From Christiangramia sabulilitoris (GTDB lineage Bacteria > Bacteroidota > Bacteroidia > Flavobacteriales > Flavobacteriaceae): a stretch of DNA of 64,000 bases. The stretch's first letter is position 1; every line of letters starts with the position of its first letter. Made by a program: the position numbers and the translations under genes. Below, piece after piece: positions 1-64,000 of the stretch. The stretch lies in the NCBI RefSeq assembly GCF_007050985.1, contig NZ_VHSF01000001.1:868001-932000 (forward strand). The letters run 5' to 3'. The notes under the pieces were generated by a model. The model did no database searches and had not been told where the DNA came from. It saw nothing but the letters and a program-made list of their open reading frames with translations.

Positions 1-379
1 CCTGGTCTGCCAGCTGTATATCTGTGACCAGTAAGGGAGGAGAATAATCTTTAAAAGGAATGATCTGTTTGGGTAAACTTTCAAACAGGTTAAAATAGGT
101 AAAACTGAAGGTGGTGATAAAAAGCTGCTGCTGGAAATCGAAAGAATCAAAAGAAACCTTTAATTCATCCTGTCCTTCAACCGAAACTTTTTGATTGGTA
201 CAACAGTGACCTTCCATATCTGTGCTCATCTGCATGCCACAGGTTTTCGCTTTAGAAAACACTGCCTGATCTACTAAATGACTTCCGCAGAAATGTTTAT
301 CTACGGTAAAAGACATCGTAGACAACATCACCATAAAGGCCATGCAAAGAGAAATGATATGTTGAAATGCTTTTTTCAC
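1..379 (-). CDS. HYC_CC_PP family protein (3' end outside window)
   Basis: About 126 residues are visible. The N-terminus is a signal-peptide-like hydrophobic stretch (residues 5-25). The family signature is readable in order: HFCG near residue 33, a CC pair near residue 61 and SPPLL near residue 115. These His/Cys positions give the Bacteroidetes HYC_CC_PP family its name; members usually lie directly upstream of a TonB-dependent receptor and are thought to be linked to metal (often copper) handling, though the role is not established. No ATG is in frame, so the GTG at 377-379 is the likely start. The family is about 130-140 aa long, so only a few residues are probably missing; a TonB receptor may lie just outside the window (inference). 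Confidence 0.75.
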   Translation of the reverse strand, partial: MKKAFQHIISLCMAFMVMLSTMSFTVDKHFCGSHLVDQAVFSKAKTCGMQMSTDMEGHCCTNQKVSVEGQDELKVSFDSFDFQQQLFITTFSFTYFNLFESLPKQIIPFKDYSPPLLVTDIQLADQ

Positions 380-549
380 TGCTTCAAAAATACATAAAAT
401 TTTGAAAGAAGGAATTTTCCACGGTAAAAACCTGAATGCCAGTGATAAAAATCCAAATATAACACCTATTAAAACTTCATTCAGGTCGCCTTCAAAATTA
501 AATATAATATACTTAACTTTATGATTATCAACCTTTTATATCTAAAAAA

Positions 550-1500
550 ATGGAAAACAAAAAGATTATTGCTGTTGTCGGGGCAACGGGCGCACAAGGA
601 AGCGGTCTGGTCCGGGCTATTCTTAACGATCCGGAAGGCGGTTTCAAAGCAAGGGCGATCACTCGCAATCCCTCTTCAGATAAAGCAAAAGAATTAAAGG
701 AGATGGGAGCAGAAGTAGTTGAAGCAAATATCGACGAAAAACAAACCGTCATAAAAGCTTTTGAAGGAGCTTATGCCGCATATTGTGTTACCAATTTCTG
801 GGAGCACTTTTCTCCTGAAAGGGAAATGCAGCAGGCAAAAAATATGGCAGAAGCCGGTAAGGAAGCCGGGCTTAAACATATGATCTGGTCCACCCTGGAG
901 GATACGCGAAAATGGATCCCGCTGGATGACGACCGTATGCCTACCCTGATGGGAAAATATAAGGTTCCGCATTTTGATGCCAAGGGCGAGGCAGATGATT
1001 ATTTCACTAATAACAATGTACCCTACACTTTGCTCTTCACTTCATTTTACTGGGAGAATTTTATTTATTTTGGGATGGGTCCTCAAAAAGGAGAAGACGG
1101 AGAGCTGGCCATTACTTTTCCCATGAGCAATAAACGACTTCCGGGCATTGCCGTGGAAGATATTGGAAAATGTGCTTACAATATCATTAAAGCAGGTGAC
1201 ACTTATAAAAATAAAATCGTGGCGATTGCAGGTGAACATCTAACCGGCAATGAGATGGCAGAAATCTTTACTGAAGTTTATGGTAAAAAAGTAAAATATA
1301 ATGCGGTAGATCCGGAGACTTACAGGAATTTTGATTTTGATGGCGCTGATGACCTGGGTAACATGTTTCAGTTCAAAGTGGAAGAAGAGGAATATTTTTG
1401 CACTATGCGCGATATCAGTGCCACGCGAAGACTGAATCCGGAATTAAAGAATTTCAGGAGCTGGCTGAAAGAGAATAAAGAAAAAATCAAATTGGAATAA
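550..1500 (+). CDS. NmrA-like NAD(P)-binding protein
   Basis: A 316-aa atypical short-chain dehydrogenase. The Rossmann glycine motif GATGAQG is at residues 11-17, followed by the beta-alpha pattern with RAITRNPSS, which typically recognises the NADP phosphate. The central IWSTLEDTRKW segment and YFTNNNVPYTLLFTSFYWENF resemble the HSCARG/NmrA branch, whose members sense redox state or act as quinone/ketone reductases. The active-site Tyr-x-x-x-Lys of classical SDRs is not evident, as usual in NmrA proteins. The gene is monocistronic, with a convergent neighbour immediately downstream. Function beyond nucleotide binding cannot be assigned. Confidence 0.85.
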   Translation: MENKKIIAVVGATGAQGSGLVRAILNDPEGGFKARAITRNPSSDKAKELKEMGAEVVEANIDEKQTVIKAFEGAYAAYCVTNFWEHFSPEREMQQAKNMAEAGKEAGLKHMIWSTLEDTRKWIPLDDDRMPTLMGKYKVPHFDAKGEADDYFTNNNVPYTLLFTSFYWENFIYFGMGPQKGEDGELAITFPMSNKRLPGIAVEDIGKCAYNIIKAGDTYKNKIVAIAGEHLTGNEMAEIFTEVYGKKVKYNAVDPETYRNFDFDGADDLGNMFQFKVEEEEYFCTMRDISATRRLNPELKNFRSWLKENKEKIKLE

Positions 1501-1521
1501 CCAGAAAATCAGTTTTTCTGG
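1501..1521. terminator. hairpin between convergent genes
   Basis: CCAGAAAA / TTTTCTGG stem with a 5-nt loop starts right after the NmrA gene stop and overlaps the last codon of the convergent minus-strand gene. No strong T-tract follows on either strand, so it is a weak terminator candidate. Confidence 0.4.
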
Positions 1522-1943
1522 CCCTTTAGTTTGTAATAATAAAACGCCGGTAGAAGAATAAGAAGAAACAACGGATGGATCAGGAACCGTCTTACATAAA
1601 AAAGAGCCAGGTAGTGGTCTCTTTCGATATTCAATACTAAGTAAATAAAGACCGAAGTCGCTACTATATAAAGCACCCCGTAGAGGATCGTTGAAAATTT
1701 TATGATATTAAGATCTTTAAAGCTTAGGTATAGAATCCCCAAAGACAATACTGTATTAAGAAAAAATCTTAAGGAAAGGTTCAACATTAGCCTGGCCATA
1801 TCCATAGGCGGAATGATGCCAAGTAAATAATCTGATCTGAAAAATTCCAGCAGGGGATCATAAAAGAGCTGATCTTCAAAAAACCTGATGGCAGCCAGGA
1901 AAAGAACCAGGATACCAATCTCGAATACTCGAAGTCTTTTCAT
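1509..1943 (-). CDS. exosortase F system-associated membrane protein
   Basis: A 144-aa protein with about four hydrophobic segments. It has the character of the small integral membrane protein that always accompanies exosortase F in Flavobacteria. The ATG at 1941-1943 overlaps the XrtF stop codon by one base (TAATG), indicating translational coupling; a longer reading from 1988 would run far into xrtF and is less likely. It ends beside a charged KLKGQKN tail. The biochemical role of this partner is unknown; the pairing with XrtF is the main clue. Confidence 0.8.
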   Translation of the reverse strand: MKRLRVFEIGILVLFLAAIRFFEDQLFYDPLLEFFRSDYLLGIIPPMDMARLMLNLSLRFFLNTVLSLGILYLSFKDLNIIKFSTILYGVLYIVATSVFIYLVLNIERDHYLALFYVRRFLIHPLFLLILLPAFYYYKLKGQKN

Positions 1944-2563
1944 TACTGTTTTTTCCATCCAGAATAGATTTTGACCCAGACCAGCCATAAAATAAAAACA
2001 GTACCGTAGATAGCCAGCGGGAAGAAAATTGAATGCATAAATCCCGAATATTGAGGGTACTCGTAAATACTCACCGCGAGGATCACGATTCTTATGATAT
2101 TGATTGCATATATAATAACAGAGCCCGCAAAGAGGTATAAAAGCGTTTGGGAAGTCTTACCGAAAAAGGCAAGAATAAAAGAAGCAAAAAGAATTATTAT
2201 ACTGGCAGAATTACAGCCTTCAACGATTCCGGCTAAAAAATAATCATTCACCATTAATTTCATCGATAACCCGGTGTAATGCATGACCACTTCCACATTA
2301 TCATAACCAATGCCCTGCATCACACTCCCGCTCTGCCGCGCCACCAGCTGTGTAAGCGGATCTGGCACGGGATCATTAGTATCATAAATTCTCAGGAAAC
2401 CACTATAAAGGATCGAAAAAAGGAAATAACTCCCCAGAAAAATAAAGATGAAACGAAGTACCAGCCAATATTTTCGAATTAGATCGAGCAAATTCAGGGG
2501 GTTTTTAACAAATTTATAGAAAAGCAAGACTTCTTTTACATCAGAAAATGAATACTTTTGCAC
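1943..2563 (-). CDS. xrtF: exosortase family protein XrtF
   Basis: Integral membrane transpeptidase-like enzyme of the exosortase/archaeosortase superfamily, 206 aa as drawn. The catalytic triad pattern is visible: Cys in VEGCNSAS, Arg in NIIRIV and His in SGFMHS, each at the edge of a membrane segment. Exosortases cleave C-terminal sorting signals and transfer the protein to a surface anchor; the targets of XrtF are not established as far as I know. The start is uncertain: a minus-strand TAnnTTTG element at 2509-2516 would put the transcript start inside the drawn reading frame, in which case translation more likely begins at the TTG at 2489-2491 (residue 25), just before the first membrane segment. 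Confidence 0.85.
   Translation of the reverse strand: MQKYSFSDVKEVLLFYKFVKNPLNLLDLIRKYWLVLRFIFIFLGSYFLFSILYSGFLRIYDTNDPVPDPLTQLVARQSGSVMQGIGYDNVEVVMHYTGLSMKLMVNDYFLAGIVEGCNSASIIILFASFILAFFGKTSQTLLYLFAGSVIIYAINIIRIVILAVSIYEYPQYSGFMHSIFFPLAIYGTVFILWLVWVKIYSGWKKQ
2509..2516 (-). promoter_or_regulatory. putative promoter -7 element of xrtF
   Basis: TAAATTTG on the minus strand matches the Bacteroidetes sigma-70 element TAnnTTTG. It lies inside the annotated xrtF frame and argues for a downstream TTG start. It is divergent from the plus-strand element at 2553. Confidence 0.4.
2553..2560 (+). promoter_or_regulatory. promoter -7 element of the GAF gene
   Basis: TACTTTTG matches TAnnTTTG. The expected transcript start is about 2567, so the ATG at 2548 would be upstream of the transcript and the ATG at 2578 is chosen as the start. 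Confidence 0.6.
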
Positions 2564-2577
2564 TAAATATTGTTAAT

Positions 2578-3033
2578 ATGCCATTTCAGAAATTAAAACC
2601 CAGGGTTGAAGAAATTCTTCAGAATGAAAAGTTAAGCGTAGATAAAAGGCTTACGGAAATTTGTGAACTACTGGAATCAAATATCCCCTATTATGACTGG
2701 GTTGGATTTTATTTTAAAAATGGAGATAAGGAAGAATTGAAATTGAAATCCTTTGCCGGCGAACCTACAGATCATGAGATCATCCCATTTGGAAAAGGAA
2801 TCTGCGGGCAGGTTGCCGTTTCCAATAAAAACTTCGTAGTGCCAGATGTTAAAGCACAGAACAATTATATAGCCTGCAGCATTCACGTAAAAGCAGAGAT
2901 AGTGATTCCATTATTCGTGAATGGTGAAAATATAGGGCAAATAGATATAGACAGTCATACCGAAGATCCTTTCTCCCATGAAGATGAATTATTCCTGGAA
3001 TGGGTAAATGAAAAGGTCGCAGAGATCTTATAA
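2578..3033 (+). CDS. GAF domain protein, free methionine-R-sulfoxide reductase family
   Basis: A 151-aa stand-alone GAF domain. The stretch FGKGICGQVA ... VPDVKAQNNYIACS ... EIVIPL ... GQIDIDS is the fRMsr signature. Two cysteines, C76 and C100, are 24 residues apart like two of the three cysteines of E. coli YebR; the third family cysteine is absent. Family members reduce free methionine-(R)-sulfoxide with thioredoxin. The start at 2578 follows from the promoter element at 2553-2560. It is divergent from xrtF and followed by a strong terminator, so it is monocistronic. Cytoplasmic. Confidence 0.88.
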   Translation: MPFQKLKPRVEEILQNEKLSVDKRLTEICELLESNIPYYDWVGFYFKNGDKEELKLKSFAGEPTDHEIIPFGKGICGQVAVSNKNFVVPDVKAQNNYIACSIHVKAEIVIPLFVNGENIGQIDIDSHTEDPFSHEDELFLEWVNEKVAEIL

Positions 3034-3058
3034 AGATGCCAAATCCCTAAACAAAAAA

Positions 3059-3090
3059 AAACCTTCAATAATATTGAGGGTTTCTTTTTT
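3059..3090 (+). terminator. intrinsic terminator of the GAF gene
   Basis: AAACCTTCAA / TTGAGGGTTT stem (one G-U pair), 5-nt loop, then a T-rich run. It starts 26 bases after the stop codon. Confidence 0.85.
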
Positions 3091-3131
3091 TGCATACTGT
3101 AGGCAAGCTGAACTTTACAGTTCTGTATTTT

Positions 3132-3227
3132 CTAGAATTGAAATGCGATAATAGTGAAAAGGATTATGAAAAATCCAATTAGCTGCATTAACGAAGACAA
3201 ATAATCTTTCTCAATTTCATTTCCCAT
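3132..3227 (-). CDS. 31-aa single-pass membrane peptide
   Basis: A reading frame below usual length cut-offs: ATG at 3225-3227, stop TAG at 3132-3134. The peptide begins MGNEIEKDYLSSLMQL and then has one hydrophobic segment (about residues 15-29) ending in FQF. A promoter element matching TAnnTTTG lies at 3244-3251 on the same strand, giving a 5' leader of only about 10 bases, a usual Bacteroidetes arrangement. It fills a gap between the GAF gene and the MacB-like permease. No homologue is recognised; function unknown. Promoter plus membrane segment make it a credible small gene, but conservation is untested. Confidence 0.5.
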   Translation of the reverse strand: MGNEIEKDYLSSLMQLIGFFIILFTIIAFQF

Positions 3228-3243
3228 TTTCTTAGCTTTTGCT

Positions 3244-3251
3244 CAAAAATA
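3244..3251 (-). promoter_or_regulatory. promoter -7 element of the 31-aa peptide gene
   Basis: TATTTTTG on the minus strand matches TAnnTTTG, 17 bases before the ATG. No clear TTG is seen at the -33 position. Confidence 0.45.
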
Positions 3252-3353
3252 CATAAGCGAAACCTTGAAAATTAAGTAATTAACGAACTTTAAAATTTTT
3301 AAGAAAAATTATCCTAATGCCTGTGGGAATTTCAGAATTATTTAACGAGGCTT

Positions 3354-4610
3354 TTACATACCGGTCCTAATGGCCTCAACAGGATCAAGCTTGGATGCCG
3401 ATATTGCGGGTACGATTCCGGAAATAAGCCCAATTATTGCAGATACTGCTGTTCCTATTAAAACATTTAAAGGGGAGAGTACAAATTCAAAGTCCCCGGT
3501 AAATTGCGAAGCCACGATAGAAACCAGCCAGACTATTAATAACCCTACCATTCCACCTATTACAGAAAGAATGATCGCTTCGAATAAAAACTGTGAAAGG
3601 ATAAATTTATTTTTTGCCCCAAGGGATTTCTGAATTCCAATTAGGTTGGTTCTTTCTTTTACACTTACGAACATAATGTTTGCGATTCCAAAGCCACCTA
3701 CTAGTAAAGAAAATCCACTTATCACCAATCCAATGACATTAAGCTGACCGGTAATATTATCTATAAAATCTGCAAATCCCTGAAGCTGATTGATAAAGAA
3801 ATTACTAACCTCGCCAGACTTTATAGAGCGCATATTCCTAAGCTGTTGTTCCAGCATAGCCACAAATTCGTCGTTATCCACGCCTTCCTCAGGCTTTAGA
3901 ACGATCTGTGGGAAAACTGTTCCTTTCTTCGAACCAAAGACTCTTCGGGCAAAATTAGCAGGTACAAAGGCCTGACCATCCCTGGAATTATTGAATAGTG
4001 ACTGGCCTTGTTTTTTGAGAATACCAATAACCGTTGCCCGTCTTCCAAAGATCCTGATCTCTTTGCCCACTCCGTTGGAATCGCCAAATAGATTCTTAGC
4101 GATCTCATGCCCCAGAACTACCACTCCAGATCCGCTTACTGCTTCAGGTTCATTAAAAAACCTGCCATCTTCCAGTTCAAAAGCTTCAATATCATAATAT
4201 TCATGGGTTACCGCACCTACATCTACCCCGGCAGTGGTCACATCCTGATATTTTATAGAAGTCCCGCCGGGAACCCCCAAAGCAAAACTTATGGCTTCCA
4301 GATCTGGAAGGCTCTTTTTTAAATACTGGTATTCTTCATAAGTAACATCAGGAAATTGTTCCCTTTTCCAGCGGGGAATGTCTGAAGGACCAAATTTAAA
4401 TCTCATCACGATAACGGTACTATTATCAAGAGCACTCAGACTTCCCGTAATATCCTTTTTAAGCGAATCAACAGCCGCCAATACAGCAATTATGGAAAAT
4501 ATACCGATGGTTACACCCAGCAGAGAAAGAAAAGTACGAAGCCTGTTATTTTTAAGAGCGCTGATCGCAAAATTGAAGCTCTCCTTAAGTACGCGTAGAT
4601 AAATTAGCAT
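3354..4610 (-). CDS. ABC transporter permease, MacB/FtsX type
   Basis: A 418-aa inner membrane protein with the MacB topology: one membrane segment near residues 20-45 (NNRLRTFLSLLGVTIGIFSI), a large extracytoplasmic MacB_PCD domain (about 50-270) and three C-terminal segments forming the FtsX domain, ending GIVPAISASKLDPVEAIRTGM, the usual family tail. Such permeases work with an ATPase on lipoproteins, peptides or drugs, often with a TolC-type outer membrane channel. No ATPase gene is adjacent, so the partner must be encoded elsewhere. Monocistronic; divergent from purH. Confidence 0.9.
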   Translation of the reverse strand: MLIYLRVLKESFNFAISALKNNRLRTFLSLLGVTIGIFSIIAVLAAVDSLKKDITGSLSALDNSTVIVMRFKFGPSDIPRWKREQFPDVTYEEYQYLKKSLPDLEAISFALGVPGGTSIKYQDVTTAGVDVGAVTHEYYDIEAFELEDGRFFNEPEAVSGSGVVVLGHEIAKNLFGDSNGVGKEIRIFGRRATVIGILKKQGQSLFNNSRDGQAFVPANFARRVFGSKKGTVFPQIVLKPEEGVDNDEFVAMLEQQLRNMRSIKSGEVSNFFINQLQGFADFIDNITGQLNVIGLVISGFSLLVGGFGIANIMFVSVKERTNLIGIQKSLGAKNKFILSQFLFEAIILSVIGGMVGLLIVWLVSIVASQFTGDFEFVLSPLNVLIGTAVSAIIGLISGIVPAISASKLDPVEAIRTGM

Positions 4611-4726
4611 GGTATAAAATCAGCTGTTTTAGGTTGATTTAAAGATAGGACGTTCGATCTAAAATTTCGTTACAAAATTAATTCAGAATTCGGCAGGTGC
4701 ACTTTCAGATTTTTAGCTTAATTAAT

Positions 4727-4734
4727 TACTTTTG
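4727..4734 (+). promoter_or_regulatory. promoter -7 element of purH
   Basis: TACTTTTG matches TAnnTTTG; it leaves a leader of about 16 bases before the ATG at 4757. Confidence 0.55.
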
Positions 4735-4756
4735 CAGCTTTAACAAACACAACACA

Positions 4757-6289
4757 ATGAGCGAATTAAAAAAAGCAAAATCTGCTTTAATTTCAGTTTT
4801 TAGCAAAGATGGATTGGAACCAATCGTTAAGAGACTTAACGAACTGGGCATCAACATCTACTCTACGGGTGGCACTGAAAAATTTATCAGGGACCTGGGG
4901 ATAGAAGTTATCCCGGTAGAAGATGTTACTTCCTATCCTTCAATTTTAGGCGGAAGGGTAAAAACGCTTCACCCTAAAGTTTTTGGCGGGATCCTAAATC
5001 GCCAGGATCATGAAGGAGATGTAAAAGAACTGGAACAATATGAAATTCCTCAGATCGATATTGTGATCGTGGATCTTTATCCTTTTGAAAAAACGGTCGC
5101 CTCTGGCGCAACAGAACAGGATATCATTGAAAAGATCGATATAGGTGGTATTTCACTGATTCGTGCCGCAGCAAAAAATTTCAAGGATGTTTCCTGTGTC
5201 TCTTCTGTAGATGATTACCAGGAATTTCTTGATCTGTTGAACGAAAAGAATGGTGAGACCAGTATTAGCGACAGGAAAAGGTTCGCAACTAAAGCCTTTA
5301 ATATTTCATCGCACTACGACTCGGCTATATTCAACTATTTTAATTCTGAAGATGAAGTAAAATCTTTCAAGCAAAGTGAATTAAAAGGAAAAGAACTTAG
5401 GTATGGGGAAAACCCACATCAAAAGGGTACTTTCTACGGTGATTTTGATGCAATATTCGAAAAACTGCATGGAAAGGAACTTTCTTATAATAATTTGCTC
5501 GATGTAGATGCAGCTGTGAATTTAATGAACGAGTTCAAAGGAGAAGCACCAACATTTGCGATCCTGAAACATAATAACGCCTGTGGTCTTGCTCAGCGTG
5601 ACACTGTTCACCAGGCTTATACAGATGCTTTGGCAGGAGATCCTGTATCAGCGTTTGGAGGTATTTTGATTAGTAATGTGGAAATAGACGCCAGAACTGC
5701 TGAAGAAATCCACAAACTTTTCTGTGAAGTGGTGATCGCCCCTTCTTTTTCTTCAGAAGCACTTGAAATTCTTAAAGGCAAGAAGAACAGAATTCTACTG
5801 GTGCTTAAGGATATCGATTTACCTAAGAACCAGGTTAGAACCTGTCTTAACGGAGTCCTGGTACAGGAAAAAGATCTTAAAACAGATGCTTTGGAAGATC
5901 TGAAACAGGCTACAGACAATAAACCTACAGACGAAGAGTTATCTGACATGATATTTGCATCAAAGATTTGCAAACACACCAAATCGAATACCATCGTTTT
6001 AGTAAAAAACAAACAACTTTGTGCCAGCGGAACAGGACAGACCTCGAGAGTGGATGCCCTAACCCAAAGTATAGAGAAGGCGAGATCCTTTGAATTCAAC
6101 CTTCATGGAGCTGTGATGGCCAGTGATGCTTTTTTTCCGTTCCCCGATTGTGTAGAGATCGCAGGAAATGCTGGTATTACTGCCGTAATTCAGCCCGGAG
6201 GATCTATAAAAGATCAGCTGAGTATCGATTATTGCAATGAAAATAATATCGCAATGGTGATGACCGGCACACGCCATTTTAAACATTAA
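4757..6289 (+). CDS. purH: bifunctional AICAR transformylase / IMP cyclohydrolase
   Basis: A 510-aa enzyme for the last two steps of de novo IMP synthesis: formylation of AICAR using 10-formyl-THF and ring closure to IMP. The MGS-like cyclohydrolase domain is at the N-terminus (STGGTEKFIRDLG, GGRVKTLHPKVFGGIL) and the transformylase domain follows (LRYGENPHQKG, AILKHNNACGLA, SAFGGI, and the C-terminal ALTQSIEKARSF ... FPFPDCVEIA). Length is typical. The ATG at 4757 is preferred to an upstream frame start at 4697 because the promoter element lies between them. Forty-one bases separate it from mreB, so it may be co-transcribed with the rod-shape cluster. Confidence 0.97.
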   Translation: MSELKKAKSALISVFSKDGLEPIVKRLNELGINIYSTGGTEKFIRDLGIEVIPVEDVTSYPSILGGRVKTLHPKVFGGILNRQDHEGDVKELEQYEIPQIDIVIVDLYPFEKTVASGATEQDIIEKIDIGGISLIRAAAKNFKDVSCVSSVDDYQEFLDLLNEKNGETSISDRKRFATKAFNISSHYDSAIFNYFNSEDEVKSFKQSELKGKELRYGENPHQKGTFYGDFDAIFEKLHGKELSYNNLLDVDAAVNLMNEFKGEAPTFAILKHNNACGLAQRDTVHQAYTDALAGDPVSAFGGILISNVEIDARTAEEIHKLFCEVVIAPSFSSEALEILKGKKNRILLVLKDIDLPKNQVRTCLNGVLVQEKDLKTDALEDLKQATDNKPTDEELSDMIFASKICKHTKSNTIVLVKNKQLCASGTGQTSRVDALTQSIEKARSFEFNLHGAVMASDAFFPFPDCVEIAGNAGITAVIQPGGSIKDQLSIDYCNENNIAMVMTGTRHFKH

Positions 6290-6330
6290 TTTTAGTACAT
6301 TTACCCGAACCTCAATACTTAAAATACACT

Positions 6331-7359
6331 ATGGGATTTTTTGACTTTCTCATTGAAGAAATTGCAATCGACTTAGGTACCGCCAACACCCTCATAATTC
6401 ATAATGATAAAGTTGTTGTAGATAGCCCCTCAATAGTAGCCCGCGACAGGACTTCCGGCAAGATAACCGCCGTAGGTAAGGAAGCAGCTATGATGCAGGG
6501 AAAAACTCATGAGAACATCAAAACCATACGTCCCTTAAAGGATGGAGTTATAGCAGATTTTGATGCCAGTGAGAAAATGCTCACTATGTTCATTAAAGAG
6601 ATACCGGCACTTAAAAAGAAACTTTTCACCCCGGCTTTGAGGATGGTGATTTGTATCCCTTCAGGTATTACCGAAGTTGAGATGCGTGCCGTTAAGGAAA
6701 GTGCAGAAAGGGTTAATGGTAAAGAGGTTTATCTTATCCATGAACCTATGGCTGCTGCGATTGGTATCGGGGTTGATATCATGCAGCCAAAAGGAAATAT
6801 GATCGTGGATATAGGTGGTGGTACAACAGAAATTGCGGTGATCGCCCTTGGGGGGATTGTTTGTGACAAATCTGTAAAGATCGCCGGTGATGTCTTCACA
6901 AATGATATCGTTTATTATATGCGTACCCAACACAACCTCTACGTTGGTGAGCGTACTGCGGAAAAAATAAAAATACAAATTGGTGCGGCGACTGAAGATC
7001 TTGAGGTACCGCCAGAAGAGATGAGCGTTCAGGGTAGAGACCTTTTAACCGGTAAACCAAAGCAGGTAAATATCTCATACCGTGAGATCGCAAAAGCCCT
7101 GGATAAATCTATTTTAAGAATAGAAGATGCCGTTATGGAAACTCTTTCACAAACGCCTCCGGAACTAGCTGCCGATATTTATAATACCGGTATCTATCTT
7201 GCAGGTGGTGGATCTATGCTAAGAGGGCTGGATAAACGTTTATCTCAAAAAACAGATCTACCGGTTTATATCGCCGAAGATCCATTAAGAGCCGTAGTTC
7301 GTGGAACAGGTATTACCCTGAAAACATTGAGCCGATATAAAGGGATTTTGATCAAGTAG
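6331..7359 (+). CDS. mreB: rod shape-determining protein MreB
   Basis: A 342-aa bacterial actin that forms membrane-associated filaments guiding lateral wall synthesis. Actin-fold nucleotide motifs are visible: IDLGTANTLI (phosphate 1), MIVDIGGGTTEIAVI (phosphate 2) and GIYLAGGGSMLRGLDK (adenosine). The N-terminal MGFFDFLI is a plausible membrane-binding amphipathic start. It is the first gene of mreB-mreC-mreD-mrdA-rodA, the standard elongasome order. Confidence 0.98.
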   Translation: MGFFDFLIEEIAIDLGTANTLIIHNDKVVVDSPSIVARDRTSGKITAVGKEAAMMQGKTHENIKTIRPLKDGVIADFDASEKMLTMFIKEIPALKKKLFTPALRMVICIPSGITEVEMRAVKESAERVNGKEVYLIHEPMAAAIGIGVDIMQPKGNMIVDIGGGTTEIAVIALGGIVCDKSVKIAGDVFTNDIVYYMRTQHNLYVGERTAEKIKIQIGAATEDLEVPPEEMSVQGRDLLTGKPKQVNISYREIAKALDKSILRIEDAVMETLSQTPPELAADIYNTGIYLAGGGSMLRGLDKRLSQKTDLPVYIAEDPLRAVVRGTGITLKTLSRYKGILIK

Positions 7360-7373
7360 GAGAAGCTTAATTT

Positions 7374-8198
7374 ATGCAGCAGATTTTCAATTTTCTTATA
7401 AGGAATAAGAATTCAATTTTATTCTTAATCCTGTTTGCTGTATCTGTATTTCTCACTATACAAAATCATAGTTTTCATAAAAGCCGATTTGTAAGTTCTG
7501 CCAATTTTGTAACCGGTGGAGTATACACCTGGTCCAATAATATTAAAACTTACCTGCATCTGGACGAGTACAACGAAAGGTTGCTCGAGGAAAATAATAA
7601 GCTCAGAAATATTATTTCCAATATTAAAGACAGTATTTCTGTAGAAAAACAACTGGACAGCACTTCATTTGAAGGTGATTATCTTTTCAGAACCGCCCGG
7701 GTCATCAATAATAATTTTTCGAACCAGGATAATTACCTTACGCTTAACCGCGGTAAAGCTTCTGGAATAGAACAGGAATTTGGAGTGATCACCAGCCAGG
7801 GAATTGTGGGTATCGTAGACAGGGTTAATGAGAATTACTCCAGGGTTATTTCCATTCTGAACAGCAGATCCCGTATTAATGCCCAGCTGAATAATACCTA
7901 TCATTTCGGCAGCCTGGTATGGAATGGCAAAGACCCCAATATTGTCCAGCTTATAGATGTGCCAAGGCAGGCACCGGTGAAAAAAGGCGATACAATTATC
8001 ACCGGTGGAAGATCTCTAATTTTTCCTAAAGGTTTACCTATTGGGAGTATTGAAGATTTCACTTTAGATCAAACCCAGAGTTACTACACCATCAATATCA
8101 AACTGTTCAATGACATGACGAACATTGGATATGTCTATATTATTGAAAATGTGAATAAGAAGGAAATTGAAAAATTACAGGAGATAGATGAACAATAA
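7374..8198 (+). CDS. mreC: rod shape-determining protein MreC
   Basis: A 274-aa bitopic membrane protein: one membrane segment at about residues 13-30, a coiled coil near residues 65-95 (YNERLLEENNKLRNII) and a double beta-barrel domain with FRTARVINNNFSNQDNYLTLNRG and GIVGIVDRVNENYSRV, typical of MreC. It activates PBP2 and links it to MreB. It overlaps mreD by 11 bases, so translation is coupled. Confidence 0.95.
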   Translation: MQQIFNFLIRNKNSILFLILFAVSVFLTIQNHSFHKSRFVSSANFVTGGVYTWSNNIKTYLHLDEYNERLLEENNKLRNIISNIKDSISVEKQLDSTSFEGDYLFRTARVINNNFSNQDNYLTLNRGKASGIEQEFGVITSQGIVGIVDRVNENYSRVISILNSRSRINAQLNNTYHFGSLVWNGKDPNIVQLIDVPRQAPVKKGDTIITGGRSLIFPKGLPIGSIEDFTLDQTQSYYTINIKLFNDMTNIGYVYIIENVNKKEIEKLQEIDEQ

Positions 8199-8694
8199 AT
8201 TACTATCAAATATCGCAAGATTCATCATCCTGGTATTTCTGCAGGTGCTAATTCTTAACAACATTAATTTTGCGGGATATATCAATCCATATTTATATGT
8301 TTTGTTCATCCTGTTATATCCTTTTGCCGGAAACCAGTCTTTGTTCCTATTCCTTTCCTTTCTTTTAGGATTAAGCGTTGATATATTTGAAGATAGTGGA
8401 GGGATCAATGCTGCGGCCTGCCTGGTTGCTGCATTTGTAAGGCCCAATTTATTGAGATTTTCTTTCGGTATAAGCTACGACCACCAGAACATCAGGCTTG
8501 TTTCAGCTGCCTTTGGCTCGAAACTCAGTTATATATTTCTTATGGTTTTGATCCATCATTTCGTTTTGTTTTCCTTAGAAATGTTCAGCTTAAATCATAT
8601 ACTCCTGATATTGAAAAAAACATTATTTTCCAGTATATTCACGGTAATCCTAACTCTATTGAGCCTTACATTATTTAGTAAAAAATATCGATGA
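8188..8694 (+). CDS. mreD: rod shape-determining protein MreD
   Basis: A 168-aa protein with about five hydrophobic segments, weakly conserved as is usual for MreD. Identification rests on size, topology, the NNINFAGYINPYLYVLFIL pattern common in Bacteroidetes MreD, and position between mreC and mrdA. It overlaps mrdA by four bases (ATGA). Confidence 0.9.
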   Translation: MNNKLLSNIARFIILVFLQVLILNNINFAGYINPYLYVLFILLYPFAGNQSLFLFLSFLLGLSVDIFEDSGGINAAACLVAAFVRPNLLRFSFGISYDHQNIRLVSAAFGSKLSYIFLMVLIHHFVLFSLEMFSLNHILLILKKTLFSSIFTVILTLLSLTLFSKKYR

Positions 8695-10559
8695 GAAAAA
8701 TTTTACTATATATCACCATCTTAACCACTGGTCTAATCTTCATTGCCAGACTTTTCTATCTGCAGATCGTGGATACTTCTCTGGCCATTAGATCTCAGGA
8801 TAATGCCATCAAGGTAGTATATGATTACCCGCAACGGGGATACATTTATGATCGTAATGGTGAATTAATGGTTTCTAACCAGCCCTCTTATGATGTGATG
8901 GTGATCCCAAGGAACCTGAAACCTTTTGACACCACCGAATTCTGCGGTATTCTCAATCTAAGCCGGGAAGAGCTGGAAAAAAAACTGGATAAGGCCAGGA
9001 TCTACTCCCCTATGCTTCCTTCTGTAGTTATACCTCAACTTACCAAAAGTGAGTACGCTATCCTTCAGGAGAAAATGAGAAAATATGAAGGTTTTTATAT
9101 TCAGAAGAGATCCTTACGTGATTACCAGGTAGATCATAGTGCCAATGTTCTAGGCTATATCGCCGAGGTAAATCAAAAAATCATCAATGAAAATCCTTAT
9201 TATATTTCAGGAGATTTAATTGGGCGTGCCGGTGTTGAAAGCCAGTACGAAGAATTACTTCGTGGAGTAAAAGGAGTAAAGCATATTCAAAAAGACCGTT
9301 TTAACCGGGATATCGGCCCTTACAAGGACGGAATCTATGATACCTTACCTGAAAAAGGAAAGGACATTACTATAACCGTAGACAATGCCCTGCAGGATTA
9401 CGGAACCAAATTAATGAAAAATAAAAGGGGCGGGATCGTGGCTTTAGATCCACAGAGTGGAGAAATCCTTGCTTTGATTAGTGCTCCCACTTATGATCCT
9501 GCAAAACTGGTAGGCAGAAGTCGCTCGAGAAATTACTGGGAACTTTATACAGATTCTATTGCCAAGCCACTATATGACCGCGGCTTACTGGCAGAATACC
9601 CTCCTGGCTCGCCGTTCAAAACCCTGAATGCACTTATCGGACTTCAGGAAGGAGTTGTAGATGTTAAAGACAGTTTTAGCTGTAATCATGGTTATGCCTA
9701 CGGTAGAGGGAGGAAACTAGGTTGCCACGCTCATAAAAGTCCTCTTTCCATGATTCCCGGGATCGCGCAATCCTGTAATGCCTACTTTGCGAATGTATAC
9801 AGAAGGATCATCGAAAAATATCCTACTCCGCAGGATGGAATGGATGCCTGGAACGAGCACTTAAAAAGTTTTGGTCTTGGCCAGTTTATGGGTAATGACC
9901 TAAGTACGGGCAGACCGGGAAAAATCCCCGATTCAGACTACTACAACCGCATCTATGACTATCCAACATATAAATGGTATGCCTCTGCAACTTTATCTAA
10001 TGCTATTGGTCAGGGAGAAGTATTAATGACACCAATACAGCTGGCAAACATGGCTGCTACTATTGGAAATAAAGGCTGGTATTATACTCCTCATATTTTA
10101 AAAGAGATCAACGGGCAGCCCATTAAAGAAGAGAAATTCACCAAAAAGAATTATACAACGATACAGGCAGAGTATTTTGAGCCGGTAATAGCCGGAATGC
10201 ACGAAGTATACAAAAGTGGAACTGCGGCAACTTTGAGAATACCCGGAGTGGAAATTGCCGGAAAAACGGGAACCGCAGAGAATTTTGCCAGGATAGATGG
10301 TAAAAGAATGCAGCTTACAGACCACTCTATATTTGTTGCTTTTGCACCGGTAGACAATCCTAAGATCGCTATTGCCGTTTTTGTTGAAAACGGTTACTGG
10401 GGTAGCAGATACGCAGGTAGAATGGCCAGCCTTATGATAGAAAAATATCTGAAAGGAACGATTACCAGGACAGACATGGAAAAATGGATCCTGGAACACA
10501 GCCTTGAAGATGAATATGCCAAACCCCTTAGTGGAGAACCTTTCAGAATTAATCAGTAA
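8691..10559 (+). CDS. mrdA: penicillin-binding protein 2
   Basis: A 622-aa class B PBP, the transpeptidase of the elongasome. Single N-terminal membrane anchor (about residues 5-24), dimerisation domain with PQRGYIYDRNGELM, then the transpeptidase domain with S307-x-x-K310 (YPPGSPFK), S361-x-N363 (QSCNAYF) and K525-T-G (AGKTGTAEN). All active-site motifs are intact. Its stop codon is directly followed by the rodA ATG. Confidence 0.97.
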   Translation: MRKILLYITILTTGLIFIARLFYLQIVDTSLAIRSQDNAIKVVYDYPQRGYIYDRNGELMVSNQPSYDVMVIPRNLKPFDTTEFCGILNLSREELEKKLDKARIYSPMLPSVVIPQLTKSEYAILQEKMRKYEGFYIQKRSLRDYQVDHSANVLGYIAEVNQKIINENPYYISGDLIGRAGVESQYEELLRGVKGVKHIQKDRFNRDIGPYKDGIYDTLPEKGKDITITVDNALQDYGTKLMKNKRGGIVALDPQSGEILALISAPTYDPAKLVGRSRSRNYWELYTDSIAKPLYDRGLLAEYPPGSPFKTLNALIGLQEGVVDVKDSFSCNHGYAYGRGRKLGCHAHKSPLSMIPGIAQSCNAYFANVYRRIIEKYPTPQDGMDAWNEHLKSFGLGQFMGNDLSTGRPGKIPDSDYYNRIYDYPTYKWYASATLSNAIGQGEVLMTPIQLANMAATIGNKGWYYTPHILKEINGQPIKEEKFTKKNYTTIQAEYFEPVIAGMHEVYKSGTAATLRIPGVEIAGKTGTAENFARIDGKRMQLTDHSIFVAFAPVDNPKIAIAVFVENGYWGSRYAGRMASLMIEKYLKGTITRTDMEKWILEHSLEDEYAKPLSGEPFRINQ

Positions 10560-11807
10560 ATGAGTAAAAGCAGCGCGGGATTCGACTGGATCAGTATTTT
10601 TATTTATCTGGCTCTAATCTCTTTTGGTTGGGCTAATATTTATTCCGCTTCCCTGGGCAGCAGTTCAGGCTCTTTTTTTGATCTAAGTCAACCATATGGC
10701 AAACAAGCCCTTTTTATTGGGCTTAGCCTATTCCTGATAGTTATCATCCTGTCTGTTGAAGCAAAATTCTACCAGAGATTTTCGAGTGTTATATACATCA
10801 TATCCCTTTTATCACTGGCAGGCCTGTTTGTTTTTGGAAAAACGATTTCCGGGGCAACTTCCTGGTATTCATTTGGAAGCTTTGGTTTACAGCCTTCTGA
10901 ATTTGCCAAATTCGCTACAGCTCTGGCCCTGGCTAAGTATTTAAGCGATATACAAACCAATATTAGAATGCTAACCCACCAGGTGAAGGCATTTATCATC
11001 ATTGCAATTCCGGCTTTACTTATTATACCACAACCCGATCCCGGAAGCGCATTAGTTTACGCCGCATTCTTCTTTCCCCTGTACAGGGAAGGGCTATCAG
11101 GCTTTTACCTTGTAACCGGATTAACCGGGGTGGCGGTCTTTATACTCACACTGGTCATAGGTCCCATATGGGTGAGCGTAGCAGTTTTGAGTATAGGATT
11201 ACTCCTGTTCTTTCGGAAACGTAAAAAACGCCCTGGCAGGCTTCTTATTACCTTGTTTGCTATAATATCCATAGGTCTTAGCTTCTCTGTGAATTATATT
11301 TTTGAAAATGTATTTGAACAGCGTCACCGCGACCGCTTTAACATCGTTCTGGGAAAAGAAGTAGATTCCCGCGGGATTGGTTATAACACCAATCAGAGTG
11401 AGATTGCCATTGGCAGCGGAGGCTGGCTTGGAAAAGGCTGGACAGAAGGTACGCAGACCAAGGGACATTTTGTACCGGAGCAACATACAGATTATATTTT
11501 CAGCACGGTTGGAGAAGAATGGGGCTTCCTGGGAAGTGCTATGGTGGTATTGCTCTTCGTGGCTTTGCTATTAAGATTACTAATCCTGGCAGAAAGACAA
11601 CGCAACCAGTTCTACAGAGTATATGGCTATTCTGTTATAGGCATCCTTTTTATACACTTCCTGGTAAATATTGGCATGGTGATAGGTATTTTCCCAACGG
11701 TAGGGATTCCACTTCCATTTTTCAGCTATGGTGGATCAGGATTATGGGGTTTTACCCTACTCCTCTTTATATTTATTAAACTGGATTCAGACCGGTTATC
11801 CTACTAG
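10560..11807 (+). CDS. rodA: rod shape-determining protein RodA (SEDS glycosyltransferase)
   Basis: A 415-aa polytopic SEDS-family peptidoglycan polymerase that partners PBP2. Characteristic stretches: WYSFGSFGLQPSEFAK, PQPDPGSALV, the extracytoplasmic WLGKGWTEGTQTKGHFVPEQHTDYIFS (split here by eye into its Gly-rich and HTDYIFS parts) with the catalytic-type Asp in PEQHTD, and GIPLPFFSYGGSG. Last gene of the mre cluster; its final four bases overlap a 25-aa antisense reading frame. Confidence 0.96.
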   Translation: MSKSSAGFDWISIFIYLALISFGWANIYSASLGSSSGSFFDLSQPYGKQALFIGLSLFLIVIILSVEAKFYQRFSSVIYIISLLSLAGLFVFGKTISGATSWYSFGSFGLQPSEFAKFATALALAKYLSDIQTNIRMLTHQVKAFIIIAIPALLIIPQPDPGSALVYAAFFFPLYREGLSGFYLVTGLTGVAVFILTLVIGPIWVSVAVLSIGLLLFFRKRKKRPGRLLITLFAIISIGLSFSVNYIFENVFEQRHRDRFNIVLGKEVDSRGIGYNTNQSEIAIGSGGWLGKGWTEGTQTKGHFVPEQHTDYIFSTVGEEWGFLGSAMVVLLFVALLLRLLILAERQRNQFYRVYGYSVIGILFIHFLVNIGMVIGIFPTVGIPLPFFSYGGSGLWGFTLLLFIFIKLDSDRLSY

Positions 11808-11881
11808 CTGCATTTATCTGCCATAAGCAGAATGGCTGCTGTAACCAGGATAAGCACGGGATAGATATATTTTCGTTTCAT
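11804..11881 (-). CDS. 25-aa hydrophobic peptide antisense to the rodA end
   Basis: ATG at 11879-11881, stop TAG at 11804-11806. The peptide starts MKRKYIYPV, has one strongly hydrophobic segment (residues 8-20) and ends MADKCS. It resembles a bare signal anchor or a micro-lipoprotein remnant. A perfect TAnnTTTG element (TATATTTG) is at 11899-11906 on the same strand, 17 bases before the ATG. It lies between the rodA stop and the terminator of the upstream protease gene. No homologue is recognised; conservation is untested. Confidence 0.45.
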   Translation of the reverse strand: MKRKYIYPVLILVTAAILLMADKCS

Positions 11882-11898
11882 AATAAAAATTGCTGGTG

Positions 11899-11906
11899 CA
11901 AATATA
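11899..11906 (-). promoter_or_regulatory. promoter -7 element of the 25-aa peptide gene
   Basis: TATATTTG on the minus strand matches TAnnTTTG. Confidence 0.45.
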
Positions 11907-11950
11907 ACCCAGCTATTGTTAAAAGATCTTTTGCTCCTGTTATTAAGCAT

Positions 11951-11980
11951 AAAAAAACCCGGAAGTTTTCTTCCGGGTTT
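11951..11980 (-). terminator. intrinsic terminator of the tail-specific protease gene
   Basis: AAACCCGGAAG / CTTCCGGGTTT perfect stem with a 4-nt loop, followed on the minus strand by seven T. It is 17 bases past the protease stop. The promoter of the 25-aa peptide lies downstream of it, so the peptide gene is insulated from protease transcription. Confidence 0.9.
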
Positions 11981-11997
11981 AATATTATTTAGACTTT

Positions 11998-14151
11998 TTA
12001 GTTTTTCACTTTTTTCTTTCCATCAACATCTGCCAGTTTATTTCTGGTAATGTTATTAATATGAATATCTGATAATACATTTATGGCTTCTTCGATATAA
12101 ACATCCTTACTCAGGCTTTCATGCCATCTTTGTCTCTTTTCTTTCAACACCGTGTCCTGAGCGAAAAGTGACTCCTCATAGGGCAAAGAGCTGTAAGTAA
12201 GATCTGTTTTATAATCCTTGATCGCTTCAAATTGCTTAGCCATCTCTTTATCCTTCTCTGCCTGTTTTGCATATTCAGCATAATTCAAAGGATAACTACT
12301 GTCTTCACTTTGAGTTTTTACCCATCTGGCATTATCCTCGATGAGTTTGAGCTGAGCATTGGTTTTCATACGCTCTTTACTGGCTTCAATAGCCTCATCG
12401 AAACCAACATAACCATTCCAGATAGAATAATCTGCTGCATCGATCTTATCCCATGGCAAAGGATTCTCCTGATCTTTCTCTCCTATGTCTACGAAGCTAT
12501 ATCTATCGGGAACCACTATGTCACTTTTTACTCCTTCCAACTGGGTAGATCCACCATTTACACGATAGAATTTCTGAGTAGTTATTTTTAAGGCACCCAT
12601 ATCACCCATATCGTTATTTCTAAGCCATCTGTTTAGATCGATTACATTCTGAACCGTTCCTTTTCCATAGGTTTGTTTACTACCAATGATAACAGCTCTT
12701 TTATAATCCTGCATTGCTGCAGCAAGGATCTCTGAAGCTGAAGCTGAAAGCTCGTTCACCAGTATCACCAGCGGTCCATCCCAAAGCACCTGGGGATCTT
12801 CATCCCTCAATACCTCTTTACGCTGACCATTGGATTTTACCTGAACGATTGGACCTTCTTGAATAAACATTCCGGCGATATCTACAACCGTTTTAAGTGA
12901 ACCCCCTCCATTATTCCTAAGGTCCAGAACAAGTCCTTCCATTCCTTCCTGCTTCAAACGAATAATATCCTCTTTGATATCTGAAGCGGCGTTACGCTCA
13001 CTATAATCGGTCATATCAAAATAGAACTTTGGCAAATTGATGATGCCGTATTTCTTTCCGTCTTTTTTAACCATGGAGGCCTTGGCGTAAGTTTCATCGA
13101 TCTCGATCACGTCGCGGGTTAGAGTTACTTCTTCGATATTACCCATTACTTTTTTACGTACAGTAAGAGTCACCTTGGTATCTTTTGGGCCTTTGATCAG
13201 GTCTACCGCATCATCTAGCCTCATCCCCACAATACTTACAGCCTCTTTTTCATCTTCCTGTTTCACTTTTAAAATCACATCCCCTTCAGCGATCTCTTCG
13301 CTTCTCCACGCCGGTCCTCCGGAAATCACTTCGGTAATGGTAATATTGTCACTATCCTTGACCAAACGAGCTCCAATCCCCTCCAGCTTACCAGACATAG
13401 CAATATCAAATCTATCCTTATCCTGTGGAGCAAAATAGAATGTATGCGGGTCAAATTCTTCTACGATCGCATTAATATAAACCGAAAAATAATCCTCTCT
13501 TTCCAGATCATCTGTGAAATCGTAATACCTGTCAATATTGGACAAGGTGGTTTCCCTGGCTTCTTTCTCAAGTTCAGCATCAGATTTCATTTCATAGGAC
13601 TCGTCCTCCTCTTTCTTTTGCTTTTCATCCTGGCGAAGATCATAATAGGTGATAAGCGTATTAAATTTCAACTGCTCTTTCCACCTTTTTCTCATTTCCT
13701 CTTTAGAAGAAACATACTCTAGATTATCATAATCTGTATTAATATTTTCATCTTCATTAAAATCGAAAGGCCTGGAAAGAATATCCTTATAAAGACCTCT
13801 GGCCTCTTCCATTCTTTCGCCTAAACGGGCATAAGTGAGATTGAAGAATTCAATGTTCTTTCCTTTGATTTGATCGTCTATTTTAGTTTTATAGGCATCA
13901 AATTCTGCAATATCCTCTGCATAGAAGAAACGCTTGGATGGGTCTAGACCTTCCAGGTAATCTTCAAATACATTAGCAGAGAAATCATCATTTAATTCCT
14001 TAGCATCATAATGTCCCTGGTTAAGAACATAAGTAATAAGATCTATAAGAAGTTTATCCTTATTAGGGTCGTCAAATTTTTTGGTAGTAAAACTACATGA
14101 GGCAGCAGCCATCAAAAGAACGACTGCAATAAGTTTAAAATTCCTTTTCAT
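11998..14151 (-). CDS. prc: tail-specific (carboxy-terminal processing) protease
   Basis: A periplasmic S41 protease, 717 aa from the chosen start. The N-terminus MKRNFKLIAVVLLMAAASCS carries a lipobox-like cysteine, so it is probably a lipoprotein; this favours the ATG at 14149-14151 over one seven codons upstream. Domains: N-terminal helical region (to about 230), PDZ (about 250-330, GIGARLV ... GPAWRSEEIAEGDVI), S41 core with the catalytic Ser in NELSASASEI and Lys in SKQTYGKGTVQ, then the DUF3340-type C-terminal region. Prc trims C-termini of periplasmic proteins and controls wall hydrolases in other bacteria. Monocistronic with its own terminator. Confidence 0.94.
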   Translation of the reverse strand: MKRNFKLIAVVLLMAAASCSFTTKKFDDPNKDKLLIDLITYVLNQGHYDAKELNDDFSANVFEDYLEGLDPSKRFFYAEDIAEFDAYKTKIDDQIKGKNIEFFNLTYARLGERMEEARGLYKDILSRPFDFNEDENINTDYDNLEYVSSKEEMRKRWKEQLKFNTLITYYDLRQDEKQKKEEDESYEMKSDAELEKEARETTLSNIDRYYDFTDDLEREDYFSVYINAIVEEFDPHTFYFAPQDKDRFDIAMSGKLEGIGARLVKDSDNITITEVISGGPAWRSEEIAEGDVILKVKQEDEKEAVSIVGMRLDDAVDLIKGPKDTKVTLTVRKKVMGNIEEVTLTRDVIEIDETYAKASMVKKDGKKYGIINLPKFYFDMTDYSERNAASDIKEDIIRLKQEGMEGLVLDLRNNGGGSLKTVVDIAGMFIQEGPIVQVKSNGQRKEVLRDEDPQVLWDGPLVILVNELSASASEILAAAMQDYKRAVIIGSKQTYGKGTVQNVIDLNRWLRNNDMGDMGALKITTQKFYRVNGGSTQLEGVKSDIVVPDRYSFVDIGEKDQENPLPWDKIDAADYSIWNGYVGFDEAIEASKERMKTNAQLKLIEDNARWVKTQSEDSSYPLNYAEYAKQAEKDKEMAKQFEAIKDYKTDLTYSSLPYEESLFAQDTVLKEKRQRWHESLSKDVYIEEAINVLSDIHINNITRNKLADVDGKKKVKN

Positions 14152-14299
14152 AATTCGTTGTAATTTCATCATCGTATGGTCACCATAATAATAGTAAAAA
14201 CTGTGCCAATATTTAACTTAAACGACACTTATTTGTGATCCTACTAATATAAGGTATCCATATTTAAATTCTTATTTTAGCAGAACCAAATAATTATGC

Positions 14300-15082
14300 A
14301 TGAATAATAAAAAACCACTTATTCTGGTTACTAATGATGATGGAATAACCGCCCCGGGAATCAGAACACTGGTAGAAGTAATGAAAGAAATAGGTGATGT
14401 GGTGGTTGTAGCCCCGGATAGTCCACAAAGCGGAATGGGACATGCTATCACCATTAGTGACACTCTTTTCTGCGAGCAGGTAGTCATTAAAGAGAGCTAT
14501 AAGCACAAAGAATACAGTTGCTCCGGCACTCCTGCCGATTGTGTGAAGATCGCTACCCAGGAAATCTTACATAGAAAACCAGATTTATGTGTTAGCGGAA
14601 TTAATCATGGCTCCAACTCCTCTATTAATGTAATTTACTCTGGCACCATGAGTGCCGCAGTAGAGGCGGGTATTGAAGGAATACCGGCAATTGGTTTTTC
14701 CCTGCTGGATTATTCTCTCAATGCAGATTTTGAACCAACACGTAAGTATATAAAGAGTATAACCCGTAATGTTCTGAAAAACGGCCTGCCTAAAGGTGTA
14801 GTTTTAAACGTAAACTTTCCTAAACTTTCTGCGGAAGAAATTAAAGGCATTAAAGTTTGCCGACAGGCCAATGCTCACTGGGAGGAAGAATTCGATAAAA
14901 GAACGAATCCGCAGGGCCGTGAATATTATTGGTTAACGGGAACATTTGTAAATAAGGATGAAGGAAATGATACCGACGAAAAAGCTCTTGAAGAAGGCTA
15001 TGTTTCTGTGGTCCCCGTTCAATTCGACCTTACAGCCCATCAATTTATAAAAGATCTAAGTAGCTGGCCTCTTAATGATTAA
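14300..15082 (+). CDS. surE: 5'/3'-nucleotidase SurE
   Basis: A 260-aa survival protein E, a divalent-metal nucleoside monophosphate phosphatase. The metal-binding DDG motif is in LVTNDDGITAPG (residues 9-20), with SGMGHAITI, CSGTPADCV and SGINHGSN also present. Length is normal. An ATG four bases upstream is out of frame and stops at once, so 14300 is the start. First gene of surE-(93 aa)-lpxB-NlpC/P60; it overlaps the next gene by eight bases. Confidence 0.96.
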   Translation: MNNKKPLILVTNDDGITAPGIRTLVEVMKEIGDVVVVAPDSPQSGMGHAITISDTLFCEQVVIKESYKHKEYSCSGTPADCVKIATQEILHRKPDLCVSGINHGSNSSINVIYSGTMSAAVEAGIEGIPAIGFSLLDYSLNADFEPTRKYIKSITRNVLKNGLPKGVVLNVNFPKLSAEEIKGIKVCRQANAHWEEEFDKRTNPQGREYYWLTGTFVNKDEGNDTDEKALEEGYVSVVPVQFDLTAHQFIKDLSSWPLND

Positions 15083-15356
15083 ACAGGATATACTTATTGG
15101 ATTTTTAACAGGACTGGCGGCCAATATTGGAGGGGTTCTTCTCTACGTTGCATTATTATCTGAGGTTGACATTGATACTACCCTGAAAAATGCCATCGCA
15201 AACGATTACCTTGGGAAGATTATCGCCTTAGGAGCCATCTTGAATTTTCTGCCCTTTTTCGTGTTTTTAAAAAAGAAACAGAATTATCATGCCCGTGGTG
15301 TCCTTCTGGCAACCGTTGCGGTTGCAGTAGGTATTGCAATCTATAAATTCATCTAA
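15075..15356 (+). CDS. small membrane protein between surE and lpxB
   Basis: A 93-aa protein with three hydrophobic segments (about residues 8-28, 47-65 and 76-92). It starts within the surE end and stops one base before the lpxB ATG, so it is tightly coupled to both. I recall this position being occupied by a similar protein in other Flavobacteria, but no function is known. The neighbours suggest an envelope role; this is inference from context only. Confidence 0.8.
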   Translation: MIKQDILIGFLTGLAANIGGVLLYVALLSEVDIDTTLKNAIANDYLGKIIALGAILNFLPFFVFLKKKQNYHARGVLLATVAVAVGIAIYKFI

Positions 15357-15357
15357 A

Positions 15358-16473
15358 ATGAGGTATTATATAATTGCCGGTGAGGCTTCCGGAGATCTGC
15401 ATGCCGCCAACCTGATGAAAGCTCTTAAGCAAACCGATCAAGAGGCAGACTTCAGGTTCTGGGGAGGTGACCTTATGCAGCAACAGGGCGGTACCCTGGT
15501 TAAACATTATAAGGAACTTGCTTTCATGGGTTTTTCTGAGGTGATCATGAACCTGAGAACTATTTTCAGAAATATTAGTTTCTGCAAAAAGGATATTACA
15601 GAGTATCGGCCAGATGTGATCATTTTCATTGATTATCCCGGCTTTAATATGCGCATAGCAGAATGGGCAAAGAAAGAAGGTTTTAGAACGCATTATTACA
15701 TCTCCCCGCAGATCTGGGCCTGGAAAGAGAACAGGATCAAAAAGATTAAGCGGGATATAGATAAAATGTTTGTGATCCTACCTTTTGAAAAAGATTTTTA
15801 TACAGAAAAACATGATTACCCGGTTCATTTTGTGGGGCACCCTCTGTTAGATGCCATCGATAATCGCCCGCCAATTGATATTGAAAGTTTTAAACGTGAC
15901 CATGGCCTGGACTCCAGACCCGTGATCGCTTTATTACCGGGAAGCAGGAAGCAGGAAATCGAAAAAATGCTGGAAGTAATGCTGAGTATAACCTCAGATT
16001 TCAGGGATTATCAATTCGTTATTGCGGGAGCTCCAAGCCAGGACGAGAAATTCTATAAAACCTTTATGAAGAATTCGAACATTAAATTGATCATGAATAA
16101 GACCTATGATATACTTGGAATTTCTTTTGCTGCCCTGGTTACTTCGGGGACAGCTACACTGGAAACTGCTTTATTCAAGGTTCCTGAAGTCGTATGCTAT
16201 AAAGGCAGCTATATATCTTACCATATCGCCAGGCGCATTGTGAAACTCGATTATATTTCCCTGGTGAACCTGATTATGGAACGTGAAGTTGTAAAAGAAC
16301 TGATACAGAATGATTTCAACACGAAAAATCTGAAAGCGGAATTGAAAAAGATCCTCGATGAAAAAAACAGGAAAAGGATCTTCAGCGATTATTTTGAACT
16401 CGAGCAGAAACTGGGAGGAAAAGGCGCCAGTAAGAAAACAGCAGGACTTATAGTAAAAGAAATTGCCGGGTAA
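15358..16473 (+). CDS. lpxB: lipid-A-disaccharide synthase
   Basis: A 371-aa GT19 glycosyltransferase that joins UDP-2,3-diacylglucosamine and lipid X in lipid A synthesis at the inner membrane. Recognisable segments: IIAGEASGDLHAANLMKAL (start), FIDYPGFNMRIAEWAK, YYISPQIWAWKENRI, FVGHPLLDA, IALLPGSRKQEI and VTSGTATLETALF. The ATG at 15358 is chosen because residue 1 of the family begins at MRYYIIAGEASGD; an upstream in-frame ATG would overlap the preceding gene. Confidence 0.97.
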   Translation: MRYYIIAGEASGDLHAANLMKALKQTDQEADFRFWGGDLMQQQGGTLVKHYKELAFMGFSEVIMNLRTIFRNISFCKKDITEYRPDVIIFIDYPGFNMRIAEWAKKEGFRTHYYISPQIWAWKENRIKKIKRDIDKMFVILPFEKDFYTEKHDYPVHFVGHPLLDAIDNRPPIDIESFKRDHGLDSRPVIALLPGSRKQEIEKMLEVMLSITSDFRDYQFVIAGAPSQDEKFYKTFMKNSNIKLIMNKTYDILGISFAALVTSGTATLETALFKVPEVVCYKGSYISYHIARRIVKLDYISLVNLIMEREVVKELIQNDFNTKNLKAELKKILDEKNRKRIFSDYFELEQKLGGKGASKKTAGLIVKEIAG

Positions 16474-17025
16474 ATGAGTTTCAGATCCTGTTCTAAATAT
16501 TGCCTGTATATCCTGATGATCATTATGTTGGCTTCATGTGGCTCTTCCAGAAACAGGGTTATTACCAGGAAAAAGGACACAGCTGTGGTAGAAAAACCAG
16601 AAAGTGAATATAAGCACGATGCCAATGCAAAACCAAATGACAAGGTCGCTTATAAGATCATAAAGAATGCAAAGAAATTTGAAGGTACCCGCTATAAATA
16701 TGGTGGTACAGACAAAAGAGGTATGGATTGCTCCGGTCTAGTGTACATTTCATTCCTGGAGGAAGGGATTTCCCTGCCCAGAACTTCACGTAGTATGTCC
16801 TTAAGAGGCGATCGATTGTTTTTAAAGGAGGTCAGAGTAGGAGATCTACTGTTTTTTGAAACAAACAAGAACAGGAAAGTCATTAACCATGTAGGATTAG
16901 TAGTGGAAGTTAATGCAGACGGAATATTCTTTATTCATTCATCATCCTCCCGCGGTGTTATTATTTCTTCATTATCTGAACCTTACTGGCAGAATAATTT
17001 CGTGATGGCCCGGAGAGTGATCTGA
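16474..17025 (+). CDS. NlpC/P60 (C40) peptidase lipoprotein
   Basis: A 183-aa protein with a lipoprotein signal (LASCGSS, Cys22) and a C40 peptidase domain. Catalytic residues are visible: C86 in GMDCSGLVY, H139 in VINHVGLV and H155 in FFIHSSSS as the third polar residue. Such enzymes cleave gamma-D-Glu-diaminopimelate bonds in peptidoglycan peptides (spr/MepS-like). It starts one base after the lpxB stop, so it is co-transcribed with lipid A synthesis. Confidence 0.93.
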   Translation: MSFRSCSKYCLYILMIIMLASCGSSRNRVITRKKDTAVVEKPESEYKHDANAKPNDKVAYKIIKNAKKFEGTRYKYGGTDKRGMDCSGLVYISFLEEGISLPRTSRSMSLRGDRLFLKEVRVGDLLFFETNKNRKVINHVGLVVEVNADGIFFIHSSSSRGVIISSLSEPYWQNNFVMARRVI

Positions 17026-17059
17026 TTTTTAATTAACTTTTGGAAGTAAATTACTAATA

Positions 17060-19093
17060 TTGAATAACTTCCAGTTTATTTTCATTCGGTTATCCCTCTA
17101 TCTTATTGCAGGGATGGTGCTGGCTTTCTATATAGAAGTAGGCTTGCAGGAAGTTATTATAAGTGGATTCATACTAATTATCTTCTACCTTATTAGTCTG
17201 TACCGGGCCTCCAGGCAGATATTTTCAGGCTCCCTGGTTGGCATTATGACTTTTTTGCTAATATTCTACCTGGGTTTTGCTTCAGCTTTTTTCAGCCAGC
17301 CGAAGAATGACCCAAAGCATTATATAAATCAAAATTTAGGGGAAACCGATAGTATCCTGATTTCCGGCAGGATTACAGAAGAGCTGAAACCCAGTGCTTT
17401 TTCCAATAACTATATCTTCGAGGCGCAAAGCCTGGTTTTGCCCAACTCAAGAAAGGCGGTAAGTGGTAAGATATTGCTCAACCTTCTACAGGATTCATTG
17501 GCCACAGTAAAGATTATTCCCGGTGCAGAGCTTTTAATACCATACAGGCCTCAGGAAATAAAAAAAGCTGTAAATCCCTATCAATTTAGTTACCGGGATT
17601 ATATGAAAAACCTGCAGGTAGAATCTAAAATTGCCCTTAGCTATTCCCAGCTCGTAATTACAGGACACCAGGCAGATCTTAGATCTCTCAGCTGGGCTTT
17701 TCGGGAACAGCTTATTTCAAATTTAGAAAAGCTGAAATTCGAAAAAGATGAATTAGCAGTTTTTCAGGCTTTAATCCTTGGACAGCGCAGAGAAATCAGT
17801 GACCAGCTTTATAAAAACTATGCCGCGGCCGGAGCCATCCACATCCTCGCCATTTCAGGTCTTCACATAGGGATCTTACTATTATTACTCAATTATATTT
17901 TAAAGCCATTAGAGCGTTTTAAATACGGGCATGTTTTAAAGCCTTTTACAGTGATCTTATTACTATGGAGCTTTGCATTTTTAACTGGTCTTAGTCCATC
18001 TGTAGTTAGAGCGGTTAGTATGTTTTCATTCCTGGCAATAGGTTTACAGACCAAAAGAAAAACAAGTAGTCTTAACAGCCTTTTTATTTCATTATTCTTC
18101 CTGACCCTTATAAACCCGTATTACCTTTTCCAGGTGGGTTTTCAATTAAGCTACCTGGCCGTTTTTAGTATAATTATACTTCAACCCTATATCTATAAAA
18201 TATTTTCTCCCCGTATCTCTGTAATCGACTATTTCTGGAAGTTAACATCTGTAAGCCTTGCCGCTCAAATTGGAGTCCTACCTCTAAGCATTTTTTATTT
18301 TCACCAATTTCCAGGTCTTTTCCTGGCTACCAACCTGGTAATTCTACCCTTTCTGGGGACATTACTTGTACTCGGGATTGGAGTGATCATCCTGGCCAGT
18401 TTCGATATACTACCTAATCTTATATACCAACTTTTTTCAGGAATATTAGAATTGCTGAATGGATTCGTTAATCTGATCGCTGAAGTTGATACCTTCGTTA
18501 TATCTGGAATTAGACTCGATATTTTGCAAATGGGAGCTTTATATCTGTTTTTATTTTCGGTCATTTTAAACCTGAAGAAGATCAATTTTTACCGGATTAG
18601 TTTTACCCTGATTACTGTACTCTTATTCCAGACTGCCACATTAATTCAGGCTAGCAAAATACCGCAATATGAATCTGTTGTTTTTCATCAAAACCGGCAT
18701 TCAGTGCTCACCATAAAAAATAACGACCACCTGGACGTCACTTCTGACTCAATCCCTACGAACGATTTAATTACGGACTATTTACGGGAAAGAGAAATTA
18801 AAAATATACATTATAAAAAATTTTCAAAGGTGATGGATCTTTCCGGGAGTATTGCCCTGGTGATAGATACTGCCGGCGTCTATACGGTACCCGATTTTGA
18901 TCCTGAAATTGTAATTTTAAGAAATTCTGCAAAAGTAAACCTCGACAGAGTTCTAAGTTTAATTAGTCCGGCAATCATCATCGCAGATGGCAGCAACTAC
19001 AAAACTTACATCGGTAAATGGGAACTAACAGCGAGGAATAAAAAAATCCCTTTCCACTATACCGGTGAAAAGGGAGCTTATGTTATCAAATGA
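17060..19093 (+). CDS. comEC: ComEC/Rec2 family membrane protein without the hydrolase domain
   Basis: A 677-aa polytopic protein. The DUF4131-like N-terminal region is followed by the competence domain with the hallmark HILAISGLHIGILLLLLNYI. ComEC forms the inner-membrane channel for single-stranded DNA in natural transformation. Full-length ComEC has a C-terminal metallo-beta-lactamase-like nuclease domain; here the last 150 residues contain no HxHxDH motif and are only weakly reminiscent of that fold. The start used is TTG at 17060, giving MNNFQFIFIRLSLYLIAGM; the first ATG is 17 residues on, inside the first membrane segment. It lies 34 bases after the NlpC/P60 gene. Confidence 0.88.
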   Translation: MNNFQFIFIRLSLYLIAGMVLAFYIEVGLQEVIISGFILIIFYLISLYRASRQIFSGSLVGIMTFLLIFYLGFASAFFSQPKNDPKHYINQNLGETDSILISGRITEELKPSAFSNNYIFEAQSLVLPNSRKAVSGKILLNLLQDSLATVKIIPGAELLIPYRPQEIKKAVNPYQFSYRDYMKNLQVESKIALSYSQLVITGHQADLRSLSWAFREQLISNLEKLKFEKDELAVFQALILGQRREISDQLYKNYAAAGAIHILAISGLHIGILLLLLNYILKPLERFKYGHVLKPFTVILLLWSFAFLTGLSPSVVRAVSMFSFLAIGLQTKRKTSSLNSLFISLFFLTLINPYYLFQVGFQLSYLAVFSIIILQPYIYKIFSPRISVIDYFWKLTSVSLAAQIGVLPLSIFYFHQFPGLFLATNLVILPFLGTLLVLGIGVIILASFDILPNLIYQLFSGILELLNGFVNLIAEVDTFVISGIRLDILQMGALYLFLFSVILNLKKINFYRISFTLITVLLFQTATLIQASKIPQYESVVFHQNRHSVLTIKNNDHLDVTSDSIPTNDLITDYLREREIKNIHYKKFSKVMDLSGSIALVIDTAGVYTVPDFDPEIVILRNSAKVNLDRVLSLISPAIIIADGSNYKTYIGKWELTARNKKIPFHYTGEKGAYVIK

Positions 19094-19101
19094 TCCAGGA
19101 T

Positions 19102-19644
19102 TTAACTCGAAAAAGTGCCCTCGAACTGTTCCTGATATTGTTGCCACTCCTCATCTGTTTTTACTTTCTTGTAATCATTGGTAGCAAAGATCTTCAAAAA
19201 AATCTCCAGTTTCTGCGGTGTTAAATAACCCCTTACCGGTGTAAGGAATCCAGCCTTTTCATCGAAGAAGATCATGGTAGGATATGCCGATACGCCCATA
19301 GCAAGGGCAAATTCATGCACTGAATTTCTACCTTTCTTGTTCGGGTCGAATCCCGGGTTCTTAAAAACCTTGTCTTTAAATTTTATTACCTCGTTTCCTT
19401 CGGCATTGAATTTTACCGCGTAATAGTGCTTATTTATATATTCCACCACATCCTTATTGGTAAAGGTATTCTTATCTAAAAGCTTACAAGGACCACACCA
19501 GGTAGTGTAGGCATCTACAAAGATCTTTTTCGGATTCTTCTTTTGTGCCATCAATGCATCGTTCATACTCATCCACTTAATTTCCTGCCCGTAGATAGCT
19601 GAAACAGAGAATATTAAAAAAGTGAAAAGAAATAATTTTTTCAT
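19102..19644 (-). CDS. secreted thioredoxin-fold protein
   Basis: A 180-aa protein with a signal peptide (MKKLFLFTFLIFSVSAIYG, cut near residue 19) and a thioredoxin-like domain with the redox motif WCGPC (TTWCGPCKLLDKNTF) and the cis-proline segment SAYPTMIFF. It belongs to the DUF255/thioredoxin_7-like periplasmic group frequent in Bacteroidetes; the substrate is unknown. Convergent with comEC, with only eight bases between the genes. Confidence 0.9.
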   Translation of the reverse strand: MKKLFLFTFLIFSVSAIYGQEIKWMSMNDALMAQKKNPKKIFVDAYTTWCGPCKLLDKNTFTNKDVVEYINKHYYAVKFNAEGNEVIKFKDKVFKNPGFDPNKKGRNSVHEFALAMGVSAYPTMIFFDEKAGFLTPVRGYLTPQKLEIFLKIFATNDYKKVKTDEEWQQYQEQFEGTFSS

Positions 19645-19676
19645 AGACTAAATTTAGCGAAAACCGTTTAAAACAA

Positions 19677-19706
19677 AAAACGTTCCTAAAATATTAGGAA
19701 CGTTTT
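19677..19706 (-). terminator. terminator of the DPP IV/POT operon
   Basis: AAAACGTTCCTAA / TTAGGAACGTTTT perfect 13-bp stem with a 4-nt loop and a T-rich run on the minus strand, 35 bases past the peptide transporter stop. Confidence 0.88.
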
Positions 19707-19741
19707 AAGTATAAATTTAATTGAATAATATATAGTTCAAT

Positions 19742-21319
19742 TTAAGTAATACCGTGCATCTTCTTAACCAGCATCCTGCTTAATATCAGCATTATAAATG
19801 CAGCACCAATTGGAACAAGGGTGAATATTAAGAAGAAAGTGGTCATGGAGTAGTTCTGGGTAATGGTATCTATATAACTACCCGTAACACCTGCAAGTAA
19901 GTTGGCTACAAAATTCGCCATAAACCAAACTCCAAACATTAAACCTACAAGACGTGTAGGTGAAAGTTTACTTATGTAAGATAATCCAACCGGGCTCACG
20001 CATAATTCTCCCAGGGTATGGAATAAATAGGCAAAAACCAGCCATATCATACTTACAGAGGCTGTTTTCGCTCCCTGAGGAATTCCATAAGCTCCGTATG
20101 CCAATGCTCCAAAACCTATTCCTAGTAAAGCCAGGCCAATTGCAAATTTCACAGGACCTGAGGGATTAAATTTACTCTGCCATATTTTAGAAAATATAGG
20201 AGCGAACAGAATAATGAATAATGAATTTAAAACCGAGAACCAGGAAGCCGGAACTTCTGTAGCATCTGCTAAAAACTCACGATATAGCATCCAGATCACT
20301 ATACCCCAGATCAACACAAAACTTAGACCAAGAAAAATATTGGATTTTGCATAAGCACTGAAGATATTTTTGAACAGCATAATCAATACCCAGGTGATTA
20401 CTAACATAGGAACCACGGTTATGATGGTATTTATGATTTTGAAGGTCATCGCTTCATTCCCCACCAATACCCTATCTGTATAATCTGCAGCAAAAATGGT
20501 CATAGAACCACCAGCCTGCTCAAAGGCCCACCAGAAGAAAATCGTAAAAAAGGCAAAAAACCCAATTACAACCAGTCTGTCTTTTTGAACTTCTGGAGTT
20601 ACCTCCTCTTCCTTATTCTCTATTTTCTCATCACCAGTAGCTATACCGTGTTTAAAAGCTTCAGCTTCTTTCGGGTTCAATCCAATTTCTCCAAAAAGTT
20701 TTTGTCCAAAGTAAAATTGAAGCATTCCAAGAAACATAAAGATCCCGGCTAATCCGAATCCATAATGCCAACCTACTTTTTCTCCTATATATCCACAAAG
20801 AAGAATTCCTAAGAATGCCCCGGCGTTGATCCCCATGTAGAAAATGGTATAACCAGCATCCTTTTCTTTCCCGTTGGTCTTATAAAGCTGTCCTACAATC
20901 GATGAAATATTCGGTTTAAATAAGCCATTCCCAAGGATCAATAATAGTAATCCCATATAGAAGAATATATTGGTAAAGCCTTCTAAAGCCATGGAAGCAT
21001 GACCCAGGGTCATTAATAAAGCTCCCCAAACCACGGCATTTCTATAACCTAACACTTTATCGGCTATAAGGCCTCCAAAAATAGGGGTGATATAAACCAA
21101 TCCGGTGTACCATCCATATAAAACCAATGCATCTTCCCGGGGCCATCCCCAACCGCCTTCGTCCATTAAGGAAGCGGTTAAAAATAGTACTAATAATGCA
21201 CGCATTCCATAATAGGAAAAACGCTCCCACATCTCAGTAAAGAACAATACAAAAAGTCCTGAGGGATGCCCCAGAACCGTTCTTTGATTATATTCAGATC
21301 CTCCGAATTTTAATTCCAT
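19742..21319 (-). CDS. POT family proton-coupled peptide transporter
   Basis: A 525-aa MFS protein with at least 12 membrane segments. N-terminal family signature: FVLFFTEMWERFSYYGMRALL with the proton-coupling ExxER-type motif, then YTGLVYITPIFGGLIADKVLG and FYMGINAGAFLG. C-terminal LGELCVSPVGLSYISKLSP is also typical. It imports di- and tripeptides. It starts 15 bases after the dipeptidyl peptidase gene, so the dipeptides released by that enzyme are probably taken up by this carrier (inference from the operon). Confidence 0.95.
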   Translation of the reverse strand: MELKFGGSEYNQRTVLGHPSGLFVLFFTEMWERFSYYGMRALLVLFLTASLMDEGGWGWPREDALVLYGWYTGLVYITPIFGGLIADKVLGYRNAVVWGALLMTLGHASMALEGFTNIFFYMGLLLLILGNGLFKPNISSIVGQLYKTNGKEKDAGYTIFYMGINAGAFLGILLCGYIGEKVGWHYGFGLAGIFMFLGMLQFYFGQKLFGEIGLNPKEAEAFKHGIATGDEKIENKEEEVTPEVQKDRLVVIGFFAFFTIFFWWAFEQAGGSMTIFAADYTDRVLVGNEAMTFKIINTIITVVPMLVITWVLIMLFKNIFSAYAKSNIFLGLSFVLIWGIVIWMLYREFLADATEVPASWFSVLNSLFIILFAPIFSKIWQSKFNPSGPVKFAIGLALLGIGFGALAYGAYGIPQGAKTASVSMIWLVFAYLFHTLGELCVSPVGLSYISKLSPTRLVGLMFGVWFMANFVANLLAGVTGSYIDTITQNYSMTTFFLIFTLVPIGAAFIMLILSRMLVKKMHGIT

Positions 21320-21334
21320 TTTTATCTATTTTAA

Positions 21335-23551
21335 TTAAAGTTTTTCAAGTATAAAGTCGGTCATCATATTATACAGGTGCAATCTGGTATTGCCTCCATA
21401 AATTCCATGATTTTTATCTGGATAGATCGCCCAGTCAAACTGCTTGTTCGCCTGTATAAGCTCCTCTACCATTCTCATTGTATTTTGAACATGCACATTA
21501 TCATCACCGCCCCCATGAATAATAAGGTAATCACCTTTAAGTTTTTCCACATGATTTAAGGGTGAATTCTCATCATATCCCGAAGCATTCTCCTGCGGCG
21601 TTCTCATATATCTTTCGGTATATACAGTGTCATAGAATCTCCAGCTCGTTACCGGAGCCACCGCGATTGCCATAGAGAAAACATCATTACCTTTTAAAAT
21701 AGCATTAGAAGACATAAAACCACCGTAGCTCCAACCCCAGATCCCAATTCGATCTGCATCGATATAGCTTCTTTCGCCTAATAGCCTGGCTGCCGCAATC
21801 TGGTCTTCAACTTCATATTTACCAAGTTCCTTATAGGTTACCTTCTTAAAATCTGCTCCTTTAAAACCTGTCCCCCGGCCATCTACACAAACAACGATAT
21901 ATCCTTTATCTGCAAGAAGCTGATACCAATAATCATTCGTGCTGAAATAGGAATTTGACACAGATTGTGAACCAGGTCCCGAATACTGAAACATCAGCAT
22001 AGGATATTCTTTGGATTCATCAAAATCTGAAGGTTTGATGGTCCACATATTAAGATCATTCCCGTTGATATTTATCGTAGAAAGCTCTTTTGGTGAAAAC
22101 TCATAAGCGCTTACCTTTTCAATAAGTTCATTATTATTAAGGATCTCACGAACAAGTTTACCATACTTGGACCTGTGCAGGGTATAGACATGAGGTGTAT
22201 CTACATTGGTAAAAGAGTTAATGAAATAGGTGAAATCTGCACTAAAGGAAGGAGAATTCATCCCGGTGCCCGTGGTAAGCCTTTTTTTATCTTTCCCATT
22301 TGGCTTAATGGAATAGACATCACGGTTCACACTTCCATTTTCTGTGCTCTGGTAGTAAATCCTATCAGATTTTGAATCGTAGCCGTAGTAATTGGTTACC
22401 TCCCATTTACCAGAAGTTACCTGGTTCTTTAGTTTCCCATTCTCAGCATAGTGATAGATGTGGTTATAACCATCCTTTTCGCTGGTCCAGATAAAACTGT
22501 TATCCTTTAAAAAGGTAAGGTTATCGGTAATATCTATATAAGCCTTATCAGTTTCATTGAGGATCACTTCAGCAACATTATCTTCAGCATTCACAAAGAT
22601 AAGATCAAGGTTATTCTGAGGCCTGTTCATTCTCTGCACGCTTAGCAGCATTGGATCTTTAGTCCATTTGATCCTGGGAATATAAAAATCACCTATAGCC
22701 TCCGGGTCCATTTCTCCAGCATTGTCTGCGGAATCATATTTTGCACCAAGGTCTATTTCTTCTGAAGATTGCTGCTCCAGATCATAGATATGCAAACTTA
22801 CTTTAGAGTTCGCTTCCCCTGCTTTTGGGTATTTAAAAACTTCCTGTGTTGGGTACAGACCTTTGCCGTAAAGATCCATGGAAAATTCGGGCACCTCGGT
22901 CTCATCGAATCTTAAGAAAGCGATTTTTTCACCTGTAGGATTCCAGGCAAATGCTTTTACGAAAGAAAACTCTTCTTCATAAACCCAGTCTGTAACTCCA
23001 TTAATTATCTTATTTGTTTCACCATCTTTCGTCACCTGGGTTCTTTCACCGTTCTTAAGGTTCAAAAAATAGATATTATTGTTATACACATAGGCAACCT
23101 TGCTGGCATCTGGTGAGAAAGAAGCCTCCTGGATTTTATCATCACTTACTTTTTTAAGTTCTTTCGACCTTAAATCATAAACATAAAAAATCTCCCGTGA
23201 CGACCTTCTGTAGATAGGCTCTACTTCTGTAGATAGCAAGATCTTAGTTTCATCTTCACTGAATTTGAAATCAGAAAATGCATTGATACCCTTCAGCTCT
23301 GAGCTGCTAAGTAAGGTCCTGGTCTTTTTTCCGGTTTTGTAACTAAATACTTCAATGCTGCTAGTACCGGCCTGGCGATCGCGGTTAAGCACCACGTATT
23401 CTTCACCATTATTTAAAGATTGCAGTGATTGTAAGCGATTTTCCTGAAAAGTACCGGTCCATATTTCTTCGAGACTTACTTCTTTTTTCTGTGCACTTAA
23501 GACAGATGTTGCGGCCAGGATAAAGGCAAGCAGGATATTGGGGAACTTCAT
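21335..23551 (-). CDS. dipeptidyl peptidase IV (S9B prolyl oligopeptidase family)
   Basis: A 738-aa exported serine peptidase. Signal peptide MKFPNILLAFILAATSVLSA supports the ATG at 23549-23551 rather than one ten codons upstream. An eight-bladed propeller (about 40-480) precedes the alpha/beta hydrolase domain with Ser in GWSYGGFMS, Asp in IIHGGGDDNVH and His in KNHGIYG. The double-Glu substrate anchor is plausible at NGVTDWVYEEEF. It removes X-Pro dipeptides in the periplasm and is paired with the downstream POT transporter. Confidence 0.95.
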   Translation of the reverse strand: MKFPNILLAFILAATSVLSAQKKEVSLEEIWTGTFQENRLQSLQSLNNGEEYVVLNRDRQAGTSSIEVFSYKTGKKTRTLLSSSELKGINAFSDFKFSEDETKILLSTEVEPIYRRSSREIFYVYDLRSKELKKVSDDKIQEASFSPDASKVAYVYNNNIYFLNLKNGERTQVTKDGETNKIINGVTDWVYEEEFSFVKAFAWNPTGEKIAFLRFDETEVPEFSMDLYGKGLYPTQEVFKYPKAGEANSKVSLHIYDLEQQSSEEIDLGAKYDSADNAGEMDPEAIGDFYIPRIKWTKDPMLLSVQRMNRPQNNLDLIFVNAEDNVAEVILNETDKAYIDITDNLTFLKDNSFIWTSEKDGYNHIYHYAENGKLKNQVTSGKWEVTNYYGYDSKSDRIYYQSTENGSVNRDVYSIKPNGKDKKRLTTGTGMNSPSFSADFTYFINSFTNVDTPHVYTLHRSKYGKLVREILNNNELIEKVSAYEFSPKELSTININGNDLNMWTIKPSDFDESKEYPMLMFQYSGPGSQSVSNSYFSTNDYWYQLLADKGYIVVCVDGRGTGFKGADFKKVTYKELGKYEVEDQIAAARLLGERSYIDADRIGIWGWSYGGFMSSNAILKGNDVFSMAIAVAPVTSWRFYDTVYTERYMRTPQENASGYDENSPLNHVEKLKGDYLIIHGGGDDNVHVQNTMRMVEELIQANKQFDWAIYPDKNHGIYGGNTRLHLYNMMTDFILEKL

Positions 23552-23706
23552 ATAAATTACGTAAAATTTAATGCAGGCCAAGTTTACTAAAATTTAGTGA
23601 AAAAATGAGCATGCGAGGTTGATAAATAATAAGAATATGTTAAGAATTGTCAGGCTATAAATGCTTCATCCCGACTAATTTCTGAGCTTATAAAACTTTA
23701 GCTTTG

Positions 23707-23714
23707 TATCTTTG
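23707..23714 (+). promoter_or_regulatory. promoter -7 element of the HMG-CoA reductase gene
   Basis: TATCTTTG matches TAnnTTTG, 22 bases before the ATG. Confidence 0.55.
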
Positions 23715-23735
23715 AGCACCTGAAATACCTAAATA

Positions 23736-25052
23736 ATGACAAAGCCCATACACGGATTTTCAAAACTTGACAAATCCGAAAAAATAAACTGGCTGGCCAA
23801 AAATTACCTGAATAACGATGATTCAGCAATTTCAGTCTTAAAACAGTATTGGAATACCAATGATGAACTGCAAAAACTGCACGATGAATTCATAGAAAAT
23901 ACCGTTAGTAATTTTTACTTACCACTTGGCCTGGCCCCGAATTTCCGGATAAATGGCAAATATTATGTTTTGCCAATGGCCATTGAAGAAAGCTCTGTAG
24001 TTGCCGCTGCCAGCAAAGCAGCTAAATTCTGGGATGAAAGAGGTGGCTTTAAAGCCAGCGTACTTAATACCAAAAAGATAGGACAGGTTCACTTTCTTTT
24101 TCAGGGAGAGTTTTCCAGGCTCGACAAACTAATTACAAAAATTAAGCCGAAACTCCGGGAAGCTGTTAAGCCTATTACCCGCAATATGGAGAAAAGAGGT
24201 GGCGGTATTCTCGATATTAACCTGATCGATAAGACAAGTGAACTGGACAACTACTACCAGTTATTCGTAAATTTTGACACCCGTGATTCTATGGGCGCAA
24301 ATTTCATTAATTCCTGTCTGGAAAAATTTGCAGAAGTGTTGCAGGAGGAAGCTCAGCAAAATCCCGAATTTACCGCAAAAGAGAAAGAGCTTAACGTTAT
24401 TATGAGCATCCTGTCTAACTATGTGCCAGAATGTATTGTAAGAGCCGAGGTCTCCTGCCCCGTGGAAGATCTTTCAGAAAATGAAGATATGACCGGTCAG
24501 GAATTTGCTGAAAAATTCATTCAGGCCGTCAAAATAGCTGAGATCGAGCCCTACCGTGCAGTAACTCACAATAAAGGTGTAATGAACGGTATCGACGCGG
24601 TAGTCCTGGCAACTGGCAATGATTTTAGAGCGGTAGAGGCAGGTGTACATGCCTATGCATCGAGAAATGGCAGGTATACAAGTCTCACCCATGCAGAAAT
24701 CGAAAATGGCATCTTTAAGTTCTGGATGGAAATTCCTCTGGCACTGGGAACTGTGGGTGGACTAACCAGCCTGCATCCTCTGGTGAAGCTGGCTTTGGAT
24801 ATTTTACAACGCCCTTCAGCAAATGATTTAATGAAAATAACTGCTGTGGCAGGCCTCGCACAAAATTTTGCGGCATTAAGATCTTTAACTACTACCGGGA
24901 TTCAGCAGGGGCATATGAAAATGCACCTTATGAACATCCTTAATCAAAATCAAGCCACAGACCAAGAGAAAGAAGAGCTGGTGGAATTTTTCACCCATCA
25001 TACCATTACCCATAGCAGTGTTATCGAACAGTTGGAAAATTTACGATCATAA
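23736..25052 (+). CDS. mvaA: hydroxymethylglutaryl-CoA reductase (class II type)
   Basis: A 438-aa soluble HMG-CoA reductase producing mevalonate for isoprenoids. The catalytic Glu lies in PMAIEESSVVAAASKAA; NKGVMNGIDAVVLATGNDFRA holds the Lys and Asp region; the C-terminal THHTITHSS region is consistent with the catalytic His segment of class II enzymes. There is no membrane anchor, as expected for class II. Its stop overlaps the next ATG by one base (TAATG), tying it to the GHMP kinase. Confidence 0.95.
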   Translation: MTKPIHGFSKLDKSEKINWLAKNYLNNDDSAISVLKQYWNTNDELQKLHDEFIENTVSNFYLPLGLAPNFRINGKYYVLPMAIEESSVVAAASKAAKFWDERGGFKASVLNTKKIGQVHFLFQGEFSRLDKLITKIKPKLREAVKPITRNMEKRGGGILDINLIDKTSELDNYYQLFVNFDTRDSMGANFINSCLEKFAEVLQEEAQQNPEFTAKEKELNVIMSILSNYVPECIVRAEVSCPVEDLSENEDMTGQEFAEKFIQAVKIAEIEPYRAVTHNKGVMNGIDAVVLATGNDFRAVEAGVHAYASRNGRYTSLTHAEIENGIFKFWMEIPLALGTVGGLTSLHPLVKLALDILQRPSANDLMKITAVAGLAQNFAALRSLTTTGIQQGHMKMHLMNILNQNQATDQEKEELVEFFTHHTITHSSVIEQLENLRS

Positions 25053-25972
25053 TGCAGGAATTCAGAAGTAACGGAAAACTCTTGATCACCGGTGAATATG
25101 CTGTTCTAAACGGAGCTAAATCACTTGCCCTTCCCACAAAATTTGGCCAAAGCATGCAAATTACTAACGGGGAAAAAGGGTTTATAGCCTGGACAAGCTT
25201 AGATGAGAACGGCCAAATTTGGTTCGAGAGTGAATTCAGGATAGAAAATAATTTTCAGCCAATTGGAAGCTCAAAAAAGCCGGAGGACCAAGAGACGGAA
25301 AAACGACTACAACAGCTGTTTAATTCCGTGATGGAGTTAAATCCTAAGGCCTTTTTAGGAAAGGGATATAAGATTACTACTAAGCTTGATTTTAATCGTA
25401 AATGGGGGCTTGGAACCTCCTCTACGCTGGTGAACAACCTGGCACAATGGCTGGAAATAGATCCGTACAAATTGCTTAAAGAGAGTTTTGGCGGGAGTGG
25501 TTATGATATAGCTGCTGCAGGCAGTGATTATCCCATAAGTTACCAGATCACCAGTAATGGCCCCGCAGCTTATACTACAGATTTTGATCCACCATTCAAA
25601 GATGACATCTTCTTCGTTTACCTAAACCGAAAACAAAACAGCCGGGAAGCTATTGCGCATTACAGAAATCAGCCTAAAGTTAATATTGCCGGCCTGATTG
25701 AAAAAATTTCGGGGATCACAGAGCAGATCATTACTGCTGAACACCTGGAAGAATTCCGAATGCTCATGAAAGCTCACGAGACTCTTATTTCTAAAGCAAT
25801 TAATTTACCCAGGATCAAAACGGAGCTATTTCCGGATTATCCAGGACTAATAAAAAGCCTCGGTGGCTGGGGCGGCGATTTTATCCTGGCTACTGGCAGA
25901 AAAGCAGAAAAGCAATACTTTAAAAAGAAAGGCTACACTATCCTCTTCGAATATTCTGACCTAATCAAATAA
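25052..25972 (+). CDS. GYDIA family GHMP kinase
   Basis: A 306-aa GHMP-superfamily kinase. The ATP-binding loop is KWGLGTSSTLVNNLAQWL and the name-giving GGSGYDIAAAGSD follows; the C-terminal GGWGGDFILATG is the third GHMP motif. It is translationally coupled to HMG-CoA reductase, so a role as mevalonate or phosphomevalonate kinase is likely by context, but the substrate of the GYDIA group is not proven. The N-terminal GKLLITGEYAVLNGAKSLAL matches mevalonate-kinase-like starts. Confidence 0.9.
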   Translation: MQEFRSNGKLLITGEYAVLNGAKSLALPTKFGQSMQITNGEKGFIAWTSLDENGQIWFESEFRIENNFQPIGSSKKPEDQETEKRLQQLFNSVMELNPKAFLGKGYKITTKLDFNRKWGLGTSSTLVNNLAQWLEIDPYKLLKESFGGSGYDIAAAGSDYPISYQITSNGPAAYTTDFDPPFKDDIFFVYLNRKQNSREAIAHYRNQPKVNIAGLIEKISGITEQIITAEHLEEFRMLMKAHETLISKAINLPRIKTELFPDYPGLIKSLGGWGGDFILATGRKAEKQYFKKKGYTILFEYSDLIK

Positions 25973-26003
25973 AAAAAACCTCACCGTTTGGTGAGGTTTT
26001 TTT
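25971..26003. terminator. bidirectional terminator
   Basis: ACCTCACC / GGTGAGGT stem, loop GTTT, with an A-run on the left and a T-run on the right. It serves the mevalonate operon (plus) and the end of the PpiD operon (minus). Confidence 0.92.
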
Positions 26004-26023
26004 ATATCCTTAAGATCCTGATC

Positions 26024-28144
26024 CTAGTAGAATCTTGATCTGTTATCTTCGATCTCAGCCTTTTTCTTTAAAGCTTCAAATACTCTGGATCCTGCCTGTG
26101 CTCTACGAGCTGCACTTTCCTGCTGAGCAAAGCCTTTGTAAGAATCCATAGCCGGAGCTTCGAATTTACTTACTAATTCAGCTATATAAACTCCTTTTTC
26201 ACCTGCAACAGGCTCTGTTAATTTACCAGGCTCCAATGAGAAAACAGCTCCAACTACTTCCGGCTCTTCACCAGCACCAGCCAAGGTAGGACTACTAAGG
26301 TTTACCGCATCTGCCGTTTGAACACTTACACCCTGGTTCCCTGCGATTTCCTGCAAGGTATTCCCTTTGATCCTGTTCTTAATGATCTCAGCTTTCTTCT
26401 TTTTCTTAAGGATAGGCGTAACAACAGATGAAGCTTCCTCCACACTCATTAATCCCTTATCCTTTTTAGAAGTTAACTGAGCAACAATATATCCTGTGGT
26501 AGTTTCGAATCTTCTAACATCCCCAACTTCTGCATCCTCTTCGAAAGCCCATTGCACCACTCTTCTCTGAGCACCTGCACCAGGAATATTCTCTTCCAAA
26601 GCCTTTACGTCTTTTACAGTTTTAACCTCGTAGTTCTCTTTTTTAGCTACTTCTGTAAAGTCACCTTCAGAAGCATTAATCTCGAACTTGGTCACTTCGT
26701 TGAAAAGATCGTTCATGGTCTTTTCTGAAGCCTCGATCTCCCTGGCGATAGTAGCAACCTTAACTGCTCTGGCCGCATCAGTTTGATCATCTATGGAGAT
26801 AACATGGTATCCAAGTGGAGTTTCCACAACCCCGATATCGCCTGTTGAGTTATCAAAAACATAATTTTCAAAAGCTGGTATCATCATACCCGGAGTAAAG
26901 TATCCAAGATCTCCACCCTGTTCTTTATTAGAAGTATCTGCAGAAAACTCTGAAGCGAGCTCTGCAAACTTATCTGCATTGTTTCTGGCGACACTTGCAA
27001 TACTATCTGCAAGCTGCTTTGCTTCTTCTTTATCTCTTCCAGAACCTGCACCCAGCTGAGTACCCTCAAATGAGATAAGAATATGACTAGCCTTAACAGA
27101 ATCTGGAATTGTTTTAGTTTCCACAACCTTACTTAATTTCCAGTATCCATTTTCTTCGTAAGGACCAAAAGTTTCGCCTTCATTCAGGTTAAAGATCGCC
27201 TCTGCATTTTCACCTGTAAAGTCATTTCTAAACTTGAATCTGTTCTCATATGGCAGATCTGAATTGTTACTGATAAAATCAGAATAATCCTCAGTATTGT
27301 CAAATCCAGGTAAAGTATCATTCGCACCAATCGCAGCGTTATATTCCACACGCTCTGCTCTTAAAGCGGTAATTGCTTCTTTAGCTTCAGACTTATCCTC
27401 TGAAGAAGCATTCTCTTCAAAAATCACATATTGAAGACTTCTTGCAGCTTCAGTTTTGAAACGTGCCGGATGACTTTCAATATAAGATTTGATCTCTGCC
27501 TTGGTCACCTCAACTTCAGAATCTGGAATTGAAGAATAAGGGATTTGAACATACTTCATGTTGATATTATCGTTCTGAAGTCTGTAAGCCTGCTCACCTT
27601 CTAAAAGGGTGGCTCCAACCCCTGCACTTACCATGTTGTAATAAGTATTTAACCTTGCAGTATTGGCAAGATTAGAAGTAAACTGCTGCCACTGCTCGTA
27701 AGCCTGTGGTGAAGTCTCCTTTAGGTTAGCAACATATTCTCTTAATCGATTTTCATCGAACATTCCGGCTTCATTAGTGAAATTTGGATTCCCCGCCATT
27801 TGAGAACGCACAAGACTGGTTATCTGTCCTTCTCCGGCTCTTATCCCCAACTCTTCTACCTGCTCTTCCAGGATTACTTCACGTAATTTCTGGTCCCAAA
27901 TACGGTTCACTGCCTGGGTAGTACTAATATTTCTACCCATATTTCTTTCAAATGCCTCCACTTCACGAGCGAATTCCTCTCTGCTGATTTCCTCACCGTT
28001 AACGGTGGCGATCACATTTTGAGAATTTTGAGAGCTTAAGCCTCCATTTCTGATCACATCGGCTAAAACGAAAGAAAATAAAGCCAGTGCAATGATGATA
28101 ATTAAGAAAACAGACCTTTGTCTGATTTTGTTTAATACTGCCAT
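26024..28144 (-). CDS. PpiD-like peptidylprolyl isomerase / periplasmic chaperone
   Basis: A 706-aa inner-membrane-anchored protein: one membrane segment at about residues 11-30, SurA_N-like chaperone region with IATVNGEEISREEFAREV, and a parvulin domain (about 350-450) with KASHILISFEG, GGDLGYFTPGMM and TPLGYHVISI. It assists folding of exported proteins. Last gene of the coaX-to-ppiD operon; 94 bases separate it from the CNNM gene, so a second promoter is possible. Confidence 0.93.
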   Translation of the reverse strand: MAVLNKIRQRSVFLIIIIALALFSFVLADVIRNGGLSSQNSQNVIATVNGEEISREEFAREVEAFERNMGRNISTTQAVNRIWDQKLREVILEEQVEELGIRAGEGQITSLVRSQMAGNPNFTNEAGMFDENRLREYVANLKETSPQAYEQWQQFTSNLANTARLNTYYNMVSAGVGATLLEGEQAYRLQNDNINMKYVQIPYSSIPDSEVEVTKAEIKSYIESHPARFKTEAARSLQYVIFEENASSEDKSEAKEAITALRAERVEYNAAIGANDTLPGFDNTEDYSDFISNNSDLPYENRFKFRNDFTGENAEAIFNLNEGETFGPYEENGYWKLSKVVETKTIPDSVKASHILISFEGTQLGAGSGRDKEEAKQLADSIASVARNNADKFAELASEFSADTSNKEQGGDLGYFTPGMMIPAFENYVFDNSTGDIGVVETPLGYHVISIDDQTDAARAVKVATIAREIEASEKTMNDLFNEVTKFEINASEGDFTEVAKKENYEVKTVKDVKALEENIPGAGAQRRVVQWAFEEDAEVGDVRRFETTTGYIVAQLTSKKDKGLMSVEEASSVVTPILKKKKKAEIIKNRIKGNTLQEIAGNQGVSVQTADAVNLSSPTLAGAGEEPEVVGAVFSLEPGKLTEPVAGEKGVYIAELVSKFEAPAMDSYKGFAQQESAARRAQAGSRVFEALKKKAEIEDNRSRFY

Positions 28145-28238
28145 TTGAATGTATTATTTGTCAAAATATAGGGGGCGAAAATAAGGTTTTTACCCTAATA
28201 ATAAAATTAAAAATTAGCAAATTCTTAACTTTAAAACT

Positions 28239-29525
28239 TTAAGCCTCAGGATCGATTTTTAGTTCTACCAATTCGATTTTGGTATTGGAAGTTTCAATGA
28301 TTTTTATTTCAAAACCATCAATTTTTATAACCTCTCCCGCCTGCGGAATTTCTTCGGTATGATTTACTACAAAACCACTGAGAGTTTCATAGTTTTCACC
28401 CTCGGGAATATCTATTCTATAGGTCTCATTGAGATAATCTACCTCTAATCTCGCTGAGAAACGGAAATGTCCTTCATCAATTTTCTCCTCTATAAGAACT
28501 GCAGAATCGTGTTCATCTTCAATCTCACCAAAAAGTTCTTCTACAATATCCTCTACGGTCATCATTCCACTGGTACCACCATACTCGTCTATCACTACCG
28601 CAATACTTTTACGCTTTTTGATGAGAATATTGAGAACATCCTTGATCCACATGGTTTCCGGAACGAAAATTACCGGAAGAAGAATTGATTTTATTGATTT
28701 TGGCCTTTTGAACAACTCAAAAGAATGCACATAGCCAATGATATCGTCTATAGTTTCATTGTAAACAAGCAGTTTTGACAAGCCGGTTTCTGTAAAAGTA
28801 TCGATAAGGTCGTTTGGATGCTGATTCTGATCTACCGCAATAATCTCTGTTCTTGGAATCATTACCTCCCTCGCTTTAATGTCTGAAAAGGAAAGTGCAT
28901 TCTGAAAGATCTGTATCTCACTATCCACATCTTCATGCTCTTCCACGGTTTCCATTTGTTCGCTGATGAAATTGCCTAATTCCACCTTACTGAAGGCAAG
29001 CTGAACTTCATCACCGTCGGTTTTGAAGAATCGCTTCAGGATGATATCTGAGATCCAGATCACAAATGAAGAAACAAAACTAAAGATCAGGTAAAAAATA
29101 TACGCCGGCACCGCAAAGAATTTCAGCATGGTATTGGCGTAGATCTGAAATATGACCTTCGGAAGAAATTCTGCCGTAAGCAGTATGATAAGCGTGGAAA
29201 TAATAGTTTGAGTTAACAGGCTAAGATCATTGATCACATAGTTAACAAAGCCACTATCAGATTCTATTCCGCCGAGCCAGGCCATGAGCAGGTCTCCCAT
29301 AAAAAAACCATACACCACCAGGGCTATATTGTTCCCCACGAGCATCGTGGCAATAAATTTGGATGGTTTTTTGGTAAGCCGTTTTAAGACGGTAGCCAGA
29401 AAGTCGTTCTGCCTTTTTTCAATTTCAATAAATATTTTATTGGAAGAAACATAGGCGATCTCCATCCCTGAGAAAAATGCAGAAAGCAAAAGAGAACAAA
29501 CAATAATAAGTATATCAACCTCCAT
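28239..29525 (-). CDS. CNNM/CorC (hemolysin) family transporter
   Basis: A 428-aa membrane protein. DUF21/CNNM domain at about residues 5-190 with SAFFSGMEIAYVSSNK and the conserved LVGNNIALV, then a CBS pair (about 205-335, REVMIPRTEI and IDEYGGTSGMMTVEDIVEE) and a C-terminal CorC_HlyC domain (about 345-425). The family exports Mg2+/Co2+. It could be mistaken for the gliding protein GldE, a paralogue, but the neighbours of gldE are absent here. Five bases downstream of the 63-aa gene. Confidence 0.9.
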   Translation of the reverse strand: MEVDILIIVCSLLLSAFFSGMEIAYVSSNKIFIEIEKRQNDFLATVLKRLTKKPSKFIATMLVGNNIALVVYGFFMGDLLMAWLGGIESDSGFVNYVINDLSLLTQTIISTLIILLTAEFLPKVIFQIYANTMLKFFAVPAYIFYLIFSFVSSFVIWISDIILKRFFKTDGDEVQLAFSKVELGNFISEQMETVEEHEDVDSEIQIFQNALSFSDIKAREVMIPRTEIIAVDQNQHPNDLIDTFTETGLSKLLVYNETIDDIIGYVHSFELFKRPKSIKSILLPVIFVPETMWIKDVLNILIKKRKSIAVVIDEYGGTSGMMTVEDIVEELFGEIEDEHDSAVLIEEKIDEGHFRFSARLEVDYLNETYRIDIPEGENYETLSGFVVNHTEEIPQAGEVIKIDGFEIKIIETSNTKIELVELKIDPEA

Positions 29526-29530
29526 TCAGG

Positions 29531-29722
29531 TTATTTGTTACGATCTTCGTATTTACGCCGAAAACGCCTTTTAAAGAAGAACATAAAGATAGCTATGGCT
29601 ACAAAGAAAAGGAATAAATAGGCCCGGTTCCTTTCTGTACTCCATATTCTTACAGCTTCGAAAAGAAAGAAAGCCGCAAAGAACAAATAGGCGTATTCAA
29701 AATATCTAAAAAATTTATTCAT
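29531..29722 (-). CDS. 63-aa two-segment membrane protein
   Basis: MNKFFRYFEYAYLFFAAFFL starts an aromatic-rich first membrane segment; a second (AYLFLFFVAIAIFMFFF) follows, then a very basic tail (KRRFRRKYEDRNK). It overlaps lptC by eight bases and precedes the CNNM gene by five, a constant slot in Flavobacteria operons of this type as far as I recall. Function unknown; not otherwise recognised. Confidence 0.8.
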   Translation of the reverse strand: MNKFFRYFEYAYLFFAAFFLFEAVRIWSTERNRAYLFLFFVAIAIFMFFFKRRFRRKYEDRNK

Positions 29723-30284
29723 TATCCTCTTCTTCTATGATTTGTATCCCCTTGTTGGTTCTTGATCGAAAATTACTGAAATCCTGATTAGAATCAAAAC
29801 CCAGGTCTTCGGTATAGGAACCATCAGGAAATCTAATGGTATTTGGTTTATCTGTAAAGATCCAGCTGCGATCCTGATCCCAGAATATCTGGCTGGCTTC
29901 AAGCCTGGTACTATCTGCAGTAAGGATCACTACATTTCCCTGCAGATCTATAAGCTGGGTCTTTTCATACACGATCCCATAATCCGCATTTACCGTATTC
30001 TTTTGATTCTGTTCGTCAAAAAACTCGACTTCAACGCCCTGTGGAAATTCACGGTAAGGAAATGATTTATTGGTAAAGTCCAGCATTTTAGGACTTTTAA
30101 GAGTGGCCACCAATCTGCCTGAATCTGTAAATTTCAGGTTAATACCTTCAGCAATAGCCTGAGGAGCATCTTCTTCAAGACTAAAAGCCCTTACCTCCCT
30201 CAGGTTACCCTCGCATGAAAAAAGCATTGTCACGCCAAGAAGCGTGACAATGCCATTAATAATATTACTATATGTAAATTTCAT
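29715..30284 (-). CDS. lptC: LPS export protein LptC
   Basis: A 189-aa periplasmic component of the Lpt bridge. It has a lipoprotein signal with Cys24 (LFSCEGN), as common in Bacteroidetes LptC. The beta-jellyroll region carries NLKFTDSGRLVATLKSPKM, FPQGVEVEFFDEQNQKN and DLQGNVVILTADSTRLEASQIFWDQ, which resemble LptC/LptA repeats. It receives LPS from LptBFG and passes it to LptA. Confidence 0.9.
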   Translation of the reverse strand: MKFTYSNIINGIVTLLGVTMLFSCEGNLREVRAFSLEEDAPQAIAEGINLKFTDSGRLVATLKSPKMLDFTNKSFPYREFPQGVEVEFFDEQNQKNTVNADYGIVYEKTQLIDLQGNVVILTADSTRLEASQIFWDQDRSWIFTDKPNTIRFPDGSYTEDLGFDSNQDFSNFRSRTNKGIQIIEEEDNE

Positions 30285-30285
30285 C

Positions 30286-31659
30286 TTAAAGGTTCGGGAT
30301 ACGAACGGTCTCTCCGATCCAGCATCCTATAGAAATAGCGTCACCAGCGTTTTTACTAGACTGGAATACGTCAGATTTCTGTGGCGCTCTACCCTTATAG
30401 GCAGCAGCAGCCTGATTTGCATTACCAGAGATCGAAGGATCTACTCTCGCAGCTCTGGAAGCATAGTCTGCAGCTAACCAGTATACTGCTCTTTTGCTGA
30501 ATGCATCTTCTCCACAATTGTTCGCACTCTGAGCATACATGCTGGCGATTTGAAGATATGCACTACCTAGTGATGGTTTAGCCTGAAGCGCTTTATTGTA
30601 AAAAGTTCTCGCCTGGCCAAAACTACCTTTTTCCTTGTAGTTATTAGCAATTCTATAATAGATCTTCGCTTTATCAGATTTGTTGGTCTCCAATTCAGCA
30701 GCTTCATTATAATATTCCAGCGCTTTATTTCTGTTTCCTTCAGATTCAGCTAACTGTCCTAAAGAATAAGCAGACTTTGCAGAAGGCTGTAATTTGTGTA
30801 AAGCTTCAGATACCTGGATAAACAGAGGATCTTCAGTACAATCTTTAGCAGAAAGTCTTGCATTAACATTTTTCAACCAGTTTACATCTGCTTGTTTGCT
30901 GTCAAAATCTTTTTTATAAAGCGGTACCAGGTTATCACAATCTGCTCTGGCTCCAAGCTTGGCGTTGATCGCTTCTTTAACTTTACTATAGTTAGCAAGG
31001 TTGATCTCCGCATACTGTATCTGCTTTTGCTCCTTTGAAGTAAGGCTTGCACCCTCTTCCTGCTTCTTTAAAAGAGGCGCAAGGTTCTCTGCAGCTTCGT
31101 TCTCTTCTTCTTCGATCTTAGCGAAAACACGGTCATAGTTTTCAAAAACATCCTGAAGAGACTTTTCTCCTTCATCCTGCATCTCAACCATCAGGTCAAA
31201 ATATGCATAAAGACCTTTCGGGCTCTTAAAGTTATCTTTATCCTCAGTATAAGCCTTATCGAAAGCCATGTACTGGTCTTCCTTATCTCCAATTTTGTTG
31301 TCGAACTTTAATAAAGCTATATCTGAATAGATCTTCCCCTTGGAAGTTTTAGTTGGATAAAGCTCCAGCCTGGTTTCCCAAACTGATATTAGCTCCTCCA
31401 CTAATTCTTTCTTATCGCCCTGTTCAGCTTTATCAATCTTATGCTCTAAAGCTCTTTCAAGGTATTGATAGGTTGCAAGGCTATATTTTGGGCACTCCTC
31501 TTTTACTTTCATTAAAGCAGGATAAGCCGCGTCGTAATTTTTCGCTTTTGCATCATCATAAGCCAAAGCCGCCATAGTAGCGCAATCACCAGATTGTGCA
31601 CTTACAGACCCTAAACCAGACAAAGCAATTGTCATTAGTGCTAGAAATCTCTTTTTCAT
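30286..31659 (-). CDS. secreted TPR protein
   Basis: A 457-aa protein with a cleavable signal (MKKRFLALMTIALSGLGSVSA). The central and C-terminal parts contain tetratricopeptide repeats, best seen at AYSLGQLAESEGNRNKALEY and KIYYRIANNYKEKGSFGQA. It starts 21 bases after the OMP gene and ends one base before lptC. Probably a periplasmic scaffold for envelope biogenesis; the partner is unknown. Confidence 0.85.
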   Translation of the reverse strand: MKKRFLALMTIALSGLGSVSAQSGDCATMAALAYDDAKAKNYDAAYPALMKVKEECPKYSLATYQYLERALEHKIDKAEQGDKKELVEELISVWETRLELYPTKTSKGKIYSDIALLKFDNKIGDKEDQYMAFDKAYTEDKDNFKSPKGLYAYFDLMVEMQDEGEKSLQDVFENYDRVFAKIEEEENEAAENLAPLLKKQEEGASLTSKEQKQIQYAEINLANYSKVKEAINAKLGARADCDNLVPLYKKDFDSKQADVNWLKNVNARLSAKDCTEDPLFIQVSEALHKLQPSAKSAYSLGQLAESEGNRNKALEYYNEAAELETNKSDKAKIYYRIANNYKEKGSFGQARTFYNKALQAKPSLGSAYLQIASMYAQSANNCGEDAFSKRAVYWLAADYASRAARVDPSISGNANQAAAAYKGRAPQKSDVFQSSKNAGDAISIGCWIGETVRIPNL

Positions 31660-31680
31660 TTCGTTGTTTTATTGTAGTGG

Positions 31681-32925
31681 TTAATTAAATTTTCTCTTCG
31701 TGAACCATTTATCGTTTAAAGAAAGTCCAACTGACAGTCTTAAAAAGTTCTCCTGAATTAATCCTGAATCCTTGGTACCTCTTTGTCCAAGCTCGATTCC
31801 CAAATTAATGTTGGAGAAATTTGATCCTACTGGCAAACCTAATCCAAAAGATATGCCAAACTCATCAATAGACTCGTCATTCACCATTAGCCCTGTCTCA
31901 TCATACCTGAACCCAGCCCTGTAAACTACTCGTTCTAAATAGTTTGAAAACGAATTATACTGGGGAATATAAAATCCTCCAATAGAAAACTGCGAGGCAT
32001 CATCATATTGCCCATTATCACCTCTAAATCTAAAACTATCCTCGTATGACGAAGATCCAATGCTGGCATATTCGGCTCCAACAAACCATTTATTTTGTTC
32101 TCCCAAACCAGCACCAATGCTGATTTTAGAAGGAAATTCAAACTGCGAATCCAACAGGTCAAGTTCTCGAAAATCTATTGTACGTCCGGTCCCACTGCTA
32201 AAATCCACCGTAGAGATCTCTCTGAAATTTTCAGAATCAAGATCCATTGCCGGCGCATAAGTAGAAGCCAGGTGCAACTTAAGACTCTCATTAAGCATTT
32301 TCTGATAGTTAACTCCAAAGTTAAAGGTAAATCCTCTAATATCAGACCTGTTAACATCAGTTGTACCATATTGCAGCTCTGCCCTGTTTATACTTTGCGA
32401 ATTCTGGAAATTTCCAAAGTTATAATTCGCATCAACTCCAAGGCTCAAATCATTAGTCACTGCCCATCCTACAGAAAGGAAGACCTTGTTCATTCCACCC
32501 CTACCGGTTAACAAACTCGCTGAACCTTCTTCAGAATCCAGAATCCTGTAACCTACAGAAGTATAAGGAAGAACACCCAGTCCCACACCTACCTTTTTAC
32601 TCACCGGAAAGGCAAGAGAAAGATAATCCAGGGAACTGATCTTGGCATTATCACTGGCACTTTCACTCTCCAGCTTAATCCTGTCGTGACTGGCTCCAAC
32701 GGCGTAATTAGTTAGACGCAGTCTACCGTATCCTGCAGGATTCTGCATATTAATATGTATACTATCTGCAAAGATACTTAATCCTCCCATAGATCTGTTC
32801 TCTACGGTACCCTTAAAGTTCGTTAAACCAATGCCGTAATATGAATAAGGCGAAGAAACGTTTTCCTGTGCTTCAGCGATGAATGCTGAAAAAAAAGCTA
32901 CGATTACTATAAATCGTTTTATCAT
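31681..32925 (-). CDS. outer membrane beta-barrel protein
   Basis: A 414-aa protein with a signal peptide (to about residue 19, AEAQ) followed by alternating beta-strand patterns typical of FadL/OmpP1-like barrels (SPYSYYGIGLTNFKGTVENRSMGG, NPAGYGRLRLTNYAVG). It ends SLNDKWFTKRKFN; a terminal aromatic is lacking by one residue. Substrate unknown. It overlaps coaX by four bases. Confidence 0.85.
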   Translation of the reverse strand: MIKRFIVIVAFFSAFIAEAQENVSSPYSYYGIGLTNFKGTVENRSMGGLSIFADSIHINMQNPAGYGRLRLTNYAVGASHDRIKLESESASDNAKISSLDYLSLAFPVSKKVGVGLGVLPYTSVGYRILDSEEGSASLLTGRGGMNKVFLSVGWAVTNDLSLGVDANYNFGNFQNSQSINRAELQYGTTDVNRSDIRGFTFNFGVNYQKMLNESLKLHLASTYAPAMDLDSENFREISTVDFSSGTGRTIDFRELDLLDSQFEFPSKISIGAGLGEQNKWFVGAEYASIGSSSYEDSFRFRGDNGQYDDASQFSIGGFYIPQYNSFSNYLERVVYRAGFRYDETGLMVNDESIDEFGISFGLGLPVGSNFSNINLGIELGQRGTKDSGLIQENFLRLSVGLSLNDKWFTKRKFN

Positions 32926-33653
32926 TGAGTCCTGTTAAATTCTAGAATGAAATTGAGTCCTTCTAACAAAAAATTTGAGTTGGCAAATATGCTATTTTTT
33001 AATGGTATAGACAAAACTTGGCTATCACCACCCGTAAAAATTACTGTTAAATCTTCAAATTGAGAGCTATAGGCTTCTATAGTCCCCTGCAATTCCATTT
33101 TTATACCGTTGATAATTCCGGATAGAATACTGGTTTCAGTAGTATTACCAATCAATTGGGCTTCCGGCTTCGCATCTACTAACGGCAATTTTGACGTAAA
33201 CTTGTGCAGACTCTTAAATCTCATATTTAAACCCGGTGAGATCGCACCTCCCAGATATTCTTCTTTTGCGGTTTTTATATCGTATGTAATACAGGTTCCG
33301 GCATCAATGATCAAAACATTTTTGGCCGGATAGGCATTTACGGCAGCAGCGACCAGCGCGATCCTGTCCTTACCTAAAGTTTCGGGAGAAGCATATTTAT
33401 TTTTAAAAGGAACCGGGCTTAAATGATCTAATAACATCACCGGAAATACTTTTATTATCGTTGAGATCATCTCTTTTTCACCGGAAGAGACACTTGAAAC
33501 TATCGAATTATCGATTCCGGGATATTTTCTTTGAATTTTTTCAAGCTTCTCTGAAAATTTTTCTTTTTCGAAATTTTGCTTTTCCAGCAATCTATTGTTT
33601 TGAAAAACAGCGGTCTTCACAGAGGTATTTCCAACATCAATAACTAAATTCAT
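32922..33653 (-). CDS. coaX: type III pantothenate kinase
   Basis: A 243-aa cytosolic kinase for the first step of CoA synthesis. Acetate-kinase-fold motifs: NLVIDVGNTSVKTAVF (phosphate binding), LGKDRIALVAAAVNAYP, LIIDAGTCITYD and GGAISPGLNMR. The ATG at 33651-33653 is chosen because the family begins here and because a promoter element lies upstream at 33673; a longer frame start at 33740 would overlap that promoter. First gene of the seven-gene envelope operon. Confidence 0.95.
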   Translation of the reverse strand: MNLVIDVGNTSVKTAVFQNNRLLEKQNFEKEKFSEKLEKIQRKYPGIDNSIVSSVSSGEKEMISTIIKVFPVMLLDHLSPVPFKNKYASPETLGKDRIALVAAAVNAYPAKNVLIIDAGTCITYDIKTAKEEYLGGAISPGLNMRFKSLHKFTSKLPLVDAKPEAQLIGNTTETSILSGIINGIKMELQGTIEAYSSQFEDLTVIFTGGDSQVLSIPLKNSIFANSNFLLEGLNFILEFNRTQ

Positions 33654-33672
33654 CCAGATTTTCTTAGGAAAG

Positions 33673-33680
33673 CAAAAATA
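33673..33680 (-). promoter_or_regulatory. promoter -7 element of the coaX operon
   Basis: TATTTTTG on the minus strand, 20 bases before the coaX ATG, matches TAnnTTTG. It is divergent from the tRNA promoter. Confidence 0.6.
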
Positions 33681-33705
33681 CAAAAGCATTTTTTTAAAAT
33701 TTCCT

Positions 33706-33736
33706 TTGTGAGTTCCTAAAAATGAAATTATATTTG
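33706..33736 (+). promoter_or_regulatory. promoter of tRNA-Phe
   Basis: TTG at 33706-33708, 20 bases, then TATATTTG at 33729-33736. This fits the Bacteroidetes consensus; the tRNA begins 22 bases further on. Confidence 0.7.
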
Positions 33737-33757
33737 CCACCGCTTAAACAAGCAACT

Positions 33758-33830
33758 GGTGCCTTAGCTCAGTTGGTAGAGCAAAGGACTGAAAATCCTT
33801 GTGTCCCTGGTTCGATTCCTGGAGGCACCA
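33758..33830 (+). tRNA. tRNA-Phe (anticodon GAA)
   Basis: A 73-nt cloverleaf: acceptor GGTGCCT/AGGCACC, D-arm with AGCTCAGTTGGTAGAGC, anticodon stem AAGGA/TCCTT with loop CTGAAAA (GAA at 33791-33793), and T-arm CCTGG-TTCGATT-CCTGG, which has a U-U mismatch in the middle of the T-stem. CCA is not fully encoded (CC followed by T). The 3' end from 33819 on is repeated twice downstream as part of the GIY-YIG cassette. Confidence 0.97.
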
Positions 33831-33835
33831 CCTTA

Positions 33836-33873
33836 AAACCCTGAACTTTTAGTTCGGGGTTTTTTAATTTTAG
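33836..33873 (+). terminator. tRNA-Phe terminator (copy 1 of 3)
   Basis: AAAACCCTGAAC / GTTCGGGGTTTTTT hairpin with T-run. Further copies are at 34205-34240 and 34574-34610 in the repeats. Confidence 0.85.
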
Positions 33874-33877
33874 GCCT

Positions 33878-34162
33878 ATGCATTATCTATATATACTTTA
33901 TTCTCAAAAATTGAATAGATTTTATACAGGGGAAACTTCTGACTTACAGGCAAGATTAGAAATGCATAATACCCATCATTTTAAAAAAGCTTTCACGAAA
34001 CCGGCAGATGTCTGGACTTTAAAATTAAAATTCGAAACAAGGACAAGAGATGAAGCCAGACACCTTGAGCTTTTTATAAAAAGAATGAAAAGCAGAAAAT
34101 TCATTGAAAAAATCATACATAATCCACTCATTTTAGCGGAGATTTTAGCTGGAAGATCCTGA
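33878..34162 (+). CDS. small GIY-YIG nuclease domain protein
   Basis: A 94-aa single-domain protein. The GIY part is MHYLYILYSQKLNRFY and the YIG part is YTGETSD, followed by the helix with Arg (LQARLEMHN) and a C-terminal FIKRMKSRKFIEKII basic helix; the metal-binding Glu is probably in EARHLELF. Related to the UPF0213/YhbQ-like group of predicted endonucleases. It lies 48 bases after tRNA-Phe, behind the tRNA terminator, so expression needs read-through or a weak internal promoter. It is part of a tandemly duplicated cassette; a mobile or homing role is inference. Confidence 0.88.
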   Translation: MHYLYILYSQKLNRFYTGETSDLQARLEMHNTHHFKKAFTKPADVWTLKLKFETRTRDEARHLELFIKRMKSRKFIEKIIHNPLILAEILAGRS

Positions 34163-34187
34163 CCCTGGTTCCCCCGATGCTTCGGGG

Positions 34188-34556
34188 CTGGAGGCACCAC
34201 CTTAAAACCCTGAACTTTTTAGTTCGGGATTTTTTAATTTTAGGCTTATGCATTATCTATATATACTTTATTCTCAAAAATTGAATAGATTTTATACAGG
34301 GGAAACTTCTGACTTACAGGCAAGATTAGAAATGCATAATACCCATCATTTTAAAAAAGCTTTCACAAAACCGGCAGATGACTGGACTTTAAAATTAATA
34401 TTCGAAACAAATACAAGAAATGAAGCCAAACAACTTTAGCTTTTTATAAAAAGAATGAAAAGCAGAAAATTCATTGAAAAAATCATACATAATCCTCTCA
34501 TTTTAGCGGAGATATTGGCTGAAAGATCCTGACCTGGTTCCCCCGATGCTTCGGGG
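34188..34556 (+). repeat. 369-bp tandem unit B
   Basis: Near-identical copy of unit A at a constant offset of 369-370 bases: tRNA 3' end, terminator, GIY-YIG pseudogene, T-arm fragment and CCCCGATGCTTCGGGG palindrome. Confidence 0.9.
34248..34532 (+). pseudogene. GIY-YIG gene copy with a nonsense mutation
   Basis: Same length and nearly the same sequence as the intact copy at 33878. A single change of GAG to TAG at 34437-34439, in the segment corresponding to EARHLELF, truncates it after 63 residues; the remaining frame continues intact to a TGA at 34530-34532. The basic C-terminal helix is lost, so it is probably inactive. The low divergence shows a recent duplication. Confidence 0.88.
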
Positions 34557-34618
34557 CTGGAGGCACCACCTTAAAACCCTGAACTTTTTAGTTCGGGGTT
34601 TTTTAATTTTAGGTCTAT
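34557..34618 (+). repeat. partial tandem unit C
   Basis: Third copy of the tRNA 3' end and terminator (CTGGAGGCACC through TTTTAATTTTAGG), ending at an ATG that corresponds to the GIY-YIG start; after it the sequence is unrelated and a stop follows within four codons. It marks the downstream boundary of the array. Confidence 0.85.
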
Positions 34619-34918
34619 GTATCTCATTTAAACGTTTTAATCCTAAAAATCACAACATCTTATCAAGCTATTGCAGCAACTACAAGAGACTACTTAAATC
34701 CAAGAAATATCGTGGAAAAGGTCCTCGAAATAGCTATCATGAATAGAACCGATAACCGGAGAGATTTAACACGAATTAAGAAGCCCGGTCAAAATGACCG
34801 GGCTTTAATATGAAGGAATAATAAATTCCTTATACATTAGTTTTATGCAATAAAAATTTATCTGATCCATATAAATGATCAGAAAATGTTAATTTAAGAG
34901 TTAAGTATGTTAATCAAA
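34619..34918. other. gap after the cassette array with a terminator and possible gene remnant
   Basis: No complete gene. A plus-strand frame open from about 34615 to 34815 includes SYQAIAATTRDYLNPRNIVE and looks protein-like but lacks a start; a second frame ends KKYRGKGPRNSYHE at 34746. Either may be a decayed gene end; I recognise neither. A perfect hairpin (AGCCCGGTCA / TGACCGGGCT) follows at 34781-34804. Confidence 0.4.
34779..34808. terminator. hairpin terminator candidate
   Basis: AAGCCCGGTCA / TGACCGGGCTT with a 3-4-nt loop. Only a short T-run follows on either strand. It could serve the 49-aa peptide gene on the minus strand. Confidence 0.6.
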
Positions 34919-35068
34919 TTATACATTATGAACGATAACGTTCACAATAGCTCCTATAACTGCAAGTAAAATCAAAACTAAAGCCAGGGTCACCCCTATT
35001 TTAGCAAAGATATTCAGGCCTCGCAGAGATCTGTTATAATTGTCAACAAAATCGGTAAAAATTTCCAT
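34919..35068 (-). CDS. 49-aa single-pass membrane peptide
   Basis: ATG at 35066-35068, TAA at 34919-34921. It starts MEIFTDFVDNYNRSLRGLNI, then has one strong hydrophobic segment (about residues 24-43, IGVTLALVLILLAVIGAIVN) and a short HNV tail. A promoter-like arrangement (TTG, 20 bases, TATATTTA) is present upstream around 35110-35136 on the same strand, one base off the -7 consensus. The downstream hairpin at 34781-34804 could end the transcript. Unrecognised; resembles the small conserved membrane peptides of Flavobacteria, conservation untested. Confidence 0.55.
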   Translation of the reverse strand: MEIFTDFVDNYNRSLRGLNIFAKIGVTLALVLILLAVIGAIVNVIVHNV

Positions 35069-35159
35069 AAGCCTTCTTCTTTAAATGTTAATAATCAACC
35101 ACTTAAATATAACTTAAGAGAAGCCTTATTGCAAAATTAATCGTTAAACACGCAATAAA

Positions 35160-35363
35160 TTAGCTGTATGAAACGTTGGCAAATTTTTATTAGGAAAATC
35201 TATAGGAAAAAGTGATAAAAGACTTCAGAATAGGTCTTTAATTACTTACATATCTTCCTGCCCTAGATTGATTATTCAGGCTGCATATCCACATTTCAAA
35301 TAAACATTTTGAAATTTTTTCCGTTAGAACTTATCATGGATTTAAACCTTTTTGAAATGTAAA
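35160..35363. other. intergenic stretch with competing inverted repeats
   Basis: No normal gene. ACATTTCAAA (35291-35300) can pair perfectly with TTTGAAATGT (35351-35360) or, less well, with TTTTGAAAT at 35307-35315. An 8-codon plus-strand frame (MDLNLFEM, 35336-35362) lies between. The segment runs directly into the strong terminator at 35364. It could be a plus-strand small RNA or attenuator, or simply the 3' region of der. Confidence 0.35.
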
Positions 35364-35402
35364 AACCGGCAATTCCATTAAATGGAAAAGCCGGTTTTTT
35401 TT
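35364..35402. terminator. bidirectional terminator of der and of a possible plus-strand RNA
   Basis: AAAACCGGC / GCCGGTTTT stem enclosing a second small stem TTCCATTAAATGGAA. Eight T follow on the plus strand and five on the minus strand. No annotated plus-strand gene precedes it. Confidence 0.85.
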
Positions 35403-35430
35403 GTTAACAGACTTATGACCAGCCGGTCTT

Positions 35431-36735
35431 TTATTTTTTTCTAAAAAATATCGATATCGGAACTCCCGTAAAATCAAATTCCTGTCTTAATTTATTCTCC
35501 AGGAACCTTTTATAAGGATCTCTAACATATTGTGGCAAATTACAGAAAAATGCAAATTGCGGATGCGGGGTTGGTAACTGCATACAGAATTTGATTTTCA
35601 CAAACTTGCCTTTGTAAGCCGGTGGCGGATTCTTCTCAATAATAGGGAGCATTACATCATTGAATTCCCTGGTTTTGATCTTTTTACTTCTGTTCTCAAA
35701 CACCTTAACAGCAGTCTCTATTGCCTTGAAAACCCTTTGCTTGGTCAATACAGAAATAAATACGATTGGTACATCGGTAAATGGTTCTATTTCACGACGA
35801 ATCATGGTTTCATATTCTTTCATGGTATTGGTTTCCTTATCTACCAGATCCCATTTATTTACCAGGATTACGATTCCCTTGTGATTTCTCTGTGCAAGCC
35901 AGAAAATATTCTGTACCTGTCCGTCAAATCCACGAGTAGCATCAAGTACTACCAGACAAACATCACAATTCTCAATGGCACGAACAGATCGCATTACTGA
36001 GTAAAATTCAAGATTTTCCTTCACTTTGGATTTTCTTCTGATCCCGGCAGTATCTACCAGGTTGAATTCAAATCCAAACCGGTTATACCTGGTATCTATA
36101 GCATCCCGGGTAGTTCCGGCAATATCTGTAACGATATAGCGATCTTCCCCGATAAGGGCATTTATAAATGAGGATTTACCAGCATTTGGTCTGCCGACCA
36201 CGGCGAATCTCGGTAATTCAGATTCTTCTTCCTCTTCGATTTCCGGAAGGGCTTCAATCAAAGCATCCAGGAGGTCTCCGGTTCCACTACCATTAGTACT
36301 GGCGATTGGAAAATATTCTCCCAATCCCAAAGAATAGAATTCAACAGCATTGGCCAGTCGCTTATTATTGTCAACTTTATTTACAGCCAGTAGCACTGGT
36401 TTATTTACTTTTCTAAGCAAATTCGCCACTTCTTCATCCATAGAAGTAACCCCGGTTTCCACATCTACCATAAATATTATGGCATCTGCTTCATCGATGG
36501 CTAGTTCTACCTGCTTGTCAATTTCAGCTTCAAAGATATCATCACTTCCTTTTACATATCCGCCCGTGTCTATCAGGGAAAATTTCTTCCCATTCCAGTC
36601 AGACTTCCCATAATGCCTGTCACGGGTTACCCCGCTCACAGAATCGATAATAGCTTCACGACGTTGAATTAAACGGTTAAAAAAGGTCGATTTACCAACA
36701 TTAGGTCTACCCACAATAGCGACAATATTGCCCAT
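35431..36735 (-). CDS. der: ribosome biogenesis GTPase Der
   Basis: A 434-aa protein with two tandem GTPase domains and a KH-like C-terminal domain. First G domain: [22 protein letters not shown]; second (from about residue 175): [26 protein letters not shown]. It acts in 50S subunit maturation. Length is typical. Followed on the same strand by a terminator; upstream 75 bases is era, also on the minus strand, with its own promoter. Confidence 0.97.
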
Positions 36736-36810
36736 AACTATATATTAATTTCAGAGGGTAAAATTAATGGTTTTCACTAAAGCCTTACTCTCTGTATTTT
36801 CCTGAAAAGT

Positions 36811-37698
36811 TTATTTTTTATCGTTGTACCCGAATCTTCTAAGCTGTTTCGTATCGCTACGCCAGTTTTTGTTCACCTTTACATATAATTCCAGGTGAAC
36901 CTGTTTTCCGAAGAATTTTTCGAGATCCTTTCTAGCTTCCACTCCAACTCTCTTAAGTGCTGCACCTTTATGACCAATTATGATCCCTTTCTGGGTTTCA
37001 CGCTCCACCATGATCACGCTACGCATCCTTATGATATCATCTTCTTCAAAAAATTCGCTGGTTTCGATCTCGACACTATAAGGGATCTCTTTTTTATAAT
37101 GAATAAGGATCTTTTCCCGGATGATCTCATTCACAAAGAAGCGCTCCGGCTTATCGGTAAGGGTATCTTTAGGGTAGAATGCCGGAGACTCCGGTAATAA
37201 TTCTATAATTCTGTTGAAAACTTCAGAAACATTAAACCCTTCCAAAGCTGAAATTGGATGGATCTCTGCCGTAGGCACTTTTTCAGACCAGTATTTAACC
37301 TGCTCTTCCAGTTGCTCCTGGTTAGATTTATCGATCTTATTCAGCAATAAAAGAACCGGCACTTCAGAATGAGCTATCTTATTAAAAAATGCTTCATCCT
37401 TTAATCCCTGCTCTCCAATTTCTACTATATATATAAGTACATCGGCATCTTCGAAAGCAGATTTCACAAAATCCATCATCGATGCCTGCAATTCATAGGC
37501 TGGTTTAATGATACCCGGGGTATCACTAAGGATCACCTGGAAATCCTCCCCATTTACGATCCCTAAGATCCTGTGACGGGTAGTTTGAGCTTTAGAGGTA
37601 ATTATCGAAAGTCTTTCACCTACAAAAGCATTCATTAAAGTTGATTTTCCCACGTTGGGATTACCAATAATATTTACAAATCCGGCCTTATGCGCCAT
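36811..37698 (-). CDS. era: GTPase Era
   Basis: A 295-aa GTPase that binds the 3' end of 16S rRNA and aids 30S assembly. G motifs: GNPNVGKSTLMNAF (P-loop), DTPGI, LNKID; the C-terminal KH domain has IIGHKGAALKRVGVEARKDLE and ends LYVKVNKNWRSDTKQLRRFGY. A promoter element is at 37713-37720. Der and Era side by side is common in Bacteroidetes. Confidence 0.97.
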   Translation of the reverse strand: MAHKAGFVNIIGNPNVGKSTLMNAFVGERLSIITSKAQTTRHRILGIVNGEDFQVILSDTPGIIKPAYELQASMMDFVKSAFEDADVLIYIVEIGEQGLKDEAFFNKIAHSEVPVLLLLNKIDKSNQEQLEEQVKYWSEKVPTAEIHPISALEGFNVSEVFNRIIELLPESPAFYPKDTLTDKPERFFVNEIIREKILIHYKKEIPYSVEIETSEFFEEDDIIRMRSVIMVERETQKGIIIGHKGAALKRVGVEARKDLEKFFGKQVHLELYVKVNKNWRSDTKQLRRFGYNDKK

Positions 37699-37712
37699 AA
37701 CGAAATTTTTTG

Positions 37713-37720
37713 CAAAGGTA
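37713..37720 (-). promoter_or_regulatory. promoter -7 element of era
   Basis: TACCTTTG on the minus strand matches TAnnTTTG, 15 bases before the ATG. Confidence 0.6.
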
Positions 37721-37881
37721 TTTCATTTGAATTCTGCTACCTAATCTTTATCGAATTTCTAACAATTGACCCTCAGCAACTTGGAAAATCAGGATTTTAT
37801 GCAAAGAAACTACACAGATTATCAATATAACTTCCTGAAAATCATAATTTAATAATAATCTGAATCTCCATTTACAAAGGG

Positions 37882-37911
37882 TTGCACTTCTGTTTTTAAT
37901 GACTATTTTTG
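37882..37911 (+). promoter_or_regulatory. promoter of the SulP gene
   Basis: TTG at 37882-37884, 19 bases, TATTTTTG at 37904-37911: a full match to the Bacteroidetes housekeeping promoter. The ATG is 36 bases downstream. Confidence 0.8.
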
Positions 37912-37946
37912 CCGCTTCTTAAAAATCAAGCTGAAATAGCCTCATT

Positions 37947-39485
37947 ATGAAAAAAGTTTTGGACTTATTCGACTTCAAACAACAGGTAAACTATAGAACG
38001 GAAGTGCTCGCAGGTTTAACTGTGGCCATGACCATGATTCCTGAGTCGCTTTCTTTCGCAATTTTAGCCGGTTTCCCTCCATTAATGGGATTATATGCTT
38101 CATTTATAATGGGTTTGGTTACAGCAATATTTGGCGGAAGACCAGGAATGATTTCGGGAGGAGCCGGTGCTACGGTAATCGTATTGATTGCCCTGATGAA
38201 ATCTAACGGACTGGAATACGTTCTTGCTGCGGTTGCGCTCGCAGGGGTTATACAGATCGCAATTGGAGTTTTCAGGCTGGGAAAATTTATACGCCTGGTA
38301 CCTCATCCCGTAATGTTTGGGTTCGTAAATGGTTTGGCTATTATCATTTTCATGTCTCAATTAGACCAGTTTAAGACAGTTGTAAATGGTGAAATTGTCT
38401 GGCTAACCGGAACTTCCTTATATATCATGGCAGGTTTAGTAGCTTTGACTATTGCAATCGTTGTGCTCCTGCCAAAACTTACCAAAGCCGTTCCTTCATC
38501 CCTAGTAGCCATTATTGTGGTGTTTATATTGGTTTACTTCTTTGGAATAGATACTAAAACCGTAGAAGACATTGCTTCCGTTAGTGGAGGTTTTCCACCA
38601 TTCCATATTCCGCAGATCGATCTAAGCTGGCAAACCCTGGAAACTATTGCTCCATATTCGTTGATCATGGCAGCAGTAGGACTAACCGAAGGCTTACTAA
38701 CCCTGAACCTGGTAGATGAAATTACAGAAACTAAAGGCAGCGGTAATAGAGAATGTATTGCGCAAGGTGGCGCCAATGTTCTTAACGGATTTTTCTTTGG
38801 TATGGGTGGTTGTCCCATGATCGCTCAAACCCTGGTAAACTTATCTGCAGGTTCCAGAGCCAGATTGTCTGGAATAGTTGCAGCTTTGACAATCCTGGTC
38901 ATAGTGTTATTCGGGGCACCGGTTATAGAGCAGGTACCAATGGCTGCTTTGGTTGGAGTAATGATCATGGTAGCAATAGGTACTTTTGAATGGGCTAGTT
39001 TAAAGATCTTTAATAAGGTTCCTAAAAAGGATATTTTCCTGGTGATCCTGGTTGCTTTGATCACTGTCCTACTGCATAATCTGGCACTGGCAGTTCTGGT
39101 TGGAGTGATCCTTTCTGCCCTGTTCTTTGCCTGGGAAAGTGCCAAGAGAATCAGAGCCAGAAAATCTATCGATGAAAATGGTGTAAAGCATTATGAGATA
39201 TATGGTCCGCTTTTCTTTGCCTCTACCACGAACTTTCTTGAAAAATTTGATGTGGCTAACGACCCTGAGGAGATCATAATCGATTTTAAAGACAGCCGTG
39301 TTTCAGATATGTCTGCAATTGAAGCCTTAAATGCCGTTACCCAGCGCTACAATAAAGTTGGCAAAAAGGTACATTTAAGACATTTGAGCGATGACTGCAG
39401 AAGACTGCTAAAGAATGCAGATGCCATTATCGAGGTAAATATCATGGAAGATCCTAGTTATAAAGTTGCCACAGATAAGATCTAA
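37947..39485 (+). CDS. SulP family anion transporter with STAS domain
   Basis: A 512-aa polytopic transporter. N-terminal core with AGLTVAMTMIPESLSFAILAG and GGRPGMISGGAGATVIV, membrane segments to about residue 400, then a C-terminal STAS domain (about 410-505, EEIIIDFKDSRVSDMSAIEAL). SulP members move sulfate, bicarbonate or dicarboxylates; the SulP subgroup ending in this type of STAS domain is often bicarbonate- or sulfate-linked, but the ion cannot be told. Monocistronic with its own promoter and terminator. Confidence 0.93.
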   Translation: MKKVLDLFDFKQQVNYRTEVLAGLTVAMTMIPESLSFAILAGFPPLMGLYASFIMGLVTAIFGGRPGMISGGAGATVIVLIALMKSNGLEYVLAAVALAGVIQIAIGVFRLGKFIRLVPHPVMFGFVNGLAIIIFMSQLDQFKTVVNGEIVWLTGTSLYIMAGLVALTIAIVVLLPKLTKAVPSSLVAIIVVFILVYFFGIDTKTVEDIASVSGGFPPFHIPQIDLSWQTLETIAPYSLIMAAVGLTEGLLTLNLVDEITETKGSGNRECIAQGGANVLNGFFFGMGGCPMIAQTLVNLSAGSRARLSGIVAALTILVIVLFGAPVIEQVPMAALVGVMIMVAIGTFEWASLKIFNKVPKKDIFLVILVALITVLLHNLALAVLVGVILSALFFAWESAKRIRARKSIDENGVKHYEIYGPLFFASTTNFLEKFDVANDPEEIIIDFKDSRVSDMSAIEALNAVTQRYNKVGKKVHLRHLSDDCRRLLKNADAIIEVNIMEDPSYKVATDKI

Positions 39486-39804
39486 CATTTACCCCTATCC
39501 CCGGTCTGAAAAATAAATTTAAGGACCGGGGAATTTCCTTTTTTTCAGCTTCTTGAAATCAAATACCTAAAAGACAAATATACCAGGTTATATATTTTTC
39601 AGCGCCTGGTTTCGAACTTCCTGAATGTCTTCCGTTTATAAACAGCAAATCATGCCTTTTAGGTGTAAACAGGCCATTCTGTTGTAAAATATCAATTGAT
39701 TTTACCTGCGAAAATTGATATAAATTCTTTTAAACATTACTTAAAATATACAACGGGCACATATAATATCCCTAACTTTCAGAGACCAAACAAATCCATT
39801 TTCT
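39486..39804. other. intergenic region, terminator then unassigned sequence
   Basis: The first 60 bases hold the SulP terminator. The rest is AT-rich with a small hairpin (CCAGGTT ... GCGCCTGG, about 39583-39608). No frame over 25 codons with a promoter match is seen. Confidence 0.4.
39499..39546 (+). terminator. SulP terminator
   Basis: CCCCGGTC / GACCGGGG stem with a 17-nt loop, then a T-rich run after a short spacer. Confidence 0.75.
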
Positions 39805-41265
39805 ATGAGTGCCTTAAGTGACGATGAGTTCGAAAACATTTTATCTATCCAGAATAAATGTACAAGGCTAAATCTAAACGAGAACATTTATGGAACCTTT
39901 GCCGAAATAGGCGCGGGACAGGAAACGGTACGTCATTTTTTCAGGGCGAGGAATCCTAAAGGGACCATCGCCAAAACCCTGAGCGCTTATGATAAGGATT
40001 TTAGTGATGCCATTTACGGCCTGGATCCTCAAAACAGGTATGTAACAGTTCGCCGGCTTAAGCGAATGATAGATTATGAAGCCGACCTGATCGAACAACG
40101 ACTGTCAAGAAAAAAATATCCGGATAAACTTTTTTTCAGTTATGCCAATACGGTAGCTACGATAGACTGGGCCAAGAAATATAAAGGTCACGGCTGGCTG
40201 GGGATCAAATTTCAAAAAGAACCCAAACAGGAATACAGCGAGATCATTCTGCACGTTCAGTTTCATGAGAACAACGCATCCCAGCAACAAATCAGCCTGG
40301 GTATTATGGGAGTTAATCTCATTTATGCAGCATTTTACCAAAGTGAAGACCCCAAGGTCCTTATTGAAAAACTATACGATCATCTAAGCACAGATAAGAT
40401 CGAGATCGACTCGATTAATTTTTCGGGTCCCGTTTTTAAGAATGTTGATAACCGGCTAATGAGCCTGGAACTGGTAAAAGAAGGCATGACCGAAGCTGTG
40501 ATGTTCTCCCCTGAAGGAAATAATATTCTGCCTGCGAATGTCCTGTATAAAAAGAATATTCTTACCCTGAGAGGTAGTTTCAGACCCGTTACCAACCTTA
40601 ACCTGAACATGTATATGAGTTCCAGAAAACTCTTTATGACACAGGAAGATGTAGACCCGGAAAAAACAGTCATCATTTTTGAAATGACCCTGAATAATCT
40701 AAAATCTGAAGGAAAAGATGAAATTGATGAAAAGGACTTTTTAGACCGGGCAGACCTGCTGTGCGCTTCGGGGCAGACTGTAATGATCTCGAATTTTCAG
40801 GAATATTATAAGGTGGTGGAATATTTTTCCCTACATACCAAAAAAGAGCTGGGACTGGTTATGGGCGTGGATAATCTGGTAGACATCTTCAATGAAAAAT
40901 ATTACCGGCACTTAAGCGGTGGAATTCTGGAAGCCTTCGGGAAACTATTCTTTAAAAGTTTAAAGGTTTATCTATACCCTATGCGTGATCAAAAAACCGG
41001 TAAGATCATCAACAGCAAAAATCTGAAAGTTCATCCACGAATGAAGGAGTTGTACAAATTCTTTATTGATAACGGCAAGGTGATAGATATTGAAGATTAT
41101 GACGAAAGATTTCTTGATATCCACCCAAGACAAGTTTATGAGATGATAAATGAAGGAAATCCTGAATGGGAAGATATGGTGCCTGGTCTTACCGCAAAGA
41201 TGATCAAGGAAAAGAATCTTTTTATGGGAGAAAAGGCTTCGTCTGAAAGATCATCCTCTAAGTAG
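39805..41265 (+). CDS. conserved protein of unknown function
   Basis: A 486-aa cytosolic protein with no signal peptide or membrane segment. The N-terminal hallmark LNENIYGTFAEIGAGQETVRHFFRA followed by GTIAKTLSAYDKDFSDAIYG recurs in long uncharacterised proteins of Bacteroidetes and cyanobacteria (from memory; split here into its parts). Database names for it, such as nicotinate-nucleotide adenylyltransferase or TonB receptor, are not supported by any motif that I can see. The C-terminus is hydrophilic and Ser-rich (ASSERSSSK). It overlaps the convergent methyltransferase gene by eight bases. Confidence 0.85.
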   Translation: MSALSDDEFENILSIQNKCTRLNLNENIYGTFAEIGAGQETVRHFFRARNPKGTIAKTLSAYDKDFSDAIYGLDPQNRYVTVRRLKRMIDYEADLIEQRLSRKKYPDKLFFSYANTVATIDWAKKYKGHGWLGIKFQKEPKQEYSEIILHVQFHENNASQQQISLGIMGVNLIYAAFYQSEDPKVLIEKLYDHLSTDKIEIDSINFSGPVFKNVDNRLMSLELVKEGMTEAVMFSPEGNNILPANVLYKKNILTLRGSFRPVTNLNLNMYMSSRKLFMTQEDVDPEKTVIIFEMTLNNLKSEGKDEIDEKDFLDRADLLCASGQTVMISNFQEYYKVVEYFSLHTKKELGLVMGVDNLVDIFNEKYYRHLSGGILEAFGKLFFKSLKVYLYPMRDQKTGKIINSKNLKVHPRMKELYKFFIDNGKVIDIEDYDERFLDIHPRQVYEMINEGNPEWEDMVPGLTAKMIKEKNLFMGEKASSERSSSK

Positions 41266-41722
41266 AGAATTCAGTTTTCATCCCACGGTCATACATTACT
41301 ATACTACCGGCAACAGATACATTCAAACTCAGGGTTGATTTAAATTTAACCAGGTAATGAGCTTTCTCGATAGCGGCATTAGAAAGTCCATGGTCTTCTG
41401 CACCCAGCAAATAAACGCAGCGACGTGGATGCTTAAATTCTTCCAATGGGCTCGCTTCATCTGTTAGTTCCACTCCTACTAACATGGCACCTTTAGGTAA
41501 ATGGGCATAAAAATCCTCAAAGGTTTCATAATGGAAATAGGGCATAGCTCCTACGGCCTTATGAGTATCACAAGCCTGTTTTGAATAACGATTCCCAATA
41601 GTAAAAATAAAACTGGCCCCCATATTTTGGGCAGATCTCCAGAGCACTCCCAGGTTTTCTGGTGTTTTTCCATTCTGAATTCCGATCCCAAAAAATCCCT
41701 GCTTTAGATTATTTGTTTCCAT
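41258..41722 (-). CDS. TrmH/SpoU family RNA methyltransferase
   Basis: A 154-aa SPOUT methyltransferase, a minimal catalytic domain. SAM-knot motifs: NPENLG-like TPENLGVLWRSAQNMGA (motif 1), YLLGAEDHGLSNAAI (motif 2) and STLSLNVSVAGSIVMYD (motif 3, with the conserved Asn). Likely a 2'-O-ribose methyltransferase of tRNA or rRNA; the target is unknown. The promoter element TACTTTTG ends only four bases before the ATG, so the transcript may be leaderless. Confidence 0.92.
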   Translation of the reverse strand: METNNLKQGFFGIGIQNGKTPENLGVLWRSAQNMGASFIFTIGNRYSKQACDTHKAVGAMPYFHYETFEDFYAHLPKGAMLVGVELTDEASPLEEFKHPRRCVYLLGAEDHGLSNAAIEKAHYLVKFKSTLSLNVSVAGSIVMYDRGMKTEFST

Positions 41723-41726
41723 GAGG

Positions 41727-41734
41727 CAAAAGTA
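41727..41734 (-). promoter_or_regulatory. promoter -7 element of the TrmH-like gene
   Basis: TACTTTTG on the minus strand. Only CCTC separates it from the ATG, which implies a leaderless or near-leaderless mRNA. Confidence 0.5.
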
Positions 41735-41873
41735 ATATATGCTGATGTTTTTCCCTCACTGGTATCGACAAAGAAATGCGGAACGTCGAATTTCAGCTGA
41801 AATTCATCGAATATTTACCTGTTTTTCAGACATATATAATAAATTAGGGTTACTACCAACCAATAATATAATT

Positions 41874-42503
41874 ATGAAAATTTTTGAAAGCCCGGGTGTT
41901 CCCGGATTAAAAATCCGTTTTTTTCTTTTGAATTTAAGCTGTTGTCTGATCATTATTTCCTGTAATAACAAGGATTACCAAAAGGTGCCTGAAGAAAACA
42001 AAATGACCCTACAGGATAGTATTCAACACGGTGAGTACCTGGTTAAAACCATTGGATGTCATGATTGTCATTCTCCCAAAACTATGACCGAAAGGGGACC
42101 GCAGGAAATACCAGAACTGGCTTTGTCTGGTTACCTGGCAGATGACAGTATTCCTCCATTGAGTGTTGAAGCCATGAAAAATGGCTGGGTGCTTATGAAT
42201 GACCAGTTAACCGCCTTTGCAGGACCTTGGGGGATTTCATATTCCTCGAATATTACCTCAGATGATACCGGCATTGGAACCTGGAACATGGAGAGGTGGA
42301 AAACGGCAATACGAAAAGGCAAATTAAAAGGTGATAATAATGGCCGGATGATTTTACCACCAATGCCCTGGCAAAATTTTGCGAAACTGACCGATGAAGA
42401 TCTGGAATCTATCTTCAAATACTTAAAGAGCACCAAACCCGTGAAGAATGCGGTTCCGGCACCGGTATCTCCTGTGAAACTGGATAGCCTGAAGACGGTA
42501 TAA
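41874..42503 (+). CDS. c-type cytochrome lipoprotein
   Basis: A 209-aa protein with a lipoprotein signal (LIIISCNNK) and one haem-binding CHDCH motif (IGCHDCHSPK). The distal methionine ligand is plausible in ILPPMPWQNFAKLTDEDLESI, a class I cytochrome c C-terminal pattern. The ATG at 41874 is used because the longer frame from 41739 adds a non-signal-like leader. Probably an electron carrier or a domain of a dehydrogenase system; no partner gene is adjacent. Confidence 0.9.
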   Translation: MKIFESPGVPGLKIRFFLLNLSCCLIIISCNNKDYQKVPEENKMTLQDSIQHGEYLVKTIGCHDCHSPKTMTERGPQEIPELALSGYLADDSIPPLSVEAMKNGWVLMNDQLTAFAGPWGISYSSNITSDDTGIGTWNMERWKTAIRKGKLKGDNNGRMILPPMPWQNFAKLTDEDLESIFKYLKSTKPVKNAVPAPVSPVKLDSLKTV

Positions 42504-42506
42504 AAA

Positions 42507-42548
42507 AGCCCGAAATACGGAATGAATCAAACTTCTGTTTTTCGGGCT
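42507..42548. terminator. hairpin between convergent genes
   Basis: AGCCCGAAA / TTTCGGGCT stem with a 24-nt loop. The T-run is weak on the plus strand and moderate (T6) on the minus strand. Confidence 0.6.
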
Positions 42549-42553
42549 ATATA

Positions 42554-43537
42554 TTATTTTACAGTGAAGGTTTTTAGCATTCCTTTACCTTGCGGGTCTG
42601 GTATTTCTGCGATTAGCGCATAATTACCCGGTCTGAGGTCTGCTGTGAAATAACCGGTGCCGCCACTATCCATTTCCTGCATTCCTCCAAGAAATTTAAA
42701 GCCCTGTGGGGCCGGGGTCTGCAATCCTTCAGGAGCTGCCCAATTCATCCAGTCATTTAATTGAGAAATATCAGAACCCTGTCCTACCCAAACCAAATGC
42801 ACATCGTGCATCACATAATTTTCGTAAACTTTTTGCTCACCAAAATCTACTTTAAAAATCTTTTTACCCGCAGATGGGTTTTGGTTAAATACTATTCCTT
42901 CAGTAGCATTAATGGACACGGTATAATCTTCCCTAATCTCGGCTTTAGAACTATCTGCAGCCACCACCTGAATTTCCTTGACCATTCCCTGGGCCGAATG
43001 GAACATTCCATTAGGCATTTTTACATAGCATTCCAGGATATAAGTACCCGGCTCAAGGTAAATTGTAGATTCTGCAGTGCTGTTAGCAGAGATAAGTCCC
43101 ACCCCACCTTTAAATTTTACTCCCTGAAACCATTCGGGAATTTTCGCAAAAGCTGCATTAGCTTCCTCCATTTTACCCTCAATAATAAAGTTCATTCCTT
43201 CCTGAAATGGCGGGATTAGTTCCGTTTTTGCGTTTTCTATACCATAACCATCCGGATAGCGGTCGAATAAAACAAAATGGGTTTCATTGGATTTATTATT
43301 ATAACGGAAAGTATGCCAACCGGAATCTAATTTATCTTTGGTTTTGAATTCCATGGCGTTCGTCACGATAGTTGTAACGTCGGGACCACGTTCGGTTTCT
43401 TTTTTACTTTCCTGAATTTCCTCCGTTTGATTTTCCGGGTCTTTCTTCTTTTCATCCTGACAGGACAGGAACGAAACACTAAAAAAAATAATAAAAAGGG
43501 AATGTAAACATGCTGAAATTAATTTGTCGATTTTCAT
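42554..43537 (-). CDS. lipoprotein with two beta-sandwich (cupredoxin-like) regions
   Basis: A 327-aa protein with a lipoprotein signal (SFLSCQDEKK); this favours the ATG at 43535-43537 over one eight codons upstream. After an acidic linker, two related beta-rich segments can be seen, each with a G-x-Y-x-L-x-C/A-E pattern: PGTYILECYVKMPNGMFHSAQGMVKEI and PGNYALIAEIPDPQGKGMLKTFTV (quoted in two parts). These recall cupredoxin or EfeO-like folds, but no clear copper-ligand set is evident. Not assigned to a known family; outer membrane or periplasmic face. Confidence 0.75.
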   Translation of the reverse strand: MKIDKLISACLHSLFIIFFSVSFLSCQDEKKKDPENQTEEIQESKKETERGPDVTTIVTNAMEFKTKDKLDSGWHTFRYNNKSNETHFVLFDRYPDGYGIENAKTELIPPFQEGMNFIIEGKMEEANAAFAKIPEWFQGVKFKGGVGLISANSTAESTIYLEPGTYILECYVKMPNGMFHSAQGMVKEIQVVAADSSKAEIREDYTVSINATEGIVFNQNPSAGKKIFKVDFGEQKVYENYVMHDVHLVWVGQGSDISQLNDWMNWAAPEGLQTPAPQGFKFLGGMQEMDSGGTGYFTADLRPGNYALIAEIPDPQGKGMLKTFTVK

Positions 43538-43760
43538 ATCTGTGAAATTTGATTGGTTCAAACTAATCTGCAGGGCTACTTAAAAGTCCAAATTTTTCCC
43601 CAGAATCGCAAAATTTCCAGCGTTATATTGAAATTGTTATCTCCTAAAACTTAATTAATTGTCAAAAAATCAAACAAGTTTCCAAATTAGAATGATAATC
43701 AAAATCAGTTTATTAAATTTAAGATTCTGGTTATTCAAAAATTATAAAAACTAAGCCCGT

Positions 43761-45704
43761 ATGCTCGAAAAAAGCAGAATTGTTATTGAGAATATTACTC
43801 CGGTCATTAATTGCGGGGATTATGCAGTAAAAAGAGTAGTTGACGAGATCGTTGAAATAAATGCAGACATATTTGGTGATGGCCACGACATAATTCAGGC
43901 TTCAGTTTTTTATAAACACCGGCAACAAAAGACCTGGAACGAAACCAGGATGCACCCAACAGTTAATGATAGCTGGAAAGCCCATTTCATGGTAGAAGAA
44001 CAGGGTGATTATGAATATTACCTGCAGGGATGGGAAGATCATGGACTTAACTGGCGTCATGGGATAATAAAAAAAATAGAAGATGGGCAAAAAGTACAAT
44101 CTGAATTACTTGAAGGAGCTGAACTTTTAAAACCACTTTTAAAAAAATGTACTAAGTCTGAAGCCGAACTTGTAAAACGAGCTATTACTTCTTTTAGCGA
44201 TGCGCAAAAATATGATGAAGCAATAGAAATTTGCCTGGATGAAAATTTAGAAAGAGTTTTTAAAGAACATCCCATTAAGGCGGTTCCCTATGAATCTGAC
44301 AAGATCCCGGTTTATGTAGATCGTCTCAAAGCCAGGTTTAGTACCTGGTATGAATTCTTTCCGCGGTCTTCATCTTCTGAAGAGAATAAGCATGGCACTT
44401 TCAGGGAGTGCGAGGCAATACTCCCAAGAATCTCAGAAATGGGATTCGATGTCCTGTATTTTCCGCCAGTGCATCCAATAGGAGAAGTAAACCGGAAAGG
44501 TAAAAACAATGCTACAAACGCGGGAACAGATGACGTGGGCTCCCCATGGGGAATAGGTTCTAAACTGGGTGGACACAGGGATCTACATCCTCAATTGGGA
44601 AACCTGAAAGATTTTAAATCCCTGGTAAAAAGAGCCAAAGACCACGGAATCGAGGTGGCCATGGATTTTGCGCTCCAGGCTGCGCCAGACCACCCATATG
44701 TCAAGGAACACCCAAAATGGTTTAAATGGAGGCCCGACGGTAGCATTCAATACGCTGAAAATCCACCCAAGAAATACCAGGATATCCTACCCATATATTT
44801 TGAATCTGAAGAATGGAAAAAAATGTGGGAAGAGTTTCGCGATATCGTTCTGTACTGGATCGAAGAGGCAGGAATCAATATTTTCAGAGTTGATAATCCA
44901 CACACCAAGCCTTTTTATTTCTGGGGATGGCTAATTTCTGAAGTCAAGAAAAAGCATCCTGACACGCTATTCCTGTCTGAAGCATTTACCCGTCCGAAAA
45001 TTATGGAGCAACTGGCAAAACAGGGATTCACTCAATCTTACACTTATTTTACCTGGCGTAACAGCAAACATGAGTTAACCGATTATGTGGAGCAGCTTAC
45101 TAAAACAGAACTGAAACAATACTTCAGACCTAATTTCTGGCCTAATACTCCTGATATTAATCCGTTTCACCTCCAGGGAGCTAATGAGTCTATGTACATG
45201 ATCAGGTATTTTCTTGCCGCCACCCTAAGTTCAAATACAGGAATCTACGGACCTGTTTTTGAGTTTATGGTATCTGATGCTATGCCTGGAAAAGAAGAAT
45301 ATTTTGATTCTGAAAAATACCAGATAAGACACTGGGACTGGAAAGCTGAAAATAAGTTAATGCGGGTCATCGCCAAGATCAACCGCGCAAGGAAAGAGAA
45401 CCCATCCCTGCAACAAACCAACAACATTCAATTTTGCGAGATCCACGATGATGGTTTGATGGCATACTACAAATTTGACCAGGCCCGTGAGAATCATACT
45501 CTGATGGTGGTTAGCCTGGATCCACATAACTCAAAACAGGCATCTGTGAAAGTACCCAGACATGAATTAGGTCTGGATTTTGGGCAGTCTATTACCGTTG
45601 AGGATCTAATCACAGGAAATTCCTATAACTGGGAACAGGAATGGTGTTTTGTTGAATTACACCCGGGGATGCCATTTCATTTATTCAAAATTCATAAAAA
45701 TTAA
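43761..45704 (+). CDS. glgE: alpha-1,4-glucan:maltose-1-phosphate maltosyltransferase
   Basis: A 647-aa GH13_3 enzyme that extends alpha-glucan using maltose 1-phosphate. N-terminal beta-domain (to about 190), then the TIM barrel: FPRSSSSEENKHGTFRECEAILPRI, DVLYFPPVHPIG, MDFALQAAPDHPY, the nucleophile Asp in FRVDNPHTKPFYFW and the acid/base Glu in LFLSEAFTRP. Length is typical. First gene of the cluster; the maltokinase ATG is four bases after its stop. No trehalose synthase (TreS) is present in the window. Confidence 0.95.
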   Translation: MLEKSRIVIENITPVINCGDYAVKRVVDEIVEINADIFGDGHDIIQASVFYKHRQQKTWNETRMHPTVNDSWKAHFMVEEQGDYEYYLQGWEDHGLNWRHGIIKKIEDGQKVQSELLEGAELLKPLLKKCTKSEAELVKRAITSFSDAQKYDEAIEICLDENLERVFKEHPIKAVPYESDKIPVYVDRLKARFSTWYEFFPRSSSSEENKHGTFRECEAILPRISEMGFDVLYFPPVHPIGEVNRKGKNNATNAGTDDVGSPWGIGSKLGGHRDLHPQLGNLKDFKSLVKRAKDHGIEVAMDFALQAAPDHPYVKEHPKWFKWRPDGSIQYAENPPKKYQDILPIYFESEEWKKMWEEFRDIVLYWIEEAGINIFRVDNPHTKPFYFWGWLISEVKKKHPDTLFLSEAFTRPKIMEQLAKQGFTQSYTYFTWRNSKHELTDYVEQLTKTELKQYFRPNFWPNTPDINPFHLQGANESMYMIRYFLAATLSSNTGIYGPVFEFMVSDAMPGKEEYFDSEKYQIRHWDWKAENKLMRVIAKINRARKENPSLQQTNNIQFCEIHDDGLMAYYKFDQARENHTLMVVSLDPHNSKQASVKVPRHELGLDFGQSITVEDLITGNSYNWEQEWCFVELHPGMPFHLFKIHKN

Positions 45705-45708
45705 GAGT

Positions 45709-47358
45709 ATGTCTAAAAAAGGTAAAACAGATGTAAATACTTCAGATTTTCAATTTAAATGTTCCTGGGAGGAAGCGTTTGAAGATCAGGAATTCATCAA
45801 AACCTTCAGCACAGAAATACTCGAAAATTATATTTTAAAGAAACGCTGGTATGCCGGAAAATCCAGCACCTTAAAATATATCGATGTGGTAGACCATGGA
45901 AAACTGACCTCAGGTAAAAACACTTTTTATGGTGTTTTAATAGAGATCAATTTCAGCGAAGCCTTTTTTCAGGATTATTTTATTCCCCTTAGTTTTATTA
46001 CAGGTGAGAAAGAAAAACTGGAAACCCGTACCATTATTGCTCCCATTACCTTCAAGGGTGAACAAGGGTATTTAATAGATGCCATTCATATCGAAGATTT
46101 CAGACACCTGGTATTCGATAAGATCATGGCATATTCCAATGATAAGGAAGAAGATACCAAGGTCGTATTCCATAGATCTGAGACCTTGAAACCCACGGTA
46201 TATACATCTTCCAAATTTATGGGGGGAGAACAAAGCAATACCTCGATCATCTATAACGATAAATTCGTGATGAAATTCTTCCGTAGGATTTATACCAGTA
46301 AAAATCCCGATTATGAAATTAGCCGCTTTCTTACGGAGAAAAGCAATTTTAAAAATACTCCTGCTTATGTAGGAAGTATTAACCTGGCCCTGGATAGTGG
46401 CGATACGATCACCCTGGCCTTAATGCAGGATCTTTTGCAAAATGAAGGAGACGCCTGGAAATATATGCTTCAGGAATTAAAATCGGTTTATACCAACCTG
46501 GAGAAAAAGAAGATCGATGTAAATAAATTACCTGATATTCCTTTATACCAAAGGCAACCCATAAATTCCATTCCGCCGGAAATCATTGATTTTGCAGGCC
46601 TTAATATTTTTTTAAAAGTCTCGAAGCTCGCCTTAAGAACAGCTGAAATGCATATTGCCCTGGGCAGTGACATGCAGGATACGGCATTTACTCCTACCAA
46701 GTACAATGGGGATTACGCAGTCTGGCTGAAGAACAGGCTTATCTATATGTTCCAGAACCGGCTGAACACTATCGAGAATAACATGCATAAACTGGAAGGG
46801 GAAGCATTGGAACTGGCCAAGGATTTCCTGGACAACAAAAAAGAGATCAGGGAACACTTTCTCAACTTCGACTGGACCAAAATGAAAAGTGAACGCATAC
46901 GCATTCATGGAGATTACCATTTAGGACAGGTGCTGGTAGATCAAGACGACTTTTATTTGCTGGATTTTGAAGGCGAACCAGAAAGCACTATTCAGGACCG
47001 GAAGGTAAAACAACCCCCGATGAAGGATGTCGCAGGAATGTTCAGATCTTTTCACTATGCTATTTATTCTACAATTTTTAATAACGACGGCAGTTTTGCC
47101 ACTTCCAATGAGAATATGTTCAAGGCGGGTGAAGTACTTTATAAGTATATGATCGGGGTATTTATGGAAACTTATGTACACAAAGTTCAGGAGGCAAATC
47201 TTAACATAGGTTATAAGCAGGAAATAGAATTTTTACTGGATTATTGTTTACTGGAAAAGGCCGTATATGAATTAGGCTATGAATTAAATTCCAGACCACG
47301 CTGGACTATTATTCCATTAAGAGGAATTGCCAGTATTTTAAGGAATAAGAAAAACTAA
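45709..47358 (+). CDS. maltokinase
   Basis: A 549-aa kinase of the Mak/Pep2 type that phosphorylates maltose to maltose 1-phosphate, the GlgE donor. Kinase-like N-lobe near residues 25-200, then the catalytic loop RIHGDYHLGQVLVDQDD and the metal-binding DFEGEPE. The start at 45709 is chosen because the earlier in-frame ATG at 45649 lies within glgE. Eight bases separate it from glgB. The order glgE-mak-glgB makes this a compact GlgE pathway. Confidence 0.92.
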   Translation: MSKKGKTDVNTSDFQFKCSWEEAFEDQEFIKTFSTEILENYILKKRWYAGKSSTLKYIDVVDHGKLTSGKNTFYGVLIEINFSEAFFQDYFIPLSFITGEKEKLETRTIIAPITFKGEQGYLIDAIHIEDFRHLVFDKIMAYSNDKEEDTKVVFHRSETLKPTVYTSSKFMGGEQSNTSIIYNDKFVMKFFRRIYTSKNPDYEISRFLTEKSNFKNTPAYVGSINLALDSGDTITLALMQDLLQNEGDAWKYMLQELKSVYTNLEKKKIDVNKLPDIPLYQRQPINSIPPEIIDFAGLNIFLKVSKLALRTAEMHIALGSDMQDTAFTPTKYNGDYAVWLKNRLIYMFQNRLNTIENNMHKLEGEALELAKDFLDNKKEIREHFLNFDWTKMKSERIRIHGDYHLGQVLVDQDDFYLLDFEGEPESTIQDRKVKQPPMKDVAGMFRSFHYAIYSTIFNNDGSFATSNENMFKAGEVLYKYMIGVFMETYVHKVQEANLNIGYKQEIEFLLDYCLLEKAVYELGYELNSRPRWTIIPLRGIASILRNKKN

Positions 47359-47366
47359 CACCAACT

Positions 47367-49274
47367 ATGAAAAAAGAAGTACAGGTATACTCTTTATTTT
47401 CAGATTTTGATATTTCACTTTTTAAAGCAGGTAAGCATTACAGGCTATACGAGAAGTTTGGGGCACACATCATGGAAGTAAACGGTGAAAAAGGCGTTTA
47501 TTTTGCCGTATGGGCACCTTCAGCAAAGTCAGTTTCGGTTATTGGAGATTTCAATTTCTGGCTTGAAGGAGAACATCCCTTAAATGTGAGATGGGATGAA
47601 AGCGGGATATGGGAAGGCTTTATACCCGGCGTTGAGAAAGAAGCAAAATATAAATATAAGATCCAGTCGCATAATAATGATATGAAGCTTGAAAAAGCAG
47701 ATCCTTATGCTTTAAAATGCGAGCATCCGCCAAACACAGCTTCTATTGTATGGGATCTGGACTATAAATGGAAGGACAAAAAACATCTTTCTTCCCGCAA
47801 GGACAAGAATGGTCTGGATAAACCCTATTCCATATATGAAGTACACCTGGGTTCCTGGAGAAAGAATATGGATGAACACAGGCCACTCACCTATACCGAA
47901 ATGGCTGATGAACTGGTCTCTTATGTAAAGGAACTGGAATTCACCCACGTGGAGTTCATGCCTATTATGGAATATCCCTACGATCCCTCCTGGGGCTACC
48001 AGCTTACGGGTTATTTTGCCCCTACCTCCAGGTTTGGGACTCCGCAGGAATTTATGGAATTGATCGATGCTTTTCATAAAGCCGGAATTGGAGTGATCCT
48101 GGACTGGGTTCCTTCACATTTCCCGGAAGACAAACACGGGCTGGGTATGTTCGATGGTTCCCATCTGTATGAACATCCAGATCCCCGAAAAGGCTATCAT
48201 CCAGACTGGAAAAGTCTTATTTTTAATTATGGCCGAAATGAAGTAAGGTCCTTCCTTATTAGCAATGCCATATTCTGGCTGGATAAATATCATATTGATG
48301 GCCTAAGAGTAGACGCCGTAGCATCCATGCTCTACCTGGATTACTCGAGAGAAGAGGGAGAATGGGAACCTAACGAACACGGAGGCAGGGAAAATCTGGA
48401 TGCCATTAGTTTTGTACGTGACCTTAATACTGAAGTTTATAAAAGTTTTGACGGTGTACAGACCATCGCTGAAGAATCCACCTCCTTCCCTATGGTTTCC
48501 AGGCCAGTTGATCTTGGCGGTCTAGGGTTCGGAATGAAATGGATGATGGGATGGATGCATGATACACTGGAATATTTTCAAAAAGACCCCATCTACAGGC
48601 AACATCACCATGATGACATCAGCTTTAGTATGACCTATACTTTCACAGAAAACTTTGCCTTACCGCTAAGTCATGATGAGGTAGTATATGGCAAGAAAAG
48701 CCTGTTGGGCAGAATGCCCGGAGATGAGTGGCAAAGATTCGCCAATCTCAGGTTGCTTTACTCCTATATGTTCACCCATCCCGGGGCGAAGCTGCTCTTT
48801 ATGGGTGCAGAAATTGGCCAGTATGAAGAGTGGAATTATAATACGAGCCTGGACTGGCATTTACTGGAGTATGAGCCGCATCAGGGGATAAAAAGGCTAC
48901 TTACAGACCTTAATAAATTATATAAATCCAGACCCGCCCTGCACGAAAAGCAATTCACCGCCGGTGGATTTGAATGGATCGCTTACGATGACAAACAAAA
49001 CTCAGTTTTAAGTTATTTACGCAAAGGCGAAAAACCTAAAGATAAAGTGGTGGTAGTTTGTAATTTTACTCCTACTGTTCTTCGGAATTATCAAATAGGG
49101 CTGCCCTCAAAGGGAAAACTCAAAGAAGTTTTTAATTCAGATGATAAGAAATACTGGGGTTCCGGGATACACAATGATGTTATAAAGATTGAAGAGGAAA
49201 CTGCTCACGGCAAAGACTATTCGGCCAAAATTTCAATCCCTCCACTTGGTACCGTTGTTTTTGAAATTTTATGA
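47367..49274 (+). CDS. glgB: 1,4-alpha-glucan branching enzyme
   Basis: A 635-aa GH13_9 enzyme adding alpha-1,6 branches. N-terminal CBM48 domain (AVWAPSAKSVSVIGDFNFW), catalytic barrel with HVEFMPIMEYPYDPSWGYQ, GVILDWVPSHFP, the nucleophile Asp in GLRVDAVASMLYLDY and acid/base Glu in TIAEESTSFP, and SLSHDEVVYGKKSL-type LPLSHDEVV. Complete and typical. Confidence 0.97.
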   Translation: MKKEVQVYSLFSDFDISLFKAGKHYRLYEKFGAHIMEVNGEKGVYFAVWAPSAKSVSVIGDFNFWLEGEHPLNVRWDESGIWEGFIPGVEKEAKYKYKIQSHNNDMKLEKADPYALKCEHPPNTASIVWDLDYKWKDKKHLSSRKDKNGLDKPYSIYEVHLGSWRKNMDEHRPLTYTEMADELVSYVKELEFTHVEFMPIMEYPYDPSWGYQLTGYFAPTSRFGTPQEFMELIDAFHKAGIGVILDWVPSHFPEDKHGLGMFDGSHLYEHPDPRKGYHPDWKSLIFNYGRNEVRSFLISNAIFWLDKYHIDGLRVDAVASMLYLDYSREEGEWEPNEHGGRENLDAISFVRDLNTEVYKSFDGVQTIAEESTSFPMVSRPVDLGGLGFGMKWMMGWMHDTLEYFQKDPIYRQHHHDDISFSMTYTFTENFALPLSHDEVVYGKKSLLGRMPGDEWQRFANLRLLYSYMFTHPGAKLLFMGAEIGQYEEWNYNTSLDWHLLEYEPHQGIKRLLTDLNKLYKSRPALHEKQFTAGGFEWIAYDDKQNSVLSYLRKGEKPKDKVVVVCNFTPTVLRNYQIGLPSKGKLKEVFNSDDKKYWGSGIHNDVIKIEEETAHGKDYSAKISIPPLGTVVFEIL

Positions 49275-49339
49275 ACAACTAATTAAAATATTCAGGAGAA
49301 TAGATTTCTTTTGTATTCTTCAAAAAAGATTGTAAGGCT

Positions 49340-51739
49340 ATGATTACCAATACTGAACTAGAACATAAAGGAAATTTATTTCCTACCAGTTTAATATCAT
49401 ATGAACACGACCAGGACTCCATAAGTTTTATTACAAAAAACGGGGTACGGCTGCTCATCCAGGTCCTTAGGGACAATATGCTAAGACTTAGATATGCGAC
49501 TACCGGCATATTTGCTCATGACTTTTCTTATGCTGTAGACGAAAATCATCCACATGGATTCAACCAATTAAAAATTGAAGAAACAGACACGCATATCGTT
49601 ATAACTACAGAAAAATTTATCTGTAAAGTTGCCCGTGACGATATCAGGGTAGGTATGTATAACCTGGACGGGAAACCTATACTTGAAGATGAGCTTGGTT
49701 TCCACTGGGAAGAAAGCTTTGAGTTTGGTGGAAGCTTTGTAAAAATGAGTAAAACCTCCCGTGACCAGGAGAATTATTTTGGTCTTGGAGATAAACCAAC
49801 CAATTTTAATTTAAAAGGAAAAAGACTCAGCCTGTGGAATACAGACCAGTATGCCTATGGTAAAGATACGGCCGAGCTTTATAAAGCGGTTCCATTTTAT
49901 ATGGGATTGCACAATAATATGTCTTACGGGATCTTTTTCGACAATACATTCAAAACTCATTTTGATTTTTGCGCTGAAAGAAGGAATGTGACCAGCTTCT
50001 GGGCAGATGGAGGTGAAATGAACTATTATTTCATTTTTGGCCCGCAGATGGATGATGTATTAACCACCTATACAGATCTTACCGGAAAACCTGAGTTGCC
50101 ACCAATGTGGGCCCTGGGATTCCACCAATGTAAATGGAGTTATTATCCTGAAAGTAAGGTGAAGGAGATCACTTCCAAATTCCGGGAACTTAATTTTCCC
50201 TGCGATGCTATTTATCTGGATATAGATTATATGGATGGTTTCAGGTGTTTTACCTGGAACAAGGAATATTTTCCCGATCCTAAAAGGATGGTTTCAGAAC
50301 TGGAAGAAGACGGCTTTAAGACCGTTGCAATTATAGATCCAGGTATTAAAATAGACCTCAGCTACGATATATTTAAAGAAGCGTTGGAAAAGGATTATTT
50401 CTGTCGCAGAGCAGATGGTCCTTATATGCGCGGAAAAGTTTGGCCTGGAGAATGTTATTTCCCGGACTTTACGAATCCTGAAGTGCGCGAATGGTGGAGC
50501 GGTTTATACCGTGAACTAATTGGAGATATTGGGGTAAAAGGTGTCTGGAATGACATGAATGAACCTGCCGTAATGGAGGTTCCTGGTAAAACCTTCCCTC
50601 TAGATGTACGCCATGATTATGATGGCCACCGATGCAGTCATCGTAAGGCACATAATATTTATGGTATGCAGATGGCCAGAGCGACTTATGAAGGGGTTAA
50701 GAGATATAATTTCCCTAAACGACCTTTCATTATAACCCGGGCCAATTATTCCGGAGGGCAAAGATATACTTCTACCTGGACCGGTGATAACGTGGCAACC
50801 TGGGAACATTTATGGCTGGCAAATATCCAGATACAGAGATTATGTATTAGTGGGATGAGCTTTTCGGGATCAGATATTGGAGGTTTCGCAGAGCAACCAT
50901 CGGGTGAATTATATGCGCGCTGGGTACAATTGGGTGTATTCCATCCATTTTGCAGAGTACATTCTTCAGGAGATCACGGGGAACAGGAACCATGGTTCTT
51001 TGGGGATGAAATCCTGGATATCTCGAGAAAATTCGTGGAATTAAGATATCAGTTATTACCTTATCTATATACTGCCTTTTACAATTATGTGCAGGAAGGT
51101 ATACCTATATTAAAACCTCTTGTATATTTCGATCAGCAGGATGTGCAAACACATTACAGGGCAGACGAATTTATTTTCGGAAACCAAATCCTGGTTTGCC
51201 CGGTTCAGGAACCAAATGTGCAGGGAAGACGAATGTACATCCCACGCGGGAAATGGTATAATTTCTGGACAGATAAGGCAGTTGCGGGAGGCAAAGAAAT
51301 GTGGGTGGATGCTCCTCTGGATATCATGCCAATCTTTATTAAAGAAGGAGCGGTGATCCCTAAATATCCTGTTCAGCAATATGTTGATGAGGTGAAGATT
51401 GAACAGATGACCCTGGATCTATATTATAAACTGGGCAAGGAAAATTCAGAATTCTATGAGGATGCTCACGACGGTTATGAATACAGGCAAAATATCTATA
51501 GCCTACGTACTTTCAAGTTAACAGGGAAAGAAGATGAAATTATCCTTCAGCAGCATAAGAGCGGAAAATATTCTTCTTCCTATTCTACCTTTAAACTGAA
51601 GTTTTACGGTCTTCCTTTTAAAATCAGGAAAGTTTTTTATGAAAATGAAGAAGTACCATTGGAAAAACTACAGTTTAATGCTGAAGAACAAAGTATGATC
51701 ATCGATAAAGAATTCAGTGAGTTACACCTGGTAGGATAG
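49340..51739 (+). CDS. GH31 family alpha-glucosidase
   Basis: A 799-aa enzyme. The GH31 nucleophile motif is in GVWNDMNEPAVME and the acid/base Asp is probably in WTGDNVATWEHL; FSGSDIGGF is the third conserved block. The N-terminal DUF4968-like and the C-terminal DUF5110-like regions are present. There is no signal peptide, so it acts in the cytoplasm, probably on maltose or alpha-glucans, feeding or draining the GlgE pathway. It is 65 bases after glgB and ends the plus-strand cluster. Confidence 0.94.
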   Translation: MITNTELEHKGNLFPTSLISYEHDQDSISFITKNGVRLLIQVLRDNMLRLRYATTGIFAHDFSYAVDENHPHGFNQLKIEETDTHIVITTEKFICKVARDDIRVGMYNLDGKPILEDELGFHWEESFEFGGSFVKMSKTSRDQENYFGLGDKPTNFNLKGKRLSLWNTDQYAYGKDTAELYKAVPFYMGLHNNMSYGIFFDNTFKTHFDFCAERRNVTSFWADGGEMNYYFIFGPQMDDVLTTYTDLTGKPELPPMWALGFHQCKWSYYPESKVKEITSKFRELNFPCDAIYLDIDYMDGFRCFTWNKEYFPDPKRMVSELEEDGFKTVAIIDPGIKIDLSYDIFKEALEKDYFCRRADGPYMRGKVWPGECYFPDFTNPEVREWWSGLYRELIGDIGVKGVWNDMNEPAVMEVPGKTFPLDVRHDYDGHRCSHRKAHNIYGMQMARATYEGVKRYNFPKRPFIITRANYSGGQRYTSTWTGDNVATWEHLWLANIQIQRLCISGMSFSGSDIGGFAEQPSGELYARWVQLGVFHPFCRVHSSGDHGEQEPWFFGDEILDISRKFVELRYQLLPYLYTAFYNYVQEGIPILKPLVYFDQQDVQTHYRADEFIFGNQILVCPVQEPNVQGRRMYIPRGKWYNFWTDKAVAGGKEMWVDAPLDIMPIFIKEGAVIPKYPVQQYVDEVKIEQMTLDLYYKLGKENSEFYEDAHDGYEYRQNIYSLRTFKLTGKEDEIILQQHKSGKYSSSYSTFKLKFYGLPFKIRKVFYENEEVPLEKLQFNAEEQSMIIDKEFSELHLVG

Positions 51740-51759
51740 ATTAGGTCTCTTACAAAAAC

Positions 51760-51804
51760 AATTAGCCTGTCTGGGAACATATTCTCAGACAGGCTAATTT
51801 TTTT
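51760..51804. terminator. strong terminator between the glucan cluster and the regulator
   Basis: AATTAGCCTGTCTG / CAGACAGGCTAATT perfect 14-bp stem with a 12-nt loop and a T-run. It separates convergent genes and may serve both. Confidence 0.93.
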
Positions 51805-51817
51805 CAGGGCTAACAGA

Positions 51818-54800
51818 TCAGGACTTTTTCTCTACAGCGTCAGTAAGGCTGTATCCATAGAACTTTTTAAAGGAGCTGTAAAATATTTTGGGACTGGAAA
51901 ACCCAGATTTATAGGCGATCTCCATCACGTTCATATCGGTATGCTCCATCAGGTCCCGGGCATAATTTAAGCGGGTGAATTCCATAAAGTCCTGCGGAGA
52001 AAGATTCACCAGGCTTTTCAGCTTCATAAAGAGGGTATTGCTAGTGATTCCCTGTGCCGCACTAAGGTCATGGACAGAGAAATTCTCGTGCTTAATATTC
52101 TGTATTATAATATCATTCAGGCTTAGAATGAATTTCTTATCGGTTTCTGTTCTGAACTTTAATTCTGATTGATCCTTATAAGACTGTACATAAGAATTAC
52201 GCAACTCTTTTTGCCACTTCAAAATTTCTGTGATTCGGCCTAATAAATGATTTACATCAATGGGTTTCCTGATCACTTCAGTCATTTCGTCAAGCTGCAT
52301 TTCATTGATCGACTGATCTTCATCTGCTACCAGGAAAATATTTATATGATTAAGGCCAATATTACGTTTCATCATCTTTGATAACTGGAACGCATTCATA
52401 TCGGGTAAGATAGTAGCGCAGATTATAATATCAGGAAAGATCATTCCGGCTTTTTCCAGTCCTTCTTCGGCACTTCCAGCCTGATAGATCTGGCAATATT
52501 TCCCAACCTGGTTTACCAGGAAATCACGGGTTTCGGTTTCGCCCTCGATGACAAGGATCTTATTTTCGCTAATATCAGAAACCTTTTCCTGCGCCTCAAC
52601 GTTCCCGTTAGATTTATTCTCTGCCTTTAAAATAGCCGCAGCTCTTTGAGGCACTTTCCGGTATTCTTCCTTTTTATTTTTCAGCACGGCGGTGAACGTC
52701 GAGCCTTCATTCTTTTCAGTTTCATAACTAAAGCTTCCGCCTGCATTGAGAATAAGATCTTTCGCCTTTAACACATAGCGTAAACCGCTCTTATCCCTTA
52801 GACGTGGACTGGAAGTAAAAGATCTCTTCTTTTCAAGGACTTTAATATCATTTTCGGGGATTCCCCTGCCATTATCGGTGATCTGTAATTTAAGATCCCC
52901 AACGCTGGTTTCTATAAGGTTTATGATCAATTTCCCTTTCTTAAAAGAATATCCGGCACTTCCTGATATCAGGCTAAGTATAACCTTATCCAGCATCTCC
53001 ATATTGTAGAAGAATTCGGTTTCGCCCCACTGGTCATTAACGATCACTTCAAGGTCTTTCATCTTATATACCGGTTCGATATCTTTTAAAACCTTAGGCA
53101 GGTGTGCGGGCATATTGATCCTTGAGATCTCGTAAACAGAGCCCTGGTAATTAAAATTCAGGATTTGATTGAACAGGTCATCAAACCTCGCGGCATATCT
53201 TTGCAGATCTTCAGTATTTCCCTGCTCAGCTTCCGCAGAAATTTTACTCAAGGATTTTACAGCACTCTCCACGGGCTGCCTGAATTCTTTCTGGAGCTGT
53301 TCCCGTAATTCTGCCTTAGCGGCAAGATCGGCTGTTTTAGACCTTTTTATAAAAACAAAAACAAAGATCCCTGTCATGGCAAGAATTCCGATGCCCATAA
53401 AAAGGTACACGCTACTTATAGTTCCTCCAACATCTGCCACCGCAATCTTTAAAGTTTCAGGCTCTGACCAGGCAGCATCTGCCAGCTTTGCTTTTACCAT
53501 GAAAGTATAATTTCCAGGGCTAAGATTAGCATAATTGGCGCTGTTCACAGGCCCGGGTTTGCTCCAGGTACCATCAAAACCATCCAGCTTCCACGAATAC
53601 AGGATAGATCCAGGATCCAGGTGGGACTGTCCTGAAAAACTAATCATGAAGCCAGAATTTTCATCCAGTTTAATTTCTTTCTTTTTACCCAGATCAATCC
53701 TGGCATTTTCTCCTTTTTCCTTAGGCAGGATCAATGAGTTGAAATGCAGACGAGGCTTGAATTCCTGTTGAGCCAGCATTGTTTTAGGTTTAAACACATT
53801 TACACCCTTTGTGCTTCCCAAAACCAGTGAACCGTCAGGAAGCCTGGCAAATCCGGTAGTGATTTCACCTGAGGTTAACCCATTAAATTCCGTAAAAACT
53901 TTCAGATCCCGGATAGATGGTTCATAAAAAGCCAATCCTTTATCTGTAGACAGCCAGTAACCTTCCTCAGCGTTAATTCCTATTCCTGAAATATTATTGG
54001 ATGGCAAACCGTCACTCATATCCAGAACTTCCACCTCATTCTTTTCAAAATCATATAAAATAAGTCCGGCGCCCTTGGTAGCGATAAGGCCCAATCCCTG
54101 GTGGGTGATCTTCAGGTCATTGATGCCGTAGTACAGCATACTGTCCCTTGCGGTAAGTTTCTCAAGGTCGGTGATCCTGCCAGAATACGGGTCTAATGAA
54201 TGTATCCTGGATTTAGTAGCCACGATAATTTTTCGCGGTCCAAGCTCTGCAATAGCCTGTACCTCTTTAATAGGATAATTCCTGATTTGATTATTAGGGG
54301 AGATTCTGGTAATATATCCATCTTCGCCTCCAACCCATACATTCTTCTTAGCGTCTATGAAAATAGAACTGGCAGACTGGATCCTTATTTTATTGAGGGC
54401 ATCTATAGAATATTGTGCCCTTAACAAGCTGTTCACGTTTATTTTATATACACCGTCATGAGCGGTTGCCACCCACATATGTTCCCCGGCAGAAGCAAGG
54501 TCTGTGATCTCGTCTGGCCTGGACATGTTTCGCTGATAATTCAAATTCTTTAAATACTGCCAGCGATCTGTGTCAGGGTTCCAGATGCTCAATCCTTTTC
54601 CCGTTCCAAACCAAACTTTACCATTAGCGTCTGTGGCCGTTGACATCACAAAATTATCGACCAGGCTGGAATATTTCGCAGGATCGTGCAGTAATTTCCT
54701 AACCGCATGGCCGGAATAATTACTCAGGAAAAGTCCCTCCCTGGCAACCATCCATAAAAGATTTTCCCGATTGAGATGGATACTGTAAAGGCTTTCAGGA

Positions 54801-55669
54801 TAATTGGTATCATCGTGGATAAGAGTAAGATCTTTATTCAGCCTGAGTAATCCAGATCCTTTGGTAGAGACCAGAATTTCATCTTCAAAAACCTCTAATC
54901 CTGTTATTTCTGCTTTCGAAAATGCAAAGGGAATAGAATTCACTTTTTGCAGGTTCCTGAAATCTCCGTTTAGCTGGAACAGACCACTATTTGCAGTTCC
55001 CAGCAAAATACTATTATCCAGTGGCTGAATGCTGGTTATGGGAAGATCCTGGTAATAGCCCATATCGATCTTATTGAATTTACCCGACCGCCTGTCTATG
55101 GTCAAAATTCCGTTGGGACCGCCAAAAATCACTTTATTCTGAAATATAGCAATATCTGAGGCCATAGTATTTTCAGAAAGGAACCTTGATATTCCAAAAT
55201 TTGGTTTATCTGAATCGATCTTCAGTTTAAAAATTCCATTTTCTGCGGCGATCCATAATTGATTTCCGGCATCTTCTTTCATGGCATAAACCCTGCCCGT
55301 CATTCCGCTTACAAATTCGAATTCGTCCTTTTTAGAATTAAAAACGGCTATTCCCTGCTCTCCTGAAAGCCAGATCCTGTTTTTTGAATCGGTATAAGTA
55401 GAAAAATACTCCTTCCCCACTTCCCGCGGAATTCCCCGAAACTTATTGTAATCCTTGAGTTCGATGGAATTGTACCTAACCACTTTGATAGGAGTCGTGA
55501 TCCAGAGATCATTTTCATGGTTTTGCTGTATATGAACCTCTTCAGCTTTGATAAAAGGCTCTATAGCTTTAATCCTTTGAACTGAAATTGCATTCTGACC
55601 GGTTATTTTACCGGTAACCCCTAGAAGGATCACAAAGGAAAACAGAATTCTAAATCTAAAATGCCTCAA
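51818..55669 (-). CDS. hybrid two-component-like regulator (HTCS) with degenerate phosphorelay residues
   Basis: A 1283-aa protein laid out as an HTCS: signal peptide (to about 25), two beta-propeller sensor domains (about 30-640), Y_Y_Y domain (about 660-745), membrane segment (754-777), histidine-kinase-like region (about 780-1000), receiver-like domain (1038-1150) and AraC DNA-binding domain (about 1185-1283). The usual HExRTP phospho-acceptor box reads KEFRQP, with Lys794 in place of His. The N-box Asn is missing (SLISGSA). In the receiver the acidic pair is IEGE and the phospho-acceptor position in PDIIICATILP is Ala1085, not Asp. The HTH region is intact. So it is probably a signal-driven regulator working without phosphotransfer, next to the alpha-glucan cluster. 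Confidence 0.93.
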   Translation of the reverse strand: MRHFRFRILFSFVILLGVTGKITGQNAISVQRIKAIEPFIKAEEVHIQQNHENDLWITTPIKVVRYNSIELKDYNKFRGIPREVGKEYFSTYTDSKNRIWLSGEQGIAVFNSKKDEFEFVSGMTGRVYAMKEDAGNQLWIAAENGIFKLKIDSDKPNFGISRFLSENTMASDIAIFQNKVIFGGPNGILTIDRRSGKFNKIDMGYYQDLPITSIQPLDNSILLGTANSGLFQLNGDFRNLQKVNSIPFAFSKAEITGLEVFEDEILVSTKGSGLLRLNKDLTLIHDDTNYPESLYSIHLNRENLLWMVAREGLFLSNYSGHAVRKLLHDPAKYSSLVDNFVMSTATDANGKVWFGTGKGLSIWNPDTDRWQYLKNLNYQRNMSRPDEITDLASAGEHMWVATAHDGVYKINVNSLLRAQYSIDALNKIRIQSASSIFIDAKKNVWVGGEDGYITRISPNNQIRNYPIKEVQAIAELGPRKIIVATKSRIHSLDPYSGRITDLEKLTARDSMLYYGINDLKITHQGLGLIATKGAGLILYDFEKNEVEVLDMSDGLPSNNISGIGINAEEGYWLSTDKGLAFYEPSIRDLKVFTEFNGLTSGEITTGFARLPDGSLVLGSTKGVNVFKPKTMLAQQEFKPRLHFNSLILPKEKGENARIDLGKKKEIKLDENSGFMISFSGQSHLDPGSILYSWKLDGFDGTWSKPGPVNSANYANLSPGNYTFMVKAKLADAAWSEPETLKIAVADVGGTISSVYLFMGIGILAMTGIFVFVFIKRSKTADLAAKAELREQLQKEFRQPVESAVKSLSKISAEAEQGNTEDLQRYAARFDDLFNQILNFNYQGSVYEISRINMPAHLPKVLKDIEPVYKMKDLEVIVNDQWGETEFFYNMEMLDKVILSLISGSAGYSFKKGKLIINLIETSVGDLKLQITDNGRGIPENDIKVLEKKRSFTSSPRLRDKSGLRYVLKAKDLILNAGGSFSYETEKNEGSTFTAVLKNKKEEYRKVPQRAAAILKAENKSNGNVEAQEKVSDISENKILVIEGETETRDFLVNQVGKYCQIYQAGSAEEGLEKAGMIFPDIIICATILPDMNAFQLSKMMKRNIGLNHINIFLVADEDQSINEMQLDEMTEVIRKPIDVNHLLGRITEILKWQKELRNSYVQSYKDQSELKFRTETDKKFILSLNDIIIQNIKHENFSVHDLSAAQGITSNTLFMKLKSLVNLSPQDFMEFTRLNYARDLMEHTDMNVMEIAYKSGFSSPKIFYSSFKKFYGYSLTDAVEKKS

Positions 55670-55814
55670 ATCTTAAATTTTAAAGTGTGAAAACATTGTT
55701 AATTTAGGAAATATCAATATTACAAGATGCTGTTTTAGAGAGTTTTAAAACCAATTTATTAATACGATATCAACAAATTAGAGAAAGTATTTTCTTACGA
55801 GGTAAAACCAGGCA

Positions 55815-55860
55815 TAAAAAAAGGCTAATTGACATACAAACGCATATTCAGTTAGCCTTT
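55815..55860 (-). terminator. intrinsic terminator on the minus strand
   Basis: TTAGCCTTT / AAAGGCTAA 9-bp stem with a 23-nt loop and seven T on the minus strand. Confidence 0.8.
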
Positions 55861-55892
55861 AAGTCATCGTTTTACGGAACGACAACATATTA
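55817..55892 (-). ncRNA. candidate small transcript or attenuator upstream of the HTCS gene
   Basis: Predicted start near 55885 from the promoter-like pair; contains a short imperfect hairpin (GTCGTT ... AACGATGAC) and ends at the intrinsic terminator AAAGGCTAA / TTAGCCTTT with seven T. It lies 150 bases upstream of the regulator start on the same strand, so it could be a stand-alone RNA of about 70 nt or an attenuator. Sequence evidence only. Confidence 0.3.
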
Positions 55893-55920
55893 AAGATACG
55901 GAGTGATTTCGGCAAATCAA
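55891..55920 (-). promoter_or_regulatory. promoter-like pair of the candidate small RNA
   Basis: On the minus strand TTG (55918-55920), exactly 19 bases, TATCTTTA (55891-55898): one mismatch from TTG-N19-TAnnTTTG. Confidence 0.4.
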
Positions 55921-55940
55921 ATCCAATTCGGATAAAAGAC

Positions 55941-55962
55941 AAAAAATACGGGTTTTCCCGTA
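55941..55962 (-). terminator. terminator after the 45-aa peptide gene
   Basis: TACGGG / CCCGTA stem with a 4-nt loop followed by six T on the minus strand, four bases past the stop codon. Confidence 0.75.
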
Positions 55963-55966
55963 GTAC

Positions 55967-56104
55967 CTAATTCTTTTTTTTGCGATCATTCCGCATCATA
56001 CTGTTAACCACTAACATAAGGGCAATACATACAATGCCGAAGAAAAGCATAATTATAGTCCCCAGGGTCCAGTTCACCAGCGGCAGTAAATATTGGTATA
56101 ACAT
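55967..56104 (-). CDS. 45-aa single-pass membrane peptide
   Basis: ATG at 56102-56104, TAG at 55967-55969. It starts MLYQYLLPLVNWTLGTII; the hydrophobic part spans about residues 10-35 and the end is basic (MRNDRKKKN), suggesting a cytoplasmic C-terminus. It follows the 60-codon gene fragment by three bases and has its own terminator, so it was probably the last gene of an operon with that now truncated gene. Unrecognised. Confidence 0.6.
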   Translation of the reverse strand: MLYQYLLPLVNWTLGTIIMLFFGIVCIALMLVVNSMMRNDRKKKN

Positions 56105-56107
56105 AGA

Positions 56108-56290
56108 TCAAGATTTGGTACCATGATCAAATTCCAGAAGTTTCTCCTTAATATCCTCGTTCTCTAAGTAATCATACTTTCCTTCTCTTAGGCTGGGTGA
56201 AATACCCGGGGCATTTTCCAGATCGTAATAATAGTCTGGCAAGTATCTCGTAAACCGTCTTACACCCGGTGCAACAAAACGTGGACAGTT
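56108..56290 (-). pseudogene. 3' end of an unidentified gene, fused to truncated deoD
   Basis: A 60-codon open frame without a start, in the same frame as and directly after the stop of the deoD fragment. It reads NCPRFVAPGVRRFTRYLPDY ... and ends LLEFDHGTKS. It looks like a genuine protein C-terminus (aromatic and charged, good codon pattern) followed three bases later by the 45-aa gene. The parent family is not recognised. A deletion that removed the end of deoD and the start of this gene is the simplest explanation. Confidence 0.6.
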
Positions 56291-56557
56291 TTACAACTGA
56301 AGTTGGCGCAGGAGGCCGTATTCATTTATGAGTTCATGCGCGTAGATCATTGCAGAGGGAATACCCATCCCGGTTCCCTGTACAGAAACCTTCCTTCCCT
56401 TATAGGTTCCGGTATAGCCAAGCATTCCTCTTATCTCATTATAGCAAAAACTGTCTTCCAGAAAGGTTTCAGCGATCCATTTGGCACGCAGGGGATCACC
56501 AGGAAGTAAAATAGTTTCAGCAATTTCGCCTTTTTTTGCTGCGATATGTATACTCAT
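56291..56557 (-). pseudogene. deoD: purine-nucleoside phosphorylase, truncated
   Basis: The frame begins [20 protein letters not shown], an excellent match to DeoD, and continues through [52 protein letters not shown], but stops after 88 residues where about 235 are expected. The last residues (GLLRQLQL) replace the expected NLIRVGTCG segment. The phosphate-binding start is intact but the nucleoside-binding C-terminal half is gone, so it should be inactive. It starts 11 bases into the upstream region of overlap with deoC and was once part of a deoC-deoD salvage operon. Confidence 0.88.
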
Positions 56558-56567
56558 ATAGTCGTAT

Positions 56568-57206
56568 TTATGAAATGATCTTAATTCCCGAAGATGTCCC
56601 GATACGGTCTGCTCCAAGGGAAATATATTCTCTGGCTGTTTCAGCATCTCTAATGCCACCAGAAGCCTTGATTTTTATTTTATCTCCAATTGCCTGCTTC
56701 ATGATCTTTACATCGTTTGTACTGGCGCCACGGCTTCCAAACCCGGTAGAGGTTTTTACAAAATCTGCTCCTGCCTCCGCGACCAGTTTACTTGCGGTCA
56801 AAATTTCATCACTTGTTAAATAACAGGTTTCAATAATCACCTTGAGGATCCTACCATCTATTGCTTTTTTAACCGCAGCGATCTCTTCCTTTACACTTTT
56901 CAATTTCCCGTCCAGCAGGAAACCGATATTTATCACCATATCTATTTCATCTGCGCCTTCTTTTGCCGCCAGTCGTGCTTCAAAAACTTTAGCTTCAGTT
57001 GAGGTAGCTCCCAGGGGAAATCCAATGGTAGCGGCCAGTTTTACCCGGGAATCCTTTAAGCTGGCTTTGGCATGTGGAACATATGAACTATTCACGCAGA
57101 CGGCATAGAATCCATAGGTTTTTGCTTCCCTGCAGAGCCGTTCAATCTGCTCTTCCGTAGCATTTGCAGCTAATAAAGTATGATCTATATAGTTTTTTAA
57201 TTCCAT
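56568..57206 (-). CDS. deoC: deoxyribose-phosphate aldolase
   Basis: A 212-aa class I aldolase converting deoxyribose 5-phosphate to acetaldehyde and glyceraldehyde 3-phosphate. Signature segments: [51 protein letters not shown], the Schiff-base Lys in [15 protein letters not shown] and the second Lys in [13 protein letters not shown]. Complete. The truncated deoD follows 10 bases later. Confidence 0.96.
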
Positions 57207-57229
57207 GAATTCCGGTTAAATAATGCACT

Positions 57230-57237
57230 CAAATATA
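57230..57237 (-). promoter_or_regulatory. promoter -7 element of deoC
   Basis: TATATTTG on the minus strand matches TAnnTTTG, 24 bases before the ATG. Confidence 0.6.
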
Positions 57238-57431
57238 TAAACATTAATTGATGAGGATTTCTAAGAAGTTTCAAAAATAGCATAGGTATCTTAATTGAAA
57301 TATGACCGTTATCATCATCTGAATTAACCACAGGATTTATCGCAGGATGCTGTGAAATGTCAATTTTGACGATCCTGATGCTGCGTTTAATTATTTATTT
57401 TTATTTTAGAACACCTCTTAAAAGTTTCGAA

Positions 57432-58190
57432 ATGAAATTAGATGAAAGTGATTATCTTATCATTAACTACGAAAAAGAGAATGATTGCTTCGTTCAGTTT
57501 TGGAAAAAATCTCCAGAGTCCTTTGCTGTACTTAAAAAGGAATTCCTGAATTTCAGATCTTATTACGAAAAATATACTCCATCCAAGACACTGTGGTTGC
57601 AGCAAAATTTTCAGTTAGAGGTCAATAAGGAAATGCATCAATGGATCGAGGAAAATATCAATAAACCTGGTGTAGAATGGGGAAATGAAAAGGTAGCATT
57701 TGTGGTAGGAAAAGATGTTTTAGTACACTTAAGTGTGATGAATTATTTCGAAGAGCAGAATTCTGTAATTCATCCGGTACATTTTGCATCTGAAAAAGAA
57801 GCGCGTGAATGGCTTAATGGTAATATAAACCATACAAAAATTGACAGCCAGATCAAGATCCTTTTTGAAGGGGTGGACGACGAAGGAAATTCTATTATAA
57901 AGATCAAGAGGGCTTCCAGCGATATAGCCAATACTATTATGTCCTTTGGTCATCTTTTGGAAGAAAACAATTTCCTGAAATCCAATATTGCCAATTATGC
58001 GAAACTCACTAAAAGAGAGAAAGAGATCATGGTGATCTTTGCCCAGGGGCTGCGCCAAAAGGAAGTAGCAGATAGATTATTTATATCTATTGAAACCCTA
58101 AGAACACATTGGAAAAATATCAAAAAGAAACTGAATATTAAATCAGTGGCAGATGTGATCAAATATGTCAATTCTTTTGATATGAATTAG
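57432..58190 (+). CDS. LuxR-type transcriptional regulator
   Basis: A 252-aa protein with a C-terminal LuxR/GerE helix-turn-helix (about residues 190-250: LTKREKEIMVIFAQGLRQKEVADRLFISIETLRTHWKNI and KKLNIKSVADVIKY; quoted in parts). The N-terminal 140 residues look like a SpoIIAA/STAS-like fold (VAFVVGKDVLVHLSVMNYF ... EKEAREWLNG), a domain seen in other small Bacteroidetes regulators. The ATG at 57432 is preferred to one 25 codons upstream, which would add a non-conserved hydrophobic leader. Target genes unknown; divergent from deoC. Confidence 0.85.
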   Translation: MKLDESDYLIINYEKENDCFVQFWKKSPESFAVLKKEFLNFRSYYEKYTPSKTLWLQQNFQLEVNKEMHQWIEENINKPGVEWGNEKVAFVVGKDVLVHLSVMNYFEEQNSVIHPVHFASEKEAREWLNGNINHTKIDSQIKILFEGVDDEGNSIIKIKRASSDIANTIMSFGHLLEENNFLKSNIANYAKLTKREKEIMVIFAQGLRQKEVADRLFISIETLRTHWKNIKKKLNIKSVADVIKYVNSFDMN

Positions 58191-58209
58191 AATTTATATT
58201 AACCGGTTA

Positions 58210-59577
58210 CTACACGGTCATAGAAAACAATTGCCCTTCAGCCTTCTTTCTTTGCATTCTCCGGTCAAAGGCCATACAGATATTGCGCACGAAAGGTCTT
58301 CCTTTTTCGGTGACTTTAATATAATTACTATCAATCTCAAGGAGCCCATCATTTTGCATTTCCATTAAACTGACCAAAACTTCGGGTAATCCATCAAAAA
58401 ACCTGTCTCGGGAATACCATGAAGTTTCGAGTTTACACATAATATTTAAAATATGCCGGCGAATCACCAGATCTTCGTTGTCTAAAATATGACCTTTAAA
58501 AACAGGTAATATTTCCTTGTTTATCAGGTTTTGATATTCTTCAACGGTCTTTACATTCTGGGCAAAACCGTACCAACTATCGCTAATAGATGAAATACCC
58601 AGTCCTATCATCAATTTGGTTTTTGAGCTGGTATATCCCATAAAGTTCCTGTGAACGTTCCTGCTCACGACCGACTCGTAAAGACTATCTGTTACAAGAG
58701 CAAAATGATCCATCCCAATTTCAACATATCCCGCCTCCAGCAACATTTTTTTTCCTGTTTCATATTGTGACCTTTTCTCATCAGCTGTAGGCAGATTGGC
58801 GTCACTAAAGCCTCTCTGTCCATTTCCTTTAATCCATGGGACATGAGCATAACTATAAAACGCAATGCGGTCTGGCATCAGCTCTTTTGTTTTTTCAATA
58901 GTATGTACAATATGTGCCTCTGTCTGAAATGGCAAGCCGAATATAATATCATGGCCAATAGAAGAGAACCCGGCTTCCCTTGCCATATCGGTGGCATTTT
59001 TTACATGTTCAAATGGCTGAATCCTATGAATGGCTTTCTGAACGCTTAAGTTATAATCCTGCACGCCATAGCTAACACGGCTGAAACCTAACCTGGCTAA
59101 AATCTCCAGATGTCTTTTAGTGGTATTATTTGGATGCCCTTCAAAGCTCATTTCAAATTTCTGAGATCGTACAGCCTTCTCGAATATCCCATCTATGAGG
59201 AGTTTCAGATTTTCAGGAGAAAAGAAGGTTGGGGTACCTCCGCCCAGATGAATCTCTTTTATCACCGGTTTTGCAGGAAACAATTCTGTATATAATTCCC
59301 ATTCTTTAAGTACTGAATTTATATAGGGATCTTCTACGCTATGATTTTTGGTGATCCTTTTATTGCAACCACAAAAAGTACACAGGCTTTCACAAAACGG
59401 CAGATGTATATACAGGCTGATGCCTTCTGAATGGTTACTTTCCTTAAAACTCCTTATGAATGAAGTTTTCCAGTGATTAGTAGAGAAAGTGTTTTCATCC
59501 CAGTAGGGAACGGTTGGATAACTGGTATACCTGGGTCCCGGTACATTGTATTTACCTATTAGTTCTGAAGCTGCCAT
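58210..59577 (-). CDS. hemN: oxygen-independent coproporphyrinogen III dehydrogenase
   Basis: A 455-aa radical SAM enzyme of haem synthesis. The iron-sulfur motif CESLCTFCGCNK (CxxxCxxC plus the extra Cys of HemN) is in LYIHLPFCESLC; GGGTPTFF, RVSYGVQDYN and IGHDIIFGLPFQT follow, and FAKTGFSR-type anaerobic motifs continue to the HemN C-terminal domain. Cytosolic. A TAnnTTTG element is at 59597-59604. Confidence 0.96.
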   Translation of the reverse strand: MAASELIGKYNVPGPRYTSYPTVPYWDENTFSTNHWKTSFIRSFKESNHSEGISLYIHLPFCESLCTFCGCNKRITKNHSVEDPYINSVLKEWELYTELFPAKPVIKEIHLGGGTPTFFSPENLKLLIDGIFEKAVRSQKFEMSFEGHPNNTTKRHLEILARLGFSRVSYGVQDYNLSVQKAIHRIQPFEHVKNATDMAREAGFSSIGHDIIFGLPFQTEAHIVHTIEKTKELMPDRIAFYSYAHVPWIKGNGQRGFSDANLPTADEKRSQYETGKKMLLEAGYVEIGMDHFALVTDSLYESVVSRNVHRNFMGYTSSKTKLMIGLGISSISDSWYGFAQNVKTVEEYQNLINKEILPVFKGHILDNEDLVIRRHILNIMCKLETSWYSRDRFFDGLPEVLVSLMEMQNDGLLEIDSNYIKVTEKGRPFVRNICMAFDRRMQRKKAEGQLFSMTV

Positions 59578-59596
59578 AATTAAAAGTATCTGGCGC

Positions 59597-59604
59597 CAAA
59601 ACTA
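59597..59604 (-). promoter_or_regulatory. promoter -7 element of hemN
   Basis: TAGTTTTG on the minus strand matches TAnnTTTG, 20 bases before the ATG. The nearby palindrome GGCGCC is too short to call an operator. Confidence 0.55.
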
Positions 59605-59660
59605 AATTCAGTCAAATAAATGAAAAATGATTTTGGTCAGCTTTAGGTGAAAGCCTGCAT

Positions 59661-60287
59661 TTAAAGCTCTAGTTTATCCAGTTCAATAATCCCGGTACCG
59701 GTTATACTTACCGAAATCCACAATTCATGTTCGCCAGCTTTTAGATTGGATATTTCCAGTTTATCTAAAGAACCTATTAGGTGCACGCCTTCTTTCGCCT
59801 CAAGTTTATTCTCAAGTTTTTCATTTAGAGATCCCACTTTTTCTTCGATATGGGGCATCAGGTTGAAATTCATTTTCTTCCTGAGTTTCTCATACATCCA
59901 TTTGTTCACTACCGTCTCCAGCAGTTTATCTGCGAACCAGTTGTTAGTCTTTCCATCTATCTCGTATTCCCTTAATGCAATATGTTGCAATTCGCGGTCC
60001 AGATCTAGAGCGGCATGAAAATATATTTGAACCCGTTTATTTTTAAAAAAACTGGTGAGCGTTTGCAGGCTGATATTCAAACGCAGATCGAAACCTTCCC
60101 ATTCGCTTTTTTCTATGGAAACATCCAGGATCTGGGCATAATTGGATTTGTTGCCTTCAGAATCTTCTTTACTAATGATCTCCCCGATAAGCTTTTCTTT
60201 CAGATACTTATCCAGAACGGGGTATCCAATAATAACGGGAATGGTAATCTTGATATTCTGATCATTATTTTCCTCTTTCACTAGCAT
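59661..60287 (-). CDS. DUF4403-like protein
   Basis: A 208-aa protein with no signal peptide. It has alternating beta-strand/amphipathic character, as in DUF4403/BPI-like lipid-binding folds: ITIPVIIGYPVLDKYLKEKL at the start and GVHLIGSLDKLEISNLKAGE near the end. DUF4403 proteins are usually about 450 aa; this is roughly one repeat. Function unknown. It lies 24 bases downstream of the MgtC gene on the same strand. Confidence 0.7.
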   Translation of the reverse strand: MLVKEENNDQNIKITIPVIIGYPVLDKYLKEKLIGEIISKEDSEGNKSNYAQILDVSIEKSEWEGFDLRLNISLQTLTSFFKNKRVQIYFHAALDLDRELQHIALREYEIDGKTNNWFADKLLETVVNKWMYEKLRKKMNFNLMPHIEEKVGSLNEKLENKLEAKEGVHLIGSLDKLEISNLKAGEHELWISVSITGTGIIELDKLEL

Positions 60288-60311
60288 ATATCCTGAGATT
60301 TAAATACAAAT

Positions 60312-60755
60312 CTATTCATTCTTATCTGCATGACGCTTTACCTTAACATTCAAATAACCGAATACCAGGTTTATGATGACCACGAAAATAGTGAAGACCA
60401 AAAGAGGCAAATAAAGTCCGAATCCCGCAAAACAGCCGGCAGCAGCACTACACCAGATAGTAGCAGCGGTGGCCAGACCTTCTACTTTTTTCCCATCCTG
60501 TCCATGCAGGATCACCCCGGCCCCCAGGAAACCTACTCCTACAACCACCTGTCCAACAATACGGGTCATATCTGTGCCACCGGAATCCTGAAAAATAAGA
60601 GATATAATGATAAATGCAGAAGCACCTAATGCAACGAGCATGTTAGTTTTTAAGCCTGCAGGTTTTCCTTTAAATTGCCTTTCTAATCCCATTAGTAAAC
60701 CGGCGAATGCACCGGCTCCGGTTTTAAGGATAAATTCTGTGATATCTATTTCCAT
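60312..60755 (-). CDS. MgtC/SapB family membrane protein
   Basis: A 147-aa protein with four membrane segments. Family motifs: GAGAFAGLLMGLERQFKGKPAGLKTNMLVALGA, GVGFLGAGVILH and TAATIWCSAAAGCFAGFG (quoted in parts). MgtC proteins are linked to Mg2+ limitation and F-ATPase control in other bacteria; the C-terminal regulatory domain is absent here, as in the short SapB form. Probably co-transcribed with the DUF4403 gene. Confidence 0.92.
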   Translation of the reverse strand: MEIDITEFILKTGAGAFAGLLMGLERQFKGKPAGLKTNMLVALGASAFIIISLIFQDSGGTDMTRIVGQVVVGVGFLGAGVILHGQDGKKVEGLATAATIWCSAAAGCFAGFGLYLPLLVFTIFVVIINLVFGYLNVKVKRHADKNE

Positions 60756-61079
60756 GTAGAAAATTGGTTTATGAAGTAACTGGTCTTTATAAAGTTACCC
60801 ATCTTCTACAACTAGGCAAATGGAAATTGTATTTAGCTTTAAAAACAAAAACCTTCCAGTTAGCCTGAAAGGTTTTGATAGTTAACCCTTTTTCGAAATT
60901 TTAGTTGATTTAAATTATTCCTACCCTACATTGAAATAACTTTTAGAACTCCGGCAATTCGAATTAACAGAACACTAAAATAGGCATTAAGGCAACAGGA
61001 GGAAATACCCAAAACAGGGTATTTTTAAGATAAACTTCACATTTTCAATTCTGTATTCTGGCCCGAACTCAAGGCTCAT

Positions 61080-61097
61080 TGTAAAGTATATTTTACT
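61080..61097 (+). promoter_or_regulatory. operator-like palindrome 1 (TGTAAA-N6-TTTACT)
   Basis: TGTAAAGTATATTTTACT; arms match in 5 of 6 positions. A further half-site TGTAAA is at 61101. It lies 61 bases upstream of the second palindrome. Confidence 0.5.
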
Positions 61098-61134
61098 TTT
61101 TGTAAAATAAACTATGCTTTTTAAAAAGATTACA

Positions 61135-61142
61135 TATATTTG
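61135..61142 (+). promoter_or_regulatory. promoter -7 element of the membrane protein/XRE pair
   Basis: TATATTTG matches TAnnTTTG; its end overlaps palindrome 2. Confidence 0.6.
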
Positions 61143-61158
61143 TAAAACAAACTTTACA
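61141..61158 (+). promoter_or_regulatory. operator-like palindrome 2 (TGTAAA-N6-TTTACA)
   Basis: TGTAAAACAAACTTTACA is a perfect 6-bp inverted repeat that overlaps the -7 element and the start of transcription, which fits repression by the downstream XRE protein. Confidence 0.55.
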
Positions 61159-61160
61159 TT

Positions 61161-61583
61161 ATGAGAATCATGGAAAATCAAAAAAATGATTGTGCAAACC
61201 ACACCGGGAAGAGTACTTTGAATTTGGCTTACTGGACTTTTGGATGGGTACTAACTACAGCCCTGGTAGCATTTGGCCCCAAATTCATCTGGGATGGAAA
61301 TACGGCCCTGACTATAACAGGTATTTTGATCAACCTGGCCATAGGCATTGGAGTCATATACGCCAACAAAAAACATTTGAATTCTTTGGATGAATTACAA
61401 AGAAAGGTACAATTAGAGGCAATGGCTATCGCCCTGGGTGTTGCGGTAGTATTTGGACTTAGCTATTCTATGTTGGATACTACGAACTTGATAAGTTACG
61501 ATGCCGAGATCTCGCACCTGGTCATCCTGATTGGATTAACTTACCTGGCGGCGACAATTATTGGAAATGCACGTTACAAATGA
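61161..61583 (+). CDS. small membrane protein of an XRE-regulated pair
   Basis: A 140-aa protein with four hydrophobic segments (about residues 25-45, 50-65, 90-110 and 118-136). The central LNSLDELQRKVQLEAMAIALG is reminiscent of short membrane proteins that are encoded with Cro/CI-type regulators in many bacteria. The ATG at 61161 is used; 61170 is also possible. Its stop overlaps the next ATG by four bases (ATGA). Function unknown; may be a stress-related or regulatory membrane protein. Confidence 0.8.
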   Translation: MRIMENQKNDCANHTGKSTLNLAYWTFGWVLTTALVAFGPKFIWDGNTALTITGILINLAIGIGVIYANKKHLNSLDELQRKVQLEAMAIALGVAVVFGLSYSMLDTTNLISYDAEISHLVILIGLTYLAATIIGNARYK

Positions 61584-61774
61584 AAAACAATATAAAAATC
61601 TTACGTGCCCAACATGATCTAACGCAGGCACAACTTGCCAGTAAACTTGCCGTTTCAAGGCAGACGATAAATGCGATTGAAAAAGGAAAATTTGATCCAA
61701 GTTTACCCCTGGCGTTTAAAATTTCTAAACTTTTTAATAAGACTATAGAAGAGATCTTCAAAAATGAGGAATAA
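61580..61774 (+). CDS. small XRE-type HTH regulator
   Basis: A 64-aa single HTH domain: IKILRAQHDLTQAQLASKLA, VSRQTINAIEKGKFDPSLPL, then FKISKLFNKTIEEIF. It is the compact YozG/Cro-like type that is translated with the preceding membrane protein. It probably binds the palindromes at 61080 and 61141 and so regulates its own operon (inference). A terminator follows directly. Confidence 0.9.
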   Translation: MKNNIKILRAQHDLTQAQLASKLAVSRQTINAIEKGKFDPSLPLAFKISKLFNKTIEEIFKNEE

Positions 61775-61777
61775 AAA

Positions 61778-61809
61778 AAGGGGCCGCTACCCTACTGTGA
61801 CGACCCCTT
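61778..61809 (+). terminator. terminator of the membrane protein/XRE operon
   Basis: AAGGGG / CCCCTT stem, extended by CG/CG pairs around a bulge, with a short T-containing tail. Moderate. Confidence 0.5.
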
Positions 61810-61955
61810 AATTTCTAACTAAATTCTCTACACAAAAATATTGTAAAAATAGGATGGACTATAACTCTAATCCCTTAATTTTTAGTGCTATGCGTTATAA
61901 TCCAATTCAGCATTAGGTATCCGAAAAATTCCTTTTAGCTCTCAAGGATTGATCA

Positions 61956-62372
61956 CTACAATTTTAAACTTCTGTAGTTCCAGATGATCCATTGGGTGAC
62001 GCAGATCATAACAGTAATCGCACACCAGAATAAATAGGATTCAAAATTGGTTTCGGGAAAAACGGCAGATTGGGATAGAAATGCCAGTGAGCATAATAAT
62101 ATTATCAACCCGCTTCCTGTTGAAAGGATTACCTTTTTATTTACTGGAATTTTTATAGGTGATTCTTCTTTTTTGAAAGATGCTAAAGGAACTTCAAGAA
62201 TTTCTGAAAGTACTTTTAAAGTATACTCCCTTGGACACACGTCCCCTTTTTCTATTCTCTGAATTGATCTTAAGCTAAGTTTTGTTTTCTCAGCCAGTAT
62301 TGCCTGGGTATATCCTTTTTGAATACGATTAGATTTTACCATATGTGCTACTGTATTTTCTTTGACTGCCAT
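61956..62372 (-). CDS. membrane-anchored XRE-type HTH regulator
   Basis: A 138-aa protein: N-terminal HTH (about residues 8-65, NRIQKGYTQAILAEKTKLSL and RSIQRIEKGDVCPREYTLKV) followed by two hydrophobic segments (about 80-98 and 108-126). XRE domains fused to a small membrane region occur in Bacteroidetes near transport or stress genes; the target is unknown. Divergent from the CPBP gene. Confidence 0.88.
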   Translation of the reverse strand: MAVKENTVAHMVKSNRIQKGYTQAILAEKTKLSLRSIQRIEKGDVCPREYTLKVLSEILEVPLASFKKEESPIKIPVNKKVILSTGSGLIILLCSLAFLSQSAVFPETNFESYLFWCAITVMICVTQWIIWNYRSLKL

Positions 62373-62557
62373 TTTCTTCTATAACTAATAATGCCTGCGA
62401 CATAAACTTTTTCAGGATCAGATTTGTTCTTAAAAAACTTTAAATAACTGTAACCGTAGTAATTCATACAGGTTAAATTCAGCTTTCAAAATATGACATT
62501 CTTACGACATTCTCCTGCCGGCACAGATATCCCGCCTTTTATGTAATTTTAAAATAA

Positions 62558-62565
62558 TAAATTTG
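62558..62565 (+). promoter_or_regulatory. promoter -7 element of the CPBP gene
   Basis: TAAATTTG matches TAnnTTTG, 24 bases before the ATG. Confidence 0.55.
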
Positions 62566-62588
62566 AAATTCACAATTTTATCTGAATA

Positions 62589-63287
62589 ATGGTCTTTTTA
62601 TTAGCGGCAATAATTGCTTCCATCTTTTTATTAAAACTATTTAATCTTAAAATTTCCAGCCTGGGATTAGACCCAAATCCAATAAGATTTCAGGATCTTT
62701 TATGGGGATTTACTGCAGCAGCTGTATCGGGGATCATGTATTTTCTACTTCTCGTGGTCACTTTTAATTATAAATTACATATTAACCTGGATTACACTTT
62801 TACAGGTTTCCTGGATGCTGCCTGGTGGACTTTGAGATCTGTACTAATCGAAGAATTCCTGTTTCGGGGAGGATTATTTATTATAGCTATCAAAGTACTG
62901 GGAAAACATAAGGCCTGTATTCTTTCTTCAGTAATCTTCGGGATATATCACTGGTTCTCATATGAAATTTTTGGGGAGCCTGTGCAAATGCTCTTTACGT
63001 TTATACTTACGGGAATCGGCGGGCTCATGTTTGCCTATGCATTTGCAGAAACCAAGTCCATGTATTTACCCATAGCACTGCATTTTGGATGGAACCTGGT
63101 TAGTATTGCTGTTTTTTCTGAAGGTCCCCTAGGTGATCAATTGCTCACAACCACCGGCGGGGAACCAATGGGATATTTATACTTTGTATTCTTTGTTTAC
63201 CAGGTCCTGGTCTTACCGGCTTTTGTTCTTTTTTATCTTAAAAGGAGAAAAAATAAAGAAAGTCTCACCTTATTAATTCCCGAATAA
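62589..63287 (+). CDS. CPBP family intramembrane protease-like protein
   Basis: A 232-aa polytopic protein with the abortive-infection/CAAX-protease motifs: EEFLFRGGLF (EExxxR, residues about 92-97), FGIYHW (His of motif 2) and LHFGWNL (motif 3). Such Rce1-like proteins are proteases or bacteriocin-immunity proteins; the substrate is unknown. Not in an obvious operon. Confidence 0.9.
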   Translation: MVFLLAAIIASIFLLKLFNLKISSLGLDPNPIRFQDLLWGFTAAAVSGIMYFLLLVVTFNYKLHINLDYTFTGFLDAAWWTLRSVLIEEFLFRGGLFIIAIKVLGKHKACILSSVIFGIYHWFSYEIFGEPVQMLFTFILTGIGGLMFAYAFAETKSMYLPIALHFGWNLVSIAVFSEGPLGDQLLTTTGGEPMGYLYFVFFVYQVLVLPAFVLFYLKRRKNKESLTLLIPE

Positions 63288-63626
63288 GCATAAGGATCTG
63301 GGAATGGTCCTATCTCCTGTTTTTAGAAAAGTTTCGTTTGGATATTTTAGATTGATGATCTATAATTATGATCATCAATAAAAATTAAAAGCTATAAGGG
63401 AGTGAGGCACCTTAACCGAATTACCATTCTATCCATTTGCACCTACAGTTACATCATCTAAAAGGAGTAGCTTTTTTCTGATAGAAAATAAACAACCTTG
63501 CCTGTTTGAGCTGAGAAATAGGCCATAAAACGTTTTTATATTTATTTTTGTTTAATTTTTAGTTAAAATGATTAAACATTTTGATACACATTATTATATT
63601 TATTTCATAATCAAACACTTATAATC
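63288..63626. other. intergenic region with an inverted repeat and a structured stretch
   Basis: A perfect 10-bp inverted repeat ATTGATGATC / GATCATCAAT (63351-63379). Then an 8-bp closing pair AAAAGCTA (63387-63394) / TAGCTTTT (63468-63475) followed by a T-run, enclosing 73 bases with smaller pairings (for example GTG/CAC near 63402-63410). A TATTTTTG element is at 63543-63550, 77 bases before the fasciclin gene. No coding frame of note. Confidence 0.4.
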
Positions 63627-64000
63627 ATGAAAAAGAATTTTAGACTTCAGAAATTATTTATTAAAAGCCTTTTCCTGGCCTTTATATTTGTTGTTTCCGC
63701 GTGTGAATCAGAACCTGTAGAAGCAGATATTTCTTCTTTTGATGCCAATGCCAGGGCCTCAGAAAAAGCAAATCCTTCGCCTGCCTCAAACAAAGGAGAT
63801 TTAACTATTGCAGAGATCGTTGTAGCCAATGCTACTAACGAAGAGGCACCCCAATTTACCTTACTTCTTGCCGCACTGGAATATGCAGGAATTACCTCCT
63901 TATTTGCCGGAGGTGATCAATATACTGTATTTGCACCTACAGATGCAGCCTTCCTGGAATTGTTGGGTGGTGATCCAGCCAATTTACAGACTTTAAGTCC
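63627..64000 (+). CDS. fasciclin-domain lipoprotein (3' end outside window)
   Basis: The first 124 residues are visible. Lipoprotein signal with Cys in FVVSACESE (about residue 25), a Ser/Ala-rich linker, then a FAS1 domain beginning at TIAEIVVANATNEEAPQFTL and containing the conserved YTVFAPTDAAFLEL. FAS1 proteins are surface adhesion proteins. The ATG at 63627 is the only suitable start. Confidence 0.9.
   Translation, partial: MKKNFRLQKLFIKSLFLAFIFVVSACESEPVEADISSFDANARASEKANPSPASNKGDLTIAEIVVANATNEEAPQFTLLLAALEYAGITSLFAGGDQYTVFAPTDAAFLELLGGDPANLQTLS

Follow-up and report, generated by a model that had tools for sequence, protein, structure and literature searches.

The 64,000 nucleotide stretch of the Christiangramia sabulilitoris genome analysed here (the window) contains a tRNA-Phe gene whose 3' end recurs behind it together with a very small nuclease gene, which raises the question of what kind of arrangement this is. 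The intact tRNA-Phe (GAA) was called by ARAGORN at 33758..33832 on the forward strand, as are all features of the array, and a genome search finds it to be the one full-length copy in this genome. Its terminator-like hairpin and T-run (33837..33865) belong to the first copy of the repeat, which runs from 33819 to ~33874, and are followed by an intact GIY-YIG nuclease gene of 94 aa (unit 1, 33878..34162) recognised from its ORF, a PF01541 match and a structure model. Immediately 3' of the stop codon is a 5' fragment of the T-arm, CCCTGGTTC (34163..34171, tRNA positions 48-56), then the palindrome CCCCGATGCTTCGGGG (34172..34187) in the place of tRNA positions 57-61, and then a second copy of the tRNA 3' end, from position 62, with its terminator (34188..34240). 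Unit 2 has the same composition, with a GIY-YIG gene at 34248..34532 that carries a TAG at codon 64 (34437-34439), the T-arm 5' fragment CCTGGTTC (34533..34540) and the same palindrome (34541..34556), and the array closes with a third tRNA 3' end and terminator (34557..34614) without a third gene.

Two tandem 369-bp units, also detected by TRF, therefore lie 3' of the single-copy tRNA, each in the order tRNA 3' end from position 62, terminator, GIY-YIG gene, (CC)CTGGTTC T-arm fragment and palindrome. A search of the 64 kb places CTGGAGGCACCACC, the tRNA 3' end, at 33819, 34188 and 34557 in steps of 369 bases, and the 16-nt palindrome at 34172 and 34541 only, where in both units it stands exactly at tRNA positions 57-61 (GATTC) of the T-loop. 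The ATGs of the two genes are 370 apart, as against 369 for the repeats, whose equal spacing is kept because one-base indels in the terminator and the T-arm compensate. Each unit holds one 94-aa ORF and, from the ORF translations, no integrase gene. An earlier note on this DNA had described the threefold tRNA end at 369-base intervals, the intact and nonsense-mutated nuclease copies and the T-arm fragment with its palindrome at the place of the T-loop, and in all three respects it was right, the spacing being owed to the compensating indels. A mutation of the tRNA caused by the element has been set aside, since the T51/T63 mismatch is also found in genomes of the genus without a cassette.

The unit 1 protein matches PF01541 with an E value of 5.5e-12 (46.2 bits against a cut-off of 22.6), the catalytic domain taking up residues 1-73 of the 94 with no separate DNA-binding domain; after it the structure model (mean pLDDT 89.6) has just two more short helices. 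PF01541 is the sole domain match at E values up to 0.001, a Y1 (HUH) tyrosine transposase domain being absent. Residues Y5, Y16, G18, R26, H30, E64 and K68, which we take to be the GIY-YIG active-site residues, are all present; in an alignment of 36 proteins (A1) R26 is conserved in at least 90% and the other six are invariant, so that the TAG of unit 2 replaces a family-invariant Glu64. Values of dN/dS range from 0.04 to 0.17 with a median of 0.09 among Phe-type genes of Flavobacterium (42 pairs) and from 0.08 to 0.47 among tandem gene copies (9 pairs), and purifying selection acts on the Phe-type nuclease genes. The closest solved sequences are UPF0213 or small GIY-YIG proteins and SLX1 (1zg2, E 8.2e-11; 1ywl, 3.5e-7; 7cq2, 9.4e-4), 1zg2 is also the best Foldseek hit (E 1.6e-3), and the catalytic domain of I-TevI comes seventh by fold. 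SLX1 is a structure-specific subunit acting on branched DNA, and we know of no tRNA association of either UPF0213 or SLX1.

Many genomes have this architecture at other tRNA genes too, which makes it more than chance; because it turns up in many unrelated genomes, both coincidence and an assembly artefact have been set aside. Scanning named genomes with the protein revealed 28 loci in Flavobacteriaceae, other Bacteroidota and Balneolaceae, 22 of which have a same-strand tRNA by ARAGORN. This is tRNA-Phe in 13 loci (L042-L046, L048-L055) plus L066, Asp in Balneolaceae, Met in Belliella, Val and Ala in Parapedobacter, and Arg and Asn at further loci, the "Trp" calls of ARAGORN at L065 being spoiled copies of tRNA-Asn. 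The tRNA-Phe before the cassettes of Aquimarina litoralis (L047:1003-1076) looks damaged at the T-loop (CCCTGGTATCGGGGCTGGAGG), possibly through an assembly fault in the repeat, as there are Ns in the contig nearby.

A profile of the 36 proteins of alignment A1 finds relatives in 95 of 148 Bacteroidota genomes with a completeness of at least 90%. The matches listed, which are the best-scoring ones, make up 148 places outside the window's genome that fall into 116 clusters in 60 genomes, and in 86 of these best-scoring clusters a same-strand tRNA lies within 100 bp (upstream of the gene in 71, downstream in 15), rising to 99 within 250 bp; a tRNA on the opposite strand was met in the fetched stretch of 1/116. 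Several of the 17 remaining clusters, which have no tRNA within 250 bp, are at contig ends. More than one match is present in 34/116 of the best-scoring clusters, a few of these being split matches to one broken gene, and tandem arrays reach 8 genes in the phylum survey. One of the 17 clusters lacking a tRNA (L230, G076:C34:5991-10778) is an array in which eight GIY-YIG genes follow one another with a period of about 365 bp and where ARAGORN finds no tRNA. Among the best-scoring clusters with a tRNA 15 isotypes are represented; the earlier note had proposed looking for such genes by other tRNAs, and with 15 isotypes found in the phylum survey besides Phe its idea of an element is not refuted. 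Cargo of phages or plasmids has been set aside, as the Phe-type protein has no match in the phage or plasmid collections and neither it nor the Pro-type protein has one in viral_contigs, by a search that sees close relatives only.

Across bacterial families the lineages of the nuclease correspond to the isotype of the tRNA. On a weakly resolved tree of 118 proteins and 83 columns, in which 56 of 115 inner branches are open and from which 22 of the 116 clusters were omitted (best gene with a stop or less than 65 aa in the match), isotype requires 44 changes against a shuffled mean of 87.5, with 0/200 shuffles as low. Phe and Lys each require 1 change, and for Asp, Ala and Gln there is little or no clustering. 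The arm of the tRNA that is replaced is also clustered, with 11 changes as opposed to a shuffled mean of 19.8 and a lowest value of 16 (54 rows, Ser and Leu units being omitted and 10 Phe rows assigned to the T-arm by inspection).

Occurrence is patchy within the window's genus, where all of the 24 genomes have one full-length tRNA-Phe and the 250 bases downstream of it were viewed. The Phe cassette is present in 6/24 (G000, G002 with a broken gene, G009, G010, G013 and G015), G003 retains the T-arm and palindrome only as a gene-less remnant, G020 has a carrier-like terminator and no gene, and the remaining 16 have none of these. Occupied and empty loci, which the earlier note had wished to see compared, do show gain or loss, but they do not yield a clean base-exact junction because the terminators of the empty genomes have themselves diverged. 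The tandem amplification and decay that it proposed can be seen in the arrays and broken genes, and loss is added by the genus comparison. A separate stretch of 44 nt in G021 (L094, C46:237954-237997) is identical to tRNA-Phe positions 32-75 and lies away from the tRNA-Phe gene.

The partner of the nuclease gene is a spoiled copy of the tRNA. A partial copy of the same tRNA is found across the gene in 88 of 103 gene-tRNA pairs, compared to 6 in a reversed-sequence control, and 62 of the 83 distinct copies with a chain score of at least 18 have an insert with a perfect stem of at least 6, where shuffled inserts lead one to expect 2.0; of the other 21, inspection shows hairpins that are decayed or nested in most, and the aligned part of 3 lacks an insert. 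It is often the whole arm that is replaced (Pro 29-45, Lys 26-42, Ala 27-43, Val 29-45), and half-arm replacements are also found (Asp 51-58, Gly 50-57, Asn 26-35 or 37-46, Met 38-47). At the Phe loci of named genomes a palindrome (TCCCGAAGCCTCGGGA, for example) directly precedes the downstream repeat, which begins at tRNA position 62 (63 once), and in the non-Phe copies of named genomes the palindrome replaces the anticodon arm, the T-loop or both. At four Phe loci (L044, L050, L053, L055) a palindrome is found inside the loop of the downstream terminator copy, the tRNA's own terminator being without one. There are also mirror-image Pro cassettes in the window's genus (L018, L021), in which the spoiled tRNA-Pro precedes the nuclease gene and the intact tRNA follows it, the stop codon of the gene falling within the tRNA 5' part.

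At the Phe loci the cassette restores the tRNA 3' end and terminator, as had been suggested from the window. The downstream 3' end and terminator have a mean similarity of 0.93 to the tRNA of their own genome and of 0.785 to those of other genomes, the own genome being best in 10/14 loci and another equal or better in 4/14; that the right-hand repeat tracks its own tRNA and terminator is what would be expected from repair or conversion, although those 4/14 loci do not show it. The tRNA-Phe beside the gene keeps a full T-loop, so the presumed target is retained in every Phe unit.

Spoiled copies are not confined to nuclease genes. The 42 tRNA genes that ARAGORN finds in the window's genome were examined, 20 were flagged and their sequences read, and 14 of them were thereby confirmed to have spoiled copies close by (Phe, Gly-tcc, Asn, Leu-taa, two Thr-tgt, Met, His, Ala-ggc, two Pro-tgg, Cys, Leu-tag and Arg-cct). 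Phe alone among them has the nuclease gene; since GIY-less units occur at the 13 others, nuclease and spoiled copies are separable. In the GIY-less copies either a palindrome or a longer GTCGAAGG-type repeat stands in for the T-loop, with up to 5 copies, often in tandem (5 for Gly, 4 for Asn in the window's genome). Tandem tRNA 3' ends with terminator and no GIY-YIG gene are seen at L296 (Gly), L304 (Asn), L293 (Leu), L313/L265 (Cys), L309/L266 (Ala) and others.

Furthermore, the palindrome belongs to a family that is dispersed over the whole genome and differs in sequence from one genome to another, which together with the anticodon-arm replacements elsewhere and the GIY-less units goes beyond the earlier note. 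Its core CCCGANNNNTCGGG has 51 sites in the window's genome and a TCCCGA/CCCCGA palindrome right after the T-loop GGTTC has 11, the control being 0 in each case. Genomes differ in the sequence type of the dispersed palindrome: the tRNA-Met copies of G150, G069 and G166 carry the type TCCGCC..GGCGGA, which is found at 9, 36 and 20 sites of these genomes respectively and at 0 in G000. T-loop footprints outside the Phe locus occur in 5/6 carriers of a Phe-type gene as against 3/18 other genomes (Fisher p 0.007, for non-independent genomes of one genus, with Phe-locus sites marked by hand and G002, with its broken gene, counted as a carrier). A run of eleven TCCCGA..TCGGGA palindromes with ~67 bp spacing was also noted in G155 (C1:329370-330057).

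Several known systems resemble parts of this arrangement. Some integrative elements use tRNA 3' ends as attachment sites; like these, the cassette brings a tRNA 3' part that keeps the host tRNA whole and its insert is flanked by direct repeats of the tRNA end, but unlike them it has no integrase, is only ~370 bp, has its downstream tRNA part interrupted by a palindrome and in the mirror cassettes carries the tRNA 5' part. With homing endonucleases it shares the position of the gene at a presumed target locus (99/116 best-scoring clusters, same-strand tRNA within 250 bp), but the target is not destroyed in the occupied allele, the T-loop of tRNA-Phe being intact, and there is no DNA-binding domain beside the catalytic one, such as the extra domain that I-TevI-like homing enzymes have. 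The nearest parallel among homing enzymes discussed here is SegB of phage T6, a GIY-YIG homing endonuclease that, according to PMC13096335, cuts inside tRNA genes with a preference for RAWTSGAAC (23/83 sites), still cleaves DNA with a disrupted motif, detectably but to a lesser extent, and leads to tandem amplification of the tRNA together with segB. The likeness to SegB of T-even phages lies in a freestanding GIY-YIG gene adjoining tRNA genes and in the tandem amplification of tRNA and nuclease, and the difference in a cassette, known here from sequence, that is in a bacterial chromosome, encodes a 94-aa single domain, carries a palindrome-spoiled tRNA copy per unit and has isotype-specific lineages in many bacterial families. 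The reverse complement of the SegB motif, GTTCSAWTY, fits the T-loop GTTCGATTC of the window's tRNA-Phe, the last five bases of which are the part replaced by the palindrome; the suggestion that the nuclease may cut the T-arm thus has a phage precedent in SegB (PMC13096335), and it agrees with the palindrome's place in Phe units.

We therefore favour, because of this fit between the SegB motif and the replaced T-loop, a nuclease-driven, homing-like minimal selfish cassette of 369 bp that is anchored on a tRNA gene and in which the palindrome marks a disarmed target, and we would give this reading about an even chance (roughly 0.5). The nuclease would cut or nick the tRNA gene in one arm, here in the T-loop between GTTC and GATTC, and the break would be repaired by recombination with a cassette-bearing copy. 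An intact tRNA on one side and a tRNA fragment with terminator on the other would provide homology to any tRNA gene of the same isotype, and the host tRNA would be re-made intact during repair. The spoiled copy, having its arm swapped for one of the dispersed 16-nt palindromes of the genome, would no longer be cuttable, and repeated breakage of the remaining intact tRNA with unequal repair between direct repeats would give rise to tandem arrays and losses. Cutting, the cut site, transfer and the entry of the palindrome are what we infer here from the arrangement.

The older idea of an integrating or homing element thus stands as regards the recurrence at tRNAs and the restored 3' end, but plain homing is insufficient: because the upstream tRNA is intact and with it the presumed target, self-protection is incomplete and ordinary homing accounts for the arrangement only in part, and the missing DNA-binding domain and the nearest solved relatives, UPF0213 and SLX1, also speak against it. 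Even a homing-like cassette has to contend with several observations. Disruption of a site need not be by a palindrome, yet it nearly always is; in other lineages it is the anticodon arm that is replaced; there are the GIY-less units at 13 tRNAs and the 4/14 loci that fit the terminator of another genome; and no relatives appear in the phage, plasmid and viral collections searched. The exactness with which arms are exchanged for hairpins and the palindromes in the terminator loops of the four Phe loci rather suggest an action on hairpins.

This leads to a second reading, possible though somewhat doubtful, of a GIY-YIG counterpart of REP/RAYT systems, in which a structure-specific nuclease with the putative activity of moving or copying palindromes into hairpins would have tRNA arms, terminator loops and REP stems as targets, the tRNA cassettes being autonomous and the GIY-less units non-autonomous copies. 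In its favour are the arm-for-hairpin replacements at the exact arm limits of Pro, Lys, Ala and Val, a palindrome type that is the genome's own dispersed family, palindromes in downstream terminator loops and, on visual inspection, in those of CGTC/GTCA-type repeats, and nearest solved folds in UPF0213 and SLX1. The isotype-specific lineages are not required by such a model. REP/RAYT systems (PMC3733652) are matched by short dispersed palindromes that flank a nuclease gene (here the non-tRNA GIY-YIG genes) and enter copies of other genes; RAYTs are Y1 tyrosine enzymes, unlike the GIY-YIG nuclease with a tRNA copy as partner sequence, and in the tRNA units one flank is the palindrome-bearing tRNA copy.

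The small GIY-YIG genes away from tRNAs, among them the six others of the window's genome (0/6 beside a tRNA), bear on the same reading. They have been seen between dispersed REP-like repeats on contig C17 of G000 (L001-L005) and in the genus (L322-L337, L345-L348). For 25 loci, the best-scoring among the matches listed in the genus and including one with a tRNA in the locus (L333), the left and right flanks share at least 13 nt in 22, against 2/25 in the control, which supports the second reading. Perfect GTC-tagged hairpins occur in 6/25 of these loci, with a density of 1.45 per kb close to the gene, 0.20 at a distance from it and 0.33 at large GIY-YIG genes, but the tag-permuted control is weak (CTG 0.96 per kb versus 1.44 for GTC). 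The number of GIY-YIG genes tracks that of palindromes with a rho of 0.79 over 22 nearly complete genomes of the genus and 0.66 in the 16 without a Phe-type gene, correlations that both ignore descent. The statistic for hairpins within hairpins is mixed, flank stems of at least 6 being found in 17/51, above the re-paired controls' mean of 6.1 (maximum 13), and of at least 7 in 0/51, below their 3.3. These non-tRNA genes are candidate mobilisers of CGTC-type REPs.

It would seem unlikely that the arrangement is passive, with duplication of tRNA 3' ends and insertion of palindromes being general in these genomes and the GIY-YIG genes hitchhiking or caught up in it. The 13/42 tRNAs of the window's genome that have spoiled copies and no nuclease gene are as this would have it, as is the freedom of redundant copies to take insertions, but hitchhiking predicts neither purifying selection nor a kept active site, nor that the genes should follow isotype and be placed on the tRNA strand, with 1/116 opposite. 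It is more improbable still that the protein acts at the RNA level on tRNA or tRNA-like RNA, the spoiled copy being a decoy, an antitoxin-like RNA or a regulatory 3' UTR. The copy adjoins the gene and is presumably co-transcribed with it, and substitution of hairpin for hairpin can keep a fold; however many copies are too partial for a tRNA fold (in Phe the T-arm and 3' strand only), GIY-YIG enzymes are known as DNA nucleases, and half-arm replacements such as Asn 26-35 and Met 38-47 break stems, on account of which a structure-preserving tRNA-like RNA was set aside.

A wider proposal, which we put forward tentatively and which is backed by the repeat-flanked relatives away from tRNAs, is that small single-domain GIY-YIG nucleases of Bacteroidota may be hairpin-targeting mobilisers, forming a class of mobile element whose nuclease would spread both itself and short palindromes into hairpins of DNA. 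Their favoured home, specific to isotype, would be tRNA genes, and CGTC-type REPs would be a further product; the tRNA cassettes would then be autonomous and the GIY-less copies non-autonomous. A search of open PubMed Central brought up no account of chromosomal GIY-YIG cassettes linked to tRNAs, or of tRNA copies spoiled by a palindrome, and no paper there was found to combine GIY-YIG with YhbQ or UPF0213, or with CGTC and REP. Selfish GIY-YIG genes associated with tRNAs are already known as a kind, and there is a fair chance that the cassettes are a new one.

The recurring packages point to an undescribed family of selfish elements living on tRNA genes. If this is true, what have been taken for isolated "GIY-YIG family protein" genes would be a selfish element, very small and driven by its nuclease, that the tRNA genes of a whole phylum host. 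It would be for bacterial chromosomes what SegB is for phages, and it would account for the tandem truncated tRNA copies found behind tRNA genes. It would also provide a candidate for the enzyme that spreads CGTC-type REPs, for which PMC3733652 reported in 2013 that a dedicated transposase is lacking.
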